A DNA stretch of 53,123 nt from an uncultured SAR116 cluster alpha proteobacterium (GTDB lineage Bacteria; Pseudomonadota; Alphaproteobacteria; Puniceispirillales; Marisalimonadaceae): NCBI GenBank assembly GCA_902517815.1, contig CABYED010000012.1, positions 1 to 53,123 on the forward strand, read 5' to 3'. Shown here in pieces: positions 1-53,123 of this stretch. The stretch's first letter is position 1. Each line of letters starts with the position of its first letter. Below the pieces are notes generated by a model. It did no database searches. It was not told the DNA's origin and worked only from the letters and a program-made list of their open reading frames with translations. Made by a program: the position numbers and the translations under genes.

Positions 1-220
1 GACTATGTCTATATATTGAAAAAATTGCATTATCAATTTTACTGTCTAATGCATAATCTCTCCAATGGCCTCTTGAAACTTGTTTACTGTATAAATTTAA
101 AATGGAAGTAAGTTCTAACTTTGAAAAAAAAATAAATTTTTTTTCATTCTTTATAATAGCTAAAGTATTATTAGTTGAAGTAATTGAATTTTTTATTTCT
201 AATTTAAAAATATTCATCAT
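1..220 (-). CDS. DUF2794 family protein, 3' end cut off by the window
   Basis: This minus-strand frame is open from two adjacent ATG codons (220 and 217) to the window edge, giving about 73 residues. A GGA lies about seven bases upstream of the first ATG. The stretch RGHWRDYALD followed by AIFSIYRH is the hallmark of the alphaproteobacterial DUF2794 family, whose members usually read close to GEWRDYAID followed by AVFSVFRR. The family is small, cytoplasmic and of unknown function. It is divergent from the YfgM-like gene, so the roughly 130 bases between 221 and 350 should hold both promoters. The family call rests on remembered motif similarity; the frame and start are seen directly. Confidence 0.72.
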   Translation of the reverse strand, partial: MMNIFKLEIKNSITSTNNTLAIIKNEKKFIFFSKLELTSILNLYSKQVSRGHWRDYALDSKIDNAIFSIYRHS

Positions 221-350
221 AATTTCCAATATTAGAATTATTCTATATTTCTATTTATAATATTGTCCAATAATAATGATATTCATTTGATATTTTCTTG
301 ATATAAGTTTAGATATATTAACGTCTTTATAATATTTTATGTGGAATGAT

Positions 351-1001
351 ATGGCTGATATTTTTGATGAAGTATCTGAAGAATTAAAACAAGATCAATT
401 AATTAAAATTTGGAAGAAATATTCAAAATTAATTATTTCTTTAATTTTGTTAATTATCATATCGTTAGTTTCTTACCAAGCCTATATTAGTTGGAAAAAA
501 AAGAAAATAGAAGTGATTTCAGAGCATTTTTTTCAAGCGCTTGAAAAATTAGAAGATAAAAATTATTCACAGAGCCAAAGTCTATTTTTAAATAATTTAA
601 AAAATGATAAAAGTGGATATAGAATTCTATCTCTTTTTGGTTTGGCTGAGTCAAATTATAAGAGTGGAAAAATAGATGAAATGATATTTAACTATAAAAC
701 TATTTATGATGATGAAAGCATAGATATTTATTATAGAAATCTAGCGAGAATTTTGAGTGTTTTAAAAGATGATTCGAATTCATTAGACCAACAAATACTA
801 AAACTTGAACCAATTTTAAATAGTCCAAGCATGCTTCAGGTTCTTGCCGCCGAATTAGAAATTATGTTATTTATTAAGTTTAATAAAATTAAAGAAGCTC
901 AAAAAGCTCTTAATGTGTTATTAAATAGGTCTGATATAAGTTTTGAACAAAAAAACAGATTAGAATTAATCAATAAAATATATAAAAATAATGTTAAATA
1001 A
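351..1001 (+). CDS. YfgM-like tetratricopeptide membrane protein
   Basis: An in-frame ATG lies 12 bases upstream at 339, but I chose 351: a GGA sits about five bases before it, and the resulting N-terminus MADIFDEVSEELKQDQ is the standard opening of the alphaproteobacterial family. A short charged cytoplasmic segment is followed by one transmembrane helix (about residues 28-50). The rest is a helical, TPR-like domain of about 160 residues rich in Lys, Glu and Asn. In E. coli, YfgM is an inner-membrane protein tied to the SecYEG translocon and periplasmic chaperones, and it precedes bamB and der, exactly as here. The gene overlaps bamB by 11 bases, which suggests coupled translation. Confidence 0.82.
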   Translation: MADIFDEVSEELKQDQLIKIWKKYSKLIISLILLIIISLVSYQAYISWKKKKIEVISEHFFQALEKLEDKNYSQSQSLFLNNLKNDKSGYRILSLFGLAESNYKSGKIDEMIFNYKTIYDDESIDIYYRNLARILSVLKDDSNSLDQQILKLEPILNSPSMLQVLAAELEIMLFIKFNKIKEAQKALNVLLNRSDISFEQKNRLELINKIYKNNVK

Positions 1002-2301
1002 ATTTATACTTTTTTTTTCTTTTATAATTCTTTTGGGTTGCGCAAAAGATGAGAGTGTAAAGTTTTCAAATTCTGTAGATATCTTCCAACCAAAAGATAC
1101 GATTTCATTTGTATACAAAGAGGAAAGAGAAAATTCTAAACTTGAAAGTCTATTTAATTTAAAAGAATTATTAAATTCTAAATCTTACAACTTATATAAT
1201 TCAAAAATGAATTATCCTTTTAAAAAGGTTTGGGAAATAAATACTGAGCAAAGTATTGATGATAGAAATCCATACTTGCCAGATATTTTGTTTTTTGATT
1301 CAAAAATATATTTGTTAAATACAGAAGGATATTTGTTTAAAATAAATTCTGATGATGGCAAATTAATATGGAAAAAACAAATTTTTAATGATTTAGAAAA
1401 TACAATTATTGGAACTCCAGCTATTTCAGGAATTAAAAATGAAAATAATACTATTACTATATACACTCATAACGGTTCTAATAAACTTTTAGCTATTAAT
1501 GGTGTTGATGGGGCTATTATCTGGGAAAAGAAAAATGAACTTCCGTTTAGAGGAGGAATTACATCTTACAAAAATTACCTTTTTGTTAGTGATTTTGATG
1601 GTAATTTCTTATCAATTAATAATAAAAATGGTGAAGTTTTATGGAATGTGTTTTTAGGAAGTGAGTATAATTCTGTTTACACAACTGCCAGGCCGTTAGT
1701 TGTTAAAAATAAAGTAATTGTCCCTGCTACAGGTGGAGATTTTTTTGTTATTTCAATTAATAATGGTGATGTTATATGGAATGAAAATATATCTTCAAAT
1801 CAACAGTTGCCAATCCTGTTTCATTCTGGTGATATAGTTGCTAACCCTATATATTATAATGGAAAATTATATTTAGTTTCTCAATCAGGATTTACTGCAG
1901 CTTTTGATCTCGAAACTTCTGAAAAGCTCTGGAATATCCCAATAGGTGGGGTCGAGACACCTGCAATTTCAGGAAAAACTATTTTTATAATGGGTAATTT
2001 TGGACGTTTAGCAGCTGTTGACACTGATACTGGAAAGTTAAGATGGCAAATACAATATCCCTCTTATATTAATGAAGACTCTTTTTTTTCAGAAAAAGAA
2101 ATTGGTGTCTATAAAGGTCCATCTTTAGTAGATTCAAAAATTTTAATTACTAACCAAAAAGGAATCATTAGTGTTATAGATGCCAATAACGGAACTGAAA
2201 TTGATACTTTAAATCTTGATGAGTTGTCTATTCCTCCTGTTCCAGTTGATGGAAATCTTTTATTTCTAACTGCAAAGGGAAAGTTATTAGCTTATAAGTA
2301 A
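991..2301 (+). CDS. bamB: BamB outer-membrane assembly lipoprotein (PQQ-repeat beta-propeller)
   Basis: BamB is the lipoprotein scaffold of the BAM complex, which inserts beta-barrel proteins into the outer membrane. The 436-residue protein opens with a lipoprotein signal ending in the lipobox LLGC, so Cys17 would be lipidated. Repeated PQQ-like blade motifs follow, such as DDGKLIWKKQ, DGAIIWEKK, NGEVLWNV, NGDVIWNE and DTGKLRWQI, spaced about 40-50 residues apart as expected for an eight-bladed propeller. It overlaps the YfgM-like gene and lies 25 bases before der; the yfgM-bamB-der order is conserved across proteobacteria. The length is slightly above the E. coli protein. Confidence 0.93.
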   Translation: MLNKFILFFSFIILLGCAKDESVKFSNSVDIFQPKDTISFVYKEERENSKLESLFNLKELLNSKSYNLYNSKMNYPFKKVWEINTEQSIDDRNPYLPDILFFDSKIYLLNTEGYLFKINSDDGKLIWKKQIFNDLENTIIGTPAISGIKNENNTITIYTHNGSNKLLAINGVDGAIIWEKKNELPFRGGITSYKNYLFVSDFDGNFLSINNKNGEVLWNVFLGSEYNSVYTTARPLVVKNKVIVPATGGDFFVISINNGDVIWNENISSNQQLPILFHSGDIVANPIYYNGKLYLVSQSGFTAAFDLETSEKLWNIPIGGVETPAISGKTIFIMGNFGRLAAVDTDTGKLRWQIQYPSYINEDSFFSEKEIGVYKGPSLVDSKILITNQKGIISVIDANNGTEIDTLNLDELSIPPVPVDGNLLFLTAKGKLLAYK

Positions 2302-2326
2302 AGTTTAAAAACTTTAAGGTTAAAAA

Positions 2327-3676
2327 ATGTTAAAGGTTGTATTAGTAGGAAGGCCTAATGTTGGTAAATCTACTTTATTTAATCGATTAGTTGATTCACA
2401 AAAAGCAATAGTAAATGATCAACCTGGAGTTACTAGAGATAGAAAGTATGGGCAGGGGAAATTAGCTAATTTAGAGTTTACTTTGATAGACACTGCAGGA
2501 ATTGATGATTCCTTAAAAGGCATTACAGAGACGAAGATTAGAGAGCAGTGTCAAATTGCAATTGATGATGCCAATGTCATTTTTTTCGTTATTGATGGTA
2601 GAGAGGGTGTTTTACCAATTGAAAAAACTTTTGCAATGAATTTGAAAAAGCAAAATAAACCAATTGTTGTTTTAATAAATAAAAGTGAAGGTTTGAAAGG
2701 ATTAATTGGTTTAAGTGAATCTGCTTCTTTAGGTTTTGACGATGTTATTCCAATCTCTGCAGAACATGGTGAGGGTTTGCCCGACTTGTATGATGTTTTG
2801 AAAAGTAATTTGGATAATAATAATATAAAAATAAAAAAGAACGAAATTTGTTCAAATATAGAAAAATCGCCAATAAGAGTTAGTGTTATAGGTAGACCGA
2901 ATACAGGTAAATCAACATTAGTAAATAGTATAATTAGTGAAAATCGTCTAGTGACAGGATCTGATGCAGGAATAACAAGAGATTCTATAGAAATTGAATG
3001 GAAATATAAAAATCAAACTTTTTGTTTAATTGATACTGCTGGTCTCAGAAGAAAATCAAAAATAATAAAAATTTTAGAAAAACATATGGTTAGTGATACA
3101 CTTAAGTCTATTAAATTTAGTGATATTTGTGTTTTATTGATAGATTCCTCTCAAAATATAGACAAACAAGATTTAACTATTGCCCGTATGATAATTGGGG
3201 AAGGTAGAGGTATTGTTATTGGGGCAAACAAATGGGATAAAGTAACAGACCAAAACTCAACAAAAAATGCAATTATAAATCAGTTAGGCATTTCTCTATC
3301 ACAAATAAAAAAAATACCGATAGTATTTTTGTCGGGTCTTCATAATAAAGGTATTGAAAAGCTATTTGACAAAATTATTCATGTAAACAATAAACTAAGT
3401 AGCAGAACTACAACTGGAAAATTAAACAGATGGTTATCAACTATTAAAGAAAATAACCCACCTCCATTATACAAAGGAAAACAAAATAATATTAGATATA
3501 TAACACAAGTAAATGTTAGACCACCAACATTTGCCTTATTTATGTCTAGTCCTGATGATTTACCAAATAGTTATAAACGTTTTTTGTTAGCATCTATTAT
3601 GAAAAGCTTTGATCTACTTGGAGTTCCTGTTAGGGTGATGTTCAGAAAAGGAAACAATCCGTATGTAAAAAAGTAA
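2327..3676 (+). CDS. der: Ribosome-assembly GTPase Der (EngA)
   Basis: Der is an essential double GTPase acting late in 50S subunit assembly. Both G domains are visible. The first has P-loop GRPNVGKS at residues 8-15, then DTAG and NKSE. The second has GRPNTGKS at 189-196, then DTAGLRRKSK and NKWD. A C-terminal KH-like domain ends in GVPVRVMFRKGNNPY, the usual Der ending. The length of 449 residues is normal. The first-domain G4 motif reads NKSE rather than NKxD. It is the last gene of the yfgM-bamB-der run, and the next gene is on the opposite strand. Confidence 0.97.
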   Translation: MLKVVLVGRPNVGKSTLFNRLVDSQKAIVNDQPGVTRDRKYGQGKLANLEFTLIDTAGIDDSLKGITETKIREQCQIAIDDANVIFFVIDGREGVLPIEKTFAMNLKKQNKPIVVLINKSEGLKGLIGLSESASLGFDDVIPISAEHGEGLPDLYDVLKSNLDNNNIKIKKNEICSNIEKSPIRVSVIGRPNTGKSTLVNSIISENRLVTGSDAGITRDSIEIEWKYKNQTFCLIDTAGLRRKSKIIKILEKHMVSDTLKSIKFSDICVLLIDSSQNIDKQDLTIARMIIGEGRGIVIGANKWDKVTDQNSTKNAIINQLGISLSQIKKIPIVFLSGLHNKGIEKLFDKIIHVNNKLSSRTTTGKLNRWLSTIKENNPPPLYKGKQNNIRYITQVNVRPPTFALFMSSPDDLPNSYKRFLLASIMKSFDLLGVPVRVMFRKGNNPYVKK

Positions 3677-3712
3677 AAAATTTAAGTTAAACTCAGAGAC
3701 ATATTCAGTTCT

Positions 3713-4489
3713 TTAATTTTGTTCTCCATTACCTTTTATGTTTTCAGTTTCCACTTTATCTGTAGTCTGATCTTGGTCTTCTAAAACTTTATCTTTAATT
3801 CTTAGTTCTTGCTCTTTAGCGATTTTATCTTTTTCTAATTTTATTCTTTTATTAATAATTTTAACCATGTCAGCATCATCTTTTTCAATAGTCTTAAAAA
3901 AAGAACCAAGAATTGATTTTCTTTTCATAACGCCAATTATCTTCATTTCTCTAGTAATTCTCTCTAGAGCATTATCAATTTTTTTAAGAGCAATACCTGA
4001 GATGCGTTGGTCTATATATTCTTTTTCCATAGCTGCTCTAATTCTTAAACCAGTATTTGTTTTAATTTTCAGCAGTCTGGTACAAGCAGAATTTGTTCTT
4101 CTAATAACTTCATCCCCTAGTTCTTCAAGTTGCATTCTAGAAGGCTTGGGTACTCTTATATGAATGAATTGCGAACCTGGCTCATTTTTGGCAGGAAAAC
4201 CATTATCTTTTATAAATTCTAATACTTGTACAATTTGTTCTTTGTTATAAATCATAAGTTCAATTTTCATAGGGTCATCAGGTGATTCTACATTGCCTAA
4301 TTCTGCAAGTCTTCTTGGACGACCTGCTATTGTTATCTTAAGACCCCTAAAAACTGCAATGTTAGCGTCTTCTGGTTTTATCTCTAATAAAGACAAAATA
4401 AATTCTTCTAGAGCACTTTCCATGTTTGCTATTGCTTCTGGAGAGTATCCTTCATCAAGATTATTCGAAATATAATTTACTTCATCCAT
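3713..4489 (-). CDS. Ribosome-recycling-factor-like protein downstream of motAB
   Basis: This 258-residue cytoplasmic protein has no signal or membrane segment. Residues 25-190 can be laid along ribosome recycling factor. A helical start is followed by GLKITIAGRPRRLAELGNV (compare GIVVEYYGTPTPLRQLASV in E. coli RRF), then a two-layer beta region, then HIRVPKPSRMQLEEL (compare DIRVPLPPLTEERRKDL), then two long helices. The conserved arginines of the RRF helix (RNVRRDAND) are replaced by KIKTNTGLR. The C-terminal ~55 residues are a charged tail absent from RRF. It is probably the last gene of the motA-motB operon (29 bases after motB), which suggests a stator or flagellar role rather than ribosome recycling. 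The resemblance is seen by eye; the function is unknown. Confidence 0.6.
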   Translation of the reverse strand: MDEVNYISNNLDEGYSPEAIANMESALEEFILSLLEIKPEDANIAVFRGLKITIAGRPRRLAELGNVESPDDPMKIELMIYNKEQIVQVLEFIKDNGFPAKNEPGSQFIHIRVPKPSRMQLEELGDEVIRRTNSACTRLLKIKTNTGLRIRAAMEKEYIDQRISGIALKKIDNALERITREMKIIGVMKRKSILGSFFKTIEKDDADMVKIINKRIKLEKDKIAKEQELRIKDKVLEDQDQTTDKVETENIKGNGEQN

Positions 4490-4518
4490 AATAAATATCC
4501 ATTAGAAAATTGTATTTA

Positions 4519-5697
4519 CTAATACTTTATTTCAATTTCAATTCTTCTATTTTTTTCTCTTCCTTGCTGAGTATCGTTTTGCTCAATAGGTCTGGTTTCT
4601 CCAAAACTGATGGCTCTTAGCTTATCAGGCGGAATTGTATTAGCCTTAGCTAATTCTTGAACAACACTTGACGCTCTAGCTGCTGCAAGATCCCAATTAT
4701 CTCTATATTGACCACCAAAAATTAGAGGTACATCATCAGTATGTCCAGATACATTTACTTGGCCAGCTCCTTTTGCACTTACTTTTGCAATCTTTTGCAT
4801 TATAGCTCTAGCCTGTTTTGTAAGTTTTGCTGACCCAGAACTAAATGCTCCAGCAGATCCAACTGTTACTACTACTCTATCTTTTTCTCTTTGAACTTCA
4901 GCTAATCCTTGACCTATTTCTTGTTTTAGGGCTACTCTCAGTTGATCTTCACTAAATTTTGCCTTTTTAGTTTTTTCTTGAATGTTTTTCTTGCTATCAG
5001 AACTTTGTTTTTCAAGGTTATTAACTTGATCTTTTAAAACTTTATTTTCGATTGTTGCTGATGCCATTTTTTGAATATCTTGATTTATCCCGCCAATAAG
5101 CACATCAGTTTCGGTGGCACCCGTATTTTCGCGAGCTTTTTCCACTGCATCAACAGTATCTTTTATTAATTTTGAAATTTCTTTTGATGTTTTATTTCCC
5201 GTATTTACACTTACCAAAACTTTATCATTTACAGTTTCAACTTTAACATCCTCAGATGATATCTTGGTTTTTATTTCTTTACTTAGTTCTTTAGCATCTT
5301 GGATTTCTTTGGAATTACTTTTAGCGCTATCTCCTTCATCTATGTCAGATTTAAGATCTAAATTTTTTTGTTCTGCATCAGTTGTCTGTTGAGTTAGATT
5401 TTTAGTTACTGATGGTGCAGGAGAGGGACTGAAATCAAGAGAAAGTACAGTTGTACCTTTAGGCTGTTCAACTACTGGTACAATTCTCTGGATTCCAAAT
5501 GCATTTTTTAAACTACCACTAATTTGCTTAAATTTTGGTACATTAAACTCAGCAAAAGATAAGATTAATACAAAAAAGGCCATCAATAAAGTAGCCATGT
5601 CTGCAAATGTAGCCATCCATGCAGGAGCTCCAGCTGGTGGACATTTAGGACATTCTTCTTCTTCTTCTTCAGATGTTTCTACTTGAGCTTCTGCCAT
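4519..5697 (-). CDS. motB: Flagellar stator protein MotB/PomB
   Basis: This is the peptidoglycan-anchored half of the stator that powers the flagellar motor. An acidic N-terminus containing CPKCPP leads into one transmembrane helix with PAWMATFADMATLLMAFF. Asp33 is the expected ion-carrying residue. A plug-like segment starting VPKFKQISGSLKNAFG follows, then a long low-complexity, coiled-coil-prone linker (about residues 90-270), then an OmpA-like peptidoglycan-binding domain (SGHTDDVP, ending GREKNRRIEIEI). At 392 residues it is longer than E. coli MotB because of the linker. AGGAG precedes the ATG, and it lies 26 bases after motA. The stretch resembles the Rhodospirillales PomB type; whether it uses H+ or Na+ cannot be settled from the sequence. 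Confidence 0.93.
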   Translation of the reverse strand: MAEAQVETSEEEEEECPKCPPAGAPAWMATFADMATLLMAFFVLILSFAEFNVPKFKQISGSLKNAFGIQRIVPVVEQPKGTTVLSLDFSPSPAPSVTKNLTQQTTDAEQKNLDLKSDIDEGDSAKSNSKEIQDAKELSKEIKTKISSEDVKVETVNDKVLVSVNTGNKTSKEISKLIKDTVDAVEKARENTGATETDVLIGGINQDIQKMASATIENKVLKDQVNNLEKQSSDSKKNIQEKTKKAKFSEDQLRVALKQEIGQGLAEVQREKDRVVVTVGSAGAFSSGSAKLTKQARAIMQKIAKVSAKGAGQVNVSGHTDDVPLIFGGQYRDNWDLAAARASSVVQELAKANTIPPDKLRAISFGETRPIEQNDTQQGREKNRRIEIEIKY

Positions 5698-5723
5698 TAC
5701 AAACTCCTAATAATAAAACAATA

Positions 5724-6488
5724 TTAAGCTGCATTTTCTAGTTGAGCTTGGATTTTAGGTGGCATTTGAGCTATTAACTGATCGGTAATATTTCTTGGAC
5801 TTTCGCCTCTTGAAATATATTTTAGTCCTAATACAACCATTTCTCTGTAAAGTAATTCATGCGCTGAATAACCTTCAAGCTTTGTAACGATAGGCATAAA
5901 AATACAGTTGGCAATCATGGCACCATATAAAGTTGTCAACAAAGCAACTGCCATAGCTGGACCAATAGCTTTTGGATCAGCCATATTGCCTAACATAGCA
6001 ACTAGTCCGATTAAAGTACCAATCATCCCCATTGCAGGTGCTAAATCCACCCAAGCCTGAAATACACCTGTCATATCCTCATGTCTGACTTTCATTGCTT
6101 TAACTTCTTTATTCAATTGGTCTGTTAATTTTGTTTCATCGGCACCATCTACTAGCATTTGAAGACCTTTTTCAAAAAATTTATCTGGAACTTCCTGACC
6201 TTCTAGTGCCATCATTCCGTCTTTTCTGGCAATACCTGCAAGTTCTGTTATTCGTGTAATTAACTCATCATGCTTTTTTGCTCCTGGCATGAAAACTTTG
6301 GCAAGTGTTCCAAATGAAGCTAAAAACATGGGTAAAGTCGACCTGTACATTACGGCAAAGAATGTTCCTCCAATAACAATTAACATTGATGGAGTATCTA
6401 TGAATGCTCCTATGCCACCAGAGGATATCATTGCTCCAGCTATCATTCCAAGGGTGCCTATAAGTCCAATTAAAGATGCTATATCCAT
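5724..6488 (-). CDS. motA: Flagellar stator protein MotA/PomA
   Basis: This is the ion-channel subunit that surrounds MotB and pushes on the rotor protein FliG. The 254 residues have the PomA layout: two N-terminal helices with IDTPSMLIVIGGTF between them, a cytoplasmic domain with charged segments (AGIARKDGMMALE, VKAMKVRHEDMT), then two helices with DLAPAMGMIGTLIGLV and GPAMAVALLTTLYG. These last motifs are the best conserved part of the MotA/TolQ/ExbB family. It is first in a three-gene minus-strand operon with motB and the RRF-like gene. A candidate sigma-54 promoter lies about 50 bases upstream (6537-6553), consistent with flagellar regulation in alphaproteobacteria. Confidence 0.95.
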   Translation of the reverse strand: MDIASLIGLIGTLGMIAGAMISSGGIGAFIDTPSMLIVIGGTFFAVMYRSTLPMFLASFGTLAKVFMPGAKKHDELITRITELAGIARKDGMMALEGQEVPDKFFEKGLQMLVDGADETKLTDQLNKEVKAMKVRHEDMTGVFQAWVDLAPAMGMIGTLIGLVAMLGNMADPKAIGPAMAVALLTTLYGAMIANCIFMPIVTKLEGYSAHELLYREMVVLGLKYISRGESPRNITDQLIAQMPPKIQAQLENAA

Positions 6489-6523
6489 TTTATTGCCTTT
6501 TTTTTATTAAATGATAATGATAA

Positions 6524-6540
6524 TAGGCATAAATTCTGCA
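6524..6540 (+). promoter_or_regulatory. Candidate sigma-54 promoter for the DUF1566 gene
   Basis: TAGGCATAAATTCTGCA has GG (6526-6527) and GC (6538-6539) separated by exactly ten bases, the sigma-54 -24/-12 spacing. The GGCA and TGCA flanks also fit the consensus. The predicted start is near 6551, giving a leader of about 45 bases to the ATG at 6596. It shares its -12 GC with the motA promoter on the other strand. It is weaker than consensus at the T before GG and the T before TGC. Confidence 0.5.
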
Positions 6541-6553
6541 AGAATGAGACCAA
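6537..6553 (-). promoter_or_regulatory. Candidate sigma-54 promoter for motA
   Basis: Read on the minus strand, TTGGTCTCATTCTTGCA matches TTGG...TTGCA with exactly ten bases between GG and GC, as sigma-54 requires. The predicted transcript starts near 6526, about 38 bases before the motA ATG. The rpoN gene lies 1 kb away. No enhancer-binding regulator is encoded in the window, so the activator is unknown. Confidence 0.62.
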
Positions 6554-6595
6554 AGTACAAATTTATTTAAAAAAAATACTTTTTGGAGATTATTT

Positions 6596-7090
6596 ATGTT
6601 AATTATAAAATCATCATTCTCAAAAATTTATACTACTATTATAATATTATTTTTATTATTTAATTTCAATAATGTTTGGGCTAATAATTTTATATCTAGG
6701 GGATATTATGTTATTGATTTAAGTCAAAAACTTGAATGGATGACTTGCACAGTAGGAATGATATGGGAAAAAGACAAGTGTGTTGGTAATCCAATAAAAG
6801 TGAAATTAAATCAAATAGACTCTGTAATTAGCCAGGCAAATGAACAACTTGAGGGCAGATGGCGCTTACCAAATAGAAAAGAATTGGAACATATAGTTTG
6901 TAAAGACTGTCAAAAAGTCAAAATAAATAAAAAAATATTTCCGAATACACCACCAGAATCATTTTGGACTAGCGAAAAAAACCCATGGCAACCTCAATTC
7001 ATGTGGACAGTAAATTTTTTTACAGGCCATACCTTTGGAAGATTTCCAGGTTTTATTCCAAATTATGTAAGATTAGTTAGAGAAAGGTAA
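6596..7090 (+). CDS. Secreted DUF1566 (Lcl-like C-terminal domain) protein
   Basis: The 164-residue protein has a signal peptide (hydrophobic core about residues 13-25, likely cleavage after VWA). Its exported domain contains RWRLPNRKELEHI, SFWTSE and a terminal YVRLVRER. The W-R-L-P-(N/T)-x-x-E-L signature and the closing VRLVR are typical of DUF1566, a C-type-lectin-like fold found in many exported proteins. Cys residues at CTVGMIWEKDKC and CKDC may form disulfides. TTTGGAGA lies 7-8 bases before the ATG. It is divergent from motA, from an overlapping candidate sigma-54 promoter, so it may be expressed with the motility genes. Its function is unknown. Confidence 0.75.
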   Translation: MLIIKSSFSKIYTTIIILFLLFNFNNVWANNFISRGYYVIDLSQKLEWMTCTVGMIWEKDKCVGNPIKVKLNQIDSVISQANEQLEGRWRLPNRKELEHIVCKDCQKVKINKKIFPNTPPESFWTSEKNPWQPQFMWTVNFFTGHTFGRFPGFIPNYVRLVRER

Positions 7091-7092
7091 TA

Positions 7093-7347
7093 TTAATGTT
7101 TCTTTTTCTCAAAAACATACTTAGTTAACTTTATCAAAAACATTATTACACCCAAAAAAACTATTAATGTTGCTGCGTTTGAAGGGGTAACAAAATCTAA
7201 ATAATGTAATTTGTCACTTTGTATAAGAGCCAAAAGTACAATAAAAACAACTGCTAATAAAAATAATCTAATAATATAACAGTTACTACATTTGTAAGGT
7301 TCCTTAATCTCTTTAGAAGGCATTGAATTTTTATTTTTGTTTGTCAT
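7093..7347 (-). CDS. Small membrane protein with two predicted helices, unknown function
   Basis: This is an 84-residue reading frame. A charged N-terminus contains CSNC, and two hydrophobic stretches follow (about residues 26-43 and 56-75). It ends in a Lys/His-rich tail. It converges on the DUF1566 gene, with two bases between the two stop codons, and begins about 250 bases from rpoN on the other strand. The compact packing, two clear membrane segments and absence of a competing frame support a real gene. I do not recognise a family, and no strong ribosome-binding site is visible before the ATG. Confidence 0.55.
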   Translation of the reverse strand: MTNKNKNSMPSKEIKEPYKCSNCYIIRLFLLAVVFIVLLALIQSDKLHYLDFVTPSNAATLIVFLGVIMFLIKLTKYVFEKKKH

Positions 7348-7593
7348 AAAAATATATCAACTTATTAAAGCCAAATTATTGACTTTTTACTTTAAATAAA
7401 AAAATAATTTTTTTAAACATAAAAAAATGAAACAAATTAAGTTACTGTTTTTATTGTAAAAAATTGTCCAATATTAGTTATAGAAAAGTCATTTTTTTGT
7501 CATTTTATTTTGTCAAATTAAGATTTTGATTTTGTTAATATAAATTGTTTTTATTTGTTTCATATTTCGAATTATTTAATAGTGGAGATTGAA

Positions 7594-9078
7594 ATGAAAC
7601 TAGGACAACAGTTAAAAATTAAACAAAATCAGTCTTTAATAATGACACCACAGTTGCAACAAGCAATCAAATTGTTGCAATTAACTAATATTGAATTATC
7701 AGATTTTATTGACAAAGCAAAATTAGAAAACCCATTTTTAAAAGAGAATACTCAAACAATATCCAAAAAAAATGAAGAAGAAAAAAGTTCAAATACTTAT
7801 GAGAATATGAATAGTTCATTAGATCCACTTAAAAATGATAGTAAACTTGATTTAGAAAATACTTTTGATTCACATATATCTTCAAATTCAAAAATGGAAA
7901 ATAAAAAACTTTTTGATAAAGAAGTAATTAAATCAGGATCAAATAAATCTGCAGGAGAAGTAATAGAAAAAACACTTGAGCATAAGGTTTCGCTTAGAGA
8001 CCATCTGATAAATCAAATAAACTTAACTTTAAAGAAAAATCAAACCAAAACTGTTGCAATTGCAATGATAGATTATCTTCATCCAAGTGGTTGGTTTATT
8101 TCATCTACATCTGAAGTTGCGAAAGAATTGAACGTAGACATTTCTATGGTAGAAAAAGTACTTTCAAAATTAAAAAATCTCGAACCAGTAGGAATTTTTT
8201 CCCAAAATTTAGCAGAATGTTTGAAGATTCAATTGGTTGAAAATAGACAATTTAATCAGCATTTTGCAATTCTTCTTGAAAACCTTAACATCTTACCCTC
8301 AGGAAAATTTAGGCAGATTAGTAAACTTTGTAAAGTTTCTGAAGATAAACTATTTCAAATGATTAAAATTTTAAAGACACTTAACCCAAAACCTGCTGAA
8401 AATTTTAATGAAGAAAACGTTAATGTTGAACAACCAGACATCCTCGTTACAAGATCTGCAAAAGGATGGCGTATTGATTTAAATGGTTCAACTTTGCCAA
8501 GTGTAAATGTTGATGAAAGCTATATTGAGGAAATGAATAATTATAATCTTGATGAAAAAGGTAATGCTTTTACTTTAGAAAAGATTGGAGAAGCTCGTTG
8601 GTTAAAAAAAGCCGTTGATCAAAGAAATAAAACAATATTAAAAGTGACATCTGAGATATTAAAAAAACAAGTTGGTTTTTTTAGGCATGGTTTTAGCCAT
8701 ATGAAACCAATGATACTTAAAGATATTTCTGATGAAATTGGAATGCATGAAAGTACGGTTTCAAGAGTCACTAATAGTAAATTAATTTTGACTGAATGGG
8801 GTGTCATGCCATTGAAAAATTTCTTTTCTGCGTCAATTTCAGGTTCAGAAAATTCAGAATTACATGCTGCTTCCGCTGTAAGAGAAACTATTAAAAATCT
8901 AATTTCATCAGAAATTGCAGGAAAACCATTAAGTGACGATAAATTAGCTGGAATTTTGAATAAAGAAGGTATGGATGTAGCTAGAAGGACAGTCGCAAAA
9001 TATAGAGATATGTTAAATATACCATCTAGCTCACAAAGAAGAAAACAAGCCAGATTAATGAAATTTGCATCGAATTAA
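7594..9078 (+). CDS. rpoN: RNA polymerase sigma-54 factor RpoN
   Basis: Sigma-54 directs RNA polymerase to -24/-12 promoters and needs an AAA+ activator. I start at 7594 rather than the in-frame ATG at 7555: GTGGAGATTGAA precedes it, and MKLGQQLKIKQNQSLIMTP is the standard RpoN opening. The product is 494 residues. Region I is Gln/Leu-rich (TPQLQQAIKLLQL), an acidic region II follows, then the core-binding region. The C-terminal domain carries the HTH (DISDEIGMHESTVSRVTNSK) and the RpoN box ARRTVAKYRDML at about residues 463-474. In many proteobacteria lptB precedes and hpf/ptsN follow; here motility and bactofilin genes surround it, and five sigma-54-like promoters lie within about 4 kb. Confidence 0.97.
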   Translation: MKLGQQLKIKQNQSLIMTPQLQQAIKLLQLTNIELSDFIDKAKLENPFLKENTQTISKKNEEEKSSNTYENMNSSLDPLKNDSKLDLENTFDSHISSNSKMENKKLFDKEVIKSGSNKSAGEVIEKTLEHKVSLRDHLINQINLTLKKNQTKTVAIAMIDYLHPSGWFISSTSEVAKELNVDISMVEKVLSKLKNLEPVGIFSQNLAECLKIQLVENRQFNQHFAILLENLNILPSGKFRQISKLCKVSEDKLFQMIKILKTLNPKPAENFNEENVNVEQPDILVTRSAKGWRIDLNGSTLPSVNVDESYIEEMNNYNLDEKGNAFTLEKIGEARWLKKAVDQRNKTILKVTSEILKKQVGFFRHGFSHMKPMILKDISDEIGMHESTVSRVTNSKLILTEWGVMPLKNFFSASISGSENSELHAASAVRETIKNLISSEIAGKPLSDDKLAGILNKEGMDVARRTVAKYRDMLNIPSSSQRRKQARLMKFASN

Positions 9079-9102
9079 GATATAAGTTTAAGCAAAAAAA
9101 AA

Positions 9103-9282
9103 TTAAATTGATGTTTGAGTATTTATAATTTTAGAGTCAAAAATATATTTTAATGGAATTCTATTCTTTTGTTTTTTTATACCATTTTGATCAAAGTAAT
9201 CAATTTGTATAACAAATTCGTTTAAATTATTTAATAACTGTTTTTTATTATTTGTGTGTTTGTTTATCTCTTCTAATGACAT
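9103..9282 (-). CDS. Short unrecognised protein of 59 residues, predicted sigma-54-dependent
   Basis: An open frame on the minus strand starts at ATG 9282 and encodes MSLEEINKHTNNKKQ and so on, ending NTQTSI. It is preceded by AGAAGGAG, a near-perfect Shine-Dalgarno, seven bases before the ATG. The product is hydrophilic, with no membrane segment or signal, a helical-looking first half and a basic middle (NGIKKQKNRIPLK). It fills most of the gap between rpoN (convergent) and the M23 peptidase gene. A consensus-like sigma-54 promoter lies 31 bases upstream of the start codon. I recognise no family. The ribosome-binding site plus promoter make a real gene likely. Confidence 0.68.
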   Translation of the reverse strand: MSLEEINKHTNNKKQLLNNLNEFVIQIDYFDQNGIKKQKNRIPLKYIFDSKIINTQTSI

Positions 9283-9312
9283 TTCAAAACTCCTTCTGTT
9301 TACTTAAAGTGA

Positions 9313-9329
9313 TGCATTTGTTATGCCAA
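9313..9329 (-). promoter_or_regulatory. Candidate sigma-54 promoter for the 59-residue gene
   Basis: On the minus strand TTGGCATAACAAATGCA has TTGGCA, GG and GC ten bases apart, and TGCA, close to the consensus TTGGCACG-N4-TTGCA. The predicted start is near 9302, leaving about 20 bases before the ATG at 9282, with the Shine-Dalgarno inside that leader. It sits between the 59-codon gene and the M23 gene on the same strand. Confidence 0.62.
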
Positions 9330-9336
9330 AGACAAA

Positions 9337-10719
9337 TTAGTTTGGGTTTTTATTTGCAAAATTTTTTAAACTTGTTCTGCTTAATAGGTTTCTCCCAATT
9401 TTGATATAAGTGGCTGGATTTTGAGATTTTCCATTTACAGAGATTTCGTAATGAAGATGTGCACCTTTAACCTTGCCTGTTCTACCCATCTTACCTATAA
9501 CTTGACCTTCATTAACTAAGTCTCCTCGTCTTACTTTGATTTTTGCTAAATGGCCATATGTAGTCATAATTCCATAATTATGTTTAATTCTAATAACTTT
9601 CCCAAAAGAACCATGATAACCTGCAAAAACAACAGTGCCATCAGCTGATACAGATACATTTTCTTGCCATGTGCCAGCTAAATCTATGCCATGATGCATT
9701 CTATATTTTCCTGTTACAGGATGCTTTCTAGGGCCATAGGGGCTAGAAACGTAATAATGTTCCATTGGTGGTTTTAATGGAATATTTTGAAGTGCATCTT
9801 TATAAATCGAAAGCAAATTTATTCTGTCTTTTAAAATTGTGAAAAAATCATCACTATCTGGATCGATCACTTTATTTTTATTAGTAATTGACTTTAAATT
9901 TACTAAATCCTTGTTATTTAATCTAACATTTATCAAATCAAAAACATTTTCCATTTGAGTTAGTTCGTTATCAACAGAAGCGATAAAGCGAAGTGTTTTG
10001 ACTTTTTCATTTATTTGTGGAGGTTTAGGAACAAAATTATCGTTAATTTCATTATATGTAGAATTATCAGAAATGAAAATATTACTCTCATTAACTTTTG
10101 GAATTGTAAACTCGCCAGGTAAATCCTGATTTCTCATAGTTTGATTAAATAAATCTATACTCAAATTATTATGATTGGCTGTTTTTTTAATATTATTTTC
10201 ATTTTTATCAAAAAAGAAACTTTCCTCCAAAATTTTTCTTGTATCATCAACTAGAATATTTTTGTTATTGTCTACATCTTTATCAATTAAAGGCTCATAA
10301 GAAATTGTTTCATTTTTTTCAGATAGAGAGTTATTTTTAAGAATCGGTAATGATATATTTGATTGATCTTTTGTATTAAGGTTGACAAGAGTGTCTGAGT
10401 CATTTTCTATTGGACTACTAATATTTGCTGAAGCTTCAGTGATTATATCATTCTTTTTGGCAACATCTATTGCTGAGTAAATTCCTTTTGCAGACCAGTA
10501 AACTATACTTGTTAACCCTATTACTGTTGTCATTATTACACTAGTATAATGAATTGGTTTAAAAGCTATTTCAATAGGACCTCTTTTAGTAAATATTAAA
10601 AAACGTCTTTCTGAAAAAAGGCCGACTTTTTTATTTTTTTTAATTTCCTCTCCAAAACGTTGTCCAGTTTTCACTGGAGGAAGTTTTTTCCCAAATTTAT
10701 TTAATGTGGTATTAACCAC
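9337..10719 (-). CDS. Membrane-anchored M23 (LytM) peptidoglycan endopeptidase
   Basis: This is predicted to cut peptidoglycan cross-links in the periplasm. The 460 residues begin with a basic cytoplasmic part and one transmembrane helix (about residues 60-80), then a long Asn/Asp/Ser-rich linker. The C-terminal M23 domain has SSPYGPRKHPVTGK, HHGIDLAG, YGHLAKI and GAHLHYEISV, the zinc-binding HxxxD and HxH signature. The start is GTG at 10719: GGAG lies six bases upstream, and the preceding gene's stop is three bases away. Pairing with bactofilins is known elsewhere (H. pylori Csd1 with CcmA), where the endopeptidase shapes the cell wall. A role in cell shape or pole architecture is inference. 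Confidence 0.88.
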   Translation of the reverse strand: MVNTTLNKFGKKLPPVKTGQRFGEEIKKNKKVGLFSERRFLIFTKRGPIEIAFKPIHYTSVIMTTVIGLTSIVYWSAKGIYSAIDVAKKNDIITEASANISSPIENDSDTLVNLNTKDQSNISLPILKNNSLSEKNETISYEPLIDKDVDNNKNILVDDTRKILEESFFFDKNENNIKKTANHNNLSIDLFNQTMRNQDLPGEFTIPKVNESNIFISDNSTYNEINDNFVPKPPQINEKVKTLRFIASVDNELTQMENVFDLINVRLNNKDLVNLKSITNKNKVIDPDSDDFFTILKDRINLLSIYKDALQNIPLKPPMEHYYVSSPYGPRKHPVTGKYRMHHGIDLAGTWQENVSVSADGTVVFAGYHGSFGKVIRIKHNYGIMTTYGHLAKIKVRRGDLVNEGQVIGKMGRTGKVKGAHLHYEISVNGKSQNPATYIKIGRNLLSRTSLKNFANKNPN

Positions 10720-10722
10720 TTA

Positions 10723-11097
10723 CTACTCCATACCAAGATATAAAAAATATAAAATTCCAATATTAGATAAAATTTGTAAAGTTACTAATAGAATTAAAAC
10801 TTTACTAGAAACTGGATTCTTTACTGACAAACTCAGCGCAGGAAAAGATTCGTTTTTTGTAAAATTATTACTATCTTTTTTTTCAAAATTATCTAAGTCT
10901 TGAAATTCTTTTTTTACCTCAAAATTTTGATTCGGGAAACTATTTTTATTTTCCATTGATAGAGATATGTCTGAATTACTAGTTTTTTGATGCACTTCCA
11001 TAGGAGTATCAACCGAAATTTGTTCTGTAGCCTCATTTTCAATCTCTATACGCATTTTTTCAATACGATCTCTTAAATCAATTATTTCATCTGCCAT
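10723..11097 (-). CDS. Small membrane protein with N-terminal helix, partner of the M23 peptidase
   Basis: The frame is open from 11127, but I prefer the ATG at 11097 (MADEIIDLRDRIEKMR), with GGA four bases upstream. The product is then 124 residues. It has a charged, coiled-coil-prone N-terminus (about residues 1-25), an Asn/Ser-rich middle, and one C-terminal membrane helix (VLILLVTLQILSNIGILYFL). The few residues after that helix suggest a tail-anchored or C-terminally inserted protein with its bulk in the cytoplasm, where it could meet the bactofilins encoded divergently. It is first in a two-gene operon with the peptidase. I recognise no family; the linking role is inference. Confidence 0.65.
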   Translation of the reverse strand: MADEIIDLRDRIEKMRIEIENEATEQISVDTPMEVHQKTSNSDISLSMENKNSFPNQNFEVKKEFQDLDNFEKKDSNNFTKNESFPALSLSVKNPVSSKVLILLVTLQILSNIGILYFLYLGME

Positions 11098-11136
11098 AAT
11101 ATCCAACTTTAAATTTTTGATTTCCAATAATTATTA

Positions 11137-11152
11137 TGGCAAGTTAATTGCA
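11137..11152 (+). promoter_or_regulatory. Near-consensus sigma-54 promoter for the bactofilin operon
   Basis: TGGCAAGTTAATTGCA differs from the sigma-54 consensus TGGCACGNNNNTTGCA at one defined position. GG (11138-11139) and GC (11150-11151) are ten bases apart. The predicted start is near 11162, about 115 bases before the first bactofilin ATG. Its -12 GC is also the -12 of a minus-strand candidate. Confidence 0.68.
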
Positions 11153-11165
11153 TCATTCATACCAA
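11149..11165 (-). promoter_or_regulatory. Candidate sigma-54 promoter for the membrane protein/M23 operon
   Basis: On the minus strand TTGGTATGAATGATGCA has GG and GC ten bases apart, with TTGG and TGCA flanks. The predicted start is near 11138, about 40 bases upstream of the ATG at 11097. It lies on top of the bactofilin promoter, so the two cannot be occupied at once. Confidence 0.52.
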
Positions 11166-11276
11166 ATAAATGAATTTTGATTAATTTTTTAAATTTAAAT
11201 TTACGGTAGTAACATAGAGGTAGTTGTAGTAAGTTGATTTTGATTAATTTTAATTATTAGAAAAAGGATTTCCAAG

Positions 11277-11615
11277 ATGTTAGGAAAAACAAACGATACT
11301 GAAAATGCAAAATCTATAATTTCAAGTGACATGAAGATAAAAGGCAAAATTTCAGCAGATGGAGATTTAGTATTATTAGGGTCAGTTGTTGGAGATATTA
11401 AGTGTAATAGTTTGTCAGTAGAAGATACAGGTACTCTAAAAGGTAATATTGATGCAGACGTTGTAACAGTATCTGGTAAATGTGATGGCCAAGTTTCAGG
11501 TGATATAGTTTCAATTAAATCCACCGGTAAAATTAGTGGAGAAGTTTTTTATGAAAATATTTCAATAGAAGAAGGAGCTGTTGTAGAGGCTCAAGTAGGA
11601 AAAAGAAAAAAATAA
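11277..11615 (+). CDS. Bactofilin 1
   Basis: Bactofilins (DUF583) form nucleotide-independent filaments through a right-handed beta-helix and act in cell shape, stalk or polar organisation. The 112 residues show the repeating pattern of short beta rungs (IKGKISADGDLVLLGSVVG, TGTLKGNIDADVVTVSGK, STGKISGEVFYENISIEEG) with Gly at turns. Short unstructured ends flank the helix, including a basic KRKK tail. AAAAAGGA lies upstream of the ATG. It is first of three tandem bactofilin genes, 23 bases before the second, and divergent from the M23 operon. Confidence 0.9.
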   Translation: MLGKTNDTENAKSIISSDMKIKGKISADGDLVLLGSVVGDIKCNSLSVEDTGTLKGNIDADVVTVSGKCDGQVSGDIVSIKSTGKISGEVFYENISIEEGAVVEAQVGKRKK

Positions 11616-11638
11616 ACTAAAATTAAAGGAGATTTTTG

Positions 11639-12028
11639 ATGGCAAATAAACAGGCAGTTTTGGGATCTGGGGCTAGATTTACTGGTAAAATATCTAATGC
11701 CAAATCTATTGAAATTAATGGATATGTTGAAGCTGATTTAACAACTGAAAAAGTTACTATTGGTTCAAGTGGAAAATTTCTTGGAAAAGTTGATTCAGAA
11801 TTAGTGGTTATTGCAGGAGAGTATGAAGGAAAAATGAAAGCTGATAGTGTTTGGTTAACTGAAACTTCTAGAATTAGTGGAGAGGTTCACTATAAGTCAT
11901 TACAAATGGATAGAGGTGCAGCTTTAAATTGCAGAGTAGTACATAATTGGACTAAGGCCGATGAAAAAAAAGCAGAAGAAACAAGTGAAACTGAAGAAGT
12001 TCAAGAAGATAACACAGAAGAAAAATAA
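11639..12028 (+). CDS. Bactofilin 2 with acidic C-terminal tail
   Basis: The ATG at 11639 is chosen because AAAGGAG precedes it; the TTG three bases upstream is less likely. The 129 residues carry the bactofilin beta-helix (about residues 6-100; rungs such as AKSIEINGYVEADLTTEKV and SRISGEVHYKSLQMDRGA). Unlike its neighbours it ends in a long acidic tail (KADEKKAEETSETEEVQEDN). Such tails could mediate partner binding, but that is inference. It lies 24 bases before bactofilin 3 and almost certainly shares its transcript. Confidence 0.9.
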   Translation: MANKQAVLGSGARFTGKISNAKSIEINGYVEADLTTEKVTIGSSGKFLGKVDSELVVIAGEYEGKMKADSVWLTETSRISGEVHYKSLQMDRGAALNCRVVHNWTKADEKKAEETSETEEVQEDNTEEK

Positions 12029-12052
12029 TTTAGGTTTTTATAAGGATTTATT

Positions 12053-12367
12053 ATGAGTGAAATTACATATATATCAGAAGAATTGGTTATGGAAGGCAAT
12101 TTAGACTCTGCTGGTTCATCGGTTGTTGTTGCTGGAAGATTTAAAGGTGAGTTAAGAGCTAAAGATGTACTTCTTGAAGCTAATAGTATTTTTGACGGAA
12201 ATCTGATTGCTGATAAAGTTACATTAGGCGGATTAGTAAAAGGTGAAGTTGCTGCTAACACTCTTAATGTTGCTAGTAGCGCAAAAGTTGAAGGTAATTT
12301 GAAAACAAATGCTTTATCTATTGATTTAGGTGCAGAAGTTTCAGGTAGTATAACCAGAATTTCATAA
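12053..12367 (+). CDS. Bactofilin 3
   Basis: This is the third tandem member, 104 residues, nearly all beta-helix: EELVMEGNLDSAGSSVVVAG, KGELRAKDVLLEANSIFDG, ADKVTLGGLVKGEVAANTL and SAKVEGNLKTNALSIDLGA. It lacks the tails seen in the other two, so it may be a core filament component. AAGGATTTATT precedes the ATG. Its stop codon abuts the stop of a convergent small gene at 12368. Three different bactofilins in one operon suggests a hetero-filament or functional division. Confidence 0.9.
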   Translation: MSEITYISEELVMEGNLDSAGSSVVVAGRFKGELRAKDVLLEANSIFDGNLIADKVTLGGLVKGEVAANTLNVASSAKVEGNLKTNALSIDLGAEVSGSITRIS

Positions 12368-12631
12368 TTACTGCAAAGTACTTTGCCTTAATGTAGTTTT
12401 TATACATTCACTAAAAAATTTTTTTGTGCTTTCTTCACCTGTTAATTGTGCAAGTTTCATAGAGGCATATCTACCTGCTGCAAGAGCTATAGCTAACTCA
12501 TCTTTCTCAGTAATTGATTCATTTCTAAGGTGATCTTCAATTTCATCTCTGATTCTTATCAGTTTTTTCTCATATAATAGATTTTCTTGTTCATTTGACG
12601 AAGAAAAGTCTAATTTTATTACTTGGCCCAT
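12368..12631 (-). CDS. Small alpha-helical protein, unknown function
   Basis: This is an 87-residue cytoplasmic-looking protein with no membrane segment. After MGQVIKLDFSSSNEQEN come long charged helices (YEKKLIRIRDEIEDHL) and a more hydrophobic segment (ELAIALAAGRYASMKLAQL). I recall similarly short conserved proteins in alphaproteobacteria but can name no family. It converges with bactofilin 3 with no spacer between stops and is divergent from a hydrolase gene. Good frame density and the tight fit support a real gene. Confidence 0.62.
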   Translation of the reverse strand: MGQVIKLDFSSSNEQENLLYEKKLIRIRDEIEDHLRNESITEKDELAIALAAGRYASMKLAQLTGEESTKKFFSECIKTTLRQSTLQ

Positions 12632-12724
12632 ATTCGTCTTCCTAGATTTTAAAATTAGTATATATTATACGACTAAACTAATATAAATTTTAAATTTAAA
12701 GTTAATAATTTTTAAATCACTATA

Positions 12725-13546
12725 ATGATCAATTTTCAAATTTATAAAAATGGAAAAGAAATAGAGTTTGAAAAACCAAATGAGTATTTTTCAGATAAGA
12801 TGTTGCAAACATTATTTATTTTTCATGGCCTGTATGGAAGAGGTAAAAATTGGCAAACTTTTTCAAAAAAACTTAGCAAAAAAGAAAATCAAATAGTGGT
12901 GACTGTGGATCTAAGAAATCACGGAGGAAATGATTTTAAAGAAGATATGTCTTATATATTAATGATGAATGATGTAATAAATTTATTTAATTATCTTGAG
13001 ATAGAAAATACTAATTTATTAGGTCATTCAATGGGGGGCAAATTAGCAATGGTTATAGCCTTGTTAGAACCAAAATATGTCAACAAAGTTATAATAGCTG
13101 ATATAGCTCCTATTGATTATGATAATAATGAAAACCAAATCATAAATGCTCTTTTAAATATCAATTTAAGTTTAATAAGAAAAAGGAATGAAGCTGATGA
13201 GGTTTTGTCTAAATATATAGATAAAAAGTTTTTAAGATCGTTCTTATTGCAAAATCTTGAATTATTAGATGGAAAATATAAATGGTCAATTAATCTAATT
13301 GCTATCAAGAAATCTCTTAATGATTTAAGAAGGTTTCCAACTATAAAAAAAATTAATAAATTTGATAAAGAAGTTCTTTGTGTTTATGGAGGAAATAGTG
13401 AGTATGTTAAAGAGGAACATTTCAATATATTTAGAAAGTTTTTTTCTAAGATTTACTTTCATGAAATTAAAGATGCAGACCACTTTTTACATATAGAAAA
13501 ACCATTAGAATTTTATGAAGCGTCAAATAAATTTTTAAATAATTAA
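12725..13546 (+). CDS. Alpha/beta hydrolase (esterase YbfF-like)
   Basis: The 273 residues have an alpha/beta-hydrolase fold. The oxyanion-hole motif is FHGLYGRGKNW, and DLRNHGGND matches the DLRNHGxS motif of YbfF-type esterases. The nucleophile elbow is GHSMGG, and a late DADHFLHIEKP supplies the catalytic His. The acid is probably in the region before CVYGGNSEYV. Length is normal for the family. The substrate cannot be told from sequence; YbfF hydrolyses short acyl esters and acyl-CoAs. It stands alone, between divergent and co-directional neighbours, with no clear operon partner. Confidence 0.85.
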   Translation: MINFQIYKNGKEIEFEKPNEYFSDKMLQTLFIFHGLYGRGKNWQTFSKKLSKKENQIVVTVDLRNHGGNDFKEDMSYILMMNDVINLFNYLEIENTNLLGHSMGGKLAMVIALLEPKYVNKVIIADIAPIDYDNNENQIINALLNINLSLIRKRNEADEVLSKYIDKKFLRSFLLQNLELLDGKYKWSINLIAIKKSLNDLRRFPTIKKINKFDKEVLCVYGGNSEYVKEEHFNIFRKFFSKIYFHEIKDADHFLHIEKPLEFYEASNKFLNN

Positions 13547-13589
13547 ATATCATATTGTTTCTAAAATTTAAAAAATGTATTAAATATTC

Positions 13590-14462
13590 ATGGATAATAA
13601 ATTGGAAACACATATATTAAATTTATCTTGTAAAGATCAGGTTGGAATTGTTGCAAAGATTTCTTCTATGCTGGCTGAATCGAATTGTAATATTGTTGAG
13701 TCTAAACAATTTACAGATCAAAAAAATGGTAACTTTTTTATCAGACAAAGTTTTTTATTACTTAATGATGAAATGTTACCAAATTTAAAAAATAATTTAG
13801 AGATGTTAGCAAAGAAATTAAATGCAGATTTTTTCTTATCTGAGATTGAAAGTCCCATGAATACAATTTTGCTTGTTTCTAAATTTGATCATTGTTTAAA
13901 TGATATTTTATTTAGGGTTAGGAATAACTCATTAAATTTAAAAATTAAAGCTGTTGTATCAAACCATAAAAACGCAAAAGAGATAGCAAATTTTTCTAAA
14001 ATTCCATTTCATTATTTACCAGTTGAAAAATCAAATAAATTAGATCAGGAAAAAAAACTAAAAGAAATTATAAAAAATAATAATGTTCAATTAATTGTCT
14101 TAGCTCGTTATATGCAAGTACTATCAGAAGAATTTACAAATGATTATACAGGAAAAATTATTAACATACATCATAGCTTTTTGCCTAGTTTTAAAGGAGC
14201 AAGACCTTATCATCAAGCCTTTGAAAGAGGAGTGAAGGTCATTGGTGCAACTGCACATTATGTTACAAAAGATCTTGATGAAGGGCCAATAATTGAACAA
14301 GATACTCAAGAGGTTAATCACGAAATGATGCCCAGTGATTTAGTTTTAATAGGAAGAGATATTGAAGCAAGAGTTTTGTACAGAGCCATAAAAGCTCATT
14401 CTGAAAGAAGAGTTTTTTTAAACGACAATAGAACAATTGTATTTAGAGGACAAAGAATTTAA
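13590..14462 (+). CDS. purU: Formyltetrahydrofolate deformylase PurU
   Basis: PurU hydrolyses 10-formyltetrahydrofolate to formate and tetrahydrofolate, balancing the one-carbon pool. Residues 1-90 form an ACT domain (LSCKDQVGIVAKISSMLAES). Residues about 95-290 form the formyltransferase-type catalytic domain with INIHHSFLPSFKGARPYHQA and DLDEGPIIEQD, which include the Asn-His-Asp triad of this superfamily. Length (290) is standard. It ends two bases before trxB, suggesting co-transcription. The ACT domain and the FKGARPYHQAFERGVK string separate it from PurN and Fmt. Confidence 0.95.
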   Translation: MDNKLETHILNLSCKDQVGIVAKISSMLAESNCNIVESKQFTDQKNGNFFIRQSFLLLNDEMLPNLKNNLEMLAKKLNADFFLSEIESPMNTILLVSKFDHCLNDILFRVRNNSLNLKIKAVVSNHKNAKEIANFSKIPFHYLPVEKSNKLDQEKKLKEIIKNNNVQLIVLARYMQVLSEEFTNDYTGKIINIHHSFLPSFKGARPYHQAFERGVKVIGATAHYVTKDLDEGPIIEQDTQEVNHEMMPSDLVLIGRDIEARVLYRAIKAHSERRVFLNDNRTIVFRGQRI

Positions 14463-14464
14463 GC

Positions 14465-15406
14465 ATGAACAATCAAAGAGAAAAAGTCATAATTATTGGT
14501 TCAGGAGCTGCAGGTTTAACAGCTGCAATATATGCGGCAAGAGCTAATCTAAATCCAGTTGTAATTGAAGGAATCCAACCTGGTGGACAACTTACAATAA
14601 CTACAGATGTTGAAAACTATCCAGGATATGCTGATGTTGTTCAAGGTCCATGGATGATGGAACAAATGAGATCTCAGGCAATTAAAGTTGGAGCTCGTAT
14701 AATCAATGATATAGTTGTTAAAATTAATTTAAAAAAAAATGAAAAGACAGTGGTTTTAGACTCAAATAAATTTTTGACAGCAGATACAATAATTATAGCC
14801 ACTGGAGCACAGGCTAAATGGTTAGGTTTAGAGAGTGAAAACAAATATAATGGAAGAGGTGTTTCAGCTTGTGCAACTTGTGATGGTTTTTTTTACAGAA
14901 ACAAAGTAGTTGCAGTAGTTGGAGGAGGTAATACAGCTGTTGAGGAAGCTTTATATTTATCAAATATATGTTCTAAAGTAAATTTAATTCATAGACGTGA
15001 TGCACTAAGATCAGAGAAGATTTTACAAGATAGACTTTTTTCAAAGAAAAACATAAATATTATTTGGAATAATAAAGTTAGCGAAATTCTAGGTGATGAA
15101 AATGGGGTTAATGCTCTTAAATTAGTCTCAACTAAACAAAATAAAACAGAGATAATTAAAATTGATGGTGTTTTTATAGCTATTGGACATAGTCCATCAA
15201 CAAAGCCTTTTAAAGATGTGCTGGAAATGGACAATGAAGGTTATATTATAGCTCAAAAACCAGGTTCAACAATTACTAATTTAGATGGTGTTTTTGCTGC
15301 AGGTGATTGTGTTGATAAAATTTATAGGCAAGCAGTTACCGCTGCAGGTATGGGTTGCATGGCTGCGCTTGATGCTGAAAAATGGATACAAAATCACAAT
15401 CTTTAG
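14465..15406 (+). CDS. trxB: Thioredoxin reductase TrxB
   Basis: TrxB is a flavoprotein that uses NADPH to reduce thioredoxin. The 313 residues show the FAD-binding GSGAAGLTAAIYAARA near the N-terminus, the redox centre CATCDG, the NADPH-binding GGGNTAVEEALYL, and the C-terminal FAD motif DGVFAAGDCVDKIYRQA. Length and order are those of the low-molecular-weight bacterial enzyme. It follows purU by two bases. Its stop overlaps the stop region of convergent speB by four bases. Confidence 0.97.
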   Translation: MNNQREKVIIIGSGAAGLTAAIYAARANLNPVVIEGIQPGGQLTITTDVENYPGYADVVQGPWMMEQMRSQAIKVGARIINDIVVKINLKKNEKTVVLDSNKFLTADTIIIATGAQAKWLGLESENKYNGRGVSACATCDGFFYRNKVVAVVGGGNTAVEEALYLSNICSKVNLIHRRDALRSEKILQDRLFSKKNINIIWNNKVSEILGDENGVNALKLVSTKQNKTEIIKIDGVFIAIGHSPSTKPFKDVLEMDNEGYIIAQKPGSTITNLDGVFAAGDCVDKIYRQAVTAAGMGCMAALDAEKWIQNHNL

Positions 15407-16281
15407 TCATTTAAATCTATTAATTCCATTATCCTGTAAACTAAAGATGCTACTATAAAATCATATGCAAAAAAATTTTGAATTGGTGAAAATTCAACAA
15501 CATCAAATCCAATTACTTTTCTACCTATGATTAAACTTTTTATTAATTGTAAACTTTCATTAAATCCAAGACCATCAGGCACTGGAGTTCCCGTAGCAGG
15601 CATTATTGACGGATCCAATCCATCAACATCAAAGGTAATATATATGTTTTGTGGAAAGTCTTTTGGTAATCTTAGGTCTTTGTTATTTTTAATATCTTCA
15701 ACGTCAAAATATAATATATCAAAATTCTTTCTATTTTTCACTTCTTGTTTACTTAACGCTCTTACTCCAAATTGCGCAATTTTATATTTTGATTTACTTA
15801 GAAGATACATAACGCTTGCGTGTGAATGTACTTGATTTTCATAATTTTTTCTTAAATCAGCATGAGCATCAATTTGTATAATTCCTATTTCTTCATATTT
15901 TGAGAAACTTAATCCTTTAAAAACACCATTTACAGCACCAAAAGTAATACTGTGTTCACCGCCAAGGATTACTGGTATTTTGTTTTGTTTGCTAATTTCT
16001 TTTGTAGTATTTTCTATACTAAGCATCACATTTTCTATAGGAAAATTACAATTTAAAAAAGGGTGAGTGAAAATACCACTAAGGCAAGGTTCACTTTTAC
16101 CGGTAAATCTTTCCAATTCGTTGCTCGCTTCTAGTATAGCCTCAGGACCTTTTGATGTGCCTCTGCCACAAGAGACTGTTTTTTCTAGAGGTATTGGGAG
16201 GATATGAAATTTTGCTTTTTCTTTATTTCTTTCTTCCTCAGAAAGTTCTGAGTTTAAAAAATTTTTCTTTGTGTTTTTCAT
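15403..16281 (-). CDS. speB: Agmatinase (agmatine ureohydrolase) SpeB
   Basis: Predicted to hydrolyse agmatine to putrescine and urea with a two-manganese centre. The 292 residues carry the arginase-family metal motifs GGEHS, DAHADLR and FDVDGLDPSIMPATGTPVP, plus the RGTSKGPEAI opening. Agmatinase rather than arginase is inferred from its place as last gene of a polyamine operon that includes arginine decarboxylase; the two enzymes are hard to separate by motif alone. It lies 14 bases after the carboxyspermidine decarboxylase gene, with AGGTAATGAG before the ATG. Confidence 0.88.
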   Translation of the reverse strand: MKNTKKNFLNSELSEEERNKEKAKFHILPIPLEKTVSCGRGTSKGPEAILEASNELERFTGKSEPCLSGIFTHPFLNCNFPIENVMLSIENTTKEISKQNKIPVILGGEHSITFGAVNGVFKGLSFSKYEEIGIIQIDAHADLRKNYENQVHSHASVMYLLSKSKYKIAQFGVRALSKQEVKNRKNFDILYFDVEDIKNNKDLRLPKDFPQNIYITFDVDGLDPSIMPATGTPVPDGLGFNESLQLIKSLIIGRKVIGFDVVEFSPIQNFFAYDFIVASLVYRIMELIDLND

Positions 16282-16295
16282 CTCATTACCTAAAA

Positions 16296-17477
16296 TTAAG
16301 ATAATTTATTTTCAAAATCTTCATAAGTAAATCTTTTGATTATTTCTAAATTATCATTATCGCTATCCCAAATTGCTACAGATGGTATTTTTACTCCGTT
16401 GAAAAAACTAGTTTTTACTATTGTATAATGTGCTTGATCTAATATAGCTATTCTATCTCCAACTTTGGGTGTAGACTTAAAATTATACTCTCCAATGACA
16501 TCACCTGCTAAACAGCTAGGTCCGCCTAGCATAACTTTGTATCCGTATTTTGGTTCATTAAGTAATGCTGGTCTATATGGCGCCTCAATTACATCAGGCA
16601 TGTGAGAGACTGCACTAATGTCTGTAATTGCAATATTTGGTGAGAGTTCATTGCTAGGTTTAAAACTATCTATAATTTCTCCCACTAAAATACCCGAATC
16701 TAATACCACAGCTTCTCCTGGTTCAATATAAATTTGACAGCTAGTTTCATCTGCAAGTTGTTTTAGAAAAATTTCCAATTTATTAATTTCATAGTCATTT
16801 CTGGTAATATGGTGACCTCCACCAAGATTAAGCCAATTTAATTTTTTACAGATGGGAACTATATCATTTTTCATTTTATTCCAAGTATTTTCCAGAGGAG
16901 TGAAATTTTGTTCACATAAGGTATGAAAATGAATACCATTTAATTTGTTTATATCAACATTATCCAAATCATTTAAATGCATGCCTAATCTAGAATTGAT
17001 ACTAGCAGCATCATATTTGTCATTATTTATTTCAGAATAAAGTGGATTAATTCTTAAACCAATTTCATTATTAAATTTTATTGCTATATCATAAAAATCA
17101 TTTAATTGGTTTGATGAATTAAAAACGATATGATCTGATAAGTTAACAATTTCTCTAATATCGTCTTTTTTATATGCTGGAGAAAAAGTACTAATTTCTC
17201 CTTTAAAATATTTTTTAGCTAACTTTGTTTCAAATAAACCAGAACTGCAACATCCATCTAAATATTCAGATATTAAGGGACCAAAATAAGGAGTAGAAAA
17301 AGCCTTAAGAGCAATTAAAATTTTAACATCTGTTTGTGATTTTAGGCGATTTAAGGTCAACAAATTATCAATCAATGCTCTTTTATCTATAACAAAGCAA
17401 GGACTTGGTAATTCATACAAATCTAGTTTATTAAAATTTCTTGGGTCTCCTCCCATAGTTTGAAAAATTTTATCCAC
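16296..17477 (-). CDS. nspC: Carboxynorspermidine/carboxyspermidine decarboxylase
   Basis: A PLP enzyme of the alanine-racemase-fold decarboxylase family that turns carboxyspermidine into spermidine. In the 393 residues, VKILIALKAFSTPY holds the PLP lysine, HFHTLCEQ and NLGGGHHITRNDY are family motifs, YIEPGEAVVLDSG binds phosphate, and GPSCLAGDVIGEY carries the active-site cysteine of the dimer partner. The listed start is GTG overlapping the previous stop by one base; an ATG 21 bases in (17456) is an alternative. It is coupled directly to the dehydrogenase gene, which makes its substrate. Confidence 0.92.
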   Translation of the reverse strand: MDKIFQTMGGDPRNFNKLDLYELPSPCFVIDKRALIDNLLTLNRLKSQTDVKILIALKAFSTPYFGPLISEYLDGCCSSGLFETKLAKKYFKGEISTFSPAYKKDDIREIVNLSDHIVFNSSNQLNDFYDIAIKFNNEIGLRINPLYSEINNDKYDAASINSRLGMHLNDLDNVDINKLNGIHFHTLCEQNFTPLENTWNKMKNDIVPICKKLNWLNLGGGHHITRNDYEINKLEIFLKQLADETSCQIYIEPGEAVVLDSGILVGEIIDSFKPSNELSPNIAITDISAVSHMPDVIEAPYRPALLNEPKYGYKVMLGGPSCLAGDVIGEYNFKSTPKVGDRIAILDQAHYTIVKTSFFNGVKIPSVAIWDSDNDNLEIIKRFTYEDFENKLS

Positions 17478-18682
17478 TAGAAATTTACTTTGTTTTCTAG
17501 CTGTATGGTTTTCGTAGGTAGACCATGCTTATTAAGAAGTTCCATAAATGGATCTGGATCAAATTGCTCCATGTTCCAAACTCCTGGTTTGAACCAGCTT
17601 TTTTTTAACATTAGCAATGATCCTATCATTGCGGGGACGCCAGTAGTGTATGAAATTGCCTGGCTTCCGACCTCTTTGAAGCAATCTTCATGATTGCAGA
17701 TATTGTATGTGTAATATGTTTTTTCTAAATTGTTTTTTTTACCAGTAACTATTGTGCCTATACAAGTCTTCCCTTTTGTTTTTTCTCCAAGACTACTAGG
17801 ATCTGGTAAAACACTTTTTAAAAATTGTAATGGAATTATTTCTGTTCCGTTATAATTAACTGGGTTGATAGATGTCATACCTATATTTTGAAGAACATCC
17901 AAATATTTTAAATAGTTATCACCGAATGTCATCCAAAATCTTGCTCTTTTAATCTCAGGATAATTTTTTATTAAACTTTCCAATTCTTCATGATACATTA
18001 GATACATATTTTTGTTTCCTATTTCAGGAAATTTAAAAGAGACTTTTTTCCTAAGAGCAGGTCCAATCTTCCATTTACTATCTTCCCAATGCTTAGAATC
18101 AGATGTAACCTCTCTAATATTTATTTCAGGATTAAAATTAGTAGCAAATGGGTATCCATGATCACCATCATTACAGTCAAGAATATCTAAAAAATCAATA
18201 CTATCCAAATGATGTTTTTTAGTAAAAGCTGTAAAAACATTTGTAACACCTGGATCAAACCCCGATCCTAAAAGAGCCATAAGGTCTTTTTCTTTAAATT
18301 TTTTATCATAATCCCATTGCCATTTGTATTCAAACTTTGCTTCGTGCCTAGGTTCATAATTGGCAGTATCTAAATAATTTGTATTTGTTAACAAACAAGC
18401 ATCCATTATATTAAGATCTTGATAAGGAAGAGCTAGGTTTACAACCAAAAATGGATTAAATTTTTTAATTAATGCTACCGTTTTGTTAACATTATCTGCA
18501 TCTAGCTCTGCTACTGTAATGTTAATATTATATTTATCTTTAACACTTTTTTTAATTTGGAAGCATTTCTCAATAGATCTACTTGCTAAAATTATATTTT
18601 TAAAATAATTAGGATTTTGTGCCATTTTGTGAACAGTTACATGACTAACACCACCTGCTCCAACAACTAAAATATTGTCCAT
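17477..18682 (-). CDS. Carboxynorspermidine/carboxyspermidine dehydrogenase (saccharopine dehydrogenase family)
   Basis: Predicted to join putrescine (or diaminopropane) with aspartate semialdehyde using NADPH, giving carboxyspermidine. The 401 residues start with a Rossmann motif VGAGGVSHVTVHKMA. The catalytic-domain strings GSGFDPGVTNVF, DCNDGDHGYPFATNFNPE and TTGVPAMIGSLLM are typical of this branch rather than lysine-pathway saccharopine dehydrogenases. GGGAG lies before the ATG. It is second in the operon speA, this gene, nspC, speB, which together give arginine to spermidine without S-adenosylmethionine decarboxylase. Confidence 0.92.
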   Translation of the reverse strand: MDNILVVGAGGVSHVTVHKMAQNPNYFKNIILASRSIEKCFQIKKSVKDKYNINITVAELDADNVNKTVALIKKFNPFLVVNLALPYQDLNIMDACLLTNTNYLDTANYEPRHEAKFEYKWQWDYDKKFKEKDLMALLGSGFDPGVTNVFTAFTKKHHLDSIDFLDILDCNDGDHGYPFATNFNPEINIREVTSDSKHWEDSKWKIGPALRKKVSFKFPEIGNKNMYLMYHEELESLIKNYPEIKRARFWMTFGDNYLKYLDVLQNIGMTSINPVNYNGTEIIPLQFLKSVLPDPSSLGEKTKGKTCIGTIVTGKKNNLEKTYYTYNICNHEDCFKEVGSQAISYTTGVPAMIGSLLMLKKSWFKPGVWNMEQFDPDPFMELLNKHGLPTKTIQLENKVNF

Positions 18683-18710
18683 TTCAAACTCCCATAAATT
18701 TCCTAATTAT

Positions 18711-19538
18711 TTATTTTTCGAAATAAGTATAACCAGAAATTGAATCCTTGAATGATTGAGTTATTTTTTTTCTTTCTGAAAGTGATAAGTCTCTACTTCT
18801 TACTGCATCTTCAACTATATGTTTGAACCTATTTATTATATTCTTAGGCTCATATTCAACATAAGTTAAAACTTCTGAAATAGTATCACCTTCTTGCTCA
18901 TGTAATAACTGAAATCCGCCATTTTCTTTTAATTTTATTGTAGCAACATTTGTATCACCAAATAAGTTATGAAGATCTCCCAACGTTTCTTGATAGGCAC
19001 CAATATAAAACACCCCTAAAAAATAGTCCTCATCATCACGAATGTCATGCAAAGGTAATGTGTTAGAAATACCGTCTTTCAGTACAAATTTATTTATTAT
19101 ACCATCACTATCGCAAGTAATATCATTTAAAATAACTCTTCTGTTTGGTCGCTTATTATGTTTTTGAAGTGGTGCAATAGGATGAATTTGATCAATAGCC
19201 CAAACATCTGGTAGGCTTTGAAATAAAGAAAAGTTGCCATGATATATATCTGCCATATTATCAATTGCATCTTGAAGTTCTTCAGTTATTTGAGGTGTTG
19301 AAGAAAGTAATGTTTTAATTTTATTTATAATGTATAAATAAGTTTCTTCAGTTTTTGCCATATTTGATAAATCTATTTGACCACTTCTAAAAAGTGCTCT
19401 TATTTCTTCTCTATAATAATTTAAATCGTTCAAACATTCTTGAGCTCTTTCTAAATTTAAATATTCAGGAATTTGAATCATGTTTTTCAATAAAGGATGG
19501 TCATTCGAATTGATTTCCTGTTTTTTTTTCGCTATCAA
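18711..19538 (-). CDS. speA: Arginine decarboxylase SpeA, C-terminal part (frameshifted)
   Basis: This is the remaining ~275 residues of SpeA, in a different frame from the N-terminal part. It carries the helical insertion and the C-terminal barrel region: SGQIDLSNMAKTEETYLYI, SLPDVWAIDQIHPIAPLQ, LNDITCDSDGIINKFV, FYIGAYQETLGDLHNLFGD. The listed 5' end is a TTG inside the overlap and is not a believable independent start. Removing one A from the A9 run (19521-19529) joins both parts into a 625-residue protein of normal SpeA length, with the junction in an inter-domain loop. Either the gene is inactivated, read through slippage, or the run is a sequencing error. Confidence 0.85.
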   Translation of the reverse strand: MIAKKKQEINSNDHPLLKNMIQIPEYLNLERAQECLNDLNYYREEIRALFRSGQIDLSNMAKTEETYLYIINKIKTLLSSTPQITEELQDAIDNMADIYHGNFSLFQSLPDVWAIDQIHPIAPLQKHNKRPNRRVILNDITCDSDGIINKFVLKDGISNTLPLHDIRDDEDYFLGVFYIGAYQETLGDLHNLFGDTNVATIKLKENGGFQLLHEQEGDTISEVLTYVEYEPKNIINRFKHIVEDAVRSRDLSLSERKKITQSFKDSISGYTYFEK

Positions 19539-20589
19539 AGTTTGTTGTCTCTAAAATATTAAAAATTAGCATTGAACTTGACGCAATGCATGCTCTTCCA
19601 GATTCAGTAATAATTATAGGATGATCCACGTTTGATTGATCTAATTCATATTTAACAGTTTCAACAATATTTACACAGTATTCATCTAATGAATAATTTA
19701 TTGAGTTAAGAGAAGACTTTTGTTCTCCTGTATAATCTATTCCTAAGCCGCCTCCAAGATCTAAATATTCAAGTGGTGCACCTTGTTTGTACATTTCTGA
19801 ATAAAATCTACAAGCCTCTTGTGTTGCTTTTCTAATTTCAATGATATCAGGTATCTGGCTTCCAAGATGTGAATGTTGTAGAACCAAGCAATCAAGATAG
19901 TTATTAACTTTTAATTTTGTGATAACTTTCATTATTTGTTCAACAGACATTCCAAATGCACTTCGATCTCCGCTTGATTGAGACCAATTGCCACTAACTT
20001 TGTTTGTTAATTTTACTCTTATCCCAAGTAATGGTCTTACATTTAGTTCTTTAGAAACTTCAATGATTAGATCAAGTTCACGTAGACTTTCTAAAACTAA
20101 AATAGTTTTAAAACCAATTTTCATTGATAAGGTTGCCAAATTAATAAATTCTTTGTCCTTAATTCCATTACATATAATAGTAGATTCGCTAGAGAGATCG
20201 TGTGCTAAAGCTATTAATAATTCAGGTTTAGAACCAACTTCTAAACCAAAATCAAATTCTTTTCCAAAATCAACTATTCTATCAATTACTTGTGCTTGTT
20301 GATTAACTTTAACTGGGAAAACACCCTTATAATAACCTTTATATCCAACTTCTTTTATTGCTTTAAAAAAAGACTCATTAATTTGTTTTATTCTAAATGC
20401 TAAGTAATCTGTAATTCTTAATAGTACTGGGCAGCTAATACCTCTTTCATTAAGACTTTCTATAATTTTAATTAGGTCAATAGAAGGATTAGATGGATAA
20501 AATGGATTTTTAAGTCCTATATTGCCATTATCAAGAACCTCAAGTATATCATCACCCCATTTTTTAATTCCATAAATATCATCATCCAT
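19501..20589 (-). CDS. speA: Arginine decarboxylase SpeA, N-terminal part (frameshifted)
   Basis: SpeA is the biosynthetic PLP enzyme converting arginine to agmatine. This part holds the PLP barrel: FPVKVNQQAQVIDRIV (PLP lysine), FGLEVGSKPELL, HSHLGSQI, LDLGGGLGIDYTG and ITESGRACIASSS. It ends about 20 residues after the latter motif, where the frame runs into TGA at 19501. Normal SpeA continues in this place; the next ~275 residues are found in another frame (18711-19538). The break falls at a run of nine A on the coding strand. It begins the minus-strand polyamine operon and is divergent from msrA. Confidence 0.85.
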   Translation of the reverse strand: MDDDIYGIKKWGDDILEVLDNGNIGLKNPFYPSNPSIDLIKIIESLNERGISCPVLLRITDYLAFRIKQINESFFKAIKEVGYKGYYKGVFPVKVNQQAQVIDRIVDFGKEFDFGLEVGSKPELLIALAHDLSSESTIICNGIKDKEFINLATLSMKIGFKTILVLESLRELDLIIEVSKELNVRPLLGIRVKLTNKVSGNWSQSSGDRSAFGMSVEQIMKVITKLKVNNYLDCLVLQHSHLGSQIPDIIEIRKATQEACRFYSEMYKQGAPLEYLDLGGGLGIDYTGEQKSSLNSINYSLDEYCVNIVETVKYELDQSNVDHPIIITESGRACIASSSMLIFNILETTNFDSEKKTGNQFE

Positions 20590-20698
20590 ATTTTTGACCT
20601 TTAATTTTAAAATGATTTGATTATATTGCTATTTACGGTTGGTCAAGTTATGCTTTTATATAATTTCAAATTTAAATCTTTTATGTAACTATTTTCTA

Positions 20699-21325
20699 AT
20701 GTTTTTTTCTAAAAAAAATAACCTCGTCGATAAATCAAATTCTTTGGTAGGGAGAAATGATCCTATTGTAAATGAGTTGTTTCACGAGATTAATGGTCGT
20801 AATTTAATGGAAATTCCAAATGATTTTGAAATAATTATACTTGGAATGGGATGTTTTTGGGGTGCTGAAAAAATTTTTTGGCAACTTGATGGGGTTTATC
20901 ATACATCAGTTGGGTATGCTGGTGGTTATACTAAAAATCCAACCTATGATGAAGTTTGTAGTGGTTTAACGGGTCATACAGAAGTTGTCAGAGTGGTATA
21001 TGATCCGAAAAAATTAAATTTAAAAACAATTTTAATTAAATTTTGGGAAGGTCATGATCCAACTCAAGGTATGAGGCAAGGTAATGATATTGGCACTCAA
21101 TATAGATCGGCAATTTTTGTAAATAATTTCGAAAACCTTAATGATGTGAAGACTTCTAAAACAGAATTTCAATCTTTACTTCATTCAGCAGGATTTAATG
21201 AAATTACGACTGAAATTAAAAATAATATAGATTTTTATTTTGCTGAAACTTATCATCAACAATACCTTTATAAAAATCCAAATGGTTATTGTGGTTTGGG
21301 CGGCTGTGGAGTGAAATTTAAATAA
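20699..21325 (+). CDS. msrA: Peptide methionine sulfoxide reductase MsrA
   Basis: MsrA repairs methionine-S-sulfoxide in proteins using thioredoxin. I start at ATG 20699, giving 208 residues; an upstream in-frame TTG (20639) would add 20 hydrophobic residues and lacks support. The catalytic motif is GMGCFWGAEK. GYAGGYTKNPTYDEVCSG, VYDPKKL, WEGHDPTQGMRQGNDIGTQYRS and YHQQYL are all standard. The terminal GYCGLGGCGVKF carries the two resolving cysteines. The N-terminal ~55 residues before the core resemble the E. coli-type long MsrA. It is divergent from the polyamine operon, and rpmJ follows. Confidence 0.95.
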   Translation: MFFSKKNNLVDKSNSLVGRNDPIVNELFHEINGRNLMEIPNDFEIIILGMGCFWGAEKIFWQLDGVYHTSVGYAGGYTKNPTYDEVCSGLTGHTEVVRVVYDPKKLNLKTILIKFWEGHDPTQGMRQGNDIGTQYRSAIFVNNFENLNDVKTSKTEFQSLLHSAGFNEITTEIKNNIDFYFAETYHQQYLYKNPNGYCGLGGCGVKFK

Positions 21326-21404
21326 GTTTACTAAAGTTATTTTAGATCTTGACCAAAATGGTTTGTTATTATATCTAATCATCTAAATAATTGATAGGGC
21401 GATT

Positions 21405-21530
21405 ATGAAAGTAGTAAGTTCTTTAAAAACTCTTAAAGTCAGAGATAGAAACTCTCAAATTGTAAAACGTAGGGGTCGTCTATACGTTATAAATAAGAGA
21501 AATCCTAGATTTAAAGCTCGGCAGGGTTAA
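21405..21530 (+). CDS. rpmJ: 50S ribosomal protein L36 (bL36)
   Basis: A 41-codon frame begins ATG 21405 and encodes [20 protein letters not shown], then [21 protein letters not shown]. This is the zinc-free (C-minus) form of L36 typical of alphaproteobacteria: the Cys/His ligands of the four-residue zinc knuckle are missing, while the [17 protein letters not shown] core is intact. The RBS (AGGGCGATT) is short but in place. L36 binds 23S rRNA near the peptidyl-transferase base. It stands alone, outside the spc operon, as usual for this lineage. Confidence 0.95.
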
Positions 21531-21577
21531 CTTCTAGACTCTTTTAACACAATATATTGTCTTAGTTAATTCTTGAT

Positions 21578-21593
21578 ATGTATTATCATACAT
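21578..21593. promoter_or_regulatory. Inverted repeat upstream of tarD, possible operator
   Basis: ATGTAT-TATC-ATACAT is a perfect 6-bp inverted repeat 12 bases before the tarD ATG. A second perfect palindrome, ACAATATATTGT, lies at 21549-21560. Such sites could bind a dimeric regulator (for example GntR type), but AT-rich palindromes also occur by chance, and no regulator gene is nearby. Confidence 0.28.
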
Positions 21594-21604
21594 AGGTTAG
21601 TATA

Positions 21605-22771
21605 ATGAAGATAACTAATATAATTGAAGAAACAAAATCTATAAGTTCCAATATTAAGAATGCATATATCGATTTTTCAAAAATGACGATAAGTGTTGTC
21701 GCTGTTTGTTCTAATGTTGTTAAAAATGGTAAGCCTTTAATTGGTTATGGGTTTAACTCGAATGGAAGGTATGGACAGGGTCACCTTATCAGAGAGAGAT
21801 TTGCTCCAAGATTATTGGAAGCTAACACCAATGAAATATTAAATGATGAAGGTACAAATTTCGATCCAATAAAGATGTGGAATGTCATGATGAAAAATGA
21901 AAAACCTGGTGGACATGGTGAAAGATCTGTGGCTGTAGGTACCATTGACATGGCAATATGGGATCTTGTTTCTAAAATCGAGGATAAACCACTGTTTCAA
22001 ATGCTTGCTGAAAGATATGGTGATGGTGTGCCAAATAAAAAAGTGTTTGTTTATGCTGCTGGTGGATATTATTGGCCAAATCAAGGAATTAATGGTTTAA
22101 CTGACGAAATAAAAAAATATTTAGATCTTGGTTATTCAGTAGTCAAAAAGAAAATAGGAGGAGCTTCTCTATCAGAGGATTGTAAAAGGATAGAAGCTAT
22201 TTTAAAAATATTAGGTCCTGAAGATCAACTTGCTGTTGATGCAAATGGAAGGTTTAATCTTGAAACAGCGATTGAATATGGTAAAGCTCTATCAAACTAT
22301 AATCTATTTTGGTACGAAGAGCCAGGCGATCCTTTAGATTTTGAACTTCATAAAGAATTATCAAAGCATTACTTATATCCATTAGCAACTGGCGAGAATT
22401 TATTCTCAGTGCATGACGCAAGAAATCTCATTAGATATGCTGGAATGAGAAAAGATAAGGATTGGCTACAATTTGATTGTGCTTTAAGTTATGGATTAGT
22501 TGAATATTTAAAGATTATTGAAATGCTCAAAGAAAATCAATGGGATGTTTCAAGGTGTATCCCTCACGGAGGACATCAAATGTCATTGGCAATTGCTGCG
22601 GGATTAGGGCTTGGTGGAAATGAGAGTTATCCAGATCTTTTTCAACCATATGGTGGATTCCCTGATGGTGTTAGGGTTGAAAAAAGCTTTGTAATTTTAC
22701 CAGAAATAACTGGAATAGGTTTTGAAGGAAAATCTGATCTTTTTTCAGTTATGAAGCAGATGGTAGCTTAA
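21605..22771 (+). CDS. tarD: D(-)-tartrate dehydratase (enolase superfamily)
   Basis: Predicted to dehydrate D-tartrate to oxaloacetate. The 388 residues match the characterised Bradyrhizobium TarD in layout, with every known active-site residue one position lower. Lys183 is in VVKKKIGGA, the metal ligands are Asp212 (AVDANGRF), Glu238 (WYEEPGDP) and Glu264 (TGENLF), and His321 is in IPHGGHQMS. Long strings such as [12 protein letters not shown] and [20 protein letters not shown] are conserved in this subgroup. It is convergent with class I fumarase, overlapping by four bases. Other mandelate-racemase-group sugar-acid dehydratases are the main alternative, but the motif set favours TarD. No tartrate transporter is visible nearby. 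Confidence 0.87.
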
Positions 22772-24390
22772 ATTTCAAAAAAATCGTTCCCTTTATTGTC
22801 AATTACCACAAATGCAGGAAAGTTTTTAACTTCAATTTTCCACACAGCCTCCATTCCAAGCTCTGGATATTCTAAAACCTCTATTTTTTTAATGCAATCT
22901 AGTGCAACTTTTGCAGCAGCTCCTCCAATAGTTCCAAGGTAAAATCCTCCATGTTTTTTGCACGCTTCTTTTACTTGCTTTGATCTGTTTCCTTTTGCTA
23001 ACATAACCATTGATCCGCCATTTTCTTGAAATTTATCTACATAAGCATCCATTCTACCGGCAGTTGTTGGTCCAAAAGATCCAGAAGGCATACCCTTTGG
23101 AGTTTTAGCTGGGCCAGCATAGTAGACGGGATGATCTTTTATATAATCAGGTAGCTTGCCATCCTCATCTAATCTTTGAAGCAACTTTGCATGAGCTATG
23201 TCTCTTGCAACAACCATTGGTCCAGAAAGATTAACTCTTTTCTTAATTTTACATCCACTTAATTGTTCTAAAATATTTTGCATTGGTTGATTTAAATCAA
23301 TATTTGTAACATCTTCCGAAATTTCATCTAAATTCACATCGGGTAAATATTTGCTTGGTTCTGTTTCAAGTTTTTCAACAAAAATTCCATCTTTATTTAT
23401 CTTGCCTAAAATTTGTCTATCGGCAGAACAAGAAACCCCAATTCCAATTGGCAGTGATGCACCATGCCTAGGAAGCCTAATAACTCTTACATCATGGCAA
23501 AAATATTTTCCTCCAAATTGTGCGCCTACACCCATTTCTCTTGTAAGATCTAAAATTATTTTTTCCCATTCTAAATCTCTATATGCATGACCAGATTTTA
23601 AATTTCCAGCTTTTGGTAAATTGTCTAAATAACGCATAGATCCAAGTTTAACGGTCTTTAAATTAAATTCAGCTGAAGTACCTCCTATAACTACAGATAA
23701 ATGGTAAGGTGGACAAGCAGCTGTACCAAGAGAAATAATTTTCTCATAAAGAAATTTTTTTAAATTTTCAGGATTGAGAGTGGCGGGTGTTGCTTGGAAT
23801 AAAAAACTTTTATTGGCTGATCCTCCACCTTTTTGTACAAAGGCAAATTTATATTCTTGACCTTCATTAGCAAATATACTGATTTCTGCAGGTAAATTGT
23901 TAGCAGTATTTTTCTCTTCAAACATAGAGACTGCTGCAAGTTGAGAGAAACGAAGGTTATTTTCTTTATATGTTTTATAAACTCCCAATGAAAGAAACTT
24001 GTTATCATCTGAGTTAGTAAAAACTTTTTCTCCTTTATAACCCATGATTATTGCTGTACCAGTATCTTGGCACATAGGAAGAACTCCTGATGCAGATATA
24101 TTTGCATTTTTTAACATTGTTAAAGCAACAAATTTATCATTACTAGAGGCTTCTTCATCTTCAAGGATATCTTTGAGCTGTCTTAAATGTGATTTTCTAA
24201 GAAGGTGAGATACATCTTTAAAAGCTCTTTGTGCTAAAAGAGTAAGTGCCTTTGGATCGATAACCAAAATTTCTTTGTTGTTTATTTTGGAAATTTTAAC
24301 ATATGAATCTGATATTTTTACATATTCAGTTTCATCAACTGAAATAGGAAAAATTGGTGAATAATTAAAGTCGTTCAAAATAATCTCCAA
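22768..24390 (-). CDS. fumA: Fumarate hydratase, class I (iron-sulfur)
   Basis: Interconverts fumarate and malate in the TCA cycle using an oxygen-sensitive 4Fe-4S cluster. The single 540-residue chain joins the alpha part ([65 protein letters not shown]) and the beta part ([52 protein letters not shown]). Cluster cysteines fall in [12 protein letters not shown] and probably a later site. This is the FumA/FumB type. L-tartrate dehydratase is a two-subunit relative, so fumarase is preferred. It lies ten bases after sspB and is convergent with tarD. Confidence 0.93.
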
Positions 24391-24399
24391 CTGATAATT

Positions 24400-24915
24400 T
24401 TATTTCTTATCTCTAAATTCATCAAGAGATACAATTTCTCCAGATTTTAAATCTGTATCATCTAAATCTGTAATCGTTGGTTTATTTGCATCTAAGCTTT
24501 CAATTTTAGTTAAACTAGTATTTTTTAAATTATCCTCAATTTTAAATTGAAGACCAAAACCAACTGAAGGATCAGTGAAAGACGTAATTGCTTTGTAAGG
24601 AACAGAAATATTCTTTTTTTCACCACTAAAAGATAGAGTTACTTCAAAATGATCTTCAGATGTTTTAAGATCCCAAAATTGGTGTTGAATTATTATTTTT
24701 ATTTCTGTGTTATCAGCATTCTTTAATTCGGGGGGAACTATAACACTTGGATCATTACCATTGAACGTAATAAAAAAATGACTGTTTCCAATAAGACCAG
24801 TTTCAGAAGTTATTTTTAAAACTTTTTTAACTACATTTTTAAGACTTTCCTCAACCAAAAAATCATAGTCAAAACTTTTTGAATCAGAGCCATAATTATC
24901 ATTATTATTAGTCAC
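24400..24915 (-). CDS. sspB: ClpXP adaptor SspB (alphaproteobacterial type)
   Basis: SspB tethers ssrA-tagged proteins to the ClpXP protease. The 171 residues contain the peptide-binding domain (about 12-125): SHFFITFNGNDPSVIVPPEL, EIKIIIQHQFWDLKTSEDHF and SVPYKAITSFTDPSVGFGLQF. The VPYKAITxFxDPSVxFGLQF string is the SspB-alpha signature. A flexible linker leads to the terminal GEIVSLDEFRDKK, which should be the ClpX-docking tail. It lies directly downstream of, and on the same strand as, the tmRNA gene that makes the tag it recognises. Confidence 0.93.
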   Translation of the reverse strand: MTNNNDNYGSDSKSFDYDFLVEESLKNVVKKVLKITSETGLIGNSHFFITFNGNDPSVIVPPELKNADNTEIKIIIQHQFWDLKTSEDHFEVTLSFSGEKKNISVPYKAITSFTDPSVGFGLQFKIEDNLKNTSLTKIESLDANKPTITDLDDTDLKSGEIVSLDEFRDKK

Positions 24916-24990
24916 TATTAATCCTTATGTTTTTTTTAATTAATATCTTACAATTCTCAAAGTTTAATTTTCAATAAAATTTTAACGATG

Positions 24991-25011
24991 GCGAGAAGTA
25001 ACTTCTCGCCA
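24991..25011 (-). terminator. Hairpin at the 3' end of ssrA
   Basis: On the minus strand GGCGAGAAG-TTA-CTTCTCGCC forms a perfect 9-bp stem. It is followed by ATCGTTAAAATTTT, a weak U-rich stretch. It sits between the coding RNA of ssrA and sspB and could terminate the tmRNA precursor or protect its 3' end. Confidence 0.55.
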
Positions 25012-25306
25012 CCAAAGTTTTTCTGTTGCCAGGTAAACAATAACCCCGCCAGTTCTAGCTATGGAACTGGACTATTTTTCGGTTGCTTTGGCTGCTTACG
25101 CTGCTGCAGCTACCGGAGCATAGTTGTCGTTTGCAACTATTTAATTTAGTCCGATAACGGTGGTACAATGCCGAGTGAAAGTTTAATTTTTACTACACGC
25201 GTCGATCCTATTTCACCCCCAAATAATGGTGGAGGTGCCGGGTACCGCCCCCGGGTCCGCTGAGCTTATTCTAAAAAATGTTTATCACCATAGTCATCGA
25301 AATGAC
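24991..25306 (-). ncRNA. ssrA: Circularly permuted two-piece tmRNA (ssrA)
   Basis: tmRNA rescues stalled ribosomes and adds a degradation tag. On the minus strand the acceptor piece comes first and ends in GGCACCTCCACCA, with CCA at 25229-25227. A six-base spacer (25226-25221) follows, then the coding piece opens with GGGGGTGAAATAGGATCGAC (25220), the usual tmRNA 5' end. The tag frame runs from 25134 to the TAA at 25096 and encodes ANDNYAPVAAAA, 12 residues. This acceptor-first order is the permuted form of alphaproteobacteria. The precursor probably starts near 25306 at a GTCAT-TTCG-ATGAC hairpin, seven bases after a TATAGT -10 box. The 3' end is approximate. sspB follows on the same strand. 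Confidence 0.95.
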
Positions 25307-25312
25307 TTTTTT

Positions 25313-25318
25313 ACTATA
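25313..25318 (-). promoter_or_regulatory. -10 box of the ssrA promoter
   Basis: TATAGT on the minus strand lies seven bases before the hairpin that should begin the tmRNA precursor. The -35 region about 17 bases upstream (TTTTAT) is poor. This is the only good -10 candidate close to the RNA start. Confidence 0.45.
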
Positions 25319-25386
25319 CAGTATTTATTTTTTTTATAAAAGAGCACATAATGCTTACAGATAAAATTTTTAATTGAGATGTTTGT

Positions 25387-26181
25387 ATGAAGCAATATTT
25401 AGATTTATTAAAACATGTTTTAGAAAAAGGTGATGAAAAAGCTGACAGAACTGGTACTGGTACAAAGTCAGTTTTTGGTTGGCAGATGAGATTTGATTTA
25501 AATGATGGGCTTCCATTACTAACTACTAAGAAGCTCCATTTAAAATCTATTATTCATGAGTTATTATGGTTTATTAAAGGCGATACCAATATATCTTACT
25601 TAAAAGAAAATAACGTTTCCATATGGGATGAGTGGGCAGATGAAAACGGTGATCTTGGACCCGTTTATGGAAAGCAATGGAGAAGATGGGATACCCCAGA
25701 TGGAAGAAAACTTGATCAATTAAATGATGTTATTAATGAAATAAAAAATAACCCAAACTCAAGAAGAATGATAGTCTCTGCTTGGAACCCAGCAGACGTT
25801 GGAAGCATGGCTCTTCCACCATGTCATTGTTTGTTTCAATTTTACGTTGCAAAAAACAAACTGTCTTGTCAATTATACCAAAGAAGTGCTGATATTTTTC
25901 TTGGAGTTCCGTTCAATATAGCATCTTATTCAATCTTAACACACATGATTGCTAACGTAACTGGTTTATCTGTTGGTAATTTTGTTCATACACTAGGTGA
26001 TGCTCATTTATATACGAATCATTTTGAACAAACTAAATTGCAATTGTCTAGATCCTCTAAAAGATTACCGAAATTAAAAATTTCAAAAAGGCGTTATGAT
26101 ATAAATGAATTTAAATTTGAAGATTTTGAAATTACAGACTATGACCCATATCCAAATATTCCAGCACCAGTTGCAGTTTAA
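25387..26181 (+). CDS. thyA: Thymidylate synthase ThyA
   Basis: Methylates dUMP to dTMP with methylene-tetrahydrofolate, producing dihydrofolate. The 264 residues equal the E. coli length. [12 protein letters not shown] and [11 protein letters not shown] contribute phosphate-binding arginines. [11 protein letters not shown] holds the catalytic cysteine. [22 protein letters not shown] and [12 protein letters not shown] are invariant blocks, and the protein ends PNIPAPVAV as usual. It is followed without spacer by folA, which recycles the dihydrofolate it makes. Confidence 0.98.
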
Positions 26182-26730
26182 ATGACAACTTCAAAAAAAT
26201 TAAAAAATCCAATTTTTTGTATTGTTGCTATGAATGAGAATAGAATAATTGGTGATGGGAAAAATTTACTTTGGCATTTGCCAGGGGATCTTAAAAGGTT
26301 AAAAAAAATGACAATGGGTAGTCCACTAATTATGGGCAGAAAAACATGGGATTCTATCGGAAGACCTTTGCCAGGAAGAGCAAATATAGTTTTAACCAAC
26401 TCTGATACTTGGAAAGCCGAAGGAGCTATAGTAGTGAATTCATTTAAAGATGCTATAATTAAAGCTGATGAATGGATCGATTATAATATTAAAATTAAAC
26501 AAAATATTACCCAAAAAAAAATATTTTTATTTGGTGGAGCAGAAATTTATAAAATTGGTTTAGAATACTGTGATAATATTGAAATGACTAAAGTAAAATT
26601 TAATTTAAAAAATGGTATAAAATTTCCTGAATTAAATGAAAGCGATTGGGAAAAAACTAAACTAGAACATTATTTAGCAAAGAATGGTGTTCCAGAACAT
26701 AGTTATTGGCATTACAGAAGGATAATTTAA
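26182..26730 (+). CDS. folA: Dihydrofolate reductase FolA
   Basis: Reduces dihydrofolate to tetrahydrofolate with NADPH, completing the thymidylate cycle. The ATG is the base after the thyA stop. The 182 residues carry the family signature: IVAMNENRIIGDGKNLLWHLPGD (quoted as blocks IVAMNENRIIG and LLWHLPGDL), MGSPLIMGRKTWDSIGRPLPG, FLFGGAEIYK, and a closing HSYWHYRR. An extra helix-like insert (about residues 95-115) and a C-terminal tail make it a little longer than E. coli FolA (159). Confidence 0.96.
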   Translation: MTTSKKLKNPIFCIVAMNENRIIGDGKNLLWHLPGDLKRLKKMTMGSPLIMGRKTWDSIGRPLPGRANIVLTNSDTWKAEGAIVVNSFKDAIIKADEWIDYNIKIKQNITQKKIFLFGGAEIYKIGLEYCDNIEMTKVKFNLKNGIKFPELNESDWEKTKLEHYLAKNGVPEHSYWHYRRII

Positions 26731-26731
26731 A

Positions 26732-27799
26732 TCATTGAATAATTTGAGGTGATTGTTTTATGTTTTTTTGAATTTGATTCAATATTTTAGATCCTATCTC
26801 CATATATTTCTTTGAAATAGAGTTATTAGGTTCTTTATGCACAATTGGATTGCCTTCATCAGATGTGGTTCTCAAAGAAATATTTAAAGGAATTTCATTT
26901 AAAAATGTTACACCTAATTTTTCAGCTTCTGCTTTTGCTCCACCATTTCCAAAAATTTCATGTTTTGTATTGCAATTATGGCATTCAAAGTAACTCATAT
27001 TTTCAATAATTCCTAAAATAGGAACATTTACTTTTTTAAACATATTTAGACCTTTTCTCGCATCAATTAGCGACAAGTCTTGGGGGGTTGAAACAATTAT
27101 TGCTCCAGAAAGTTGAACACGCTGAGATAATGTTAATTGAGCATCTCCAGTTCCAGGTGGCATATCAATTATTAAAAAATCAAGGTTTGACCAGCTTACA
27201 TCCTTAAGCAATTGTTCAATAGCGCTCATAACCATAGGCCCTCTCCAAATAGTTGCAGCATCTTCAGGAACTAAATAGCCAATGGACATTACTTGTAATC
27301 CAAATGCAATATGGGGAATTATTTTTTTCCCATCACTCTTAGGCTTATTGTTAATACCAGTTAATTTTGGAAGGCTAGGTCCATATATGTCGGCATCCAA
27401 AATACCTACATTATAATTTAATTTTGATAACGATAGAGCTATATTAATAGCAGTGGTTGATTTCCCAACTCCACCTTTTCCACTAGCTACTGCAATAATA
27501 TTTTTTGCAGGTCTCAATGGTTTATTAATATTTGTATCATTTTTATTAGTTTTATGTGATGTTAAAATTATTTCTACTTTTTTAACATCATCAACAACAT
27601 TTAATTTTTCTTGAATAAATTTTTTAATTGATTCAGATCGCTTCAATTGTTCTGGAAGGAGTTCAAGGGTAAATGAAATTATGTTATTTTCAAATTTTAA
27701 ACCATTTACCATTTTGCTTTCATAAATATTTTGTGATTGATTTTGCAAAATAATTGATTTTAAAATTGTAATAATTTCATTTAATTTTGTATCATTCAT
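26732..27799 (-). CDS. mrp: Mrp/ApbC iron-sulfur cluster carrier ATPase
   Basis: A cytosolic P-loop protein that holds and transfers Fe-S clusters to target enzymes. The 355 residues begin with a degenerate MIP18-like domain (about 1-90), then the deviant Walker A ASGKGGVGKSTTAINIAL, DADIYGPSLP, DMPPGTGDAQLTL and ENMSYFECHNC. Cys-x-x-Cys in ECHNC is the cluster-binding pair at the dimer interface. It is convergent with folA (one base between stops) and divergent from hflK. Confidence 0.94.
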   Translation of the reverse strand: MNDTKLNEIITILKSIILQNQSQNIYESKMVNGLKFENNIISFTLELLPEQLKRSESIKKFIQEKLNVVDDVKKVEIILTSHKTNKNDTNINKPLRPAKNIIAVASGKGGVGKSTTAINIALSLSKLNYNVGILDADIYGPSLPKLTGINNKPKSDGKKIIPHIAFGLQVMSIGYLVPEDAATIWRGPMVMSAIEQLLKDVSWSNLDFLIIDMPPGTGDAQLTLSQRVQLSGAIIVSTPQDLSLIDARKGLNMFKKVNVPILGIIENMSYFECHNCNTKHEIFGNGGAKAEAEKLGVTFLNEIPLNISLRTTSDEGNPIVHKEPNNSISKKYMEIGSKILNQIQKNIKQSPQIIQ

Positions 27800-27922
27800 T
27801 CTATACGCTCAGAAATAATTTTTAGTAAAGGTTGAAATTTATTATTGTAGTGCAAATATCATATATTATTCAACTTATTAATCTACATAACATTATAAAT
27901 CTAAATCTGCCTGGAGTAATAA

Positions 27923-29017
27923 ATGATAATAAATAACATCAATGATAATGGTTCAGGCCCTTGGGGTGGTGGTAACAATCAAAATCCGTGGGGTAAAAGA
28001 CCCAACTCTAATGGAACTCCTCCAGATGTAGATCAGATGCTAAAAGAAAGCAGAGACAAATTAAAAAAAATGATGCCAACAGGATTTGGTGGTGGTAAAG
28101 GTTTTACAATACTATTATTTGTTTTATTAGCTATATGGTTGATGACAGGCATTTACAGGGTTAATCCACAACAACAGGGTGTTGTTATGAGATTCGGTGA
28201 ATGGGTAAGAACCACACCTCCTGGGTTACATTATCACCTTCCAAGTCCAATAGAAAAAGTTCTTACACCTGATGTGACAAGAGATAATAGAATAGAAATT
28301 GGTTACAGATCTTTTGGTGGCGCGGCTACAAGCAGAAGAGATGTCCCAGATGAATCTAAAATGATTACAGGCGATGAAAACAATATTGATATTGATTTCA
28401 TTGTATTTTGGAAAATTGCCGATGCTGGTGCTTATTTATTTAATATTCAAGATCCGCCTGAAACTGTAAAAGTTGCAGCTCAATCTGTTATGAGGGATAT
28501 AATAGGTCAGACAAAAATACAAACAGCACTTACTGGTGGTCGTCAAGATATTCAATTGAAAGCTAAAAATATGCTTCAAGAACTTTTGAATGAATATGAA
28601 GCTGGAGTTGAAATCAGAGATGTTCAGTTGCTTTCAGTTAATCCTCCTACTGAAGTTATTGATGCTTTTAATGATGTTCAAAGAGCTAGGCAAGATAGAG
28701 ATACGCTTATTAACGAAGCTGAGGCATTTAGAAATGATATAGTGCCAAGAGCAAGAGGTGAAGCGGCTCAACTTATTTCAGAAGCAGAAGCATATGCTAG
28801 CGAAGTGGTTAATAGAGCCAAAGGTGATGCTGATAGATTTAACTCAATCTATAAAAGCTATAAACTTAATCCTGAGGTTACCGAGTCAAGAATATATTTG
28901 GAAACAATGGAAAAAGTCTTTTCAAGAGTTAAAAAAATTATAATGGATAATTCTGCAAGTTCTTCTGGAGTAGTTCCATATTTACCTTTAGATCAACTAA
29001 AACAAAAGGGAAATTAG
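27923..29017 (+). CDS. hflK: FtsH-protease modulator HflK
   Basis: HflK and HflC form a membrane-bound cage that regulates the FtsH protease. The 364 residues start with a Gly/Asn/Pro-rich cytoplasmic segment (GPWGGGNNQNPWGK). One transmembrane helix follows (about 60-77; FTILLFVLLAIWLMTGIYRV), then the SPFH/band-7 domain (PQQQGVVMRFGEWVRTTPPG onward) and a coiled-coil with RGEAAQLISEAEAYASEVV. GGAG lies eight bases before the ATG. It is two bases upstream of hflC. No ftsH is present in the window. Confidence 0.95.
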   Translation: MIINNINDNGSGPWGGGNNQNPWGKRPNSNGTPPDVDQMLKESRDKLKKMMPTGFGGGKGFTILLFVLLAIWLMTGIYRVNPQQQGVVMRFGEWVRTTPPGLHYHLPSPIEKVLTPDVTRDNRIEIGYRSFGGAATSRRDVPDESKMITGDENNIDIDFIVFWKIADAGAYLFNIQDPPETVKVAAQSVMRDIIGQTKIQTALTGGRQDIQLKAKNMLQELLNEYEAGVEIRDVQLLSVNPPTEVIDAFNDVQRARQDRDTLINEAEAFRNDIVPRARGEAAQLISEAEAYASEVVNRAKGDADRFNSIYKSYKLNPEVTESRIYLETMEKVFSRVKKIIMDNSASSSGVVPYLPLDQLKQKGN

Positions 29018-29019
29018 TA

Positions 29020-29892
29020 ATGTCTTCTTTAAAAATAATGTCGGGTTTAGGTATCTTAGCTGTTTTATTTGGTATCCTAAGTTCCTTTTTTACTGTTGAC
29101 CAAACTCAACAAGCATTAGTTCTTCAATTTGGAGAACCTAAAAGGCTCGTTAATAAACCAGGTTTGAATTTTAAAATACCTTTTATACAAGAGGTTACTT
29201 ACTTTGAAAAAAGAGTACTTTCTCTTGTATCGCAAGATTCAGAAGAAGTTATTCTGGCTGACCAAAAAAGACTTGAGGTTGATACCTATTCTAGATTTAG
29301 AATAACCGACCCACTTTTATTCTATCAAACTGTAAGAAATGAATTTGGTGCCCGTCAACGTCTAGAGTCTATCATTGACTCATCCGTTAGAAGGGTGTTT
29401 GGTAAATTCGAACTTACAGCTATTTTATCTGACGCAAGAACAAAAATTGTAGAAGATATTGGAGATGAAGTTAATTCCACAATTAAAAAACTAGGTATGG
29501 AGATAGTTGATGTTCGGATTAGAAGAGCAGATTATCCAGAAGCAACTAGCCAAAATATATTTAATAGAATGAAAACTGAAAGAGAGCAAGAAGCAAAGGA
29601 ATTCAGAGCGGAGGGTGCTGAAGAAGCTCAAAAAATCCGTGCAGATGCAGAAAAACAAAAAGTTGTCCTTGTTGCAGAGAGCAAAAGAAAAGCAGAGGCT
29701 TTAAGAGGTAATGGTGATGCTGAAGCTATCAAAATTTATTCTGATGCATTCGGTCAAGATGAAAAGTTTTTCAAATTTTATAGGTCTATGTTGGCTTATG
29801 AAAACACATTTGCAGACGATGGTACAACAATGTTACTGAGTCCTGACAGTGATTTTTTTAGCTTTTTTGGTAAGCAAGATGGTAAAAAATAA
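29020..29892 (+). CDS. hflC: FtsH-protease modulator HflC
   Basis: Partner of HflK. An N-terminal membrane helix (about residues 5-25) precedes the SPFH domain (TQQALVLQFGEPKRLVNKPG, LEVDTYSRFRITDPLLFYQT) and a charged coiled-coil (REQEAKEFRAEGAEEAQKIR, DAEAIKIYSDAFG). The length of 290 residues is usual for alphaproteobacteria. It is co-transcribed with hflK. A GTTGTTT-CTAAT-AAACAAC hairpin 8 bases after the stop (29901-29919) may mark a partial transcript end before degP, although no U-run follows. Confidence 0.95.
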   Translation: MSSLKIMSGLGILAVLFGILSSFFTVDQTQQALVLQFGEPKRLVNKPGLNFKIPFIQEVTYFEKRVLSLVSQDSEEVILADQKRLEVDTYSRFRITDPLLFYQTVRNEFGARQRLESIIDSSVRRVFGKFELTAILSDARTKIVEDIGDEVNSTIKKLGMEIVDVRIRRADYPEATSQNIFNRMKTEREQEAKEFRAEGAEEAQKIRADAEKQKVVLVAESKRKAEALRGNGDAEAIKIYSDAFGQDEKFFKFYRSMLAYENTFADDGTTMLLSPDSDFFSFFGKQDGKK

Positions 29893-29998
29893 TTAATTGT
29901 GTTGTTTCTAATAAACAACAAAATAGTTTCTTAATTTAGCCTTAAAAGAGCCTTTTTTATATATACATACTTATTAAATAAAACTTAATGGTGAGTAA

Positions 29999-31441
29999 AT
30001 GTCTAACATGTTGAAATTTAAAATTGATCAAAAATACACTCTAATTACATGCATTTTAATTTTATTGTTTACAAGTAATGTTGTAAACGCAAAAAGTGCA
30101 CCAGAAAGTTTTGCTGATTTGGCTGAAAATTTGAGTCCTTCTGTTGTTAATATATCAACAACTACAGTTGTTGAACAAAAATCAAGAGACATGCCATCTT
30201 TCCCTCCTGGTTCACCCTTTGAGGATTTTTTTAAACAATTTGAAAAACCTGAAAATAAAAAAAGAAGAGCCCAATCATTAGGTTCTGGTTTTATTATAGA
30301 TAAAACAGGTTACGTAATTACTAATAACCACGTCATTGATAATGCTGAAAAAATAATGGTTATTTTATATGATGACACCTCATTTGAAGCTACTGTGGTA
30401 GGTAAGGATCCTAAAACTGATGTCGCTCTCTTAAAAATTGATCCAAAAAACACAAATCTAAAAGCTGTTAAGTTTGGAAACTCTAATAATCTCAGAGTTG
30501 GTGATTGGGTAATGGCAATAGGCAATCCCTTTGGTTTTGGTGGGACAGTTACAGCCGGTATAGTATCCGCAAGAGGGAGAAATCTATCTGGGTCATATGA
30601 TGATTACATTCAAACAGATGCATCTATAAATAGAGGAAATTCTGGGGGGCCTTTATTTGATATGAAAGGAAATGTTGTAGGAATTAACACTGCGATTTTT
30701 TCACAATCTGGTGGTTCAGTAGGAATAGGTTTTGCTGTTTCATCGAACTTAGCAAAACAAGTTACTGATCAATTAAAGAAATATGGCAGAACTAAAAGAG
30801 GTTGGCTTGGTGTGTTAATTCAAGAAATTTCAGATGAAATTGCTGAAAGTTTGGGAATGAAAGCTGCCAGGGGAGCTTTAGTATCTTCAGCAACTGCTGG
30901 AGGCCCTGCTGAGAAAGCTGGTGTGAAAACTGGTGATGTTATAATTAAATTTAATGATATTGAAATCAAAAATATGAAAGAACTTCCTAAAGTCGTAGCT
31001 GGCACTCCTGTTGGTAAATCTGTACCACTCGTAATCTTAAGAAATGGAAAAAAATTAACATTAAATGTCACGTTGGGTGAGCTTGAATTAGCAGAAAAAG
31101 AGAACTTAATTGGTAAAACTTCAAAAAAGAATGTTAAAGCTAAAGAATATGATAAGTTAGGGTTCACTGCAGAAGAGTTATCTGATCAAAACAAGAATAA
31201 ATTTAAGCTCAATGACATTGATACTGGGGTTGTTATTACATCTGTTAAAGATGACAGTTCAGCTCAAAAAGCTGGCTTAAGTCCAGGTATGGTCATAATA
31301 AGAGTTGGTCAGATAGAAGTAAATTCTTTGGATGTTATAGATGATGCAATTAAAAATGCAGTGAAACAAAAAAGAAAAGCCTTGTTGCTTTTAGTAAAAG
31401 TAAAAAATGGAACTAGGTTTGTCGCATTAGAACTTAAATAA
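29999..31441 (+). CDS. degP: Periplasmic serine protease DegP (Do/HtrA)
   Basis: An envelope protease and chaperone that degrades misfolded exported proteins. The 480 residues begin with a signal peptide cleaved about after VVNA. The trypsin-like domain has the triad His in ITNNHVIDNA, Asp in PKTDVALLKI and Ser in INRGNSGGPLFD. Two PDZ domains follow (about 285-375, starting RGWLGVLIQEI, and 390-480, with GVVITSVKDDSSAQKAGLSP). TGGTGAGTAA precedes the ATG. The order hflK-hflC-degP is common in alphaproteobacteria. Confidence 0.96.
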   Translation: MSNMLKFKIDQKYTLITCILILLFTSNVVNAKSAPESFADLAENLSPSVVNISTTTVVEQKSRDMPSFPPGSPFEDFFKQFEKPENKKRRAQSLGSGFIIDKTGYVITNNHVIDNAEKIMVILYDDTSFEATVVGKDPKTDVALLKIDPKNTNLKAVKFGNSNNLRVGDWVMAIGNPFGFGGTVTAGIVSARGRNLSGSYDDYIQTDASINRGNSGGPLFDMKGNVVGINTAIFSQSGGSVGIGFAVSSNLAKQVTDQLKKYGRTKRGWLGVLIQEISDEIAESLGMKAARGALVSSATAGGPAEKAGVKTGDVIIKFNDIEIKNMKELPKVVAGTPVGKSVPLVILRNGKKLTLNVTLGELELAEKENLIGKTSKKNVKAKEYDKLGFTAEELSDQNKNKFKLNDIDTGVVITSVKDDSSAQKAGLSPGMVIIRVGQIEVNSLDVIDDAIKNAVKQKRKALLLLVKVKNGTRFVALELK

Positions 31442-31449
31442 AAAAAATG

Positions 31450-32364
31450 CTACTTAATTATATCACTATCTGTATAGCCTTGAGCATATAACAAGCCTAA
31501 CAAGCTTGTATTATTGAAATGTATATCTGCTTCTTTTTTAAGGACACTTTTACCATAGTATGATACTCCTAGGCCAGAATGTTTAATCATTTCAATATCG
31601 TTTGCCCCATCTCCAACACATATTGTATCTTTATAATTAAGATTATATTTTTTAACGTATTTATTTAAGTATTCAAGTTTGGCTTTTTTGTCTAAAATTG
31701 GTCCCTCAACTTTTCCGGTTATTTCAAATTTTTGAAATTCTTTTTGAATGATTTGAAGTGTGTTAGCATGATTATGTTTGAAGCCTAATAATTCTTTTAA
31801 ATATTCAGTTAAAAAGGTGAAGCCACCAGAAACAAGAACAGTAATTGATCCATTCATGTTCATTGTTTGTACTAATTCTCTTGCCCCATGATTAATATTT
31901 ATATTTTTTTTTAAATTTTCTAAAATGTCTGTTGAATTACCTTTTAAAATAGCAACTCTGTCTTCAAGAGCTTTTTTGAATTCTATTCTACCATTCATAG
32001 CTTCATTTGTAATAAAACTAACTTCTTTTTCTTTACCAATTTGTCTTGCAAGTTCATCCAAGCTTTCTTCTTTAATAATTGTGCTATCCATGTCAGCTAT
32101 AAGTAACTTTTTCTTTCTTTTTTCGGTAGTTTTTATAAAATTACAGTCAATTCCATAATTAGATTGAAAATCAGACATAATTTTTTTTAGTTTTGAATCA
32201 TATTTATTTGAAGACAAACCCCACTCATAAGCTTTTCTGGAACTTAACTCCCTAAAATCTACTTGTTCATTTGTTGATTTTTGTATATGAGATGAAACTA
32301 AATCTAAATAAAAATTACTAATTTTATTTTCTTTTGTATTTGATATTAATAAGTAGTCTTTCAT
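31450..32364 (-). CDS. serB: Phosphoserine phosphatase SerB
   Basis: Last step of serine synthesis: dephosphorylates phosphoserine. The 304 residues have a poorly conserved N-terminal ~85-residue domain, then the HAD core. LLIADMDSTIIKEESLDELA holds the Asp nucleophile, ITVLVSGGFTFLTEYL the second motif, and DTICVGDGANDIEMIKHSGL the metal-binding motif. VGPILDKKAK-like blocks (KVEGPILDKKAKLEYL) complete the SerB signature. It is convergent with degP (8 bases between stops) and divergent from miaA (29 bases between start codons). Confidence 0.95.
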   Translation of the reverse strand: MKDYLLISNTKENKISNFYLDLVSSHIQKSTNEQVDFRELSSRKAYEWGLSSNKYDSKLKKIMSDFQSNYGIDCNFIKTTEKRKKKLLIADMDSTIIKEESLDELARQIGKEKEVSFITNEAMNGRIEFKKALEDRVAILKGNSTDILENLKKNININHGARELVQTMNMNGSITVLVSGGFTFLTEYLKELLGFKHNHANTLQIIQKEFQKFEITGKVEGPILDKKAKLEYLNKYVKKYNLNYKDTICVGDGANDIEMIKHSGLGVSYYGKSVLKKEADIHFNNTSLLGLLYAQGYTDSDIIK

Positions 32365-32393
32365 TAAAAACTAATTATATTATTGTAATAATT

Positions 32394-33317
32394 ATGTCTA
32401 GTTTATTAAATGTTAAAGCATATTTTGATCTTGATAGAAATCACTATAACTATGAAAAAGATCTTGTTATTATCGCTGGCCCTACTTGTGTAGGCAAATC
32501 ATTGATAGCAATGGAATTAGCTAAAAAAATTAATGGTGTATTGATTAATGCTGACTCTGTTCAAGTTTATGAAGATCTTAAACTATTATCTGCAAGGCCA
32601 ACAGAAAAAGATATGCATCAAGTTCCTCACTTTTTGTATGGCTATGTTAAATCTGAAATAAATTATTCAATAGCTGATTGGCTGCAACAGTTGCATAAAG
32701 TATTAGATAATCTTAAAAAAATAAAAAAAACAGCAATTTTAGTTGGGGGGTCGGGTTTATATTTAAATTCAGTTATTAATGGTTTAGCTCCAATTCCAAG
32801 ACTTAAAGAAGAAATTAAAAAAGAGAGTTTGTTAAAGTTAAATGAAATTGGAATTGACAATTTTAAGGAAATAAATTTCAACATTGACCCTAAATTTGTA
32901 GCTAAAAATTGTGATAAACATAGATTGCTAAGGTCATATGGTGTTTTTCTTCAAACTAATAAGAATATGACATATTGGTACAAAAAATCTAGACAAGGCG
33001 CAATAAAAAGAAAAATTTATAGTTTTTTAATAAATTTAGAAAGAGAGCTAATTTATAGAAGATGCGAATTAAGGTTTGATAATATGCTTAAAGAAGGAGC
33101 GCTCGAAGAGGTTAAAAAAATACATGAATCCAATGTTGATAGATCGCTCCCAGTTGCAAAGTGTCTTGGAGTTAAGTGGTTGTTGAGTTATTTGGATAAA
33201 AAAATTTCTTTTGAAGAGGCTATTAAGTTAAGCAAAAGAGATACAAGAAGATATGTGAAGAGGCAAATTACATGGTTTTCACACAATTATATTCCATATA
33301 AAATAATTAATATGTAA
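32394..33317 (+). CDS. miaA: tRNA dimethylallyltransferase MiaA
   Basis: Adds the isopentenyl group to A37 of tRNAs reading U-starting codons. I start at ATG 32394 (307 residues); the in-frame ATG at 32334 lies inside serB and would add an atypical hydrophobic stretch. The P-loop is IIAGPTCVGKSLIAMELA, then NADSVQVYEDL and SARPTEKDMHQVPHFLYG, the substrate-binding TAILVGGSGLYLNSV, and the C-terminal YVKRQITWFSHN. The gene is otherwise normal. It stands alone before the ilv genes. Confidence 0.95.
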   Translation: MSSLLNVKAYFDLDRNHYNYEKDLVIIAGPTCVGKSLIAMELAKKINGVLINADSVQVYEDLKLLSARPTEKDMHQVPHFLYGYVKSEINYSIADWLQQLHKVLDNLKKIKKTAILVGGSGLYLNSVINGLAPIPRLKEEIKKESLLKLNEIGIDNFKEINFNIDPKFVAKNCDKHRLLRSYGVFLQTNKNMTYWYKKSRQGAIKRKIYSFLINLERELIYRRCELRFDNMLKEGALEEVKKIHESNVDRSLPVAKCLGVKWLLSYLDKKISFEEAIKLSKRDTRRYVKRQITWFSHNYIPYKIINM

Positions 33318-33422
33318 TAAAATTGCATATTATAATGAAAATTTATAATTTTATATTATAAAGTTGACGTCTTCAAAAATTATTGGTAACTAATATTTTT
33401 TTGACTGAAAGTATTAAATTAA

Positions 33423-35183
33423 ATGACATTAAATTATATAAGTGGAGCAGAGGCTGTAATCAAAGCCTTAGTAGATAACGAAGTTGAGGTAATCTTCGGA
33501 TATCCTGGTGGAGCTGTACTACCTCTCTATGATGCCTTATTTGAAAATAAAAAAATTAAACATATATTAGTTAGGCACGAGCAAGCAGCTGTTCATGCTG
33601 CAGAGGGTTACGCTAGGTCAACAGGCAAAGTCGGATGCGTTCTAGTTACTTCTGGTCCGGGTGCAACTAATGCGATAACTGGATTAACAGATGCATTAAT
33701 GGACTCTATACCAATTATTTGCCTTAGTGGGCAAGTACCTACCCATTTAATTGGTACCGATGCTTTCCAAGAGGCTGATACAACTGGTATTTCAAGACCA
33801 TGTACAAAGCATAATTATTTAGTAAAAGATGCTGATAAATTGTGTGAGATTATTCATAAATCTTTTGAAATTGCTTCTTCAGGAAGGCCTGGCCCAGTTC
33901 TTATTGATCTACCAAAAGATATACAACTATCAAATGTAAAATATGTTAATAAAATTTCTAAAATAAAAAAAAATTATAACAATAATTCTTCAAATATAGA
34001 TGAAAATTTAATTAATAAAGTTGCAACACTATTATTACAGGCAGAACGACCAATTATTTATGGTGGAGGTGGTATAGTTAATTCCGGACCAACTGCATCT
34101 AAACTTTTAACTGAATTAGTAGACACATTAGACTGTCCAGTTACACTTACACTTATGGGTTTAGGTTGTGTCCCAAATACAAATAAAAATTTTTTAGGTA
34201 TGCTTGGTATGCATGGAACATATGAAGCAAACTTAGCTATGCATAATTGTGATGTTATGCTTAATGTAGGAGCACGTTTTGATGATAGGGTAACAGGTAG
34301 ATTAAACGCCTTTTCTCCCAACTCCAAAAAAGTGCACATTGATGTTGATAAATCATCTATTAATAAAGTTGTTTCTGTTGATTATGGTATTGTTGGTGAT
34401 TGTAAAGAAATATTATTAGCATTAGTCCAAGAAATAAAAAAACTTCATAACCAAAAAAAAATCAAATCAAAAACAAAATGGTGGTCTCAAATAAATCATT
34501 GGAAAGATAGAGACTCATTAGGTTTCAAGCAAATTGGAAATAATATTAAACCACAACAAGCTATAAAATCTCTATATGAACAGACTAAAAACTTTGACAC
34601 ATATATTACAACAGAAGTAGGTCAACACCAAATGTGGGCAGCACAATATTTTGGATTTTCTAAACCTAATCATTGGATGACTTCGGGCGGATTAGGTACG
34701 ATGGGGTATGGGCTTCCATCATCTGTTGGTGTCCAAATTGCTCACCCAAAATCTTTGGTTATTGATATTTCAGGAGAAGCTTCCTTTTTGATGAACATGC
34801 AAGAGCTCTCAACAATAGTCCAATATAAATTGCCTATCAAAATATTTATTTTAAATAATGAATGGATGGGCATGGTTAGACAGTGGCAAGAGTTAAACCA
34901 TGGATCTAGGTACAGCGAGAGCTACACAGCATCATTGCCGGACTTTGTAAAATTAGCTGAATCTTTTGGTATATATGGCCTGAGAGTAGATAATATTAAT
35001 AATTTAGAAGCTACTATTGATGAAATGATTAACATTAAAGGGCCGGTGATTGCAGATATTAGAGTAGAAAAAGAGGAAAATTGTTTTCCAATGATACCAT
35101 CTGGAGCTGCGCATAATGAGATGATATTAAGTTCTGATGATAATAATAAAGACACTTCTAATGAAGGTCTTGCACTAGTATAA
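33423..35183 (+). CDS. ilvB: Acetolactate synthase large subunit
   Basis: A thiamine-diphosphate enzyme making acetolactate or acetohydroxybutyrate, the first common step to valine, leucine and isoleucine. The 586 residues have the ThDP-activating Glu in LVRHEQAAVHAAEGYAR, GPGATNAITGLTDALMDS, the FAD-binding middle domain (LGMLGMHGTYEANLAM), and the ThDP/Mg motif DISGEASFLMNMQELST with NNEWMGMVRQWQ. The 3' end adds an Asp/Asn-rich tail. Small subunit and ilvC follow. I saw no attenuator-like leader in the 105 bases upstream. Confidence 0.96.
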   Translation: MTLNYISGAEAVIKALVDNEVEVIFGYPGGAVLPLYDALFENKKIKHILVRHEQAAVHAAEGYARSTGKVGCVLVTSGPGATNAITGLTDALMDSIPIICLSGQVPTHLIGTDAFQEADTTGISRPCTKHNYLVKDADKLCEIIHKSFEIASSGRPGPVLIDLPKDIQLSNVKYVNKISKIKKNYNNNSSNIDENLINKVATLLLQAERPIIYGGGGIVNSGPTASKLLTELVDTLDCPVTLTLMGLGCVPNTNKNFLGMLGMHGTYEANLAMHNCDVMLNVGARFDDRVTGRLNAFSPNSKKVHIDVDKSSINKVVSVDYGIVGDCKEILLALVQEIKKLHNQKKIKSKTKWWSQINHWKDRDSLGFKQIGNNIKPQQAIKSLYEQTKNFDTYITTEVGQHQMWAAQYFGFSKPNHWMTSGGLGTMGYGLPSSVGVQIAHPKSLVIDISGEASFLMNMQELSTIVQYKLPIKIFILNNEWMGMVRQWQELNHGSRYSESYTASLPDFVKLAESFGIYGLRVDNINNLEATIDEMINIKGPVIADIRVEKEENCFPMIPSGAAHNEMILSSDDNNKDTSNEGLALV

Positions 35184-35194
35184 GGTTCGCTAAT

Positions 35195-35746
35195 ATGTCT
35201 GTTTATCAAAAAAATGAAGTTGTAGAAGTTAAAACTTCAAGAACATTATCTTTAGTAGTAGATAATCAACCAGGTACATTAGCCAGAGTGATTGGTCTTT
35301 TCTCAGGAAGAGGTTACAATATAGAAAGTTTAAATGTTACTGAGATAGATGAAATTCGAAATTTATCAAGAATATCACTTGTTACAAGAGGAACATCAAA
35401 TACAATTGAACAGATAAAATCACAATTGTTAAGAATAGTTCCAGTACATATAGTAAGAGATTTAACTCTAGAGGGGCCATTTATAAAAAGTGAACTTGCA
35501 CTTGTTAAACTTGTGGTTAAAGGTGCAAATAGGGTTGAAGCTCTTAGAATTGCTGAGACTTTTCGAGCTAGAACACTTGATGTAACATTATCGAGTTTTG
35601 TTTTTGAACTTACTGGAAAGCCGAGTAAATTAGACGCTTTCATCGATTTAATGCGCTCACTAGGAGATACAGAAGTTTCAAGAACAGGTGTATCTGCTAT
35701 CTCAAGAGGCGATAAAACAGAAACAAAATTACTAGATCAAATATAA
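35195..35746 (+). CDS. ilvN: Acetolactate synthase small (regulatory) subunit
   Basis: Binds branched-chain amino acids and stimulates the large subunit. The 183 residues have an N-terminal ACT domain (LSLVVDNQPGTLARVIGLFS, then GRGYNIESLNVTEID) and the IlvH-type C-terminal domain (ELALVKLVVKGANRVEALRI, FVFELTGKPSKLDAFIDLM). It belongs to the ~160-180 residue IlvH/IlvN class with a full second domain. It starts 11 bases after ilvB. Confidence 0.95.
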   Translation: MSVYQKNEVVEVKTSRTLSLVVDNQPGTLARVIGLFSGRGYNIESLNVTEIDEIRNLSRISLVTRGTSNTIEQIKSQLLRIVPVHIVRDLTLEGPFIKSELALVKLVVKGANRVEALRIAETFRARTLDVTLSSFVFELTGKPSKLDAFIDLMRSLGDTEVSRTGVSAISRGDKTETKLLDQI

Positions 35747-35815
35747 CATTCCTGTTAATAAGAACAAATCTTATAATTAAATCGCAATAATTAATTGAAA
35801 TACAAGGAGTTTTAA

Positions 35816-36835
<1,020 letters not shown>

Positions 36836-36900
36836 TATTTATTAATTCTTTGATTTAAGTTATTAGTTTGAATATGAGTTTGTGAATTATTTCATATTAA

Positions 36901-37971
<1,071 letters not shown>

Positions 37972-38002
37972 TACTAAAAAAAATGATTATGAGTGAAAAA
38001 AG

Positions 38003-38938
38003 ATGGTTTCAGGTAAGCCGTCAAATTTAAAATCTTTTAAAAATAGTAAAAAATCTAATTTTATTTTGGTATTCTTATGCCTAATTTTAGTGTTTCTTGG
38101 AAAGTTAGATCTTATTGCTATAAGGAATATTAAGGCTTTTCTTTCTGATTTTCTAGAACCCGTCACATTTGCTCTGAATAAACCAGTCAAAGAAATAGCT
38201 GGAGTATTTGAAGATGTAAAATCCGCCGGTTCACTTAGGGAAGAAAATATTAGACTTAAAAGTGAGATTAGAAAACTTAGAGTGATTAACAGTAAAGCGT
38301 CTAGTCAAGAGTTTGAAATGTTAGAACTCAGACAATTACTTAAAGTTTTACCTGATAAAAAAAATAATATTATTACTGCAAGAGGGATAACAGCACCTGG
38401 AGGTGTCTTTGCTAATACAGTATTGATAAATGCAGGTGAAGATTATGGCATTAAAGTTGGACAACCAGCCATATCCTCTCTTGGTTTGGTTGGATATGTA
38501 GTTAATGTAGGATTAAAGACAAGCAGAATTTTATTACTAATAGATATTAATTCTATGATACCTATATATCTAACCAACAGTAATTGGCCTGCAGTTGCTC
38601 AAGGACAGAATGGAAAATTATTAAAATTAAAATTTTTATCTTCGAAAGCTGAACCAATAGAAGGAGAAGTTGTTCAAACATCTGGACATGGAAATAGATT
38701 GCCTGCAGGTATAAATGTAGGGAAAATTGTAAAAAGTTTTTCAGGGAAATATTATATTAAACCAACCGTTGATTTTCACAGGCTTACTTATATTTCTATA
38801 ATTACTAATAAAATCTTCCAACCTTTTCTTTCCAAAACTTTTGATGGCTTCGCGCCATTACAAAAACCTGAATCATCCATAAATTTGAAAGGTTTAAATT
38901 TAAGTGGGAAAAGAGTAATTGAAAGTAATGACAATTGA
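38003..38938 (+). CDS. mreC: Cell-shape protein MreC
   Basis: MreC is a periplasmic scaffold linking MreB with the PBP2-RodA synthase. The 311 residues have a basic cytoplasmic N-terminus, one membrane helix (about 15-33; FILVFLCLILVFLGKLDLIA), a coiled-coil (about 75-110; LREENIRLKSEIRKLRV) and the two beta domains with ARGITAPGGVFANTVLINAG, GQPAISSLGLVGYVVNVG and VVQTSGHGNRLPAGINVGKI. Its TGA stop overlaps the mreD start. Confidence 0.95.
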   Translation: MVSGKPSNLKSFKNSKKSNFILVFLCLILVFLGKLDLIAIRNIKAFLSDFLEPVTFALNKPVKEIAGVFEDVKSAGSLREENIRLKSEIRKLRVINSKASSQEFEMLELRQLLKVLPDKKNNIITARGITAPGGVFANTVLINAGEDYGIKVGQPAISSLGLVGYVVNVGLKTSRILLLIDINSMIPIYLTNSNWPAVAQGQNGKLLKLKFLSSKAEPIEGEVVQTSGHGNRLPAGINVGKIVKSFSGKYYIKPTVDFHRLTYISIITNKIFQPFLSKTFDGFAPLQKPESSINLKGLNLSGKRVIESNDN

Positions 38939-39459
38939 TAAAACACAACAAATTTTTTGACTATTTTTATAAATTTTCATTAAGTGCATTATTTTTTGCT
39001 TTTCTATTTTGTATATTAAACTTACAAACATCCTTAAGTTTTTTTTCAATGTTTGAAATTTCAACTCCAAGTTTGATATCAATAACTATTTATTTGTTTA
39101 TAGTAAGATTAAATATAAATCCATCGAATATAACTTTGTTATTAATCGGTTTTTTGCACGACATAATGATTGGAAATAATATTGGAACTACTTCAATCTT
39201 TCTACTCTTATTTAAATATTTTACATATAGTTTAATTTTGGAAAAGGTTAACAAAAAAAACCAAGAAGATTGGATCTACTTTACAATAATTTTTATTTTT
39301 TCATTTGGTATTGTTTTTTTATTTTATTTGGTAATAAATTTTTCTATACCTGAATTAAGTCCTATATTTTTTCATGTAGGAATTACTCTAATACTTTTCC
39401 CTATTATAAATATTAGTATAAATTTTTTTAGTTTTATATCACGATTACTTAAAAGTTAA
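38935..39459 (+). CDS. mreD: Rod-shape membrane protein MreD
   Basis: A small integral membrane protein of the elongasome. The 174 residues have about five or six hydrophobic segments and weak sequence conservation, typical of MreD; LLIGFLHDIMIGNNIGTTSIF corresponds to the family's best conserved stretch (G-x-x-x-D...G-x-x). The start is TTG at 38935, overlapping the mreC stop by four bases; the ATG at 38928 is out of frame. Position between mreC and mrdA supports the call more than the sequence does. Confidence 0.83.
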   Translation: MIKHNKFFDYFYKFSLSALFFAFLFCILNLQTSLSFFSMFEISTPSLISITIYLFIVRLNINPSNITLLLIGFLHDIMIGNNIGTTSIFLLLFKYFTYSLILEKVNKKNQEDWIYFTIIFIFSFGIVFLFYLVINFSIPELSPIFFHVGITLILFPIINISINFFSFISRLLKS

Positions 39460-39462
39460 CCA

Positions 39463-41394
39463 ATGAAAAATAAAAGTCAAAAATATTTGGAAAATGTAAT
39501 CTCAAAAAGATTTTTTTTATTATCAATCTTAAAGGGAGTTGTAGTTGGTGCAATAGGTTGGAGATTTTTTGACTTGCAGATGATTGAAAACAGAAAATAT
39601 GAGAAACTTTCAGACGAAAATCAATTTAATTTTTACATGATAGCCCCTGAAAGGGGACGAATATTAGATCGCAAAATGAGATTACTTGCAGGTAATATGG
39701 ATGGATTTTCTTTAGTACTTAAATGGAATAAAAATATAAATGTAGATAATGTAATAAAAAAAATTTTAAAAATTGTTAATATCAGTAAGAAAGATTTAAA
39801 TAATTTTTATGATGAAATTAAATCTGATAAAAAAGTATTTGCAAAAGAGATTTTGATAACTAAAAAGTTATCACAAAAAGACGTTTCAAAATTAGCTGTT
39901 AGAAGTATTGAATTTCCAGAAGTTAACTTTTTAATGACTAAGAAAAGAGTTTATCCACAAGGTATCTTAGTAGGTCACATCACAGGATATGTTGGACCAT
40001 ATTCTAAAAAAGATACTAAAATAAAATTAAAATCAAATACTGCTTGGTTTGAAATTGGAAAAACAGGTCTTGAAAAATATTTCGATAACGATTTAAGAGG
40101 AACGTTTGGTAGAAAAAGAGATGAAGTAACATCTAAAGGTCATATTGTTGCATCACAAGTTTATGAAAACACAATATCAGGAAATGATATACAAACATCG
40201 TTAGATATGGAACTTCAAGCATTCGCAGTTGAAAGATTTGAAAAAGGTAGCAATACCCTAGTTTCTATACATGATGATAATGTAAAGAAACAAATTGAAA
40301 AGTTAAAAAACATTAGTTACGTAAATCAAGATTATGTTTACAAGGATAAGAAAAATAGAATTGTAAACCCTCAATCTGGTTCGCTAATTGTAATGGATAT
40401 CGAAAATGGAGAAGTTATATGTTGTGTGTCTTCCCCAGGCTATGATCCTAATATTTTTTCAAACGATTTAGAAATTGATGTTTGGAATAATCTTAAAAAC
40501 AATTCTAGAGCACCTCTTTTAAATAGAAGTATGTCCGGTGTTTATCCACCAGGCTCAACAATAAAAATGGCAGTTGCCTTAGCAGCTTTAGAAAATGGTA
40601 TAATTGATTACAATACTAAATTTTATTGTGATGGTGCAAAAAAATTAGGAGAGAGTACATTTCATTGTTGGGCAAAAGATGGTCATGGAAAATTAAATTT
40701 AATTGAAGCAATTGAACAATCATGCGATGTGTATTTTTATGAATTAGGTTTAAAGGTTGGAATTGATAAAATAGCATTGATGATGAAAAGATTAGGCTTA
40801 GGTCAATATTATAATATTGAAATTAATGATAAGTCTAAAGGTGTTGTTCCAAATATTGAATGGAAGCTTAAACGTGATGGGTTGCAGTGGTCAATGGGTG
40901 AAACATTAAATGCTTCTATTGGTCAAGGCTACTTACTTACTACTCCTCTACAGTTAACTACAATGATTGCAAGAATAGCCAATGGTAAATTTTCTGTCAC
41001 CCCAACATTGTTGATGAACCAAAATAAAAATAAATTTGAAGCTTTAAAAATAAATCCTCAACATATAGGTTTTATTAAAAAATCTATGGAAAGGGTAGTT
41101 AAAGGAAATAATGGAACGGCAAGAAATTATCAAATTGGTTCAAAAAAAATTGAAATGGCAGGAAAAACTGGAACAGTGCAAGTTGTAAGAATATCTGAAG
41201 CTGAGAGAGAAAAGGGTTTAATTAAAAATGAGGATAGACCTTGGAAAAAAAGAGATCATGCATTGTTTGTCGGATATGCACCTGCTTCAAAACCAAAATA
41301 TGCTATAACGGTGGTAGTAGAACATGGAGGAAGTGGTTCATCTGTAGCTGCTCCAATAGCAAGAGATGTTTTTAAATATATTTTTAAAGTTTAA
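39463..41394 (+). CDS. mrdA: Penicillin-binding protein 2 (peptidoglycan transpeptidase)
   Basis: PBP2 cross-links the lateral wall with RodA. The 643 residues have an N-terminal membrane anchor (about 18-35), the dimerisation/pedestal domain with APERGRILDRKMRLLAGN and YPQGILVGHITGYVG, then the transpeptidase. Its SxxK serine lies in YPPGSTIKMAVALAALENG, the SxD motif in EQSCDVYFYELG, and KTGT in EMAGKTGTVQVV. All active-site motifs are intact. It lies three bases after mreD and 13 before rodA. Confidence 0.97.
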   Translation: MKNKSQKYLENVISKRFFLLSILKGVVVGAIGWRFFDLQMIENRKYEKLSDENQFNFYMIAPERGRILDRKMRLLAGNMDGFSLVLKWNKNINVDNVIKKILKIVNISKKDLNNFYDEIKSDKKVFAKEILITKKLSQKDVSKLAVRSIEFPEVNFLMTKKRVYPQGILVGHITGYVGPYSKKDTKIKLKSNTAWFEIGKTGLEKYFDNDLRGTFGRKRDEVTSKGHIVASQVYENTISGNDIQTSLDMELQAFAVERFEKGSNTLVSIHDDNVKKQIEKLKNISYVNQDYVYKDKKNRIVNPQSGSLIVMDIENGEVICCVSSPGYDPNIFSNDLEIDVWNNLKNNSRAPLLNRSMSGVYPPGSTIKMAVALAALENGIIDYNTKFYCDGAKKLGESTFHCWAKDGHGKLNLIEAIEQSCDVYFYELGLKVGIDKIALMMKRLGLGQYYNIEINDKSKGVVPNIEWKLKRDGLQWSMGETLNASIGQGYLLTTPLQLTTMIARIANGKFSVTPTLLMNQNKNKFEALKINPQHIGFIKKSMERVVKGNNGTARNYQIGSKKIEMAGKTGTVQVVRISEAEREKGLIKNEDRPWKKRDHALFVGYAPASKPKYAITVVVEHGGSGSSVAAPIARDVFKYIFKV

Positions 41395-41407
41395 AGTGGT
41401 TAATTAG

Positions 41408-42535
41408 ATGAATTATAAATTAAATAAATTTTCTGAAGAAACTTTTGGATCTTTATTTTTCTCGAAATTATCTAAATTAAATTTTTTTATAATTACAAGT
41501 TTAATTTTGCTTGGACTGGTAGGAGTTGCATCTTTATACTCTGCTGCAGGTGGAAACTGGGATCCTTGGGCCAATAACCATTTAATAAGATTAATATTTG
41601 GAATTTTCTTAATGTTAATTTTAGCTTTTTTACCTCATAAGATATTTTTAAAGTTGAGTGTTATATCATTTATTATTGGAATACTTAGCTTAATCTTAGT
41701 CAAATTTATCGGTACAGGAAATGTTCAAAGATGGATCACAATAGGAGGAATTAATTTTCAACCTTCTGAAGCCATGAAACTGGCTTTGATCCTAATTTTA
41801 GCTAGGTATTTTGATCATATTTCAAGAATTGAGCTAGATAAACTTAAAACTTATTTCCTTCCTATTTTTCTTATTTTTTTACCTGGTTTTTTAGTAATTT
41901 CTCAGCCAGATTTAGGAACAGGATTGACAATAATTGTGCTAGGGCTAGCAATATTATTCTTTGTAGGAATTTCAATGAAATTCATAATATTATGCTTTAT
42001 TCTTTTAGCTTCCTCAATTCCTTTAATCTGGAATCAACTCTATGATTATCAAAAGGATAGAATTTTAGTCTTTCTAAATCCTGAAATTGATAGTTTAGGA
42101 AGTGGATACCAAATAATACAGTCAAAAATTGCAATTGGTTCTGGTGGATTTTTTGGAAAAGGTTATCTCTTAGGAAGCCAAAGTAGATTAAATTACTTAC
42201 CTGAAAAACATACAGATTTTATTTTTACATTGATTTCAGAAGAGCTTGGATTTTTAGGATCAATCTCTATTATATTAATATTTTGTATCTTAATTACTTC
42301 TATTATTAAAATCTCTTTTAGAGTTAAATCTTTGTTTTCAAAAATAGTTACATTCGGAATAGGGTTTTTGTTATTTCTATACTTAAGTTTAAACATTGGA
42401 ATGGTATGTGGATTACTCCCTGTTGTAGGAGCACCACTGCCATTGATAAGTTATGGAGGTACTTCATTATTAACTGTTTTAATTGCGTCAGGTATAGTAT
42501 TAAGTATTGATATTCATGATAAAGAAATTGTTTGA
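41408..42535 (+). CDS. rodA: SEDS peptidoglycan glycosyltransferase RodA
   Basis: RodA polymerises lipid II into glycan strands for the elongasome. The 375 residues contain about ten membrane segments. Family motifs are GVASLYSAAGG, GGINFQPSEAMKLALILILA, SQPDLGTGLTIIVLGL, GKGYLLGSQSRLNYLPEKHT with DFIFTLISEELGF, and LPLISYGGTSLL. The Asp of LPEKHTDFIF is the residue known to be essential. It is the last core gene of the rod-shape operon. Confidence 0.96.
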   Translation: MNYKLNKFSEETFGSLFFSKLSKLNFFIITSLILLGLVGVASLYSAAGGNWDPWANNHLIRLIFGIFLMLILAFLPHKIFLKLSVISFIIGILSLILVKFIGTGNVQRWITIGGINFQPSEAMKLALILILARYFDHISRIELDKLKTYFLPIFLIFLPGFLVISQPDLGTGLTIIVLGLAILFFVGISMKFIILCFILLASSIPLIWNQLYDYQKDRILVFLNPEIDSLGSGYQIIQSKIAIGSGGFFGKGYLLGSQSRLNYLPEKHTDFIFTLISEELGFLGSISIILIFCILITSIIKISFRVKSLFSKIVTFGIGFLLFLYLSLNIGMVCGLLPVVGAPLPLISYGGTSLLTVLIASGIVLSIDIHDKEIV

Positions 42536-42564
42536 TATAGTAATAAATATTATTGAGGTTAAGT

Positions 42565-43536
42565 ATGTTTAGATTCTTCAAACTAAAAAAATGGTTTTTA
42601 TGGTCTTGGTTAGGCTCTTTAATAATATTATCATCTTTATGGGTTCAGGTTAAAATTGACGTTAAAATTAACGAATGGTTTGGTGAATTTTATGATATGA
42701 TTCAAAAGGCCCTTTCAAAGCCAAATTCTATTACAATGCAAGAATATTGGGATAGCTTATTTTCATTTATTTCATTGGCAGGCCTTTATGTTTCGGTATA
42801 TGTTATAATGATTTTTTTTACTGCACATTATCTATTTAGATGGCGAACGGCAATGGTTGAGTGGTATCATTCTGTTTATGATAAGGCGTGTAAAATTGAA
42901 GGGGCAGCACAAAGAGTACAAGAAGACACAATTAAGTTCTCACGAATAATGGAATCATTAGGAACAAGTTTAATAGAATCAATTATGGTTCTTATTCAGT
43001 TTATCCCAATCTTATTAGGGTTATCAGTAGGTATCCCAATATATTTTTTTGGAGACTGGGAATATGGATTAATAACTGGTGCTTTGCTATGGACTATTGG
43101 TGGAACAATTTTTTTAATAGGACTTGGATGGGTTTTAAGATTAGTTGGTGTGGAATATGATCTACAAAAAAAAGAAGCGGCATACAGAAAGCTTCTTGTT
43201 ATTGCCGAAGATGATAACACTGTTCGCCCTAAAAATATTGAAGAATTATTTGAAGACGTAAGATCTATACATTTTTTTAGTTTTATTAGATATTTATATT
43301 TTAATATTGGACGAATGGCTTACATGCAGGCTAATGTTTTGTCTGCATATGTTTTTTTAGCTCCAGCTATAGTTGCAGGAGTTGTCACTCTAGGTGTAAT
43401 GCAACAAATAATAAGGGCTTTCGGTAGAGTTGAAGGATCTATGCAATATTTGTTAAGAGCGTGGCCAACAATCATCGAGTTGGCAAGTGTTTTTAGACGT
43501 TTACGAGAATTTGAAAATCGAATTTTAGAAAATTAA
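42565..43536 (+). CDS. SbmA/BacA-like peptide transporter, short form
   Basis: SbmA/BacA proteins import antimicrobial peptides and some antibiotics across the inner membrane by proton-driven transport. I start at ATG 42565, six bases after GAGG, giving 323 residues; the in-frame TTG at 42553 is less likely. VKINEWFGEFYDMIQKALS, HYLFRWRTAMVEWY and IEGAAQRVQEDTIKFSRIME match SbmA closely, and the C-terminal GRVEGSMQYLLRAWPTIIEL continues the match. E. coli SbmA has about 406 residues; the missing ~80 are the first two membrane segments, absent in this subgroup or lost. It follows rodA by 29 bases and is probably co-transcribed. Confidence 0.85.
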   Translation: MFRFFKLKKWFLWSWLGSLIILSSLWVQVKIDVKINEWFGEFYDMIQKALSKPNSITMQEYWDSLFSFISLAGLYVSVYVIMIFFTAHYLFRWRTAMVEWYHSVYDKACKIEGAAQRVQEDTIKFSRIMESLGTSLIESIMVLIQFIPILLGLSVGIPIYFFGDWEYGLITGALLWTIGGTIFLIGLGWVLRLVGVEYDLQKKEAAYRKLLVIAEDDNTVRPKNIEELFEDVRSIHFFSFIRYLYFNIGRMAYMQANVLSAYVFLAPAIVAGVVTLGVMQQIIRAFGRVEGSMQYLLRAWPTIIELASVFRRLREFENRILEN

Positions 43537-43551
43537 CTTCGAGTTATTTTT

Positions 43552-44352
43552 ATGAATAAATTATCTTTTGCAATAGGTATCTTAAGTTGGAAAGGATACG
43601 ATAGTTTAGAAAATTCATTATATTCATATAAAAAATATGGTCTTTCAAATATGACTAATCATAAATTTATTTGTCTACCTGAATATACAGAAGAGGGTAT
43701 TAAAATTGCAGAAAAGTATAATTATAAACCAATATTAATTAATAAAAATTTTGGAATTCTTAAGGGTTTTAAGTTTTTAGCAGAAAAAATGCCTAAAGGT
43801 CCACTTCTACTTTTAGAAAATGATTTAGAATTAATTGAGAGCGAAAAAGAAACATTTTCGCAATTGCAAAAATCAATAAATTTATTGAATGAACACAAAC
43901 TAATCCAAGTTAGATTAAGGAGCAGAATCAATCCAGGAGAGCCCTTTGTAGGATTAGGAAAGTATAAAAATTATTGGTCAGACAATATAATTTCGAGAAC
44001 AAAAAGGTTGTTAAGACCTTTTAAAGCCCGAAGACTTATTGGGACATCTACTTATTATTTTGAAGAACCAGATAAAATTCATCCTGACTTTGTAAAAAAA
44101 ATTTATAAAGGGTTTTATATAGTACCAAGTTCTGTTTTGACATGGGCTAATTTAGCAATATTAGTTGACCGAGATGTTTATTTAGAAACTATAATAAAAA
44201 GAGCGGAACAATCTAACTCCCAAAAATATATTAATGGATTTAAAAACATTGAAATCGAGTTAAATAATTCATGGTGGCGAAATAATGAATTTAAAATTCT
44301 CATTGCTCCAGGATTATTTAAACATAATCGGTTATCATACAGAGGTTACTAA
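43552..44352 (+). CDS. Glycosyltransferase-like protein (GT-A type), unknown acceptor
   Basis: The 266 residues open IGILSWKGYDSLENSLYSYK, the usual start of a GT-A nucleotide-sugar domain (beta strand, loop, helix). NKNFGILKGFKFLAE and GPLLLLENDLELIES follow; ENDLEL would stand in the place of the DxD motif. The C-terminal half (FYIVPSSVLTWANLAILVDR, NNSWWRNNEFKILIAPG, KHNRLSYRGY) I cannot assign. There is no membrane segment. It lies 15 bases after the SbmA-like gene and overlaps the glmU stop by four bases in convergent orientation. Sugar and acceptor cannot be read from the sequence. Confidence 0.62.
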   Translation: MNKLSFAIGILSWKGYDSLENSLYSYKKYGLSNMTNHKFICLPEYTEEGIKIAEKYNYKPILINKNFGILKGFKFLAEKMPKGPLLLLENDLELIESEKETFSQLQKSINLLNEHKLIQVRLRSRINPGEPFVGLGKYKNYWSDNIISRTKRLLRPFKARRLIGTSTYYFEEPDKIHPDFVKKIYKGFYIVPSSVLTWANLAILVDRDVYLETIIKRAEQSNSQKYINGFKNIEIELNNSWWRNNEFKILIAPGLFKHNRLSYRGY

Positions 44353-45641
44353 TTTTTTTTATTTTTTTTATTTATTTGATACGCTCTACCAATTGAAAGA
44401 TTGTTATTAGGTACATCTTTATTAAAGACACTTCCTGCGCCCATTGTAACATTGTCACCAATTTTGATTGGGGCTATAATAGTTGAATTCGAGCCAACAA
44501 AAGAATTTTTACCTATTTTTGTTTTATTTTTATTTTTACCATCAAAATTACATGTAATTGTGCCAGCACCAATGTTAGTTGAGGATCCAATTTCAGTGTC
44601 TCCAACATATGATAAATGGTTGATTTTAACTTTATTTGAAATATTACTTTTTTTAATTTCAACAAAGTTACCAATTTTAGAGTTCTCACCAATAATAGTA
44701 TCACCTCTGATTCTTGCAAATGGTCCGATTATTGAACCTTTTTTAATTTTACATTCTTCTATGTGAGAAAAAGACTTAATTTCTACAAATGAATCAATAA
44801 CTACATTATTTCCAAAAACCACATTAGGGTGTACTACTACGTCTTTCCCAAATTTAGTGTCATAATTGATAAAAGTTGAATTAGGATCGATTAATTTTAC
44901 ACCATTCATCATAGCCTTGTTTCGGATTAAATTTTGAGAAATACTTTCTGCAATTGATAATTCTAGTTGAGTATTTATACCTATTATCTCTTCTTCATCA
45001 ATTTCAATAAAAGATATATTTTTATTTTCTTTATTCAATATTTTTACTATATCTGTTAAGTAAAGTTCGCCTGAAAGTGAATTTTTTTTAATTTTATCTA
45101 AGTGTGTTAAACAAGAACTATGTATGCCCATAATTCCACCATTGCAGAAAATTGAATCTATTTTATTTCTTTTGTTGTCTTTATACTCTATAATTTTAAA
45201 GGGTTTCTTGTTGTCATCAAAAATTATTTTTCCATATTTATTTTTATCAAATTTTTTAAAGCCAGTTAATACCAGGTCATTACCATTTTTTAGAGAATTG
45301 ACAATTTTCTTTAGTGTCTTGGGTGTTATGAAGGGAGTGTCTGCAAAACATATAATTACTGCTCCTTCAAAATTGTCAAGCAATAAGATTGCTTTTCGAA
45401 CTGCATCCCCAGTACCCAGAGGTTTTTTTTGGATTGTCTTAATTACGCTCTTATTTTCAATATCAAATTTATCAAATTCCTGAGGAGCAACAATTATTGT
45501 TTTTTTAATTCCAGCCGACTGATTAGCATCAATTACCCATTGAAGCATGGTCTTACCAGAAATTGTGTGTAAGGGTTTAGGAGTGCTTGACAGCATCCTA
45601 CTTCCTTTTCCAGCACTTAATATAATTGAACAAATTTTCAT
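44349..45641 (-). CDS. glmU: Bifunctional UDP-GlcNAc pyrophosphorylase/acetyltransferase GlmU
   Basis: GlmU makes UDP-GlcNAc from glucosamine-1-phosphate: it acetylates with acetyl-CoA, then uridylates. The 430 residues have the pyrophosphorylase domain (LSAGKGSRM, KPLHTISGKTML, KKPLGTGDAVRKA, CFADTPFITP, NGGIMGIHSS). The C-terminal left-handed beta-helix follows (GDTIIGENSKIGNFVEIKKS, NHLSYVGDTEIGSSTNIGAG, TITCNFDGKNK). AGTITCNFDG is the GlmU-specific site. It is convergent with the glycosyltransferase-like gene and divergent from glmS, which provides glucosamine-6-phosphate. Confidence 0.96.
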   Translation of the reverse strand: MKICSIILSAGKGSRMLSSTPKPLHTISGKTMLQWVIDANQSAGIKKTIIVAPQEFDKFDIENKSVIKTIQKKPLGTGDAVRKAILLLDNFEGAVIICFADTPFITPKTLKKIVNSLKNGNDLVLTGFKKFDKNKYGKIIFDDNKKPFKIIEYKDNKRNKIDSIFCNGGIMGIHSSCLTHLDKIKKNSLSGELYLTDIVKILNKENKNISFIEIDEEEIIGINTQLELSIAESISQNLIRNKAMMNGVKLIDPNSTFINYDTKFGKDVVVHPNVVFGNNVVIDSFVEIKSFSHIEECKIKKGSIIGPFARIRGDTIIGENSKIGNFVEIKKSNISNKVKINHLSYVGDTEIGSSTNIGAGTITCNFDGKNKNKTKIGKNSFVGSNSTIIAPIKIGDNVTMGAGSVFNKDVPNNNLSIGRAYQINKKNKKN

Positions 45642-45732
45642 AAAAATGTTATATCTCTTATGTTTACAAATATAAAGCTTTAAAATTTACGATGAAAATT
45701 ATATTAATTAAATTTTAAAAAAGAGGTGCGAA

Positions 45733-47580
45733 ATGTGCGGTGTTGTTGCAGTAATTGGAAAACAAAATGCAGGCAAACTCGTAATTGAAGGTTTAAAAAA
45801 ACTTGAATATAGAGGATATGACTCCGCAGGCATTGCTTCAGTTTCTAGTGAAACCCTCAATATTGTTAAATCTGAAGGTAAACTAATCAATTTAATTAAT
45901 AAGTTAAGTGAAGTATCTAATTCAAGTTTAAAATCTGTTAATGCGATAGCTATGGGTCATACAAGGTGGGCTACACACGGAAATGTTAGTGTTGAAAATG
46001 CTCATCCATTGACAAGTGAAAATAGAGTAGCTGTTGTGCATAACGGAATTATTGAAAATTATGCATTTATAAAAAACAAACTCATGTCAGAGGGATATAG
46101 CTTTAAAAGTCAGACTGACACTGAGGTATTGCCACATCTATTTACTAAACATATCAAATTAGGAAATAATTTGTTGCAAGCAGGTAGGCTGGTTTTAAAA
46201 GATATTAAGGGGGCATTTGCTTTTGTTGCAATGAGTTTAGATTTTCCAGGCGAATTATTTGTATCCAGAAATTCGTCACCGTTAGCTATTGGTTTGGGTG
46301 ACAAATCAAACTTTGTAGGATCAGACGCGCACTCGATAGATCATCTAACCCAAAAAATAATTTACTTAGAAGATGGTGATCATGCATTAATAAATTTTGA
46401 GGATGTTCAGATTTTTAATATGAATAATGAAAAAGTTGATAGAAAAATTATAAATATAAAAGCTGAAATTGGTTTGATTACAAAGGGTGGTTATAGACAT
46501 TTCATGGAAAAGGAAATATTTGAACAGCCTTCAGTAATTCCTCAGACAATTTCAACATTTGTTAAAGATAACTATGAAATTAAAATAGATCTAAATAAAT
46601 TAGGATTTAAAAATAAAAATACATTACTTATATCTGCAGCTGGAACAAGTTATTATGCTGCAATGGTTGGTAAATATTGGATAGAACAACTAGCTGATTT
46701 ACCTGTTATAATTGACTTAGCATCAGAATATAGATACAGAAAACCATCTGTTTTTGGTCAAAGTGCTATGTTAGTTATTTCACAGTCTGGTGAAAGTTTG
46801 GATACGCTTATGGCATTGAGGCATGGTAAAGAACTTGGATTAAATACTAATGCAATTGTTAATGTTGAGGGTAGTACAATAGATAGGGAAGTAGATTATA
46901 GTTTATACACTAGAGTAGGAGCAGAAATAGGTGTTGCAAGCACAAAATCTTTTATGTCTCAGTTAGTTATTTTATTTTTAATTGCTGTTGCTCTTGGAAA
47001 AAAATTTAATAATATCACAACAGCACAAACACAAAAAATTTGCTTAAACATACTAGCTTTACCTAGTGCTATTGCACAAATGTTAAATATGGAAAATGAA
47101 ATAAAGTTGGTAGCTCAGAATATAAAAAATGCAAAGAGCATAATATTTCTTGGTAGAGGACTTTTATATCCTCTTGCATTAGAGGGCGCATTGAAATTAA
47201 AAGAAATCAGTTATATTCATGCTGAAGGATTTGCAGCAGGTGAAATGAAGCATGGTCCAATTGCTCTTATTGAAGATCAAGTGCCAGTAATTATGTTTTT
47301 AGTATCGGATGGAAACGAAGATAAAGCAATAAGCAACTTGCAAGAAGCATACTCGAGAGGTGCAAAAATAATTTTAATTGCAGACAAAAATTGTATTCAA
47401 AAAGCTTCGTTTGCTCATCATAAAATAGAAATACCAAATTTTGAAACGGATTTTAAATCATTATTATCACCATTTCTTATGGCAATTCCAGCTCAGTTAT
47501 TAGCTTATCATGTTGCTAATGAAAGAGGCACTGATGTGGATCAACCAAGGAATTTAGCAAAATCAGTTACCGTGGAGTAG
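45733..47580 (+). CDS. glmS: Glutamine-fructose-6-phosphate aminotransferase GlmS
   Basis: Makes glucosamine-6-phosphate, the entry to peptidoglycan and LPS amino sugars. The 615 residues begin MCGVVAVIG with Cys2 as the glutaminase nucleophile. RGYDSAGIA, GHTRWATHG, NAHPL, HNGIIENY and SDTE-like QTDTEVL complete this domain. Two SIS sugar-isomerase domains follow (ISAAGTSYYAAMVGKYW, SQSGESLDTLMAL, GRGLLYPLALEGALKLKEIS). The C-terminus is DQPRNLAKSVTVE. GAGGTGCGAA precedes the ATG; no glmS ribozyme-like leader fits in the short gap to glmU. A mobile-element-like inverted repeat begins seven bases after its stop. Confidence 0.97.
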   Translation: MCGVVAVIGKQNAGKLVIEGLKKLEYRGYDSAGIASVSSETLNIVKSEGKLINLINKLSEVSNSSLKSVNAIAMGHTRWATHGNVSVENAHPLTSENRVAVVHNGIIENYAFIKNKLMSEGYSFKSQTDTEVLPHLFTKHIKLGNNLLQAGRLVLKDIKGAFAFVAMSLDFPGELFVSRNSSPLAIGLGDKSNFVGSDAHSIDHLTQKIIYLEDGDHALINFEDVQIFNMNNEKVDRKIINIKAEIGLITKGGYRHFMEKEIFEQPSVIPQTISTFVKDNYEIKIDLNKLGFKNKNTLLISAAGTSYYAAMVGKYWIEQLADLPVIIDLASEYRYRKPSVFGQSAMLVISQSGESLDTLMALRHGKELGLNTNAIVNVEGSTIDREVDYSLYTRVGAEIGVASTKSFMSQLVILFLIAVALGKKFNNITTAQTQKICLNILALPSAIAQMLNMENEIKLVAQNIKNAKSIIFLGRGLLYPLALEGALKLKEISYIHAEGFAAGEMKHGPIALIEDQVPVIMFLVSDGNEDKAISNLQEAYSRGAKIILIADKNCIQKASFAHHKIEIPNFETDFKSLLSPFLMAIPAQLLAYHVANERGTDVDQPRNLAKSVTVE

Positions 47581-47586
47581 TTTTGC

Positions 47587-47598
47587 TGTGGGGTAAGT
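47587..47598 (+). repeat. Left terminal inverted repeat
   Basis: TGTGGGGTAAGT, perfect inverted match to 50384-50395. Four bases outside it (TTGC versus TTGT on the other end) also nearly match, so 15 of 16 positions agree. It is conspicuously GC-rich for this window. Confidence 0.75.
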
Positions 47599-47852
47599 TT
47601 CCTTTCTTTAAGTGTTAGATTATACCACTTCTTTAGTCTTTAGTCTGATGATATATAGTTTACAACATGAGCATCAAATATAATAAAAATAAAGATATAT
47701 CTTATATATTTTAATTTATTGGGAGTAGGGTTGTGTTCATTTTAAAGTAAACTTAATTGATTTTTATTAATACAATCATAACGAATAAAGTATGAAAACA
47801 AAAATAATACTTACTCCAACCATCATCAAAAATTTTTTATAAACTTCCCACA

Positions 47853-49475
47853 TCAAAAATTTAACTCACTTTGTCTTGGGTCATTAATTCTTTTTGATGT
47901 TTTAAAAACTCCAATTTTATAGCAAATAGGACAACCAGAACGGTTTTTTGTTCTATCACTTATCCGTGCTATCCATTCATGATTACTATTTATTTTACAT
48001 TGCCACCAAACTTTTTTATGTGAAAATTTTCTGAATTGATTAGGTAGTTTGTCTTCATTTTTTATAGGATGCCATTCTTTTGCAATTTCTGAAAACTGAC
48101 TAGAAAGACTATTAATTTCATCAACTAATTGCATTGGATTTATTTTTTTTTCTTTATAACAAACTGGACATCCATAATTTTTAAATGTTCTTCCACTAAT
48201 ACGTGCTTCCCATTCATGTTTATTATTATTTTTACATTGCCACCAAACTTTTTTACTAGAAAACTTTCTAAATTGACTTGGCAATGAATTTCCATTTTTT
48301 ATAGGATGCCATTCTTTAGCAATTTCTGGAAACTGACTAGATAGACTATTGGTTTCATCAACTTTAAAAACTATACCTTTCTCTAATCTTTTTATATTAC
48401 ATTTTGAACATCCTTCACCATTTTTTGTTCTATAAATTTCTTTTTCATATGAATGATTTTTAATACATTTCCACCAAACATTTCTGTTGCTTCCATATGT
48501 AAAATGTTCTGGTCTCAAAGGATAATTTTTTTCATAATCCCAAAACTTTTCATATTGAGGATGAGTTTTTAAAAAAGATTTTTCTAATGTTGGAATAGGG
48601 AATTGTTTTGAATATTCTTCAAAATGTTCTTCATTTAAAAATTCAGTCTCATTTAAATAATTTCGATATGTATCAAGTGGATAAATATCAACAAAGATTA
48701 TTTTCCTTATTTGATGAATGATGTTATTTAAATCTTTTTTTAAAAGACCTTCTCTTCTTTTAGGTATCAATATATCATTTTTAGATATCTTATTTAGAGG
48801 TTCTTCTCTTACACGAATTAAATTTAAATTGTTTTTCTCACAAAACTTATTTTTTTTCTCATCTAATTTTACTTTATTTTTGTGCCAATATGCTCCATCA
48901 AACTCAATTCCTAACTTTAGTGGTGGAACATAAATATCAAACTCAACTTTTTTAATTTTATGTCTATGTATAGTATTAGAAAAAATATATTTTAGTTCTG
49001 AAAAAATCCTTATTTCAGATTGTGATGATGAATTTGTGCATCTTGGACATCCAGAACCTTTTGATGTTCTAATTGAGATTCGAGTTTCGTATGAATGATT
49101 TAAATTACACTTAAACCAATATTTTTTGTGACTAAATGCTGCTACTTCTTCTGGTCTATTAGGAAAGTTTTTTTTATAGTCCCATTCTTGAGCAATTTTA
49201 GGAAATAAAAACTTTAAATTATTATCTTTTCCTACTCTATGACCAGAACAATATGGACAAACTATATTTTTAGAAGTTCTTGCATTAGGTGAATGTTGAA
49301 ACTCATGATTTTTTTTTGAACAAATCCACCATATTAATTTACCAGAACCATAAGAAACATTTTCTGGTTTTAAATCACCATTTTTTGTTGGATGAAATTC
49401 TCTGAGTAAATGTGGGTAATCTAAAATAGTTTTTCTAAAAATACCAATACCCCCTTTTTTCCAGTCACTAATCAT
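47853..49475 (-). CDS. Five-zinc-ribbon (DUF4379-like) protein with an embedded Vsr-like nuclease domain
   Basis: The 540 residues are built of repeated C-x(4-5)-H-x(15)-C-x-x-C modules. Their ligands are Cys52/His57/Cys73/Cys76, Cys123/His127/Cys143/Cys146, Cys337/His341/Cys356/Cys359, Cys414/His420/Cys436/Cys439 and Cys493/His499/Cys515/Cys518. Each is preceded by EWD/EWH...P and WW-x-C strings typical of DUF4379. Between modules two and three, residues 152-245 look like a PD-(D/E)XK Vsr/DUF559-type nuclease: Glu154, EFDIYVPPLKLGIEFDGAYWH (Asp180, Glu191, Asp193 within two blocks), then IRVREEPL. Modules four and five are near-identical, a recent duplication. A defence, homing or mobile-element role is inference. 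The ATG follows a strong Shine-Dalgarno only via an 8-codon mini-ORF. Confidence 0.75.
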   Translation of the reverse strand: MISDWKKGGIGIFRKTILDYPHLLREFHPTKNGDLKPENVSYGSGKLIWWICSKKNHEFQHSPNARTSKNIVCPYCSGHRVGKDNNLKFLFPKIAQEWDYKKNFPNRPEEVAAFSHKKYWFKCNLNHSYETRISIRTSKGSGCPRCTNSSSQSEIRIFSELKYIFSNTIHRHKIKKVEFDIYVPPLKLGIEFDGAYWHKNKVKLDEKKNKFCEKNNLNLIRVREEPLNKISKNDILIPKRREGLLKKDLNNIIHQIRKIIFVDIYPLDTYRNYLNETEFLNEEHFEEYSKQFPIPTLEKSFLKTHPQYEKFWDYEKNYPLRPEHFTYGSNRNVWWKCIKNHSYEKEIYRTKNGEGCSKCNIKRLEKGIVFKVDETNSLSSQFPEIAKEWHPIKNGNSLPSQFRKFSSKKVWWQCKNNNKHEWEARISGRTFKNYGCPVCYKEKKINPMQLVDEINSLSSQFSEIAKEWHPIKNEDKLPNQFRKFSHKKVWWQCKINSNHEWIARISDRTKNRSGCPICYKIGVFKTSKRINDPRQSELNF

Positions 49476-49555
49476 AATCTATAAATGCAATAAGTATCCT
49501 ATCATAAAAACACCTCCTCTAAAACTGACAAGAAATAATTTGAACTTCCCTAATA
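49474..49555. repeat. ~80-bp direct repeat, copy A
   Basis: The first 25 bases are identical to copy B at 49996; the rest matches with small gaps (AAAAACACC, AAAACTGACA, AGAAAT, ATTTG, ACTTC, ATTATT shared in order). It lies between the nuclease start and the secreted-protein gene. Confidence 0.8.
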
Positions 49556-49573
49556 CATTATTAGAATGAGGTA

Positions 49574-49978
49574 ATGAGATATATTTTAATAGTATTGTTT
49601 TCAGTAATCTTTACTTTCAATTCCTATGCAAGTGATAAATGGTTTTTTATTGATGAAGGATGGAATGGTGCTAAATTTTATGTATATAATGATAAAGATA
49701 AAATCAAAAAAGATGGCATTTTTTTATACCTTTATCATGCAGTCAATTACAAGAAATGTAATGGAACTAAAAACTACCCATGTTCAGCATTGTTGTACAC
49801 AAAATTTAACTGTTCGAATTTCACTTCTCTTGATTTAAATTTTAAATTTTATACTAAGCATAACTTTGGTGGAATTCTTGTTAATGAAAAAAATATTGAT
49901 GAAAACATAGATAATACTTGGGATAGTTGGAATGATGGTGACACTAACTATAAAATAATGAAAAAATTTTGTTATTAA
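49574..49978 (+). CDS. Small secreted protein, surface-adhesin E-like
   Basis: The 134 residues start with a clean signal peptide (cleavage about after NSYAS). The mature part has four cysteines (YKKCNGTKNYPCSALLYTKFNC and a terminal KKFCY), compatible with two disulfides. The plan of a Ser-Ala core strand, a Cys-terminated strand, a Gly-rich turn (KHNFGGILVNE) and a C-terminal W...W...Cys resembles surface-adhesin protein E-like domains; this is a weak, remembered resemblance. It stands between two copies of an ~80-bp direct repeat, like a cassette. Function unknown. Confidence 0.62.
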   Translation: MRYILIVLFSVIFTFNSYASDKWFFIDEGWNGAKFYVYNDKDKIKKDGIFLYLYHAVNYKKCNGTKNYPCSALLYTKFNCSNFTSLDLNFKFYTKHNFGGILVNEKNIDENIDNTWDSWNDGDTNYKIMKKFCY

Positions 49979-49995
49979 ATTTTTACCAAGTAAAA

Positions 49996-50080
49996 ATAAT
50001 CTATAAATGCAATAAGTATCAATTCAAAAACACCCCCCATCCAAAACTGACAGAAATTGATTTGTACTTCTTTTGAAATA
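49996..50080. repeat. ~80-bp direct repeat, copy B
   Basis: Second copy of the repeat at 49474, 522 bases away, same orientation, starting with the same 25 bases. It fills the gap between the secreted-protein stop and the stop of the convergent HTH gene. Confidence 0.8.
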
Positions 50081-50446
50081 TTATTTGCCAAGTTTAAATT
50101 TTATATTTGATATAGAAATTTTTGGTTTTGTACATATTATTTCTAATCTTTTTTTCCTATTTTTCGCAATAGAATGAACATGGTTATTTATAAAAGTATT
50201 TCCTCTTGGAGTGAGGTGTCCATTTTCATTTAACCAGTTTGCAATTTGGACATCATTCATTTCTTTATTTCTTAATTCGATTATGGTTTCATATAAGAAA
50301 TGTTGGTATTGAGAATAGTTTGGAATTCGTAAATTAGGTGAGGTTAAATTGAGGTCAAAACACAATAAAGAGTTAGGATATCCACTTACCCCACAACAAG
50401 AGTATTCAGTAACTGTGGAATAGTAGTGTAGGTATGCACTCAACAA
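50081..50446 (-). CDS. Small HTH protein related to the recombinase-type domain; start uncertain
   Basis: The frame gives 121 residues. The useful part is the C-terminal ~75: YETIIELRNKEMNDVQIANW, then LNENGHLTPRGNTFINNHV and HSIAKNRKKRLE. This pattern (helix, WLNExGxxTPRGxxF, V-x-S-I-x-K-x-K-x-R) resembles the recombinase domain that follows serine resolvases, and a decayed paralogue lies at 50594-50875. The first ~17 residues read across the inverted repeat at 50384-50395 and flanking DNA, so they are doubtful; an in-frame TTG at 50365 would give 94 residues. It may be a fragment. Confidence 0.45.
   Translation of the reverse strand: MLSAYLHYYSTVTEYSCCGVSGYPNSLLCFDLNLTSPNLRIPNYSQYQHFLYETIIELRNKEMNDVQIANWLNENGHLTPRGNTFINNHVHSIAKNRKKRLEIICTKPKISISNIKFKLGK
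50384..50395 (-). repeat. Right terminal inverted repeat
   Basis: ACTTACCCCACA on the plus strand, the exact reverse complement of 47587-47598. Eleven bases further on, a copy of the glmS 3' end lies at 50406-50423. Confidence 0.75.
50406..50423 (+). repeat. glmS-tail-like direct repeat
   Basis: TCAGTAACTGTGGAATAG matches the last six codons of glmS (47563-47580, TCAGTTACCGTGGAGTAG) at 15 of 18 bases. All three differences fall in third codon positions, so both encode SVTVE-stop. The similarity does not extend upstream into more of glmS. Confidence 0.5.
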
Positions 50447-50593
50447 ATTAATAAAATTTTAATATTTCTAAAATACACTACCTACAACGGTATTAAAAAA
50501 GTGCAATTATGTATGTAAAAATACCAGACCTGACAACAGCATCTGTTTTGATATTATAAATTCATGCAAATATTAATTCCATGGCACCGATAG

Positions 50594-50875
50594 GTGCAGA
50601 AGATCACTGCATTTCATTTTAAGAAATTAAGATACTCTAATTATCTACAAGAACTTTGGGAACTTATCAAAAAAAAGCACAATTTTAGAATGGGTTATCG
50701 TAGAATTTCAAAGTGGTTAAATGAAAATTGATACAAAACAACGAGAGGACATATGTTCAAAAACACTCATGTCTACTCCATTTTGCTCAAGAAAAAGATC
50801 TTTGATGAAAGAATATATAATATGTCTAAACCTATAATTACAAACTTAAGAATTAGATTAGTACATAATCATTAA
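50594..50875 (+). pseudogene. Decayed small HTH protein, paralogue of the gene at 50081
   Basis: In one frame the sequence reads YLQELWELIKKKHNFRMGYR, RISKWLNEN, TGA (50729-50731), YKTTRGHMFKNTHVYSI and LLKKKIFDER. It is the same domain as the HTH protein at 50081 (WLNENGxxTxRGxxFxNxHVxSI). The TGA stands exactly where that protein has the Gly of LNENG, so one GGA-to-TGA change broke it. No good start codon precedes the frame, and a TAG closes it upstream at 50591. The rest of the 50447-50593 gap shows nothing I can support. Confidence 0.68.
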
Positions 50876-50914
50876 TATTGAATTAAAATACCATTTATGT
50901 TCTATTCATTAATT

Positions 50915-51610
50915 ATGAAATGTAAAAAAAATATAAAAATTCTATTTTTTCTTTTATTTTCATTTATTTTTTTAAACGGATGTAATCCTAACACCTCTGA
51001 AACAACAATTTATACTTCTGATGTTGAAGAAGTCAAAAATGGTGAAATAATTGATGTACCTATGAAATTATCTTTTCAAATGTTAGGAGAAGATACAGAT
51101 AATTCATTGGAGAAATCAAAAAATATTGCAATAGATTTTTTGCATCCAGATTCAAAATTTTATATTACCAAAGGTCAATATACACAAGATTTTGTTGTAG
51201 AAACTTTTGTCCCTATGATTAAAGCAGATAATAAAATTATAAAATCTTACTTTAAAAATAATAAGCGTTTAGTTTCACTTTATTATCATCCAAAGTTTAC
51301 ACAAAGAGGATCTGACAAAATTGAACTTGTTTTTCAAAAATCTTTTGCCAAATCCTTGAATAAAAAACTTTTTAATATTAACCCGTTATTACAATTGAAT
51401 TTTCCTGCACAAGAGACAAAATTTAGAGTTGTTAGCGATAGTAAAAAAGAAAAAAAAGTAGGTGCTTATTCTGTATGGGTTTCAAAAAAACCATTTTTAT
51501 CAAAAATTACTACTTTAAAACGTAGACAAGAAATAGAATTTGTTTTTAAAGGTGGTGTAGATAGCGTGTATAGTAATATTAATCCACATATTTATATAAT
51601 AAATAAGTAG
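50915..51610 (+). CDS. Lipoprotein of unknown function
   Basis: I start at ATG 50915 (MKCKKNIKILFFLLFSFIFL), although 50897 is in frame, because it gives a standard lipoprotein signal ending in FLNGC; Cys23 would be lipidated. The mature ~209 residues are mostly predicted beta with many Lys and Phe (LSFQMLGEDTDNSLEKSKN, FYITKGQYTQDFVVETFVPM, GAYSVWVSKKPF). I recognise no family; similar proteins exist in prophage-like and island settings as far as I recall. It is intact, although genes on both sides have decayed. Confidence 0.65.
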   Translation: MKCKKNIKILFFLLFSFIFLNGCNPNTSETTIYTSDVEEVKNGEIIDVPMKLSFQMLGEDTDNSLEKSKNIAIDFLHPDSKFYITKGQYTQDFVVETFVPMIKADNKIIKSYFKNNKRLVSLYYHPKFTQRGSDKIELVFQKSFAKSLNKKLFNINPLLQLNFPAQETKFRVVSDSKKEKKVGAYSVWVSKKPFLSKITTLKRRQEIEFVFKGGVDSVYSNINPHIYIINK

Positions 51611-51683
51611 TTGGAGAAATGTAAAACCATACAACCCCACTAATAAATTACCGAGAAGCAGATCGTCCAGGGGGTGATTTTAA

Positions 51684-52266
51684 ATGAATTTTATTGATCA
51701 CAATTCCTCTTTAGAAACTTGTTGGAGATCAATAATACTCTATCTCATTAGAGTTAAATCCTAACTTAGTAGTGATAAATTAAGATTTACAAAATGAAGT
51801 TTTATTCATCTTCAATAAAAAGAATAGATGAATTGATGTTACTTCTTCAAGAGATGGTCTAAATGGTTACCAAAAAGGAAAATGCTTTTTCTGTCAAAAG
51901 AATATTCAAATTTAACAACGATGTGAACACTTTTGCGATGTAGATCACTTTTCCCCACATAGACTTAAAAGTTCAAGTGAATTTTTGAATATAAATCAAG
52001 TATGGTATCTTGTTTTGTCATGTAAGTAATGTAATAGAGGCGTCCTTGGTAAATTTGACAAAATACCCGAAGTTACTTTTTTAAAAAATTTAAATGAAAG
52101 AAATAATTATTTTATAGAAAGTCATCATCCATTAAGAAACTATTTTAAATCAAACTGGAAGAACCATTAATGATCGTAAAATGTTTCTTAAGAAATTTTA
52201 TCAAAATGGTGTTAATAAGATCCCAACAAAATGGAAACCAAATGAAATTTTTAGAGATAAGTTATA
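51684..52266 (+). pseudogene. Decayed HNH endonuclease gene
   Basis: GGGGGTG precedes ATG 51684, which opens MNFIDHNSSLETCWRSIILY, the usual start of a family of HNH endonucleases. The frame stops at 51762. The core reappears downstream in another frame: SRDGLNGYQKGKCFFCQKN, CDVDHFSPHRL, INQVWYLVLSCK, CNRGVLGKFDKIPE and SHHPLR. TGA (51829) and TAA (51913 and 52027, the last inside the Cys-x-x-Cys pair) interrupt it. The tail QTGRTINDRKMFLKKFYQN ... TKWKPNEIF lies in yet another frame, after a one-base shift near 52142. Frameshifts plus nonsense codons and a shortened middle show it is dead. Confidence 0.75.
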
Positions 52267-52281
52267 AATAATTTTGTTTTT

Positions 52282-52639
52282 TGTAATTTTAGCAAGTGAA
52301 AGAATAATAAACGAATATAAATACTTTTATGTTATAAGAGATTTGTATCCTGAAACACATCTACAATCTTTAGTTATACCTAAAAGACATATAGTAAGTT
52401 ACTTTGAGTGTAATTAAGATGAATATAATGAAATACCAATTGTACTTAGCACTCAAAAAACTTAACTTACTCTGACTGATGAAAGCAGTACTGGTTTTAA
52501 CATAGGAACGAATATCGGTGAAGATGCAGGATAGACTGTATTTCATTTCCATACTTATGTTATTCCCAGAAGAAAAGGTGATATTGAAAATCCTATAGGT
52601 AGTGTAAGAGGAGTTATCCCTAATAAGCAACGTTATTAA
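52282..52639 (+). pseudogene. Decayed HIT-family hydrolase gene
   Basis: From 52298 the frame reads ERIINEYKYFYVIRDLYPET, LVIPKRHIVSYFECN, STGFNIGTNIGEDAG, TVFHFHTYVIPRRKGD, IENPIGSVRGVIPNKQ and ends at 52639. This is a HIT (histidine-triad) nucleotide hydrolase/transferase domain. It is interrupted by TAA at 52415 and 52463 and TAG at 52532 (at the Gln of the conserved AGQT). The third histidine of the triad is Tyr (HFHTY instead of HxHxH). The N-terminal CNFS is in a different frame. It follows the HNH pseudogene closely; the pair probably formed one operon. Confidence 0.75.
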
Positions 52640-52746
52640 TCAGACGACAAATTATATTTTAGATTGATCAGATTAAAAAATTGTAAAATAATTAATTTAA
52701 AAGAACATTTAGTAACTAGGGTAGTTAAAATTTTGAGAATTTAATA

Positions 52747-53123
52747 ATGAAAAAACTTTTTATAATAATTTTGATATTTTTGATACAGTCTTTTCCATCT
52801 TTTGGAAGTGTAGATGGCAAAGGAATTGTTTGTAAGTGTTTAGATTGTAGGTTAGAACATTTAGACCCTTCTTCATATATTCCAAATAATATTCCTACAG
52901 AAATTGGATTTCATTTTAAAATTAATAAGGTAGCTATATATTATATAAGCAAAATTGGTGATAAAATTAAGGTAAGTGAGAATATTCAAACAACTCTTCG
53001 AAAGAAAAAAAGATTTTTGTCTGATGAAAATGAAATTAAATGGACCTATAAAGATAGTTTAAATATTTACGCTTATTCTTTAGATAGAAAGACATTAATT
53101 TTGAGCAAGATGAATATTACAAA
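52747..53123 (+). CDS. Secreted protein of unknown function, 3' end cut off by the window
   Basis: ATG 52747 opens a frame that remains open for 125 codons to the window edge. A signal peptide (MKKLFIIILIFLIQSFPSFG) is followed by SVDGKGIVCKCLDC, with three cysteines, and a Lys-rich beta-looking domain (GFHFKINKVAIYYISKIG). The SxDGKGxxCxC opening is, as I remember, common in short exported proteins of marine alphaproteobacteria and other marine bacteria, often found several per genome. Function unknown. The frame is intact, unlike the two genes before it. Confidence 0.65.
   Translation, partial: MKKLFIIILIFLIQSFPSFGSVDGKGIVCKCLDCRLEHLDPSSYIPNNIPTEIGFHFKINKVAIYYISKIGDKIKVSENIQTTLRKKKRFLSDENEIKWTYKDSLNIYAYSLDRKTLILSKMNIT

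Follow-up and report, generated by a model that had tools for sequence, protein, structure and literature searches.

In the window analysed here, a stretch of 53,123 nucleotides from an uncultured alphaproteobacterium of the SAR116 cluster, a mirrored pair of sigma-54 sites lies at 11137-11164 between a rightward operon of three bactofilin genes and a leftward operon composed of orf10723 and a gene for an M23 peptidase, and re-inspection of the window sequence confirmed that this pair is real. Judged from its sequence, the block is probably a bidirectional sigma-54 promoter, which would divide the polymerase between scaffold and hydrolase genes. A second mirrored pair is located within 5 kb, at 6525-6552, between motAB and the divergent gene for an Lcl_C-domain protein (lcl), as the initial annotation had noticed. 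The gene rpoN sits between the two pairs (Table 1), and the C-terminal stretch ARRTVAKYR of its product is presumably the RpoN box. A small ORF of about 59 codons (approximately 9103-9282, minus strand, recognized by eye) lies downstream of the single site at 9313-9329, between rpoN and the M23 gene.

Table 1. Predicted promoters and genes around the two mirrored pairs in the window
Feature	Position	Strand	Remarks
motA, gene 1 of the motAB operon	5724..6488	-	PF01618
Sigma-54 promoter (predicted) AGGCATAAATTCTGCA, toward the Lcl_C gene	6525..6540	+	counterparts stand apart in some relatives
Sigma-54 promoter (predicted) TGGTCTCATTCTTGCA, toward motAB	6537..6552	-	TGCA 6537-6540 common with the lcl-facing site
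Lcl_C-domain protein (lcl), divergent from motA	6596..7090	+	PF07603
rpoN (sigma-54)	7594..9078	+	AID, core-binding and DNA-binding domains all found
Single sigma-54 site TTGGCATAACAAATGCA, internal control	9313..9329	-	-24/-12 core bases almost unchanged in 25 rows, spacer varies
M23 peptidase, gene 2 of the minus operon	9337..10719	-	PF01551, E 1.5e-29
orf10723, gene 1 of the minus operon	10723..11097	-	124 aa, without Pfam match
Conserved block with both promoters	11133..11168		0.31 substitutions per site, against 3.9 in the left and 2.9 in the right leader
Sigma-54 promoter (predicted) TGGCAAGTTAATTGCA, toward bac1-bac2-bac3	11137..11152	+	-24 TGGCA, -12 TTGCA
Palindromic TGCA, -12 of both promoters	11149..11152	both	invariant in 33 of 33 genus rows
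Sigma-54 promoter (predicted) TGGTATGAATGATGCA, toward orf10723-M23	11149..11164	-	-24 TTGGTA, -12 TGCA
Bactofilin 1 (bac1)	11277..11615	+	PF04519
Bactofilin 2 (bac2)	11639..12028	+	PF04519
Bactofilin 3 (bac3)	12053..12367	+	PF04519

Sigma-54 promoters are made up of a GG and a GC element with ten bases between them, following a TTGGCA/TTGCA-like consensus. At 11137-11164 both strands read GG-N9-TGCA and the core has the symmetry TGG-N9-TGCA-N9-CCA, so that the overlap of the two sites on one -12 element, as described at the outset, is borne out on both strands. The (+) site, which had been called nearly perfect, has no mismatch to TGGCA-N6-TTGCA and is the only such site in the window, while the (-) site has two mismatches; compared with the sigma-54 consensus, which we take to be TGGCACGNNNNTTGCA, the latter is off at positions 4, 6 and 12. 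According to the -24/-12 convention, the starts would presumably lie near 11163 for the (+) and near 11138 for the (-) promoter. These predicted starts are about 25 bp apart, with the transcripts diverging, and each falls on the -24 element of the opposite promoter, in agreement with the original description. Because the TGCA is required in either orientation, only one orientation of the polymerase would fit on one DNA molecule at a time, and mutual exclusion between the two would follow from this geometry.

The zero-mismatch word TGGCA-N6-TTGCA, present once in the window, has a mean of 0.13 in shuffled sequences, and 12 of 100 shuffles contain at least one. At up to two mismatches the same word occurs 58 times against a mean of 50, which is chance level, with 14 of 100 shuffles reaching 58. 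The mirrored word GG-N9-TGCA-N9-CC is found twice in the window (6526-6551 and from 11138), for a shuffle mean of 0.12, and no shuffle out of 100 reaches two. The whole assembly (2.04 Mb, 89% complete) has 25 such words, of which 22 fall within ORFs with a minimum length of 100 aa, another reaches into the start of a 102-aa ORF (L007), and the two intergenic ones are the two mirrored pairs. Since ORFs of 120 aa or more leave about 12% of the window uncovered, two to three intergenic words out of 25 are expected, and the word alone is no genome-wide proof. Furthermore, the strict pattern TTGGC-N7to9-TGCA-N7to9-GCCAA was searched class-wide in 385 genomes and matched in 86. Among the matches listed, sigma-54 spacing was seen at 11 of 75 places on the (+) strand, for 8.3 expected if the nine spacings were equal; ten of these 11 places are inside ORFs, the eleventh falls where an LPP20 ORF is extended at its 5' end, and two are the same word in two genomes. 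Class-wide enrichment of the strict mirrored pattern was rejected, given this near-chance share among the matches listed and the location in ORFs. The decisive evidence for the mirrored sites is their conservation, not the counts of words.

The nearest named relatives are members of the SAR116 genus AAA536-G10, including SCGC AAA536-G10 and AAA536-K22. The set for this genus has 41 rows (40 loci and the window), eight of which end before the bactofilin region and have no match to bac1 or orf10723. Conservation of the -24 and -12 elements in sister genomes had been named beforehand as one point on which the proposal could fail. Both arms and the core of the bactofilin/M23 pair are present and invariant in all 33 rows that span the region, and those of the motA/lcl pair in all rows (41 of 41). 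In an overlapping set of genomes, the bactofilin/M23 block was found in 27 of 28 M23 loci of the same genus, the DNA of the 28th (L062) ending at the gene, and all 30 aligned motA loci have the motA block; a locus of another genus (L077) is without the mirrored bactofilin/M23 block. Substitutions were counted by parsimony over 25 clade-A rows placed on a tree. None falls in the 16 positions of the promoter elements, and the rates of the block and of its two leaders (Table 1) compare with 3.2 changes per site at the examined third codon positions of bac1. Between clade A and clade B the spacers differ (CAAGTTAAT versus, for example, CTTGTTAAT, and TCATTCATA versus, for example, CTATTTATA), whereas TGGC, TTGCA and ATACCAA are kept across both, as two promoters predict. 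This suggests that the required part consists of two -24 elements and one -12. In the motA/lcl block, conservation runs about 12 bp past the left -24 (6514-6525 in the window) and soon stops past the right one. In addition, the M23 gene is broken in L076 and L232 (SCGC AAA536-K22), with one TGA and one TAG in the matched frame; in L232 the match is split in two. The break could be due to a sequencing error or a decaying copy.

Two features of the block invite a different reading, namely that one arm alone is a promoter, while its conserved counterpart binds something else or belongs to that promoter as an upstream element. The minus-facing site is non-consensus in both mirrored pairs (TGGT at -24), and the spacers of the bactofilin block are near-fixed in clade A (0.5-0.57 changes per site), steadier than the spacer of the 9313-9329 site, which suggests an extra constraint. 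However, it is the spacers that vary between the clades while the arms are constant, TTGGT is the usual motA-facing -24 in other lineages, and a free-standing counterpart of each arm faces the same gene in another lineage, so we regard this single-promoter reading as quite improbable. The cluster motB-motA / lcl / rpoN / M23-orf10723 / bac1-3 occurs, whole or in part, across families of the order and beyond, and in relatives TTGGTAY..TTGCW faces motA from a comparable position. Some other SAR116 genomes have the motA-facing TTGGTAYCRTTTTTGCT apart from lcl-facing sites such as TTGGCGCAAGATATGCT or TTGGCGTAAGATGTGCT, and the bactofilin gap of these genomes holds the M23-facing site alone (TGGCAYG..TTTGCT). 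In several other lineages, the motA- and lcl-facing sites are about 40-90 bp apart. In the HIMB59-like clade (including L267), the M23- and bactofilin-facing sites are separated by 85-89 bp in five of the 10 loci read, and the remaining five have the M23-facing site only; a separate bactofilin-facing site, for example TTGGCAAAATTATTGCA, is found in a lineage other than that of the window. The motA/lcl sites of the HIMB59-like clade are fused in 12 of 16 loci, and the other four keep the motA arm without a mirrored lcl arm, showing that the arms occur singly. A fused motA/lcl block is also present in one Rhodobacteraceae genome (L289). No credible, correctly spaced sigma-54 site was found in the bactofilin gap of L109-L111 (g3), L113, L116, L117 and L279. 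Thus, with sites standing alone or missing elsewhere, each of the two sites looks like an independent promoter. The bactofilin/M23 gap of L109-L111 (family f3) has a recurrent inverted repeat, AACGGCA..TCGTT.

On a FastTree tree the fused state requires at least four changes, or three without the long branches L289 and L259, and no count of origins follows from these figures, as the tree carried composition warnings, joined AT-rich lineages and made gain and loss indistinguishable. A perfect mirrored word, TTGGCATGGAAGATGCATAGATGATGCCAA, was also observed between an flhA-like gene and the gene for an LPP20-domain protein in L325 (1843-1872), L336 and L337 (SAR116 genomes G048 and G057, of another genus), and a GG..TGCA..CC word is present at the same gap in G053 (L340). 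This site is missing from the closer relative G055, and we treat it as possibly incidental. In AAA536-G10 itself, flhA and the LPP20 gene each have a sigma-54 site of their own, the two standing back to back at a distance of about 81-85 bp, in all six matching genomes (eight searched; L348-L353).

That the block is a palindromic operator of another DNA-binding protein, and merely resembles sigma-54 sites, would agree with its pseudo-symmetry and its almost complete conservation in clade A. Nevertheless, the symmetric positions are those of the sigma-54 consensus (TGG, A, G, TGCA), the remaining bases differ between the bactofilin and the motA block, the arms are single in relatives, and single sites precede flagellar genes, all of which make such an operator hardly credible.

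More weight has to be given to an additional sigma-70 promoter near the block for one or both operons, which would make the sharing at the sigma-54 block minor. In 11090-11290 there are four sigma-70-like matches, where shuffled sequences average 1.8 (sd 1.3); one at (+) 11108-11137 (TTTAAA/TATTAT) faces the bactofilins, one at (-) 11142-11113 (TTGCCA/AAAAAT) faces orf10723, and TAGTA-like words recur in the bactofilin leader. However, where these two matches extend beyond the block they lie in the left leader, which changes quickly (3.9 changes per site), and clade B has other letters in place of TATTAT. In the bactofilin leader, the ribosome-binding region is the only further conserved island. 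We regard a sigma-70 promoter of this kind as rather unlikely. Moreover, no symmetric -10 element common to the sigma-70-like matches was found in 11090-11290, so that the published type of sigma-70 bidirectional promoter is not seen there.

The company of the sites points to flagellar genes. The assembly of the window has 44 matches to TGGC-N8-TGCA, of which 36 were read in genomic context and nine of these are intergenic. Five of the nine precede flgB, flgG, fliK, the LPP20 gene that diverges from flhA, and a TPR gene located behind a flagellin-like ORF; two are in the bactofilin locus (9313 and 11137), and for two (L154 and L168) a link to flagella is not clear. The names flgB (rod domain), flgG, fliK, LPP20 and TPR have Pfam support, while flhA, flagellin, fliE and fliF were named by eye. 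Since the other intergenic sigma-54 sites precede flagellar genes, the bactofilin and M23 operons probably belong to one sigma-54 flagellar regulon and come on together. As for the activators, the own genome has two strong matches to PF00158, in frames of 466 and 483 aa, which we take to be NtrX/NtrC-like; weak matches are uninformative, as all 14 control genomes score, archaea included. A head-to-head pair of genes for enhancer-binding proteins is listed in 12 of 18 genus relatives; in the assembly that contains the window (89% complete) no such pair was found. A sigma-54 site, TTGGCAAGCTTCTTGCT, adjoins these head-to-head genes in four of the genus relatives, and in L192 (pair at 8642-11173) it is upstream of the activator gene that has fliE- and fliF-like ORFs behind it. 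Domain scans of two genomes (L192 and L194) gave the Pfam domain HTH_8 for one activator and no Pfam HTH domain for its partner. The pair, known here from genes and domains, resembles FleQ/FleT of the Rhodobacter sphaeroides Fla1 system as described in excerpts of PMC7277832, and a similar division of labour is possible in the genus relatives. No conserved or common activator site was found in the alignments by eye.

The initial annotation went further and proposed a switch between making filaments and making the wall hydrolase, with the two promoters being mutually exclusive. Exclusion is upheld by the geometry, and the head-to-head activators of the relatives, one of which is without HTH_8 in the two genomes scanned, make direction-specific activation conceivable. 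But for a toggle, in which one activator or repressor chooses between filaments and hydrolase, a direction-specific control would be expected, and neither a regulator gene in either operon nor, by eye, any direction-specific site was found. In addition, in half of the HIMB59-like loci read (5 of 10) each of these operons is served by a separate sigma-54 site, and motAB/lcl is built alike although nothing obvious would call for alternation there. Alternation is thus unsupported and a toggle very improbable; co-expression with competition, within one flagellar regulon, would fit the sequence evidence better. Nor is the design peculiar to bactofilin loci, as had been supposed, for motAB/lcl shares it, and in more lineages.

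In the mechanism that we propose for the bidirectional promoter, sigma-54 polymerase would bind in either mirror orientation on the palindromic TGCA as -12, with its own GG as -24 on each side, and one bound polymerase would block the other orientation. The sigma-54 closed complex is stable and remains silent until it is activated. The parked polymerase would accordingly stay silent until flagellar enhancer-binding activators open it, and transcripts would then diverge, to the right into the three bactofilin genes and to the left into orf10723-M23. Both operons would be induced together while competing for each single event, and the strength of one -24 element relative to the other might set the ratio of scaffold to hydrolase. 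In Hyphomonas, according to excerpts of the report, expression of the M23 peptidase that partners a bactofilin seemingly had to be precise (PMC10945521); this precedent proves nothing for the present locus, where control of the ratio by the shared block is plausible.

A more general idea, which we offer tentatively and would trust slightly less than doubt, is that enhancer-dependent bidirectional promoters exist, in which a palindromic TGCA -12 serves two operons. Placed between divergent operons that function together (bactofilin/M23 and motAB/lcl), such fused promoters would divide polymerase at a fixed ratio and would have been retained by selection in this role. Their origin may lie in back-to-back promoters that were once separate, with fusion perhaps occurring repeatedly (SAR116 AAA536-G10, the HIMB59-like clade and one Rhodobacteraceae genome). 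Because the closed complex is stable and silent until activation, their partition, unlike that of sigma-70 bidirectional promoters, would be set by binding before activation. If true, bidirectional promoters would extend beyond cores of the sigma-70 type, and one enhancer-dependent site could couple two operons with the occupancy settled before activation. Such a site would also offer a clean in vitro system for the partition of a silent, stable closed complex between orientations. Furthermore, bactofilins and their M23 partner would be tied to a flagellar sigma-54 regulon in marine Alphaproteobacteria, which hints at the role of this cytoskeletal module.

Among known systems, the nearest kind appears to be the sigma-70 bidirectional promoters, whose founding paper is reportedly that of Warman, Grainger and co-workers in 2021. 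As far as excerpts of PMC12825309 and PMC10268837 describe them, these have a pseudo-symmetric core that is read by polymerase both ways, binding is exclusive, and competition occurs once transcription is activated, all of which would have its counterpart in the block proposed here. According to the definition given in the excerpts of PMC10268837, the divergent starts of a bidirectional promoter are 7-25 bp apart on opposite strands, and the separation of about 25 bp predicted here is at the upper edge of this range. The difference is that the sigma-70 promoters have a near-symmetric -10 element and starts most often 18 bp apart (PMC12825309, PMC10268837, excerpts), whereas in the present block the symmetric element is the predicted sigma-54 -12 TGCA and initiation would need an ATP-driven activator; no mention of sigma54 or RpoN was found in either paper. 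Competition of polymerases for one site is also described, in excerpts of PMC3844500, for the overlapping sigma-54/sigma-70 promoters of glmY, but there two sigma factors serve the same gene. Another comparison is with orp1 and orp2 of Desulfovibrio, two sigma-54-driven operons in opposite directions that are activated together; in the excerpts of PMC3897727, however, IHF sites lie between two separate promoters, while the present block uses the same four base pairs as -12. Two divergent T3SS operons likewise have separate sigma-54 promoters in opposite directions (PMC4641369, excerpts), and an NtrA-dependent divergent pair is indicated for hydrogenase 3 of E. coli by a title cited in PMC3844500. 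Opposite-direction sigma-54 promoters with a common -12 were not found in the open-access literature searched, including PMC4591121 and PMC3162934, which is not proof of their absence. With regard to the genes, a comparison is offered by the BacA-LmdC module, where bactofilin genes likewise adjoin a gene for an M23 peptidase. According to excerpts of PMC10945521, that module is a putative bicistronic operon read in one direction, whereas the present locus has divergent operons with a predicted shared promoter, three bactofilins and a flagellar sigma-54 neighbourhood.
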